Assembly: GCA_013202895.1 (NCBI GenBank)
Contig: JABMPR010000090.1
Coordinates: 1 to 32,763, forward strand
Direction: 5' to 3'
Length of the DNA: 32,763 bases
Source: a bacterium
GTDB taxonomy: Bacteria > Fidelibacterota > UBA8477 > JABMPR01
Shown one piece after another: positions 1 through 32,763 of the stretch. The position numbers and the translations under genes are program-made. A model generated the notes under the pieces. The model saw nothing but the letters and a program-made list of their open reading frames with translations. It ran no database searches and had not been told where the DNA came from. Every line of letters begins with the position of its first letter. Position 1 is the stretch's first letter.

Positions 1-121
1 ACGATACCCTGGCCTGTGATTGGTCCATGACGCTAAGGAATTAGAGCAATGACCCTCTATAGAGACTATGCCCCTAATTTCTTTTCTTCTTCGCTCTGAG
101 CCTAATCAACGGAGGTAAAAA

Positions 122-1051
122 ATGTTAGTAGCTGTTCTCATGATTCTAGTCGTTTTCTCGTTCACCGGTGTGGCAGTGCTAAATGTGTCTTATTTATCAA
201 GCTCAGCCACAATTGATACAAAAGATAACATTAAAATGCAATATGCTGTAGAATCAAATATCAATGAAGCTCTCTGGCGTATTAATGCCGGGGTTGATTC
301 ACTGGTGAATTTTAGTTCCGATGGCGTTACCTGCAGTTGGGAATCCAGCTCAAATATTCTCTCTGTATCGGTTGACAATTTTATTATGGAATCTGAAATC
401 TTATTGGATCTATCTGAGGATACCCATTTTGATCGTGCCCTTGCTTCAAGCACTCCCATCACTACCAATGGGTACACCACCTTGATTGAGGATCAGCATC
501 AAAAGCGGCAATTCAGCTTTTTGCCTCAGCCCGATATACAATTTTTTCTGGATAACGCTGATGTGGTTCACCATGGGAATGGTGCATCATGGCATGAAGC
601 TTCCCTTGTGGTAGAAGGAATTCATGTATTTACAGGAAACAATTTAGATATTGCTGATATTTCATTAAACAATAGCACCCTGATTTTTTTAGGAAAGAAT
701 ATAATTTTTAACGGTACAAATGTCATCAAAGCACCCATTCCACTAGACTCGATTGCTGCCCTCCCCGCTCTTATGTTTACCAATCCTGAAGCCAATCTTG
801 TATTAGCTGAAGGAGATTCCATTGAGGGTGCTATTTTTTGTGCTGGTTCACTATCACTTGGCGAAGTTACACTGTCCGGTCCTGTTGTTGCGCAGTCAAT
901 TTCGTTGACGAGCAACATTGATTTTATGGATGGGGAATATGAGGAATATTTCCGCTGGACAAAAGGATTTGGGAACCAGCAAGACTATGACTGGCCAAAA
1001 CAGATTGGTAGATGGAAAACCCTAAAATGGAATAAGACAATTGCGATTTAA
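122..1051 (+). CDS. Pilin-like / PilX-N-terminal-type membrane-anchored protein
   Basis: N-terminal hydrophobic helix MLVAVLMILVVFSFTGVAVLNV followed by a soluble region; GGAGG Shine-Dalgarno at 111-115, 6 nt before the ATG. Family assignment rests on the N-terminus only. Confidence 0.6.
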   Translation: MLVAVLMILVVFSFTGVAVLNVSYLSSSATIDTKDNIKMQYAVESNINEALWRINAGVDSLVNFSSDGVTCSWESSSNILSVSVDNFIMESEILLDLSEDTHFDRALASSTPITTNGYTTLIEDQHQKRQFSFLPQPDIQFFLDNADVVHHGNGASWHEASLVVEGIHVFTGNNLDIADISLNNSTLIFLGKNIIFNGTNVIKAPIPLDSIAALPALMFTNPEANLVLAEGDSIEGAIFCAGSLSLGEVTLSGPVVAQSISLTSNIDFMDGEYEEYFRWTKGFGNQQDYDWPKQIGRWKTLKWNKTIAI

Positions 1052-1179
1052 ATTTATTATGAGTTGGCCGAGATCAAGCGGGAAGCCTTAGTAGGAAGCT
1101 TAATTCGAATGAAACTAGATATCGCCTCCAGGTTTAACTACCTCCATATTACGCTCCATCACTATATTTTTATTTCTAG

Positions 1180-1569
1180 CTACGAAGCCTGAGGCGAATT
1201 GGGCAGATACTTATTGAGGATATCGTGGAGAACCCCACCCATTATTGGCTTTGTGAGAAATTCTGTTGCGCCCGCCTTTAGGACCTCCTCTCGATTCTGT
1301 GGTAAAGCATGGGCTGTGATGGCAATAATAGGTAGTTTTTCTGAAAACCTACTCCTAATGTATTTAATCAAGCTTTTCCCATCCTCCCCACCAGGTAAGA
1401 AAATATCGATAATGATCAAATCGAACTCACTCTCCTTAAGTACCTCCTTGGCCTTTTTAGCGGTAGGAACAATACTCAAATCATATAAAGGTTCAAGAAT
1501 GACCGAATAATATTGTTGTGACGAAATGTCATCCTCCACAATTAATAGCTGTGGTTTAGATTTATTCAT
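1180..1569 (-). CDS. Single-domain response regulator (CheY-like receiver)
   Basis: Receiver hallmarks LLIVEDD, phospho-acceptor in LIIIDIFLPGGEDGKSL, AITAHA, and FLTKPI; no output domain. Confidence 0.93.
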   Translation of the reverse strand: MNKSKPQLLIVEDDISSQQYYSVILEPLYDLSIVPTAKKAKEVLKESEFDLIIIDIFLPGGEDGKSLIKYIRSRFSEKLPIIAITAHALPQNREEVLKAGATEFLTKPIMGGVLHDILNKYLPNSPQAS

Positions 1570-4500
1570 GATTTTTCCCCCTCATATTTTGGAAAAATTA
1601 GAGTGAAGGTGGTTCCAACATCTTTTTTACTCTCATATTCAAGCTCAACATCATTTAGTTCAAGATATCTCTTCGAAAGCGCTAACCCCAGACCCACTCC
1701 CTGGAAAATCTTGGTGGTCCCCTCAGTCTCCTGGGTGTAGGGTTGATATATCCGATTTTGATATTCCTCAGAGATTCCAATTCCAGAGTCTTTAATTGAA
1801 AGCATAACCTGCTCTTTCTTAAAGCCCAGCCTGAGTACTACTTGACCTTCAAAAGTATATTTGATGGCATTCTCGGTTAGATTGAGAATGGCCTGGTGAA
1901 CACAGTAATGATCGGCAAAGATTGCTACATTTTGGTCACCCAAAATAAATGTTAAATCCAGGTTCTTTTCATCAGATTGAGCTTTGAGCTCAGCAACCAC
2001 TGCTTCTATAATTGATACTAAGTCCAACTCTCGTCTTTGGACTACTATTGTACCTGCGTTTAATTGGGCGATGTTCAAAATAGAATCAACTGTATGCATT
2101 AAACGATTACTTGAATTGTTAATGTATTCAAAGATTTCATGATCTTTGGCACTGACGATATCGCCATATTTTTGCCTGAATAAATCAGAAAATCCGAGTA
2201 TGCTATTGAGCGGTGTGCGAATCTCGTGGGAGATATTTGCGATAAATTGATCTTTAACCATATTGGCTTGTTCTGCTATGTTAAGAGAGTCAGCAATTTC
2301 TCCCTCAGCCAACTTTCGATTGGAGATATCACGAATTATCCCTGTATAGCGTTTATGACTTTTTGACTCCCAGCTAGATAAGGAGAGTTCAATGGGGAAT
2401 TCAGAACCGTCTCTCCGAAATGCGCATAGTTCGATAGTTTTCCCTACTAAGTTTTCGCTGCTCCCATCCCCAAGCTGTGTTAAACTGATTTGATCATCCT
2501 GACCCTCTTGATCCGGGATGACATCTTGCAGATCCATATTCAGCATCTCGCTTGAAGAATACCCAAATATTTTTTCCGCAGCCTGATTCCAGGAAAGTAT
2601 CATTCCCTTTTCATTGATGGTTATGATTGCATCAGCGGCTGATTGTGTAATAGATCTATTAAGTTCTTCGCTTTCGCGGAGCGCCACCTCTGACGCTTCT
2701 CGCTCATGAACTTCGCGTTTAAGGGCATCATGGATACGCGCATTATTAACCGCAGCACTGACATATACACCAATGGTTGTGGCATATACCAGTTCGTCTC
2801 CAACGAAGGAGTTATTCTTCCGTGAGAGAGTGATCGCCCCAATCGCATCATTCAAAATCATAAGCGGAACCACGAGTAAATTATTTTCATCTACCACCGG
2901 GGTTCCGGGAATCTGAAAAGCACCGGGGTGCTGAGCGGCATTATTGAATATCATCCCGTTTTTCGCTTTAACAGCCTGTCCGGTAAGACTATTATCAATT
3001 TCCAGATTGGTAGATATAATTGCCTCATAGAAAAGAGGTTCACTGGACGTTACAGGAATTAGTGTGGATCCTGATTCATCAAGGAGATAGACGGTAACAC
3101 CATCACAACTGAGTAGGGACTGAATCTCAAGACTGACATTGTCAAGTACATCCTGAACATCGAGGGATGATCCTAGTTTGTGGGCTGTCTTTAATAACTG
3201 ATCTTGTCGCTGAGCATAATTAACTAATAATATTTCTGCTTGTTTATGCTCAGTGATATCGCGACCAACAGCCTGGATCTCCTTCAACTTCCCATTTTCA
3301 TCGAATACGCCCCGATCAATCCACAGGTGCCAGACTTTGCTGCCATCTTTTGATTTGGTTTCGTGTTCGTCGATTATAAAGGGATTGTCTGGGCTAAGCG
3401 CGGCAATCTTTTCATTAACTCTCTGCACTTCAGCCTTAGATAGCTCCCCCATAAAGCTCTTACCAGTTACTTGTTCTGATGTAGTGTTGAAAGCACGGCA
3501 GTAACTATCGTTTACAAAAATACGCGTCCCATCCGGTAAGTAGCGCATAAGGAACTCGGTCTGATCCTGAACAACGCTACGGTAACGTTCCTCACTTAGC
3601 TGCAATTCCTCCACTGCTCTGTTACGCTGAGTAATGTCACGGAAACTCCATACACGTCCGATAACCTCTTCATCTAGCCATTGAGGCATGGAGTAACGCT
3701 CAAAGATTCGATCATCATTTAATTCAATTATATCAAGACTCTTACTCCTGTTGTTTTTGTAGAGCTCTTTGACCTTTGTCAGGAACTCATCTGGATGGGC
3801 AAGTTTGCCCACGATATATTCTAATGCCGCTTGGTCATTGCCTGATTCGCAGATTGAAGCAGGGATCCCCCACATATCCACAAACTTTTGGTTAAATGAT
3901 GACCAGGTACCATCCGTGGCAACCACAAGAATGCCATCTGCCGTGGATTCCAACGTCGATTTCAAAATAGACTCTGACCATTCTCTAATCCCCTCAGCCT
4001 GCTTTCGGTCGCTGATCTCAGCTCTCAGCTCGACTGTATATTTCTCCAGTCGTCGGATAACCGGATTACCAAGCCGGAAGAACACCAGACTAGCCAATAG
4101 GACAATCAAAGCTGTTATAAAGCCGCCCCTCAAAGCTGCCCGGAGAAAAGGAGCTCGTATCTCAGCAAGGTCGATCTTTGCAACTATTCCTATGTTCAAC
4201 TTTTCCACATAATCATATGCTGCAAGAACTATCACCCCATGATAATCGAACCCAACCATTGTCCCTCTTCCACCCTTGAGTGCCCGGCGTTGTGGTTCTG
4301 CCCACTCAGAAACAATTGGAATTGGTTGAGGCATGCTATCATCATTTCGATGTTGTAATAGGAAGACAATGGAATCACCTTTTTGTTGTGCCAAGGTGAA
4401 TTCTAATGTCTGTCCCTGTTGTTCGAAATATGCATGGGCTTCTGTAATCTGATTCAGAGCGGCTGAGTATGGGGTGTAATTCTGGCTTTCGTCAGTTAGC

Positions 4501-5408
4501 GCTTCAGCTCGACTCATTTCAAGCTGCGCGAATGCTTCCACCAGATGGGCCTGTCTTTGAACAGTCGCAAATAGTTGATTCTCACGCTGACTAAACTCGT
4601 GGCGATAAAGTATTATGGTCAGAATCAACACAGTAATCGCGCTGATTCCAATCATGAAGGACAACAGCAGAGCAAATCTTCTCCGGGGGCTGAAGGGCTT
4701 TCCACTTTCACCCAAGGGACGTCTCAGGATCTGCTTCAAGATGCTATTTTCACCTGTTTCCGCTATGATTGATATACCTAACATAAAGAAAGCTAGCGCT
4801 GTCGTTAGAGCCATGGGAACCGTACTGCCTTTGCCATAGAGTAAAGGAGTCCCATACAGATAAGCACCACAAAATATCAAACTGGTAATCAAAACGAAAC
4901 TTCCCAGACCACTTGAAAGATGTCCTAACAATACTTTCTGAGAACTTATTTTTTGCCTTAGCAGAAGGGCAATCATTGCGAGACCTGACAGAAAGAACAG
5001 GACCGCAGTTGCTGGTGATACGTGTACACTGGAAATATCTACGAGATATTCAGTTTCGGGTACAAGCATTTTCTCGAAGCTATGATCCATTCCTGTGAAG
5101 TACTCTACAAACTCCCATGCGCCAAAAATAGAAACCAAGGAGGCTATAGCAATTAAGGCTAAGTGAATTTGAGTCGATAAGGATCTATTAATAATTAGGA
5201 GCAATATCCCTCCTAGCAAAAAGAAGCTGATAGCTGTGCCAGGGGCCATGAGAATGTAACTTTCCCTAATAACGCCAGTAAGCTTAAAGCCCGGCATGTA
5301 GCCCAAAAGACCAATGACGGTAAGGACAATAACCCCTCTTGCACTAAACAATAAGGTTCTCATGAAAACTAAATTCCGTCTTGAGTTTTGATCAAATTCT
5401 TCCGTCAC
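1566..5408 (-). CDS. Membrane PAS/GAF multi-sensor histidine kinase
   Basis: N-terminal multi-TM region, extracytoplasmic segment and further TM; several PAS modules (e.g. SITQSAADAIITINEKGMILSWNQAAEKIFGY), GAF-like segment (SLLSCDGVTVYLLDESG), HisKA box FIANISHEIRTPLNSILGF, HATPase motifs ENAIKY, DSGIGIS, GVGLGLALSKR. Confidence 0.93.
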   Translation of the reverse strand: MTEEFDQNSRRNLVFMRTLLFSARGVIVLTVIGLLGYMPGFKLTGVIRESYILMAPGTAISFFLLGGILLLIINRSLSTQIHLALIAIASLVSIFGAWEFVEYFTGMDHSFEKMLVPETEYLVDISSVHVSPATAVLFFLSGLAMIALLLRQKISSQKVLLGHLSSGLGSFVLITSLIFCGAYLYGTPLLYGKGSTVPMALTTALAFFMLGISIIAETGENSILKQILRRPLGESGKPFSPRRRFALLLSFMIGISAITVLILTIILYRHEFSQRENQLFATVQRQAHLVEAFAQLEMSRAEALTDESQNYTPYSAALNQITEAHAYFEQQGQTLEFTLAQQKGDSIVFLLQHRNDDSMPQPIPIVSEWAEPQRRALKGGRGTMVGFDYHGVIVLAAYDYVEKLNIGIVAKIDLAEIRAPFLRAALRGGFITALIVLLASLVFFRLGNPVIRRLEKYTVELRAEISDRKQAEGIREWSESILKSTLESTADGILVVATDGTWSSFNQKFVDMWGIPASICESGNDQAALEYIVGKLAHPDEFLTKVKELYKNNRSKSLDIIELNDDRIFERYSMPQWLDEEVIGRVWSFRDITQRNRAVEELQLSEERYRSVVQDQTEFLMRYLPDGTRIFVNDSYCRAFNTTSEQVTGKSFMGELSKAEVQRVNEKIAALSPDNPFIIDEHETKSKDGSKVWHLWIDRGVFDENGKLKEIQAVGRDITEHKQAEILLVNYAQRQDQLLKTAHKLGSSLDVQDVLDNVSLEIQSLLSCDGVTVYLLDESGSTLIPVTSSEPLFYEAIISTNLEIDNSLTGQAVKAKNGMIFNNAAQHPGAFQIPGTPVVDENNLLVVPLMILNDAIGAITLSRKNNSFVGDELVYATTIGVYVSAAVNNARIHDALKREVHEREASEVALRESEELNRSITQSAADAIITINEKGMILSWNQAAEKIFGYSSSEMLNMDLQDVIPDQEGQDDQISLTQLGDGSSENLVGKTIELCAFRRDGSEFPIELSLSSWESKSHKRYTGIIRDISNRKLAEGEIADSLNIAEQANMVKDQFIANISHEIRTPLNSILGFSDLFRQKYGDIVSAKDHEIFEYINNSSNRLMHTVDSILNIAQLNAGTIVVQRRELDLVSIIEAVVAELKAQSDEKNLDLTFILGDQNVAIFADHYCVHQAILNLTENAIKYTFEGQVVLRLGFKKEQVMLSIKDSGIGISEEYQNRIYQPYTQETEGTTKIFQGVGLGLALSKRYLELNDVELEYESKKDVGTTFTLIFPKYEGEKS

Positions 5409-5539
5409 AGTTTCATATTCGGAGATTGGATTTAGGTCATCCTGCCCCCATGATTCTTAATCGCTTCGCCACAAAAACAGTCAATTTATAATCTTGTCAC
5501 TATCAAATAAAATAAGGTAGTTCTGCCCAATCTCATACC

Positions 5540-5580
5540 GCACAAGTATAATATATTTGTGCCATTTCCTCAATTCTCAG
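5540..5580 (-). promoter_or_regulatory. Candidate sigma70-like promoter with overlapping dyad, reading toward the histidine kinase
   Basis: Reverse strand reads TTGAGG-17 nt-TATACT; GCACAA (5540-5545) N11 TTGTGC (5557-5562) is a perfect dyad overlapping the spacer and -10. Confidence 0.4.
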
Positions 5581-5687
5581 AAATGTGGAATTACCCACGC
5601 AATTCGCATGAGGTAAGGCGAAATCAATTGTGTACACCATGCTGAACGTCAGTTCGGAATGCCTGTCTTTCTTTTTAGAAAATCCCC

Positions 5688-6935
5688 TTACTCATCCTGC
5701 TTCAAATCTAAATCGAGCTCACTTTCGTATATCTCTGAAATATATTTTTCCAACCAACGATTGAATTTCTTTAATTGTCTTTTGTTGATCCCCTTTTTTC
5801 GCCATTTCCCAAGATATTGATGAGTTTCAGTAATAATTTTTTTCTCTCTTGGTAACAGTACCTGAGCAAATCCCGTCCCCTGCTTGTTCATGAGTGGAGC
5901 CAGATTCAGATAATCATCACCATTTCCCCGGATATTGGGATAACAGCGTTTTTTCAACTCCATAGCCGCGTGATTTAGGGGTGCTGGATGATTATCTCGT
6001 GAGGTCAATAGTTCAGGTAAGAACTCTGCATCAACAACCCAAACAGGGGTGACTATGGTCGCCATTTGCCAGCCTAGGATTGTCCACATGGTTGTAGCCT
6101 GAGGATCTTCATCTGGCAACACGCCTTGTGTAATCATAGTCGAGGCAGAGTTATAACGTACGACATAATCACGAAAAGGTATAAATCGAGTGTCATTTGC
6201 ATCCTCCGGCAAATCTGTATCGTAGACATCGGTTTTTAGGAGTGAATGATTAAGATTCCGGGTGCCTTTTTCTAACAATAACTCTACGGAAAGCTTTGTG
6301 GTGGTCATACTCTCGCTAAATAAATTACTGGTTGTCTGGAGTCGGATAAAGCCATAGCCTTCGTCCTGTGCTCCACTGAAAGAATAATTTGTGCGTAGTA
6401 AATAACCATCCGGGGCAATCTCTGGATCATGGGCATCGTATTTTTTAAATTCATAATAACCCGTTTCATAATATGCCGCACCACCCTGGGCATCAATCAC
6501 ACCAAAATTAGCTGCTAGCCCCCATTTCCCGGACGAATTACTTAATAAGTCCTCAAAATCTTCAAGACTGGCACATATCTCCAAAGCCTTGCGCATAAAC
6601 AGACCTTCCTGGTCATCCGCAACATCACAGGTCAAGCCAGAGTTAAGATTGTAGGATGCCGTATTCATTATGGCAAATCCAGCCGAATTACTGCCCATCC
6701 AAATTTCAGCGTTGCTACTATCTACTAGATTCGCAACCCCTACAAAATCGTATTTCTCACCTTCAACAAAGACCAGCTTATTCTCATGAAAGCCGGTATC
6801 CCTGTGTTTCCAGAGCAGTGGTCGACCATCTGCGGTGGCTTTCCCAGATATTACTGCTGATGTGCACGCCCAGGCATTACTCATGGCAAACAGCAGTAGA
6901 ACAATGGGTAATATTATTAGCTTTTTAATCCTCAT
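5688..6935 (-). CDS. Secreted Ntn-hydrolase-like protein (C45/C69 peptidase / acyltransferase-like)
   Basis: Signal peptide ending ...MSNAWA followed by CTSAVISGKATADGRPLLWKHRDTG, the typical N-terminal nucleophile Cys context of this superfamily; Asn-rich active-site-like segments. Confidence 0.7.
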   Translation of the reverse strand: MRIKKLIILPIVLLLFAMSNAWACTSAVISGKATADGRPLLWKHRDTGFHENKLVFVEGEKYDFVGVANLVDSSNAEIWMGSNSAGFAIMNTASYNLNSGLTCDVADDQEGLFMRKALEICASLEDFEDLLSNSSGKWGLAANFGVIDAQGGAAYYETGYYEFKKYDAHDPEIAPDGYLLRTNYSFSGAQDEGYGFIRLQTTSNLFSESMTTTKLSVELLLEKGTRNLNHSLLKTDVYDTDLPEDANDTRFIPFRDYVVRYNSASTMITQGVLPDEDPQATTMWTILGWQMATIVTPVWVVDAEFLPELLTSRDNHPAPLNHAAMELKKRCYPNIRGNGDDYLNLAPLMNKQGTGFAQVLLPREKKIITETHQYLGKWRKKGINKRQLKKFNRWLEKYISEIYESELDLDLKQDE

Positions 6936-7001
6936 AAATATTTATCCTTTGCCTGCTATATAGTGCTGCTGGAATATTTGAATATAGAACAAAATTAGCA
7001 G

Positions 7002-7739
7002 CTATTTGGAGAACCTGGTGTAGCCAATATCCTGGAGGAGTATTGTTGAATTTTTCGCTTCATTGGCAAGCAGATCACAGCGTTCATTTTCTTTGTTTCC
7101 AGCATGGCTCCTGACCCACTTGAAGTCCACACTATGCATTTCAAGGAGATTTAGCAATTGCTCCCATAAATCAACATTTTCTGCCATTTTACCATCAGAC
7201 TTATGCCAGCCTTTTCGCCGCCAACCTTTTGCCCAGCCCTTGGCGATTGTGTCAACCACATATTTACTATCAGAGTGCAGAACAACTCGAGAAGATTCTT
7301 TTAATGATTGTAAGGCAACGATACAAGCCATGACTTCCATCCGATTATTGGTGGTCAATTCATAACCCGCTGAGAATTCTTTACGCAGGTCGCCCCTTTG
7401 CAAGACCACGCCATAGCCGCCTATACCAGGATTAGGTGATGCACCACCATCAGTATGAATGATTATTTTACTTCGCTCGAGATTTTTTCTGGATTGGTCA
7501 AAAGTATTGCTAGACTCATCATGGGATTTAATCAAATCGATAAGCTTTTGATCAACTGATTCCGATGCAGCCAGGATGCATTCACGTAACCACTGAATTG
7601 CTTCCTCCCTGGCCCCAAAGCTTTTATACTTAGCACCCTTAAACCCATTTATCTGAGCAGACGCTTCATCCCAGTTATTATATAATCCGGGTAAGCGCCC
7701 TGAAAAGATAGCGTATATTTTTTTTGCTTTAGCGGTCAA
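7002..7739 (-). CDS. rnhA: Ribonuclease HI with N-terminal viroplasmin-like domain
   Basis: N-terminus KKIYAIFSGRLPGLYNNWDEASAQINGFKGAKYKSF (viroplasmin-like); RNase H core HTDGGASPNPGIGGYGVVL, NNRMEVMA, LHSDSKYVVDTI, WVRSHAGNKENERCDLLA. Start is TTG. Confidence 0.92.
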   Translation of the reverse strand: MTAKAKKIYAIFSGRLPGLYNNWDEASAQINGFKGAKYKSFGAREEAIQWLRECILAASESVDQKLIDLIKSHDESSNTFDQSRKNLERSKIIIHTDGGASPNPGIGGYGVVLQRGDLRKEFSAGYELTTNNRMEVMACIVALQSLKESSRVVLHSDSKYVVDTIAKGWAKGWRRKGWHKSDGKMAENVDLWEQLLNLLEMHSVDFKWVRSHAGNKENERCDLLANEAKNSTILLQDIGYTRFSK

Positions 7740-7773
7740 GATTTTAGGATTGTGATTGAAATAGCAGCGGTGT

Positions 7774-8394
7774 TCACACTAAAAACTTGAATAGAATGAA
7801 GCCTGCGCCCGCAACAAATAATGCTCCAAATATCCGATGATTCTGCAATACAAAAACATCAAAGCCATTATTCATTCTCTCTAGGGGCAATAAAAGCAGG
7901 CGTGTGGAGATCCAACGATTTAGTGAGCTGGCTATTGCTTTCAATTTTTCAGGATTAATTGCCAACAGTACCCACACAGGTAGCCCTATAGTAATCGTAA
8001 TCAACAATACATATCGAATTGTTTCGAGCAAAACCCCTATTCTAATCCCAGATTCGAAACTTGATGCAAATACCATATATTCTACAGCTGTGGGAACCCG
8101 TGTAACAGTTAAGTAAAGCGCTATAATCGAAAGCACAATCATCACGCTACCAACAGCTATATTATTTGTAAAGTAAAACGAGTCAGTGTCATGAATAATA
8201 TCAAGTGGTTTTGTGCTTTTTCTGGATGAAAACCAGGTATTTCCTGTCTTACTCAACTTGGCAATCACTTCCGGCTTAAAATACAGGATTGCACCCATGA
8301 CAAAGGATATGCAGCCCCCGATGATAAAAAACAGTTCAATCATCTCTAAATACATTGTATCCATAATATGTCTCCACCCTCCGGTCTTACCCAA
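7774..8394 (-). CDS. Hypothetical multi-pass membrane protein
   Basis: Uninterrupted ORF with about four hydrophobic helices; no family recognised. True start is probably an ATG at about 8364 rather than the track start. Confidence 0.6.
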   Translation of the reverse strand: MGKTGGWRHIMDTMYLEMIELFFIIGGCISFVMGAILYFKPEVIAKLSKTGNTWFSSRKSTKPLDIIHDTDSFYFTNNIAVGSVMIVLSIIALYLTVTRVPTAVEYMVFASSFESGIRIGVLLETIRYVLLITITIGLPVWVLLAINPEKLKAIASSLNRWISTRLLLLPLERMNNGFDVFVLQNHRIFGALFVAGAGFILFKFLV

Positions 8395-8584
8395 TTAACA
8401 TTCGGCTGCCACTAAAGTAATCGCACTCCACCAGCATTCCAAAGTCTTGATTTGCAGATATCATCCATCTCCATCACATTTTTTCATAGGAATCAGCTGC
8501 TTTCGAACGCATCCTACGCCCGCTTTTTTAACTAGTTAATATTGTGTAGTTTCTGAGGCATTGGAAACTCATGAAAGGGAATAA

Positions 8585-10417
8585 ATGCGGAAAGATAGAT
8601 TCAGGAATATAGCCATTATAGCTCATGTTGATCATGGCAAAACCACACTGGTTGATGGGATGCTCAGACAAAGTGGGATCTTTAAAGAACACCAGGAACT
8701 AACAGAGCGGGTTATGGACAATATGGATCTGGAACGTGAGCGTGGCATTACCATCAGTGCAAAAAATACTGCCATCGCTTACAATGAAGTCAAGATCAAC
8801 ATCATTGATACCCCTGGCCATGCTGATTTTGGTGGTGAGGTCGAACGTGGCTTGAGTATGGTCGATGGCGCAATTCTATTGGTTGATGCCAGCGAAGGAC
8901 CACTGCCTCAGACTCGATTTGTAGTTAAGAAAGCACTTGAGAAGAATCTTCGTATTATCCTGGTTATCAACAAGATAGACCGACCTGATTCAAGAATAGC
9001 TGAGGTTATTGATGAGGTTTATGATCTTTTCATCGACCTTGAAGCAACAGAAGAACAAATCGATTTTCCAATACTTTATACTGTGGCGAAGGAAGGTATT
9101 GCCCATCTGGAATTGGATGATGAATCTACGGATTTTCGGCCCCTTTTTAATACCATTCTTGAATACGTGCCTGGTCCTGAAGCAGACGATAATCATGCTC
9201 CCCAGTTCCTCATAGCAAACCTTGATTATGACTCCTACGTAGGTCAGATCGCCATTGGGCGTTTGTCTAATGGATCGTTGGAAATGAACCAGAATTATCT
9301 GCTTGTTGGTGAGCATAAACATACCCCAAATGTCAAATTCTCTGCCCTGTATACATTTGAGGGACTTCGTCGTCAGCAAGTTGAAGTGGTCGAGGCTGGT
9401 GATATCATCGCCTTCGCTGGAATAGATACAATATCTATTGGGGATACCATCACCTCAATTGAAAATCCAGTACCACTTCCCCGAATCAAAGTTGACGAAC
9501 CAACAGTATCCATGATATTCTACGTCAATACCAGTCCTTTTGCCGGACAAGATGGCAATTATTTAACTTCCCGACATATACTGGCTCGTCTTCAGAAAGA
9601 GATTCGGCTAAATGTGGCACTACAAGTGGAGCAGCTAAAGGACCGGGCAGATGCATTCGAAGTGCGGGGTCGCGGTGAATTGCAAATGGCTATTCTTATC
9701 GAGACTATGCGGCGGGAAGGCTATGAATTCATGGTTTCCAAACCCAGAGTTATTACAAAAGAAATCGACGGCAAGCTCTCCGAGCCAGTTGAATTGCTAT
9801 ATCTGGATATACCTGAAGAATTTGTAGGTATCATGTCTGAGAAACTTTCCACGCGTAAAGGTAGAATGGTAAATATCATCAATCATGGTAGTGGGCGGGT
9901 TAATCTGGAATTCCGCATTCCTTCCCGTGGACTCATCGGGTTTCGTACCACCTTTATGACTGACACAAAAGGGGCAGGGGTTATGAATACCATCGTGGTG
10001 GGCTATGAACCCTGGTTTGGTTCAATACCACAGCGAAACACAGGTGCGCTTGTAGCGGATCGTCCAGGAAAAGTTACTGCCTATGCCAGTTTGAGTATGG
10101 AGGACCGGGGAGAGCTACAGGTGGAAGTAGGTACAGGGGTATACGGTGGGATGGTGATCGGTGAACGCAATCGATCTGGAGATCTGGATGTAAATATAAC
10201 GCGTGAGAAAAAACTGACCAACATGCGCAGTGCAACTTCCGATGCAACCGTAACCCTAGGAAAACCTCGCCTTCTCACATTGGATCAATCAATTGAATTT
10301 ATATCAGAAAATGAACTTGTCGAAATTACTCCTGAGAATATTAGGATGCGCAAAATGGAATTGGATCCCAACAAACGCCTATCTCAAATGAGAAAAGAGA
10401 AAAGACTTGGTGAATAA
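8585..10417 (+). CDS. typA: Ribosome-associated GTPase TypA/BipA
   Basis: G1 [53 protein letters not shown]-terminal TypA sequence [42 protein letters not shown] and [15 protein letters not shown]. Confidence 0.98.
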
Positions 10418-11560
10418 ATGGAGTTTCAATACCAAAAAACTGGATATTACTTTGCTCAAGTAGCCCAAGGTCTCGAAGAACTTGGAGCCGAGGAAGTTAA
10501 AAATCTGGGAGCAACCCAGGTCAAGCTGCGCTTCCGAGGACTCTATTTCGCTGCTGACAAAAAGTCCCTTTATCAAATCAATTATGGGTCTCGTCTTCTC
10601 ACTCGCGTGTTAGCACCCCTGCTCTCATTTGATTGTCACAGCACAAATTATTTATACAAAACCGCCCTGGATATTCCCTGGGAAGAACTATTTACACCAG
10701 AACAAACCTTTGCCATTTTCGCTCAGGTGAGTAACAGCAATATCTCGCACTCACAATATGCCTCATTAAAACTAAAAGATGCAATTGTCGATCGCTTTAG
10801 AGACAAACTCAAACGTAGACCTAGCGTGGACGCCAAACATCCATATATCTGGTTCAATTTGCACGTTGAAAATAATCGGGCCATTATCAGCATGGATACC
10901 AGTGGCAGCTCCCTGCACAAGAGAGGTTATCGGCTGGACACAGTTGAAGCCCCCATGCAAGAAACGCTTGCTGCAGCGTTGATATCACTATCGGATTGGC
11001 AGGGAGATACTATTCTGATTGACCCCATGTGTGGATCTGGTACCCTGCCAGCTGAAGCATACATGGCATTCACTAAACTGCCTTCTGCTTATTTTAGAAG
11101 ATCTTTTGGCTTCGAGAAACTTCCTGATTTCAATCGCGAATTGTGGAAACGTATACGCAAAGAAATGGATGGGGCTTTTCACACTCATGATACTGTACCG
11201 ATTCAGGCATCTGATATCGATGCCAGTGCTCTCAGGGTGGCAAAAAGAAACCTGGGGCATCTACCAGGTGGTGCAAATATTTACACACACCGAAAAGATT
11301 ATAAAGATATAAAAATTGCAGATGGTGCTACCCTTATCATGAATCCTCCTTATGGAATCAGACAAAAACGTGGTCAAGATCTTTCTGAATTCTATAAAGA
11401 TCTTGGTGACTGGCTCAAGCATAAGTGTCAGGGGACAACGGCATTTATCTACTTTGGAGAACGTAAGTACTTGAAAAACATAGGACTTCGTCCTGAATGG
11501 AAAAAGCCTTTGATGAATGGTGGGCTGGATGGTCGGTTTGCCAAATTCGTTATGTTTTAA
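10418..11560 (+). CDS. THUMP-domain class I SAM-dependent RNA methyltransferase (RlmL/Trm-like)
   Basis: DPMCGSGTLPAEAYM SAM motif and NPPYGIRQ catalytic motif; N-terminal GLEELGAEEVKNLGA typical of THUMP methyltransferases. ATG directly follows the typA stop codon. Confidence 0.9.
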   Translation: MEFQYQKTGYYFAQVAQGLEELGAEEVKNLGATQVKLRFRGLYFAADKKSLYQINYGSRLLTRVLAPLLSFDCHSTNYLYKTALDIPWEELFTPEQTFAIFAQVSNSNISHSQYASLKLKDAIVDRFRDKLKRRPSVDAKHPYIWFNLHVENNRAIISMDTSGSSLHKRGYRLDTVEAPMQETLAAALISLSDWQGDTILIDPMCGSGTLPAEAYMAFTKLPSAYFRRSFGFEKLPDFNRELWKRIRKEMDGAFHTHDTVPIQASDIDASALRVAKRNLGHLPGGANIYTHRKDYKDIKIADGATLIMNPPYGIRQKRGQDLSEFYKDLGDWLKHKCQGTTAFIYFGERKYLKNIGLRPEWKKPLMNGGLDGRFAKFVMF

Positions 11561-11662
11561 GTGATTCTTGCCTTTGAGGATAATGGCAATGATTCAAATC
11601 ATCAAAAACAATTTATCCACCTAAGCCCGTTCACGACAATCCAAGTCTGAGAACATAAGCTG

Positions 11663-11690
11663 ATAATGATTTTTGTAATAAAATCATTAT
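11663..11690. repeat. Perfect 11-bp inverted repeat (ATAATGATTTT-N6-AAAATCATTAT)
   Basis: Read directly: arms 11663-11673 and 11680-11690, loop TGTAAT, in the intergenic region upstream of the AGCS transporter. Confidence 0.8.
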
Positions 11691-11882
11691 ATATTTCGCA
11701 ATACCCAGTTCAAATACAGAAAGCTCTGTTGTTAAGCTAAACTTCCTGAAATAGGACCCCGGCGGTTTGAAACATATCCGCATAGCGCTTCGTGGATTCA
11801 ACTTTTTACTTTATCCTGTTCTTCTCCACCTTATACTAAGCCCCATAGTTTAGGTTATTATTATTCACAGAAGGGTACCCCT

Positions 11883-13457
11883 ATGAAACGATCTACGGCT
11901 GGCTGGCTGGCATTTTCTCTTATCGCATTATTCCTATACTCGTATGGAGTTGATTTTTTTGATGCGATCTGGTCCTTCCCATCGCAAAGGGCCGTTCCGT
12001 TTATGGTCATGGCCTTGGTTGGATCCGGAATTTACGTCAGCATCTATCTTGGCTTCCCCCAGATTAAGCGATTCTGGCATGGTGTACAGGTGACCCGGGG
12101 GATCTATGATAGTCCTGAAGATGAAGGGGATCTGAATCATTTTCGAGCTCTGACAACTGCGCTATCCGCTACAGTTGGAATTGGTAATATTGCTGGTGTC
12201 GCAATAGCCCTCTATTTTGGTGGCCCTGGTGCACTACTGTGGATGTGGATTACAGCGTTTTTCGGAACTACACTCAAATTTGCAGAGAGTACCCTGGCAC
12301 TTAAATATCGTGAAATCGATGTCCATGGGAACACGGCCGGTGGTCCCATGTATACAATTGAAAACGGTTTGGGTGCAAATTGGCGCTGGCTAGCAGTGGC
12401 GTTTGCCGCATTTACTGTGATCTGCTCAATGGCAACTGGAAATGCAATCCAATCCTTCACAGTTTCAGATCAGGTTTACTCGGAAGTTTCCCAGATAGTT
12501 GGCAACACCCACTGGTTGACCATGAAGCACATAATTTTTGAAGGATTTGAAGTCTCTGTTCAGCAGATTATTAATGGTCTTATCATGGCAGCCCTGGTGG
12601 GAATGGTCATCATTGGAGGTATAAAACGAATTGGCCGGGTTACTGGATATCTAGCTCCTATTATGGCCGCAGTGTACATTATAGCTGCCACCCTGATCCT
12701 CCTATCGCACATCGATACCTTAGGTGCGTCCTTCGCACTTATTTTCAAAATGGCTATTAATCCTCCAGCTATGGCTGGTGGTGTAGGTAGTGGGATTCTA
12801 CTGGTCATGCTACACGGTATCAAACGGGGATTATACTCCAATGAGGCCGGACAGGGAAGCGCCGCCATTGCCCATTCTACTGCCAAAACCAATTACCCTG
12901 TACGTGAAGGCGCTGTAGCGATGTTGGGACCCTTCATAGATACAATTCTAATTTGTTCGCTTACAGGATTGGCCATAATATCAACTGGAGCCTGGGAGCA
13001 TACCGAATTTTTTGTTCGCATAAGCGTTGAGGATGCTGCTCTGGCTGATCAGATCATTGCATCCGGTACCTTCGAGGGTAGAGAGCTGATGAATAGTAGT
13101 CTGCTCACATCTTTTGCTTTTAAAGAAGGTCTGGGCTGGATGATCAGCTGGGGGGATAAAATCATTACCGTGTCGATTTTGTTGTTCGCTCTTTCCACTG
13201 TCATTAGCTGGTCTTTCTATGGTGACAGGGCTTCAGAATATCTTTTCGGACCAAAAGCCATTCTACCTTACCGCTGGGTGTATGTGTTTTTTGTTTTCCT
13301 GGGAGGTATTGCCAGTTTGGATGCTGTCTGGAAATTTGGAGACGCTGCCCTGGGATTTATGACATTACCAAATCTGGTCGCCATCATTTTACTGTCACGC
13401 CAACTAAAGATTATGACAAAGGATTATTTTGCTGAGGAGCATACACCCTATCGTTGA
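11883..13457 (+). CDS. Sodium:alanine symporter family (AGCS) transporter
   Basis: Polytopic; GNIAGVAIALYFGGPGALLWMWITAFFGTTLKFAESTLALKYRE, NEAGQGSAAIAHSTAKTNYPVREG, STVISWSFYGDRASEYLFG are characteristic AGCS motifs. Confidence 0.96.
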   Translation: MKRSTAGWLAFSLIALFLYSYGVDFFDAIWSFPSQRAVPFMVMALVGSGIYVSIYLGFPQIKRFWHGVQVTRGIYDSPEDEGDLNHFRALTTALSATVGIGNIAGVAIALYFGGPGALLWMWITAFFGTTLKFAESTLALKYREIDVHGNTAGGPMYTIENGLGANWRWLAVAFAAFTVICSMATGNAIQSFTVSDQVYSEVSQIVGNTHWLTMKHIIFEGFEVSVQQIINGLIMAALVGMVIIGGIKRIGRVTGYLAPIMAAVYIIAATLILLSHIDTLGASFALIFKMAINPPAMAGGVGSGILLVMLHGIKRGLYSNEAGQGSAAIAHSTAKTNYPVREGAVAMLGPFIDTILICSLTGLAIISTGAWEHTEFFVRISVEDAALADQIIASGTFEGRELMNSSLLTSFAFKEGLGWMISWGDKIITVSILLFALSTVISWSFYGDRASEYLFGPKAILPYRWVYVFFVFLGGIASLDAVWKFGDAALGFMTLPNLVAIILLSRQLKIMTKDYFAEEHTPYR

Positions 13458-13548
13458 TCGGGAAAGTTCAGAGGATATCATTTGAATCACCGACTTACTT
13501 TTATTAAGATTCTAAGGTTTGAGCTGTGTGGCCAGATCCAGGGATAAT

Positions 13549-14349
13549 ATGAGCATAAATCATAAACAGCTTGTGGAGGATGCCGCAAATATTGCCAGAG
13601 CTGCAGGAGAATTAATAAAAGAACTCAGCCCGAAAGAACGGCAGGTGTCCTACAAAAGTCCACGAGATATGGTGACTGAAGTGGACCAGGCTTCAGAAGA
13701 TTACATTATCTCGGAGATCACTCGTCTATATCCTGAACACGCCATTATTGCAGAAGAAGGTGGCGGGTCCGAAGATATCGGTTCGAATTATCGCTGGATT
13801 ATCGATCCGCTGGACGGCACGACTAATTTTGTGCATAGATTTCCAGTTTTTGCGGTCTCAATTGGAATCGAGTATAAAGGATATCTGTTTGCATCAGCAA
13901 TTTATGATCCCAATCGTGATGAATTGTTTTCAGCAGGCTTGGGATTGGGAGCAACTTTAAACACCAATCCGATACAGGTAAGCAGGACAAAAGATCTAGG
14001 GAAATCATTGCTGGCCACCGGGTTTTCTTATTTTAATGATGATTACTTTAAATTGAATATGGAATTATGGGCATCCATTTATGGTAAAACCCAGGGCTTA
14101 AGACGTGCGGGGGCTGCTGCTATTGATCTCGCCTGGCTGGCATGTGGCCGGCTTGACGGTGTGTGGGAATTTAGTTTAAAACCGTGGGACATCGCAGCCG
14201 GGGCACTGCTGGTAACCGAAGCTGGTGGAATGGTATCAGGACCAGAAGGGGAAGATCTTGATTTACAGCTTGGACATATCATTGCAGCCAACCCATTTAT
14301 TCATCCGCAGATAGTCCGTGAGATTAGCTATATAAAGGATCGATTGTAA
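13549..14349 (+). CDS. suhB: Inositol-1-monophosphatase family protein (SuhB-like)
   Basis: EEGGGSEDIG, WIIDPLDGTTNFVHRFPVFAVSIG, WDIAAGALLVTEAGGMVSG. ORF track starts at 13519 (non-ATG); ATG at 13549 preferred. Confidence 0.92.
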   Translation: MSINHKQLVEDAANIARAAGELIKELSPKERQVSYKSPRDMVTEVDQASEDYIISEITRLYPEHAIIAEEGGGSEDIGSNYRWIIDPLDGTTNFVHRFPVFAVSIGIEYKGYLFASAIYDPNRDELFSAGLGLGATLNTNPIQVSRTKDLGKSLLATGFSYFNDDYFKLNMELWASIYGKTQGLRRAGAAAIDLAWLACGRLDGVWEFSLKPWDIAAGALLVTEAGGMVSGPEGEDLDLQLGHIIAANPFIHPQIVREISYIKDRL

Positions 14350-14499
14350 ATCGCCAAACAGAACGACCTGTTCGATATCGTAAATATCATTCATTTTCGA
14401 ACAGTGATTTATTTTAGACAATAATCTATATGCTTCATTTACAGTAGTTTATATTAGGGCATATGATTTGTTATTGAGGGGGGTAAACACAGGAATTTT

Positions 14500-17400
14500 A
14501 TGATGATTGCTAAAGAACGTACTTTCAACATAACAAAAAGGATTAGTATCCTTTCAATGATCTTGATTCTACTCCCCGATTTTGTGAACGCAGATTATTG
14601 GCAGCAGAAGGTAATCTATAACATAGATGTTACTTTAATTGATTCAGTCCATCAATTGAACGGACATGAATCCATAAGCTATATCAATAATTCTCCAGAT
14701 GATCTTGATATGATCTGGATGCATCTCTGGCCAAATGCGTATAAGAATAACCAGAGTGCCCTGGCTAGACAAAAATTCAATCAGTTCTCAACAAAAATGC
14801 ACTTTTTGCCGGATTCATCATTTGGTTGGATTGAGATTACCGATGTTCAAGCTGATGGACACAATATCAACTGGGAATATCGATCACAAGATACCCTGGA
14901 TGTTGCCAGATTTCTTTTAAATGAGCCCCTCCTATCAGGTGACACATTGATCCTCGATCTTAATTTTATTGTACGTGTTCCAAACGTGTTATCCAGATTG
15001 GGGCATTTCGGCCAGCATTATGAGTTGACCCAATGGTATCCCAAACCAGCCGTCTATGATAAGTATGGCTGGCACCCGATATCTTATCTGGATATGGGTG
15101 AATTTTATAGTGAATGGGGTGATTTCGAAGTATCCATCAGCGTGCCTCAAAATTATCGGGTTGCTGCTACGGGGGTCCTGCAGGACTCAACCGAGATTAT
15201 CTGGCGCGATTCTCTTGCTCAGATCGGTAATACGTATCTAGACTCATTTAAGCTGAAACCGAAACCGGATTTGGAAGGTCTAGAAGCTTTGATCGAGGAG
15301 AAACAGTCATCGTCTGATTCCCTGAAAACGATCACTTTCAAGCAAAACAATGTCCATGATTTTGCCTGGTTTGCCGACAAAAGCTTTATCATTTTACACG
15401 ATGAGATAGAGCTTTCTTCTGGAAAGCGAGTTCAGGCCTGGACTTACGCTTTGCCAAAAAATCTTAAAAATTACCGTTTATCGAACGCCTATATAAGCGA
15501 TGCTGTATCTTTCTATTCAGACCAGTATATGGAATACCCTTATAAACATGCAACCGTAGTAGATGGTGATTTTTCTGCCGGGGGCGGCATGGAATACCCC
15601 ATGATCACCTTGATCAATAACACAGGCCTGCCCCCACTGCTAGAACAGGTCATCATACATGAAGTTGGACATAACTGGTTTTATGGTTTGTCTGGCAACA
15701 ATGAACGCGAATACCCCTGGATGGATGAAGGATTAAACTCCTATGCTGAAAACAAGTATTGGGCTGCTAAATATAGTGATGATAGCATGTTTGCCCTGCA
15801 CGAAGAAGAACCGTTTTGGTACCCAATATTAAAACATTATATAAAAGATTTTAGCAAAAGTGCCGTTGAAGATCTTGCTTATTATCTCAGCGCTGTACCA
15901 AAAATGGATCAAGCACCCAATCTCCACTCTGAAGCCTATCCAGAATTTAATTATGCGATGATGGTTTATAAAAAAACGGCCTTATCAACTGAAACTTTAC
16001 ACGCCTATTTGGGCGATACACTTATGGATTCGGTCTGGCATGCATATTTCAGCCGCTGGGCATTTAAGCACCCACAGCCAGAAGATATTCGTCAAGTTTT
16101 CGAGGAAGTCAGTGGTGAAAACCTATCCTGGTATTTCGATGATATGTTGGGATCGACTGCTAAGATTGATTATGCACTGACTGAATTTAGCAGCAGTCCC
16201 CGTGGAAATGTATACGAGACAACAGTTCAAGTAATGAATCAAGGTGATTTTAATCCACCCTTGCAAATTGCTGTCATAGGGAAGACTGAAACTGATAAAA
16301 AGACAACTTGGGTTCGACCAAAGGAAAAGGATAATGTTTTCACCATCATATCAGACTTTCCGGTTAATAATGTGATCTTGGATCCTGATTTTGTGCTCAT
16401 GGATATGAACAGAGCAAACAACGATAAAAAGATGCACCTTGATTTTGACCTGGTAAGATTCGAATTGAATCCGGAGGCTGATTATGTTGTGAACTTACTT
16501 CCCTACCTCTGGTACGGTTCAACTGATAAAATTATGCCCGGTATATTTGTGACCCACCTCAACCTAATTCCCTGGGACAGCAATTGGTACCTGAGGGGGT
16601 ACTATGGACCGATTACAAAAACAGTTGGATTATCCGGTTCAATATCAAAAAAACTAATCCCCAGAAGTGGGAGAGAAATTCTACTTAGCACCCGTGGTGC
16701 CAGCAATTGGTACCTCCAACAATTACAGGTGAGCTCCACTGTCAAAAACCGGAATTTGCTTAGGACAGATGATGAGAGTAGCTGGAAAATCTCTTTACTT
16801 GCCCAGGATCTTTCAGACCCGGAAATTGTTGTGGATGGAGATACCATTCGTTCACTGGATCCATTTGTTTGGGATGCTGACCAATTCCTGAAGCTCACTA
16901 TTGGTCTCGAATCAAACACTCGCAGAACCCTATGGACTAGTGAATATGAGCTAAAAGGTGCCTTGGGTACCCAGAAGCATGGGAAAGCATTTGTCAAGAT
17001 TCAATCCTATTTCAAATATCGAAAAAAATACTCCAGAAAGGGATCCATCCGTACCACACTCTTCGGAGGTTTGGCCTTTGGGGACCTACCAAACCAAGAG
17101 CGTTATTACCTATCGACTGATATCGATTCTGAATTTAGCAGGAAAACAATATTTTCGAGGAATGGTAACTGGTTCACTCCAGGACATAGCATGTTATATC
17201 CAAATGCCTACACCATCCCGGGATATTTATACTCGCAAGACAGCGATATTACACCTAGCGCACGGAGCCTGTTTGGTGCAAAGGTCAGGGTGGATATTCC
17301 AAAGCTGGAAAGTTTTCATGTTTTAACTGGAATTGGGATGGCACTTGACCAGGATGATGATAAATGGGAGGCTATCGCCAGTATCACCCCAGGATGGCAA

Positions 17401-17526
17401 TTTGGTCCTCTGCAGCTACTTTATACCCCCTTTCGTCTGGAGTCAGGTCAGTTTGAAACTGATTGGAAACGCTTTCAAATTGCTTTTGATATGAGCACTG
17501 GGGGCAGAATCCGAATCGGGATCTGA
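14500..17526 (+). CDS. Secreted M1-family metallopeptidase with long C-terminal beta-rich extension
   Basis: Signal-like N-terminus; GGGMEYPMITL (GAMEN-like), HEVGHNWFYG...WMDEGLNSYAE (HEXXH-18-E zinc motif, His codon at 15658). C-terminal ~350 aa have repeated alternating hydrophobic/aromatic strands. Confidence 0.88.
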   Translation: MMIAKERTFNITKRISILSMILILLPDFVNADYWQQKVIYNIDVTLIDSVHQLNGHESISYINNSPDDLDMIWMHLWPNAYKNNQSALARQKFNQFSTKMHFLPDSSFGWIEITDVQADGHNINWEYRSQDTLDVARFLLNEPLLSGDTLILDLNFIVRVPNVLSRLGHFGQHYELTQWYPKPAVYDKYGWHPISYLDMGEFYSEWGDFEVSISVPQNYRVAATGVLQDSTEIIWRDSLAQIGNTYLDSFKLKPKPDLEGLEALIEEKQSSSDSLKTITFKQNNVHDFAWFADKSFIILHDEIELSSGKRVQAWTYALPKNLKNYRLSNAYISDAVSFYSDQYMEYPYKHATVVDGDFSAGGGMEYPMITLINNTGLPPLLEQVIIHEVGHNWFYGLSGNNEREYPWMDEGLNSYAENKYWAAKYSDDSMFALHEEEPFWYPILKHYIKDFSKSAVEDLAYYLSAVPKMDQAPNLHSEAYPEFNYAMMVYKKTALSTETLHAYLGDTLMDSVWHAYFSRWAFKHPQPEDIRQVFEEVSGENLSWYFDDMLGSTAKIDYALTEFSSSPRGNVYETTVQVMNQGDFNPPLQIAVIGKTETDKKTTWVRPKEKDNVFTIISDFPVNNVILDPDFVLMDMNRANNDKKMHLDFDLVRFELNPEADYVVNLLPYLWYGSTDKIMPGIFVTHLNLIPWDSNWYLRGYYGPITKTVGLSGSISKKLIPRSGREILLSTRGASNWYLQQLQVSSTVKNRNLLRTDDESSWKISLLAQDLSDPEIVVDGDTIRSLDPFVWDADQFLKLTIGLESNTRRTLWTSEYELKGALGTQKHGKAFVKIQSYFKYRKKYSRKGSIRTTLFGGLAFGDLPNQERYYLSTDIDSEFSRKTIFSRNGNWFTPGHSMLYPNAYTIPGYLYSQDSDITPSARSLFGAKVRVDIPKLESFHVLTGIGMALDQDDDKWEAIASITPGWQFGPLQLLYTPFRLESGQFETDWKRFQIAFDMSTGGRIRIGI

Positions 17527-17538
17527 GTCGGAGATAAA

Positions 17539-17829
17539 ATGGTAATTACGGGTATTCTCCACATTGAACTGCACTTGCCAGCAGCCCAAAGTCTTAAACA
17601 TAAACGTAGTGTGATTAAGAGTTTGAAGGATAAGCTGCATTCCAGGTTCAATGTTTCCGTGGCTGAAGTTGGCTACCTTGATAAATGGCAGCTTGCTGAG
17701 ATTGCGATTGCATGTGTGTCCAGAGAACAAAGTTACCTGGAATCACAATTCGAAAAAATATATGCCTTTGTGGATCAGGAAATATCAGGAAATGCCTACA
17801 TCACGAAAAGTAGCCTTGATTTTGTTTAA
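17539..17829 (+). CDS. DUF503 family protein (YlxP-like)
   Basis: MVITGILHIELHLPAAQSLKHKRSVIKSLKDKLHSRFNVSVAEVGYLDKWQLAEIAIACVS matches the DUF503 pattern. Confidence 0.88.
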   Translation: MVITGILHIELHLPAAQSLKHKRSVIKSLKDKLHSRFNVSVAEVGYLDKWQLAEIAIACVSREQSYLESQFEKIYAFVDQEISGNAYITKSSLDFV

Positions 17830-17885
17830 ATCTCCTAATACTCAAAAATGTCTTCTATATTTCAGCCAAAAATTCCGAATTTCAG

Positions 17886-18437
17886 CTACTTTTTAAGCGG
17901 ATTTTTCCAGTATATTTCATGATTACCACTCCGATTGTTTTCATATCTTGCCATAACAAACAGCAGATCCGAAAGGCGATTGATGTAACTAATGAGTTCT
18001 GGAGAAACTGTTTCTGATCGTTTGAGAGTGATAATTCTCCGTTCTGCGCGGCGACATACAGTTCTCGCCAGATGCAGCTGAGCGGCGATAATTGTACCAC
18101 CGGGAAGAATAAATTCTTCTAAATCAGGAAGATGGCCATTTATCTTATCGATTTCATTTTCCAGTTCAGTGATCATACCATGTGTAATCATTCCATTGAT
18201 CATACCTGGGGATGCCAATTCTCCCCCTACATCGAACAGATGCTGCTGAACTGATGTAAGGGCCTCAGAAACTGTCGGATCGGGGTTAAGGGCTATTACC
18301 AGCCCAAGATGACTATTTAGCTCATCGATCTCACCATAAGCAGTTACCCTCTGGGAATCTTTTGATACTTCTTCTCCTTGGGCAAGTCTGGTTTTCCCAT
18401 GATCACCCGTCCTCGTGTAAATTTTTGAAAGTCTCAT
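17886..18437 (-). CDS. Cob(I)yrinic acid a,c-diamide adenosyltransferase, PduO-type
   Basis: MRLSKIYTRTGDHGKTRLAQGEEVSKDSQRVTAYGEIDELNSHLG and C-terminal ARTVCRRAERRIITL...YINRLSDLLFVMARYEN, classical PduO-type ATR motifs. Confidence 0.95.
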   Translation of the reverse strand: MRLSKIYTRTGDHGKTRLAQGEEVSKDSQRVTAYGEIDELNSHLGLVIALNPDPTVSEALTSVQQHLFDVGGELASPGMINGMITHGMITELENEIDKINGHLPDLEEFILPGGTIIAAQLHLARTVCRRAERRIITLKRSETVSPELISYINRLSDLLFVMARYENNRSGNHEIYWKNPLKK

Positions 18438-18467
18438 AATTTTCTCACTTTGATTGTTTCAGTGTCC

Positions 18468-19703
18468 CTATCCCAAGTAATCTCTGGTCAATATTTCGAT
18501 GAATGTCACAGCCGCCCAAAGAATGGTAAAAACCACTGTAGACCAGATAGATACGGATGGCCTCAGTATTCGATATTTACGATCCGTTTTTTCAACACAA
18601 ATTCTGTAAAGATCAAAAGCCCAGTATGACCCGGCAACTGCCAAAATTGTGAACAGAACTTGAGCTTGAATAGAATTTGACAATACATATCCCAGGGGAT
18701 AAAGCATAAGGAATAAAGCAATAACCATTATACCGAGTGTGAATCGTGGTCTTTCAAAACGTAGGCCTTTAAGAAGCTCGCTGTTCAGCCCCTTCCCCTC
18801 TATAGTTTCAATCATAACAAATAGACCGATCAGGCTGATAAAAAGCAACAATCTAAGCAAGCCAATCAATTCCTGGCCATTGGCAAACATGTTCTCTATT
18901 TGAAGACCTAATACCATTATTTCCTGGGCAATAAATAGATACAGGTACTTCTTTGTCAGACTTTGGGACCTATATGATTGCAGCAAAAACCCGATTACTA
19001 GTAAGGCAGTTATCAGCATCTGTTGGACCGGCACTGGATCTTTAACAAGAGCAGCGGAGGAATGATTTGATATCGCCAAAAAATGGGCATGCCAAACAAA
19101 AAGTATCCCATAAAGAGCAATGATGGGTGCTGGAACACTAAGATGGGGCCAGCGTTTCTCAAGATGAGTTAAGAGTAAGAGCAAAAAGAATAAATCTGGA
19201 AGAATCTGAATTTGTGTTTCTACCAGACTCAGACCGCTGCTAATAAACCAAACCCATAAAAATATGGCTTCAACCCGTGAATAAACATAGGCTTTGGAGG
19301 ATATAATTCGCTCTAATTTTAGTAACAAGAGCCATATCCCGCCCATCATAATAAATCTCCCAAAGCTGAGAGTTTGAAGTACGGGGTGAGCCAATTGGGC
19401 TAAAACCAGGGCAGATAAAAAAAGAATGACAGCATAAATTCTGGCAGAATTTTTAGCAGTACCCGAATAATAGGCACTCAGCTGAAGGGCAAAAAGCATC
19501 ATTCCCAGACTAAAAACTATCCCCGGTGCAACCTGAGATAGCCTTATCTGTGGAATAATTCCTGAAATTAGTACAATAATCGTTACAAAAGCGAACTGAT
19601 GTTGACGGCTTGCCGAAATGCGAATGCCAATCCAATTAATAAGTAAACCGGAAATTAAAAGATATCCAGCTAATGAAACGTTTATGAGATCAAATTGGTT
19701 CAA
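18468..19703 (-). CDS. Hypothetical polytopic membrane protein (roughly 12 predicted helices)
   Basis: Almost continuous hydrophobic segments across 411 aa; no recognised family motif. Confidence 0.65.
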   Translation of the reverse strand: MNQFDLINVSLAGYLLISGLLINWIGIRISASRQHQFAFVTIIVLISGIIPQIRLSQVAPGIVFSLGMMLFALQLSAYYSGTAKNSARIYAVILFLSALVLAQLAHPVLQTLSFGRFIMMGGIWLLLLKLERIISSKAYVYSRVEAIFLWVWFISSGLSLVETQIQILPDLFFLLLLLTHLEKRWPHLSVPAPIIALYGILFVWHAHFLAISNHSSAALVKDPVPVQQMLITALLVIGFLLQSYRSQSLTKKYLYLFIAQEIMVLGLQIENMFANGQELIGLLRLLLFISLIGLFVMIETIEGKGLNSELLKGLRFERPRFTLGIMVIALFLMLYPLGYVLSNSIQAQVLFTILAVAGSYWAFDLYRICVEKTDRKYRILRPSVSIWSTVVFTILWAAVTFIEILTRDYLG

Positions 19704-19727
19704 TCGCTTATACCTGCATGCTTTGGA

Positions 19728-20129
19728 TCAAAGATCGAAAGGATCGTCAATCAACTCCATGTAGACTTTATTCGTATCATCGTGGAAGGAAAGTTTGATA
19801 TAATGCCGTTCTTTTTCATCAAAGATGTCGGCCCCTTTCTCAGTCCCAAAGAGGATTATGTGACCCTTATAATGACCATATTCCTTCTTTAGTTCCTTAT
19901 GCTGGCCAAAAACAAGGTTTGTATAGTTCTCGGCCTCGTGGATGTGGAGGTCTCCCTTTTTGGCATGGAAATCTGTCAAAACATCCGGTTTGGAAATCAG
20001 TGACAAATCCTTCCCAATCCACACACTGAGAAGTTCAAGATGAAAGGGCAAAAATATTGAATTCTTAATCAGGAATCCATTTTCTCCGTTATCAATAGCT
20101 TGACGAATAGTTTTTATCATTTTTTTCAT
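19728..20129 (-). CDS. Hypothetical soluble protein
   Basis: ORF in operon-like position between the polytopic protein and the NhaD-like antiporter; no recognised motif. Confidence 0.6.
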   Translation of the reverse strand: MKKMIKTIRQAIDNGENGFLIKNSIFLPFHLELLSVWIGKDLSLISKPDVLTDFHAKKGDLHIHEAENYTNLVFGQHKELKKEYGHYKGHIILFGTEKGADIFDEKERHYIKLSFHDDTNKVYMELIDDPFDL

Positions 20130-20140
20130 AACTCCTGTGA

Positions 20141-21622
20141 TTAAAGGTTAAAAAATACCCACCATACCATTAAAAAGATCGGTAATAAGATGGGAAGTGA
20201 GTATTTAAAGACATATCCGAGAAAACTGGGTACATCAACACCAGCCTGTTCAGCAATATTTTTTACCATGAAGTTGGGAGCATTCCCGATATAAGTCATG
20301 GCGCCGAAAAACACAGCAGCCACTGATATAGCCATCAGGTATACAACAGAGTTAGAGTCACCTGGCACTGGACTTGGAATACCTGCGGCAAAGGTCTGAA
20401 CATCATTAATTGAACTGATGTCAAGACCGAATTTTCCCAGAGACCCAGCTAGAAAATTTAGATATGTCGGGGCATTATCCAGAACACCAGAGAGTAAGCC
20501 CGTGCGCCAGAAAAAACGAGTCACAGTAAACTCAGCGGCATGTTCCTTTGCAAAAGCGCCAACCAGCTGTAAAGCTGGAATCATCGTAGCAAATATTCCT
20601 ACAAATAAATAGGCCACTTCTTTAATAGGTTCAAAATTAAATTCATTCCCTCTCAAGGCTTCCTTATCTCCAGTCTGATAGGCCATGAAGGCGACGGAGA
20701 ACATTATGATTTCACGAATTCCGAACGGAATATGAAAGATCTTTTGCAGACTGGGAAAACCATTTATTACGGCAGGGTCCATAAAAACTGACAGGATGAT
20801 AATTCCCAGATAGATAAAATTCTTGGATCCATGAATCTCAACAGTTTTTCCTTCAGCAGATATAGATTGTCCACTCGGAACTTGCATATCGAGAGCAAAA
20901 AAAACAGCGAGAACTGCCAGCACAGTTACTAACCATATGCTCCAGACGTGACTGATTACCCAAAAGAAGGGGACTCCCTTAAGAAATCCGAGAAATAGCG
21001 GTGGATCTCCGATGGGTGTCAATCCCCCACCTATATTGCTCACAATAAAGATAAAAAAGATGATATGAAAAGTTTTTAATCGTCCTTCATTCAATCGCAT
21101 AAAGGGTCGAATGAGCAGGATAGATGCACCGGTGGTACCAATAAAGTTGGAAAGTATTGCTCCACCCAACAGAATCGAAACATTTAGCCATGGTTTAGCA
21201 TTCGTATTAAACTTGATAAGTATCCCGCCGGAGGCCACAAATAATGCCGTCAATAAGGCGATAAAAGATATATACTCCTCAAGTGTATGCAGGAGGCTAA
21301 ATACTCCATGGTCCATGATAAAACCATAGTAAACGGCAACTAATGCACCCAGGCCCACAGAAAACTTTGGGTAATGATGCTCCCACAAATGTGGATAAAA
21401 CAATGGTCCCGTGGCAATCATAATCAACAGGAGGATAAATGGTGCGATGAGCCAGGTTGGAGGCAACGCACTATTGTGTATACTCAAGCTGCTGTCACCA
21501 TCGTGGACTTCTACCGGCTCGTTTACAGCTTGATTGCCAGTCTGGGCACCTTCTTCAGCAATAACCGGACTGATCGCCAAAAGGGTCGCTATTATCAGTA
21601 TTATCAGTGCGAATGTCCTCAT
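20141..21622 (-). CDS. NhaD-type Na+/H+ antiporter
   Basis: Polytopic with N-terminal signal; SNIGGGLTPIGDPPLFLGFLKGVPFFW, GVLDNAPTYLNFL, YIGNAPNFMVKNIAEQ motifs typical of NhaD / arsenite-permease superfamily. Confidence 0.9.
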   Translation of the reverse strand: MRTFALIILIIATLLAISPVIAEEGAQTGNQAVNEPVEVHDGDSSLSIHNSALPPTWLIAPFILLLIMIATGPLFYPHLWEHHYPKFSVGLGALVAVYYGFIMDHGVFSLLHTLEEYISFIALLTALFVASGGILIKFNTNAKPWLNVSILLGGAILSNFIGTTGASILLIRPFMRLNEGRLKTFHIIFFIFIVSNIGGGLTPIGDPPLFLGFLKGVPFFWVISHVWSIWLVTVLAVLAVFFALDMQVPSGQSISAEGKTVEIHGSKNFIYLGIIILSVFMDPAVINGFPSLQKIFHIPFGIREIIMFSVAFMAYQTGDKEALRGNEFNFEPIKEVAYLFVGIFATMIPALQLVGAFAKEHAAEFTVTRFFWRTGLLSGVLDNAPTYLNFLAGSLGKFGLDISSINDVQTFAAGIPSPVPGDSNSVVYLMAISVAAVFFGAMTYIGNAPNFMVKNIAEQAGVDVPSFLGYVFKYSLPILLPIFLMVWWVFFNL

Positions 21623-21633
21623 CCAAAACTTCC

Positions 21634-22239
21634 TTAAAATGTATATCGATTCAAGCGTATATAGTCGTATATCGACTGTGATTCAGTATCCTTGAAAAGT
21701 TCATCCATGTTTTCCCAAAATGAATCCAGTCTAATAAAATTCTGTTTCTCATAAAAGTAGGCCTGTATCAGCATATCAAGCTTATCCATGCGTTTGACAA
21801 TTTGAGCCTCAGCCGTTTGACCAGCCTCAAATTCATCCCACAATTCACTCAAGAACGAACCCTCAGGGACATCTCCCACGATCTGACCAAAAGCTTCCTT
21901 TTCAGCAATGTGTTTTTCATGATCAGAGACCACATCCAGGGGGGTGAGATCTCCTACTATTGCTTCAGCCACATCATGTACAAGAGCCATTTTGAGAGCC
22001 CGTTCTACGTTTATCCCATTCTCGTGCAAGATGGTGCGAAGATTAAGAATCAGCATTGACATCCCAAAACTATGACCAGCAATGGATTCTACTTGTGTTT
22101 CAGAGATTCCAGATTGGATCCATCCACTGCGGGGTAATGATTTCAGACGGTAGACAAATTCCATGCTTGAAAGGAAATCTATTGCTTGCAGCGCATCTTG
22201 AGATCGAGTCATAATCAATGAAGATAAAATAAAGGGCAC
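21634..22239 (-). CDS. HD-domain hydrolase (YfbR/5'-deoxynucleotidase-like)
   Basis: ESIAGHSFGMSML, KMALVHDVAEAIVGDLTP (HD pair), RMDKLDMLIQAYFYE. Track start is GTG; ATG at 22212 is an alternative. Confidence 0.88.
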   Translation of the reverse strand: MPFILSSLIMTRSQDALQAIDFLSSMEFVYRLKSLPRSGWIQSGISETQVESIAGHSFGMSMLILNLRTILHENGINVERALKMALVHDVAEAIVGDLTPLDVVSDHEKHIAEKEAFGQIVGDVPEGSFLSELWDEFEAGQTAEAQIVKRMDKLDMLIQAYFYEKQNFIRLDSFWENMDELFKDTESQSIYDYIRLNRYTF

Positions 22240-22475
22240 TAATTGCTAAACTCAATTCCAGTTGAGTCGAATAGTAATATAAATAGGAAAGTGTATACCT
22301 CCCAAGCTAGGCTGCGAGGCAATCGTTTGTAAAATATAGGTTAAGTCTCTGTACAGCAGTGCGTTACAATAATATTCTCAAGTTTTAATAAATTGTGGAT
22401 AACTCTACCAAATCATGAATAAATACATAAAGTTATTCTTTACATGTTGGGCGCACCATCATTGCATATAATGAT

Positions 22476-22937
22476 TTAGGGCATCTCAAAATTTACATCA
22501 GGATGACGGACTGTAAGTACCGGGCAATGAGCTTTTCGGATAACTTTTTCGGCGGTGGATCCATATAGGGCGTGACTGAGACCGCTAAGTCCATGGGTAG
22601 CCATTACAATAAGGTCAATCTCGTTTTCTTTTGCAAAGGAAACAATTTCACGCCAGGGTTTTCCGTGGAGTGTAGTGGTCTCAGCGACTATTCCCTCTGG
22701 AATCTGGTCATGAACAATCTTCGACATGGACTCTTCCACATAACCACTGAGTTGCTTTTCGATATCCGGATAACTGTAGGTACCCCAGGCGAAATCAACA
22801 GGTGCCACGATCGGTTCAACTATATGTAATATATGAAGATCAGCCTTATACTTTTGGGCTAGATCTGTGGCAAATGGTAAGGCATACCGGGCTGATTCCG
22901 AAAAATCTGTCGGTACAAGAATTTTGCTAAACTGCAT
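22476..22937 (-). CDS. Universal stress protein (UspA family)
   Basis: KILVPTDFSESARYALPFA, VMATHGLSGLSHALYGSTAEKVIRKAHCPVLTVR. Confidence 0.96.
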   Translation of the reverse strand: MQFSKILVPTDFSESARYALPFATDLAQKYKADLHILHIVEPIVAPVDFAWGTYSYPDIEKQLSGYVEESMSKIVHDQIPEGIVAETTTLHGKPWREIVSFAKENEIDLIVMATHGLSGLSHALYGSTAEKVIRKAHCPVLTVRHPDVNFEMP

Positions 22938-22969
22938 GGGGTGACCTCCTTTTGATTTGAGGAGGAAAA

Positions 22970-24403
22970 CTAAGCTAAGAGCTCCCTCCCCAGTTCGAGA
23001 CCCTTCTGAAAAGCTTTCAGATTGATCTCCAAAAGATGTTTCTTCTTAAAGATAAGCGGAAGAACGCGCTGTACCACCAAAGGATCAAGGAAATCTGAGA
23101 ATCCTGCTAAAACACCCAGAATCACAACATTGGATATTCTTGTATTTCCCAGTTCATTGGCAATTTCTGTGGCAGGGACAGGTATATTTTTAATGTCCTT
23201 GCGAGTGGGTTCAATATCAATTAGCGAATTGTCCCAGATGATGGCTCCCCCCTCAATCACATCTTCTTCAAATTTTTCAAGAGATGGGCGGTTCATGGCA
23301 ATCAGAATCGAAGGGTGTGTTACCAGAGGCGAACCTATACTTGTTCGAGATAATTTTACATGACAATTTGCTGTTCCACCTCTCATTTCAGGCCCATAGG
23401 AAGGAATCCAACTCACGTTCAGATCTTCACGCATTCCGATCTCACTCAGCCAGACTCCCAGGGTAAGCACACCCTGGCCACCAAATCCGGAAATTCTGAT
23501 CTCTTGATCAATCTCCTTGGCAATTTTCATGGTCGCAATATCATAATCCAATTTATCCTGCTCAAGTCCAATCAATTTTGGAATTCTTTCCGAGGGAGCA
23601 AAATTTTGACTCAGGTCTAAGGGTTCAACCTGGTCTGAGATATCTTTATATACGCCAAGGGGGAAAGTTTCCGACAGGGTCGATTTGATCCACTCCTGAG
23701 ATTGGGGCGGAGTCATCTTCCAACCCGTGGGGCAGGTTGATAAAACCTCAACGAAGGAGAAACCCTTGTTCTCGATCTGGTTTTTTATCCCCTTCCTAAC
23801 CGCTTTTCGGGCGGCGTTGATGGACCGTGTATCAGCCAGCATGACTCGTTCAACATACACCGGGGACTCGAGGCTGGAGATAATCTCTGCCATACGAATG
23901 GGATAACCCTCATTTTGCAGGGTACGTCCATAAGGCGTCGTTGTTGTCTTTTGTCCAATCAGAGTCGTTGGAGCCATCTGACCACCAGTCATCCCATAAA
24001 TAGCGTTGTTGACAAAGAAGACGGTGATTGCTTCTCCCCTGTTTGCCGCATGCAGGATCTCATTACCCCCAATTGCAGCCAGATCACCATCACCCTGATA
24101 TGAAATAACGATGGATTCAGGTTTAGCTCGTTTAACACCAGTAGCTACTGCAGGAGCCCGTCCATGAGCAGCCTGAAAATTTCCAGCATTAAAATAATAG
24201 AAACTAAACACACTACAACCGACCGGGCTGATAAAGATCAAGTTTTCAGCGACTCCAAAATCCACTACAGCCTCAGCAATCAATTTATGTAATATCCCAT
24301 GACCGCATCCTGGACAGTAATGGGTCTGTTCCTTATTTATTCCTGGACGGCGTTCAAAGGTGTCATAAAAGCCTTTGGATTTTCCTAATATTTTGACGCT
24401 CAT
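22970..24403 (-). CDS. 2-oxoacid:ferredoxin oxidoreductase, fused beta (TPP) and gamma subunits
   Basis: Beta part: [58 protein letters not shown]. Gamma part from about residue 300: [20 protein letters not shown]...[18 protein letters not shown]. Confidence 0.95.
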
Positions 24404-25458
24404 ATTACCCTCATCATGCGTTTGATCTCGCGCACCAGTTCATCGATAGATGGCACGTTTCCACCCATGCGACCATAGAATTCAACGGGTTTAGCCCCAT
24501 TTACCGCCAATCGAACATCCTCCACCATCTGTCCATTACTCAATTCGATTACACTAAAGGCTTTTAGGCGTGGTTCTGAAGCCAGCTCAGCCAAACGCTT
24601 TTTAGGATATGGCATAAGCGTGATAGGTCTTAGCATTCCAACCGGAACGCCTTCATCCCGCAATTCGTCAACCGCCGTATGAATCATTCGAGACACAATT
24701 CCATATCCAACAACTACAAACTCTGCATCGGCAAGCCGATACTCTTCATAGCGTGTTTCATTATTTTCAACAATTTCGTATTTGCGTTGCAGTTTTTGGT
24801 TGTGGCGTTCCAGATCATCGGGATCGAGATCAATAGAACTAATCAGATTCAGGCGATCCTCATCAACCCCTCGTACTGCCCAAGTCTTTTCAGCAAATTC
24901 GGTTACTGGCTCTGGAAAATTAACCGGCTCCATCATTTGTCCGATAAATCCATCAGCTAAAACCACAGCGGGATTACGGTATTTATCGGCCAGGTCAAAT
25001 GCCAGCATGGTCAGATCACACATCTCCTGGGCAGAATTCGGAGCAAGTACAATATTTTTATAATTACCATGACCGCCCCCTTTTACAACTTGATGGTAAT
25101 CACTTTGTTCTGGAGCAATATTTCCTAATCCAGGTCCACCACGGGTGATATCCACGACAACACAGGGTAACTCAGAGCCCGCCAGATAGGATAAGCCCTC
25201 TTGCTTCAGACTGAATCCCGGGCTGGAACTGGCAGTCATGGCACGAATACCCGTGCCTGCAGCACCATAAACCATGTTAATGGCAGCGATTTCGCTTTCA
25301 GCCTGTAGAAAAGTACCTCCAACCAGAGGCATATACTGGGCTGCTACATGGGCAATTTCACTTGCCGGAGTGATGGGATATCCATAAAAAGCTCGACAGC
25401 CAGCTAAAATAGCGCCTTTGACTACTGCTTCATTTCCTTTTACAAATTGCTTAGCCAT
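24400..25458 (-). CDS. vorB: 2-oxoacid:ferredoxin oxidoreductase alpha subunit (VorB/KorA-like)
   Basis: [101 protein letters not shown]. 4-bp overlap with the beta-gamma gene. Confidence 0.93.
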
Positions 25459-25461
25459 GCT

Positions 25462-25836
25462 CTACTCCGCAAATCTTAGGTTTAAAAAATCACTAAGGAT
25501 CACTTCTTGCCCGCATGAATCACACAGGGCCAAACCCCTAACAGAATCTTGTAAAGAGAGCCTGCTTTGTACATTATTATTATGACAAATATAAGCCTCC
25601 TGAGCTTCCTCCCACCTTTTAAACACGGTGATGGCCCCTGGTTCTGGGCATGCGTAATAGCATATTCCGCAACCTGTACATCCTTCACCATCATATTCAG
25701 CTGGACTGTAGCCATGAGTATTAAAACTCTTTGCAAGATGCAGAACGTCAACAGGACATGCGTCGACACAGAGCTTGCATCCCTTGCATTCTTCAAAGTT
25801 GACTGCAACCAGACCACGAGCTTTTGCCATATTCAA
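25462..25836 (-). CDS. 2x[4Fe-4S] ferredoxin (delta subunit of the 2-oxoacid oxidoreductase)
   Basis: [12 protein letters not shown] and [12 protein letters not shown] cluster motifs; C-terminal extension with CDSCG; adjacent to alpha subunit. Confidence 0.92.
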
Positions 25837-26154
25837 AACCTCCTCGGATTCATAACGTATCTATTATAACTTCCAATTTATCAATTTCCTTAATTGACTG
25901 GTGCTCCAAATCCTCCTAAAAATCAGGATGAGCTCACAGTAACTATGACCATCTTAATCACGAATAATTTAGGAACAAACAGCGTGCCAATGGACCTATT
26001 TATGTGTTATTCTCAAAATTTGATGCTGTTTTCTAATACCTGCATTTTGATCTTGGAATACAGATTGAATTATCAGCGTCTTTTGGCAGCTATACTCCGA
26101 CGAAAACAATCCAAATGGAAGTTTCTAATAGCGAGATCTGAATTATCTTAGATC

Positions 26155-29133
26155 ATGTTCAAACAGGTCCTATCTCTTAAGCATCGGCCCGGTTATAGAG
26201 ATATGATGGCTCATCGGGTTCATGAAATTTTATTGATTTCAAGCTTATACGATGCCTTTAAGCTGGAAGAAGATGGTCGTCTCGCTGAAATGGTTTTCAC
26301 AGAGTATCAGGATATGAATCTTTCTAATGCCCCCAGAATCACACGCGTTTCTACCGCTGATCATGCGCTCAGGCGCTTACGCGCTCGTCATTATGATCTG
26401 GTAATTACAATGACCAGAATATCCGATATGAACCCCTTTAAATTGGGTCGCAAGATTAAAAATATTTTTGCCAGTATACCGGTAATTATGTTGGCATCAA
26501 ACCGTCGCGAATATACCTGGGCGATTGAAAGGGTTGAACGTACTGAAGGGATAGACAAAGCATTTATCTGGCATGGCGATTCAAGTATTTTCACTGCGAT
26601 TATCAAATACATCGAAGATGACATGAATGCTCCACGGGATATCCTGAAGGGTGGCGCTCGAGCAATTATTGTGATTGAGGATTCCCCGAAATATTATTCA
26701 ATTTTTTTGCCCATGCTCTATAAGGCCATCATTAATACGACCCGTGAATTGATGAAGAATGAGTATAATGATGAATTGCGACTTTTTCGAATGCGATCCC
26801 GGCCAAAGATTCTATTGGCATCAACTTTTGAGGAGGCTACCCATTTATACCGGAAGTACAAAAACAATTTACTCGCAGTTGTCACCGATGTCAGCTATCC
26901 CAACAAAGGGAAACTTGATAAAAAGGCAGGTGCTAAGTTTATCGAGATCGTCCAGAAGAAAAATCCTAGCATGCCTATCATTATGCAATCCATGGATGCC
27001 GCAAACGAAGCCACCGCGACGGAATTGGGTGCCTATTTCCTGGACAAGAGTTCACCACATTTAATTCAGAGTTTGCAGTACTTTATCATGCGGCACTGTG
27101 GATTCGGTGATTTGGAGTTCAGTACCAAGGAAGGTCAGACCATCACAAAAGTGCGTCATCTAAATGCCTTAACAACAGCACTTTCCTCAGTACCTATACA
27201 GAGCATCGAGTATCATGCTCGTCGGGATCATTTTTCAAACTGGTTGGCTGTTCGTGGTCACTTTGATCTGGCCGATTATCTTAAACCAATTAATATCGAT
27301 GATTTTGAAAATCCTGAGGAATTCAGGGAGATTTTGCTTGAGGCGATCTCAACCCAACGCAAGCACCAACAATTTGATCATTTGGGCTATTTTAATATTG
27401 ATACATATGATCCAGCAATAAAGGCTATTCGTATCGGTGGTGGATCGATTGGTGGAAAAGCACGTGGTTTAGCCTTTCTCAGAGCACATATGCGTCGCTT
27501 TAACCTGGATCTGAAATACCCTGAAATTAAGGTTGATGTCCCAACATTCGCTGTGATTGCAACAAATGTATTCGATCGTTTTCTTGAAATCAATAACTTA
27601 CGCTCACATGTGCTTGCAGCGGAATCCAACACTGAGATTGATGCGGTCTTTCGTAAGGCAGTATTCCCAGGAAATTTTACAGACGAATTACGTACCTATC
27701 TTGGAAATCATTCCGGTCCCCTGGCAGTACGCTCTTCCAGTTTGCTTGAGGATTCACTTTTTCAACCATTTGCTGGAATTTACAATACCTACATGCTACC
27801 AAATAACGCTCCGGCACTTGATACCCGTGTTTTCCAATTGTTGGAAGCCATTAAATTGGTATATGCCTCCGGGTTTTATAAGGAAGCCAGCGCTTACCTT
27901 ACATCTACCGGAAATCTCCCAGAAGATGAAAAAATGGCAGTTGTAATCCAACACTTGAGCGGAAAGAGACACGAAAACTATTATTACCCTAATTTATCTG
28001 GAGTGATCCAAACCCTTAATTATTATCCTCAAGGTTCTATGACCCGTGAGGAAGGCTTGGTCACAATGGCTCTTGGATTGGGACGTATCGTTGTAAATGG
28101 TGAAAAAGCCCTAAAATTCAGTCCCCATAGACCCAATATTTTCCCTCAATTTTTCGATGAACAATCGATTCTGAAAAATAGTCAGAATCATTTTTATGCT
28201 TTGGACATGACAGAGAATGACGCAGCACTTGAACACGGAGAGGGCTCAAATCTAGTCCAATTGGATCTCAAAACCGCAGAGGAACATGGTAGCCTTGATC
28301 AAATCGCCAGTGTCTATTCACTCCAGGATGGTCAATTTCGAGACAACCTTTTTGAGCCTGGTCCCAGAATCATCACATTTGCAAATATCCTTAAATGGAA
28401 ATCATTTCCCCTGGCAAATTTGTTAGCTGATCTTATGGAATTCGGGAAACTCGGGATGGGCTGCGATGTTGAAATGGAATTTGCAGTTAATTTGCTTGAT
28501 GATAAAAGCCAGGCGGCAGAGCTCTCCATATTGCAGATAAGACCTATGGTAACCTTTGAACGACCCCATGTAGTGGATGTGCAACTGGCTGAGGCGGGTG
28601 ATGAACTTTTCCATAGTAAAATATGTCTGGGCAATGGCGATAATATCGATATTCATGATCTGATCTATATCGATTTGGAAACGTTTAACATCCTCGAAAG
28701 TCATAAGATTGCACAAGAAATCCGGGATATGAATCAAAATTTTAGTCCCGACAAACCTTATATACTGGTTGGACCAGGTCGGTGGGGCACGGCAGACCCC
28801 ACGTTGGGTATCCCCGTAAACTGGAATTATATTTCAAATGCCAGATCTATCGTCGAAGTTGGTCTTCCTGATTTATATGTGGAGCCTTCATTCGGTAGTC
28901 ATTTCTTTCAAAATATTACTTCCCTTGGGATCAGTTATTTTACCATACCTCCCCGCCTTCTGAAAGAAAAGATGAACCTGGAATGGTTCAAGAGCCAAAC
29001 CCCAACGACCAAGACCAAGTATCTAAAGCACTTTCAGTTTGATCAAAACTTCATTATTCAGGTAAATGGCAGCAAAGGTGAAGGGCATGTCTGGCGGCCG
29101 GGGTGTCGTGAATCACAGACAGAAGCAATTTGA
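26155..29133 (+). CDS. Receiver-like domains fused to a PEP/pyruvate-binding (PPDK N-terminal, ATP-grasp) domain
   Basis: ATP-grasp motifs GGGSIGGKARGLAFLRAH, GPLAVRSSSLLEDSLFQPFAGIYNTYM, MALGLGRIVVNGEKALKF, DVEMEFAVN...LSILQIRPM; second receiver-like segment IIVIEDSPKYY...AVVTDVSYPNKG...IIMQSMDA...YFLDKSSP; C-terminal ILVGPGRWGTADPTLGIPVNW...PSFGSHFFQNITS. Confidence 0.85.
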   Translation: MFKQVLSLKHRPGYRDMMAHRVHEILLISSLYDAFKLEEDGRLAEMVFTEYQDMNLSNAPRITRVSTADHALRRLRARHYDLVITMTRISDMNPFKLGRKIKNIFASIPVIMLASNRREYTWAIERVERTEGIDKAFIWHGDSSIFTAIIKYIEDDMNAPRDILKGGARAIIVIEDSPKYYSIFLPMLYKAIINTTRELMKNEYNDELRLFRMRSRPKILLASTFEEATHLYRKYKNNLLAVVTDVSYPNKGKLDKKAGAKFIEIVQKKNPSMPIIMQSMDAANEATATELGAYFLDKSSPHLIQSLQYFIMRHCGFGDLEFSTKEGQTITKVRHLNALTTALSSVPIQSIEYHARRDHFSNWLAVRGHFDLADYLKPINIDDFENPEEFREILLEAISTQRKHQQFDHLGYFNIDTYDPAIKAIRIGGGSIGGKARGLAFLRAHMRRFNLDLKYPEIKVDVPTFAVIATNVFDRFLEINNLRSHVLAAESNTEIDAVFRKAVFPGNFTDELRTYLGNHSGPLAVRSSSLLEDSLFQPFAGIYNTYMLPNNAPALDTRVFQLLEAIKLVYASGFYKEASAYLTSTGNLPEDEKMAVVIQHLSGKRHENYYYPNLSGVIQTLNYYPQGSMTREEGLVTMALGLGRIVVNGEKALKFSPHRPNIFPQFFDEQSILKNSQNHFYALDMTENDAALEHGEGSNLVQLDLKTAEEHGSLDQIASVYSLQDGQFRDNLFEPGPRIITFANILKWKSFPLANLLADLMEFGKLGMGCDVEMEFAVNLLDDKSQAAELSILQIRPMVTFERPHVVDVQLAEAGDELFHSKICLGNGDNIDIHDLIYIDLETFNILESHKIAQEIRDMNQNFSPDKPYILVGPGRWGTADPTLGIPVNWNYISNARSIVEVGLPDLYVEPSFGSHFFQNITSLGISYFTIPPRLLKEKMNLEWFKSQTPTTKTKYLKHFQFDQNFIIQVNGSKGEGHVWRPGCRESQTEAI

Positions 29134-29203
29134 GCAGTAATATGTTGATGAAAAGGCTGGATTAATTTTCTATTGCTCGAATTTGAGATGGGAGTTTTGT
29201 TAA

Positions 29204-29644
29204 ATGCGTAATTCTTTTTTAACTATCATATGTGTTATGCTTATCAGCGGCATTGGCTTTGGACAGGAATCTGGTATTGGTATTGGTTTTTCCTCAAATG
29301 GGATAAGTGGGAAATATTGGTTGGACGAGACAAACGCCATCGTTGCACAGCTGGGTACTCAACTGGCTGCGAGTTATCTCATCCACAACCCCGAACTGCT
29401 TGAGCTCGTTGAGACCCCCACCCCCGTTTACTACGGCGCTGGTATAGTACTTGGAACCCACAAAGATGATGTTGAAGATAAGACCGAGATCGATGTAGGC
29501 ATAAATGGAGTAATTGGGATCAGCTACTATTTATCTAATTACCCCATGGATATCTTTTTTGAAGAGACTCCCACGCTTTATATAATGGGCGGAAAGGATA
29601 GCGAATTGTTTGGTTTCACTTTAGGAGTCCATTACTTTTTTTAG
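29204..29644 (+). CDS. Small secreted / outer-membrane-like hypothetical protein
   Basis: Signal peptide MRNSFLTIICVMLISGIGFGQ, Gly-rich beta-type sequence, terminal Phe (GVHYFF). Confidence 0.65.
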   Translation: MRNSFLTIICVMLISGIGFGQESGIGIGFSSNGISGKYWLDETNAIVAQLGTQLAASYLIHNPELLELVETPTPVYYGAGIVLGTHKDDVEDKTEIDVGINGVIGISYYLSNYPMDIFFEETPTLYIMGGKDSELFGFTLGVHYFF

Positions 29645-29855
29645 CAATCCTTTTTTAACTGAATGCATTGAATACATTGGATTTGGGATCAGAATCAGCG
29701 TCTAGAGCGAATCCGATTGTTAATAATCTAGTTACATTCTTTTATTGAAATTTAGGCTAAACCGATTAGTATTAGCATGTATAGAACTATGACGAATTGG
29801 GGAAGCGATTCATAGTATTGAAAGTATAAATTTAGATATCTTATGAGGTTACTTC

Positions 29856-31676
29856 GTGTCAGAACAGCTCCATAATTTTCATATTCCCGTAATGGGAACC
29901 GGCCACTCAGTTGACACACCAATTCGCCTGGCCCACTTGGGGATTACATCAGTGATTTCAATCATCGATGATCTCCTCCTGGAACGTTTGAGGAAGTACT
30001 ACACAGCACCGTACGATTTGCCCTATGAGCGCATATCTCCAAAAGATGTGGACAGCCGAGCCAAACGCATCACCGCTTATCTGGACATGGTCCATGATAT
30101 TGTTGAGATGAAAATGGAAAATATTCGTTCGCTACCCTTTTTCGAGAAGAATGAAAAAACTAGATATTTTGATCTTCTTCCTGATACCAGTCCGCTTAAA
30201 CAGAGCTATCAAGATCTTATGGCCATGAAACCTGGTGAAATACGAGAGAAAATTGCCAACGAGCTCAATCTCCGAATGCGTCCTGGTGATATCGATGTCA
30301 ATATCATGGTTAAAATTGATCGCATTGATATGGACAAGCATGGAACACCACTGGGTGAAGGATTTTCGGATGCTAAAGCTGCGTTACGCGGATTTGCAAA
30401 AAGTAAGCTTGAATCAGCCATGGTCTTTTCTGCGGGTATAAATCAAAGTCTTTATGGATACATGACGAAATACAAGGATTTCTACCGTGACCATGAGGGT
30501 GCGATAAAAAAGAAGATCATACTCAAAGTTAGCGATTTTCGCTCTGCAATGGTTCAGGGGCGTTATATGGCTAAAAAAGGGTTGGAAATCTCAGAGTTTA
30601 GAATTGAATCTGGTCTAAATTGCGGTGGACATGCATTCGCATCTCCCGGGCATCTACTACCGGTATTGCTTCAGGATTTCAAAGATAAGCGTAAAGAACT
30701 TGGTGCCCAATTTCAGCCAGTCATCCGACGCTTTTATGAAAAAATGGGTTGGGATTATCCTGATAACATAGAACATCACCCTGAAATAACTGTCCAGGGC
30801 GGCATTGGAAACCATGGAGAAGTTCAACGCCTTGAAAAGGGCTTCGGTATCGACCGGACTGGTTGGGCTACGCCTTTTTTGCTGGTACCAGAAGCTACTC
30901 CCATAGATACGCCAACACGGATGCAGTTGATGAACTCTACTGGAGATAGTCTTTATTTAAGTGGTGCTTCTCCATTGGGCGTTCCATTTAATAATTTAAA
31001 GGATTCAGGCTCAGAGAAATGGACTATGGATCGCTATTTAAAGGGCAAACCGGGTTCTCCCTGCCCCAAGAAATTTCTGGTTTCAAATACTGAATTTACC
31101 GACGCGCCCATTTGCACTGCATCTTCGGAATACATGGCTCTCAAATTGGAGCAGATAAATGCAAATTTTGAACCTGGAGCAGAAAAAGACCTAGCTATTG
31201 ATAAAGTGCTCGCGAAAACTTGCCTGTGCCAGCATCTCGCCAACGGTGCTTTGATAAGTCTTGGGATTGTCAAAGCCAGTAATTCCCCGCAGGCTATCTG
31301 CCCAGGACCAAATCTCTCCTGGTTCAATCGTAATTACTCTCTGGAAGAAATGGTGGATCAGATTTATGGTCGAGGTAAAGAACTCCTCTCGCCTGATCGT
31401 CCGCATATGTTCGCCAAGGAGATCCAACTTTATGTGGATTATTTTCAAACACTTGTTGAAGATGCAATTGGAAATGTAAGACAACAGAAAGCGTTAGATG
31501 CCTTCTATGATAATATGCAAAGGGGTTTTGATTTCTGTAAGCAGATTGCTAGGGATATCGCCTTTAAAGGAGAAAATCTTCCATCTCTCAGTGAGGCTGT
31601 TGAAAAGCAGGGTAAGCGTCTCCAGGAATTTTATGATAATTTTATAGAGAAAATCAACAGCGAATCTCTGGTTTAA
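29856..31676 (+). CDS. Uncharacterised 606-aa protein, divergent nitronate-monooxygenase-like (FMN TIM-barrel) candidate with Cys cluster
   Basis: GTG start; FHIPVMGTGHSVDTPIRLAHLGITSVIS, ESGLNCGGHAF (compare AGGH of NMO), ITVQGGIGNHGEVQRLEKGFGIDRTGWATPFLLVPEA (compare GGI...G...GT.FL..E); extra Cys at residues 403, 420, 456, 458, 482. Confidence 0.6.
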   Translation: MSEQLHNFHIPVMGTGHSVDTPIRLAHLGITSVISIIDDLLLERLRKYYTAPYDLPYERISPKDVDSRAKRITAYLDMVHDIVEMKMENIRSLPFFEKNEKTRYFDLLPDTSPLKQSYQDLMAMKPGEIREKIANELNLRMRPGDIDVNIMVKIDRIDMDKHGTPLGEGFSDAKAALRGFAKSKLESAMVFSAGINQSLYGYMTKYKDFYRDHEGAIKKKIILKVSDFRSAMVQGRYMAKKGLEISEFRIESGLNCGGHAFASPGHLLPVLLQDFKDKRKELGAQFQPVIRRFYEKMGWDYPDNIEHHPEITVQGGIGNHGEVQRLEKGFGIDRTGWATPFLLVPEATPIDTPTRMQLMNSTGDSLYLSGASPLGVPFNNLKDSGSEKWTMDRYLKGKPGSPCPKKFLVSNTEFTDAPICTASSEYMALKLEQINANFEPGAEKDLAIDKVLAKTCLCQHLANGALISLGIVKASNSPQAICPGPNLSWFNRNYSLEEMVDQIYGRGKELLSPDRPHMFAKEIQLYVDYFQTLVEDAIGNVRQQKALDAFYDNMQRGFDFCKQIARDIAFKGENLPSLSEAVEKQGKRLQEFYDNFIEKINSESLV

Positions 31677-31700
31677 TTTTACAAACAATTAAAGACTCGA

Positions 31701-31730
31701 AAAGCGCGGCTCAAAATCCGCGCTTTTTTC
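31701..31730 (+). terminator. Rho-independent terminator of the 606-aa gene
   Basis: AAAGCGCGG-N8-CCGCGCTTT followed by T run (CCGCGCTTTTTTC). Confidence 0.85.
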
Positions 31731-31816
31731 TTATACCATTCTAGTCACCAGATAAACTACCCATCTATTGCGATTAGTGAATAACACAAAATAGTTGATT
31801 CGTAAAATAATGAATG

Positions 31817-31850
31817 AAAAAAAGGCGTGGATTAAACTCCACGCCTTTTC
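31817..31850 (-). terminator. Rho-independent terminator of gdhA
   Basis: AAAAGGCGTGG (31820-31830) / CCACGCCTTTT (31839-31849); on the minus strand the stem is followed by CCACGCCTTTTTTTC. Confidence 0.85.
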
Positions 31851-31878
31851 ATAGAACTTTATAAATGAGAATCAGGTA

Positions 31879-32763
<885 letters not shown>

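Follow-up and report, generated by a model that had tools for sequence, protein, structure and literature searches.

A conserved 606-residue protein family of Candidatus Neomarinimicrobiota is a deeply divergent variant of the NMO/FabK/FabX superfamily and appears to be a distant cousin of FabX

The window, i.e., the whole stretch of 32,763 nucleotides that was analysed, belongs to a genome of Candidatus Neomarinimicrobiota (3.6 Mb, 362 contigs) and carries an open reading frame (ORF) for a 606-aa protein close to its 3' end (Table 1). A position check on the sequence found the ORF and the motifs quoted in the original prediction where they had been placed, i.e., PVMGTGHSVDTPIRLAHLGITSVIS (residues 11-35), C256-G-G-H259 (C256 codon at 30621), VQGGIGNHGE (starting at residue 313), and the cysteines C403, C420, C456-x-C458, and C482. 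Promoter pattern matches near the ORF were fewer than in shuffled sequences and were disregarded. Downstream of the gene, a stem-loop followed by a U-run was missed by a simple pattern scan for terminators; the earlier claim of a strong terminator holds because of the energy and z-score at which this element folds (Table 1). The gene had also been described as monocistronic, in agreement with its surroundings: within the genus it is flanked by a separate outer-membrane-like ORF and a convergent glutamate dehydrogenase gene, and in other genera by other neighbours.

Within the genus, the gene order is Kor oxidoreductase, PPDK-domain protein, small secreted protein, 606-aa gene, and convergent glutamate dehydrogenase. 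In nearly all families examined outside the genus, the gene has other neighbours, and no operon or neighbourhood clue was obtained there. The 992-aa PPDK_N protein is 73-80% identical among the genus loci and lies 5' of the 606-aa gene in every locus reaching that far. The 146-aa protein evolves much faster in these loci (41-56% identity) than its neighbours and was not detected by tblastn in some genus genomes (L003, L004, L008). One of them carries two additional genes for proteins of 432 and 364 aa (L003:2104-4493) between the PPDK-domain gene and the gene for the ferredoxin subunit of Kor; the Kor-to-PPDK interval is about 2.6-2.8 kb in most other genus genomes and about 0.2-0.3 kb in L012 and in the window.

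Table 1. Coordinates of the features discussed in the text (window positions, unless another locus is named)
Feature	Position	Strand	Basis or remark
992-aa protein, two response-regulator receiver-like stretches and PPDK_N ATP-binding domain	26155-29133	+	Pfam
146-aa secreted/outer-membrane-like protein	29204-29644	+	no Pfam match
Ribosome-binding-like site GAGGT	29845..29849	+	6 nt 5' of GTG; read from sequence
ORF for 606-aa FabX-like, predicted flavin/iron-sulfur protein	29856..31676	+	GTG start; ORF listing, alignment, model
Beta-1 motif HIPVMGTG (residues 9-16)	29880..29903	+	counterpart of FabX IQGGMGVG; QGG lost
Family-specific helical insert, beta-2/beta-3 (residues about 50-145)	30003..30290	+	alignment, model
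N149 of IDVNIM	30300..30302	+	aligns with FMN-binding FabX N99; invariant in all groups compared (PMC8626469)
Helix after beta-5 (residues 229-241)	30540..30578	+	counterpart of FabX ACP-binding alpha-7 (PMC8626469)
C256-G-G-H259 catalytic-His motif	30621..30632	+	H259 aligns with FabX H182
QGG (314-316), beta-7 FMN loop	30795..30803	+	aligns with FabX G220-G221
WATPF (337-341), beta-8 end	30864..30878	+	aligns with FabX MATRF
SPLG (372-375)	30969..30980	+	S372 aligns with FabX S273, holder of catalytic His (PMC8626469)
C403, predicted [4Fe-4S] ligand	31062..31064	+	aligns with FabX C300 and first CxC-branch Cys
C420, predicted [4Fe-4S] ligand	31113..31115	+	aligns with FabX C320 (2 of 3 alignments) and second CxC-branch Cys
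C456-L-C458, predicted [4Fe-4S] ligand pair	31221..31229	+	aligns with CLCNxL of CxC branch; absent in FabX
C482 of ICPGPN	31299..31301	+	invariant; aligns with FabX FMN-contact F339 (PMC8626469)
RPHMF signature (515-519)	31398..31412	+	invariant in family; without counterpart in FabX
C-terminal helical extension (residues 518-605)	31407..31670	+	AlphaFold2 model
Intrinsic terminator, stem-loop and U-run	31700..31729	+	-17.7 kcal/mol, z = -5.1
CxC-branch genes	L103:876-2324, L105:927-2330, L106:1471-2892, L107:1471-2895		four invariant Cys (C, C, CLC)

The 606-aa protein represents a real, conserved family that has no entry in the protein-family catalogues searched. Members were present in 36 of 199 genomes and 11 of 76 genera of the Neomarinimicrobiota, with identities from 84% down to about 42% over nearly the whole length, and the closest records were 82% identical to the 606-aa protein. 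A single-sequence search of genome contigs returned matches in Neomarinimicrobiota only, and relatives were not found among the plasmids, phages, and viral contigs searched. Searches of Pfam, NCBIfam, and PDB sequences gave no match that survived inspection, so that the check for a clear match to a characterised family came out negative; SpaO and ToxS fragments obtained with phmmer, as well as ribosomal L35 from a profile search, were considered as solved relatives and dismissed as short, weak chance matches. At E ≤ 1, neither PF03060 (run against 15 family members) nor the FabK model TIGR03151 matched the family. The PfaD family (TIGR02814) belongs to the same superfamily, and its model matched neither the 606-aa protein at E ≤ 1 nor, in the family search, any protein of the window's genome. 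In an alignment of 15 diverse members, 126 of the 606 columns (21%) were invariant, including six of the seven cysteines; the seventh, C561, is not conserved. In the conservation check on C256, H259, and the five C-terminal cysteines (C403, C420, C456, C458, and C482), all were invariant in these 15 members and in 30 distinct full-length sequences, so the motifs are more than chance.

The fold had been assigned by eye to the FMN TIM barrels of the NMO (nitronate monooxygenase)/FabK type, an assignment that is backed by an AlphaFold2 model, by Foldseek, and by profile-profile comparison against shuffles, with FMN itself being predicted. The model, computed from the 15-sequence alignment, has eight barrel strands (pLDDT 84.1, pTM 0.86). 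Foldseek against the PDB ranked FabX of Helicobacter pylori first (9jsy; E 7e-7, probability 1.00, target-normalised TM 0.63), followed by FabK, TM0800, PA1024, and nitronate monooxygenases, and all 14 matches at E ≤ 1e-3 belong to the NMO/FabK/FabX superfamily. FabX is a decanoyl-ACP dehydrogenase/isomerase (PDB 7e1q, 9jsy; PMC8626469) whose barrel binds FMN and whose [4Fe-4S] cluster, 13.4 Å from the FMN, is coordinated by C300, C304, C308, and C320; its catalytic H182 is held by S273, and the cluster domain stands where FabK has its NAD(P)H site (PMC8626469). In 2021, FabX was described as the sole [4Fe-4S] enzyme among the NMO-family members characterised until then (PMC8626469), and a literature search for another such enzyme found none. 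The 606-aa family appears to be a distant cousin of this Helicobacter enzyme, a maker of unsaturated fatty acids. The C-terminal sequence of about 250 aa and the large inserts had been regarded as unlike standard NMOs. Inserts are present in the alignment and the model, and the C-terminal part has to be divided. Some 270 residues follow the barrel; the stretch from about residue 345 to residue 504 matches the cluster subdomain of FabX together with an insert, and only the last approximately 100 residues are unmatched.

The CLCNGL motif occurs in actinobacterial 'nitronate monooxygenases', and a consensus-like query built on this motif was used to search for proteins of this type (hereafter CxC branch). 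Matches were obtained in Streptomyces (L103), Nonomuraea (L104), and Deinococcus (L105); the branch is also present in two Neomarinimicrobiota genomes (L106, L107), and both members run against Pfam (L103 and L105) passed PF03060. For comparison with hhalign, the NMO-type genes of the phylum were sorted into FabX orthologues (13) and FabK/NMO types. The orthologue L074 matched PDB FabX chains at an E-value of about 1e-80, and L074-L090, which are 48-79% identical to L074 and show the C-x3-C-x3-C-...-C pattern, occur in 20 of the 199 Neomarinimicrobiota genomes. Only one genome holds both a FabX-type and a family gene, which is compatible with chance (Fisher two-sided p 0.13), and mutual exclusion of the two was dropped as an idea. 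The family aligned to the 13 FabX orthologues with scores of 46-51 over 236-243 columns (maximum of 60 column shuffles 24.7), pairing CGGH with AGGH, VQGGI with AAGGI, WATPF with MATRF, SPLGVP with SPVGMP, C403 with FabX C300, and C420 with FabX C320. The score against the CxC branch was 38-40 over 311 columns (residues 132-503), barely exceeding the best of 60 shuffles (35.3), and the comparison with FabK/NMO was the weakest (score 28 over 74 columns; shuffles to 24.8).

In the maximum-likelihood tree, the family was monophyletic (support 100/100), with a stem length of about 4 changes per site. Its union with the CxC branch had support of 86/74, is not starred, and is a place where long branches meet; unions with FabX (p-AU 0.53) and with FabK/NMO (0.20) were not rejected, under the same long-branch warning. 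Because these alternative unions were not rejected and the branches are long, the family is labelled a deeply divergent variant of the NMO/FabK/FabX superfamily, and not a FabX, FabK, PfaD, or NMO. Membership in the superfamily, as originally proposed, is supported; FabX and the CxC branch, and not generic NMOs, appear to be its nearest kin.

Classical nitronate monooxygenases (PF03060) share with the family the barrel, which is predicted for the latter, and the catalytic His in GGH (H259, invariant), but carry QGGM after beta-1 in place of VMGTG and are without the cluster segment. FabK (FMN enoyl-ACP reductase II, TIGR03151) has the barrel, GGH, and FMN loops in common with the family, but has an NAD(P)H-binding part. 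At the position of S372, FabX and the CxC branch likewise have serine, but FabK/NMO sequences have R or K; the latter also lack the C-terminal cysteines shared by FabX, the CxC branch, and the family. We consider it very improbable that the 606-aa protein is an ordinary enoyl-ACP reductase or nitronate monooxygenase with a decorative tail; structures of FabK and NMOs are indeed among the Foldseek matches (E 1e-6 to 1e-4), but the failure of all three models (PF03060, TIGR03151, TIGR02814), the short FabK/NMO profile match, the Cys segment in place of the FabK NAD(P)H region, and the serine at 372 argue against it.

With FabX, the family shares the TIM barrel, the catalytic His with its holding Ser, the FMN glycine loops, the VNIM and SPxG motifs, and a C-terminal cysteine subdomain. 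N149, G257, H259, G315, G316, S372, and G484 are invariant in the family and all align with FMN or active-site residues of FabX (N99, G180, H182, G220-G221, S273, and G341), and FabX A242 and T243 are kept as A/G338 and T/S339. Changed positions are the beta-1 QGG (V-M-G), E175 (S252), Q240 (G336), S179 (C256), and F339 (C482), and flavin binding must differ in detail because Q240, E175, and the beta-1 QGG are not kept. The family further differs from FabX in a 95-residue insert after beta-2, a helix of about 30 residues after the catalytic His, a C-terminal helical extension of about 100 residues, and the lack of a significant single-sequence match. Altered FMN contacts (Q240 to G, E175 to S) would also fit a degenerate, non-catalytic member acting as sensor or scaffold, but invariance of the catalytic His, of the Ser that holds it, of the glycine loops, and of the discussed cysteines across 42-84% identity is unlike the pattern of decayed enzymes, and we regard this explanation as extremely improbable.

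The C-terminal cysteines C403, C420, C456, and C458 are equivalent to the four invariant cysteines of the CxC branch, with which they were paired by hhalign and, in agreement, by a MAFFT alignment of all 41 sequences. In both groups these residues follow SPxxxPF in the order C, C, C-x-C, and the two also share GGH, an insert between beta-2 and beta-3, and S at the position of S372. Unlike the family, CxC-branch proteins are 468-483 aa long (18-20% identity), retain QGGMGVG and Q, have T in place of C482, are without the C-terminal helical extension, and possess an insert of their own after beta-4. FabX ligands are spaced C-x3-C-x3-C-x11-C vs C-x16-C-x35-C-x-C in the family, and only the first and last FabX ligands align (C300 and C320 with C403 and C420); an alignment of FabX with the CxC branch instead puts C320 on the CxC pair and not on the counterpart of C420, so that the FabX pairing has lower certainty than that with the CxC branch. 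Because of the alignment with the CxC-branch cysteines, and of C403 and C420 also with FabX ligands, a [4Fe-4S] cluster on C403, C420, C456, and C458 is the best reading, and by the same argument the CxC branch too may hold such a cluster. All five C-terminal cysteines had been put forward as potential metal or Fe-S ligands, of which C482 was dropped as a cluster ligand. It aligns with F339 of FabX, which contacts FMN, and with T in the CxC branch, and is most likely located at the flavin rather than on the cluster.

The spacing of the four invariant cysteines could also hold zinc, and the [4Fe-4S] cluster is predicted from alignment, so that binding of zinc or another structural metal, or disulfide formation, in an FMN enzyme that lacks a redox cluster has to be weighed. 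However, proven [4Fe-4S] ligands of FabX are the aligned counterparts of C403 and C420, which follow the shared SPxG segment, and disulfides would be unlikely in a cytoplasmic protein; this alternative is quite unlikely in our view. If the cluster assignment is true, the cluster-bearing side of the NMO superfamily extends beyond FabX, and its [4Fe-4S] clusters use at least two ligand layouts, the FabX type and the CxC type.

Residues 226-259, i.e., the segment from beta-5 to the catalytic His, align gap-free with FabX 149-182 and include the helix 229-241, which is basic at 229, 236, 240, and 241. In FabX, K152, K159, and R164 touch ACP, the contact set being K152, I156, K159, R160, and R164 (PMC8626469). 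These face R229, I/V233, K/R236, F/Y237, and K241 of the family, i.e., the charge is kept at three of the four basic positions and R160 is not kept.

The 606-aa protein is probably a soluble oxidoreductase of the NMO/FabK/FabX superfamily that depends on FMN and comes from the branch with a [4Fe-4S] subdomain after the barrel; its likely substrate is an acyl thioester. FMN would sit in the TIM barrel, and H259, held by S372, would take a proton from the carbon beside an activating carbonyl, with hydride passing to FMN; the steps would be reversed when reducing. The predicted cluster would occupy the place of the FabK NAD(P)H site and pass single electrons to and from FMN and an external partner. 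The substrate could be carried on an acyl carrier protein docked at the basic helix 229-241, and the activity would be that of an acyl-thioester dehydrogenase/isomerase or ene-reductase. We infer cofactors, electron path, direction, partner, and substrate from homology. If true, this reading assigns a highly conserved protein of a largely uncultured phylum, which has no name in Pfam or NCBIfam, to an enzyme class that can be tested and for which catalytic and ligand residues are specified.

A rather unlikely alternative within the same superfamily is an FMN/[4Fe-4S] enzyme that is not a fatty-acid enzyme but resembles other low-potential ene-reductases or dehydrogenases with flavin and iron-sulfur cofactors; its substrate would be a small free metabolite, and ferredoxin its electron partner. 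This alternative would be consistent with the genus neighbourhood, where the gene adjoins a ferredoxin-dependent 2-oxoacid oxidoreductase, the PPDK-domain protein, and glutamate dehydrogenase, and where, as in the other genomes looked at, fatty-acid or ACP genes near the family gene were not identified; the near-absent (though chance-compatible) co-occurrence with FabX-like genes and the large inserts, which suggest a remodelled active-site mouth, point in the same direction. This neighbourhood, however, is kept only within the genus, and a carrier-borne substrate, as in the preferred acyl-thioester reading, is favoured by the gap-free alignment of residues 226-259, in which basic residues occupy positions of ACP contact.

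According to the alignment with FabX, C256 and C482 fall at FMN-contact positions and would lie at the flavin. The combination of a CxC-type [4Fe-4S] cluster with these two cysteines might define a separate class with a reaction unlike those of FabX, FabK, and NMO, e.g., a ferredoxin-linked low-potential reduction or an electron-bifurcating step, in which C256 and C482 would possibly form a cysteinyl-FMN link or a redox-active pair; we hold this to be doubtful. The Cys before GGH had been highlighted in the original prediction as an unusual mark, which it is not: an ordinary 325-aa NMO/FabK-like protein of the same phylum (L099:223-1197, minus strand) has FECGGH, and Cys in CGGH is therefore not diagnostic.
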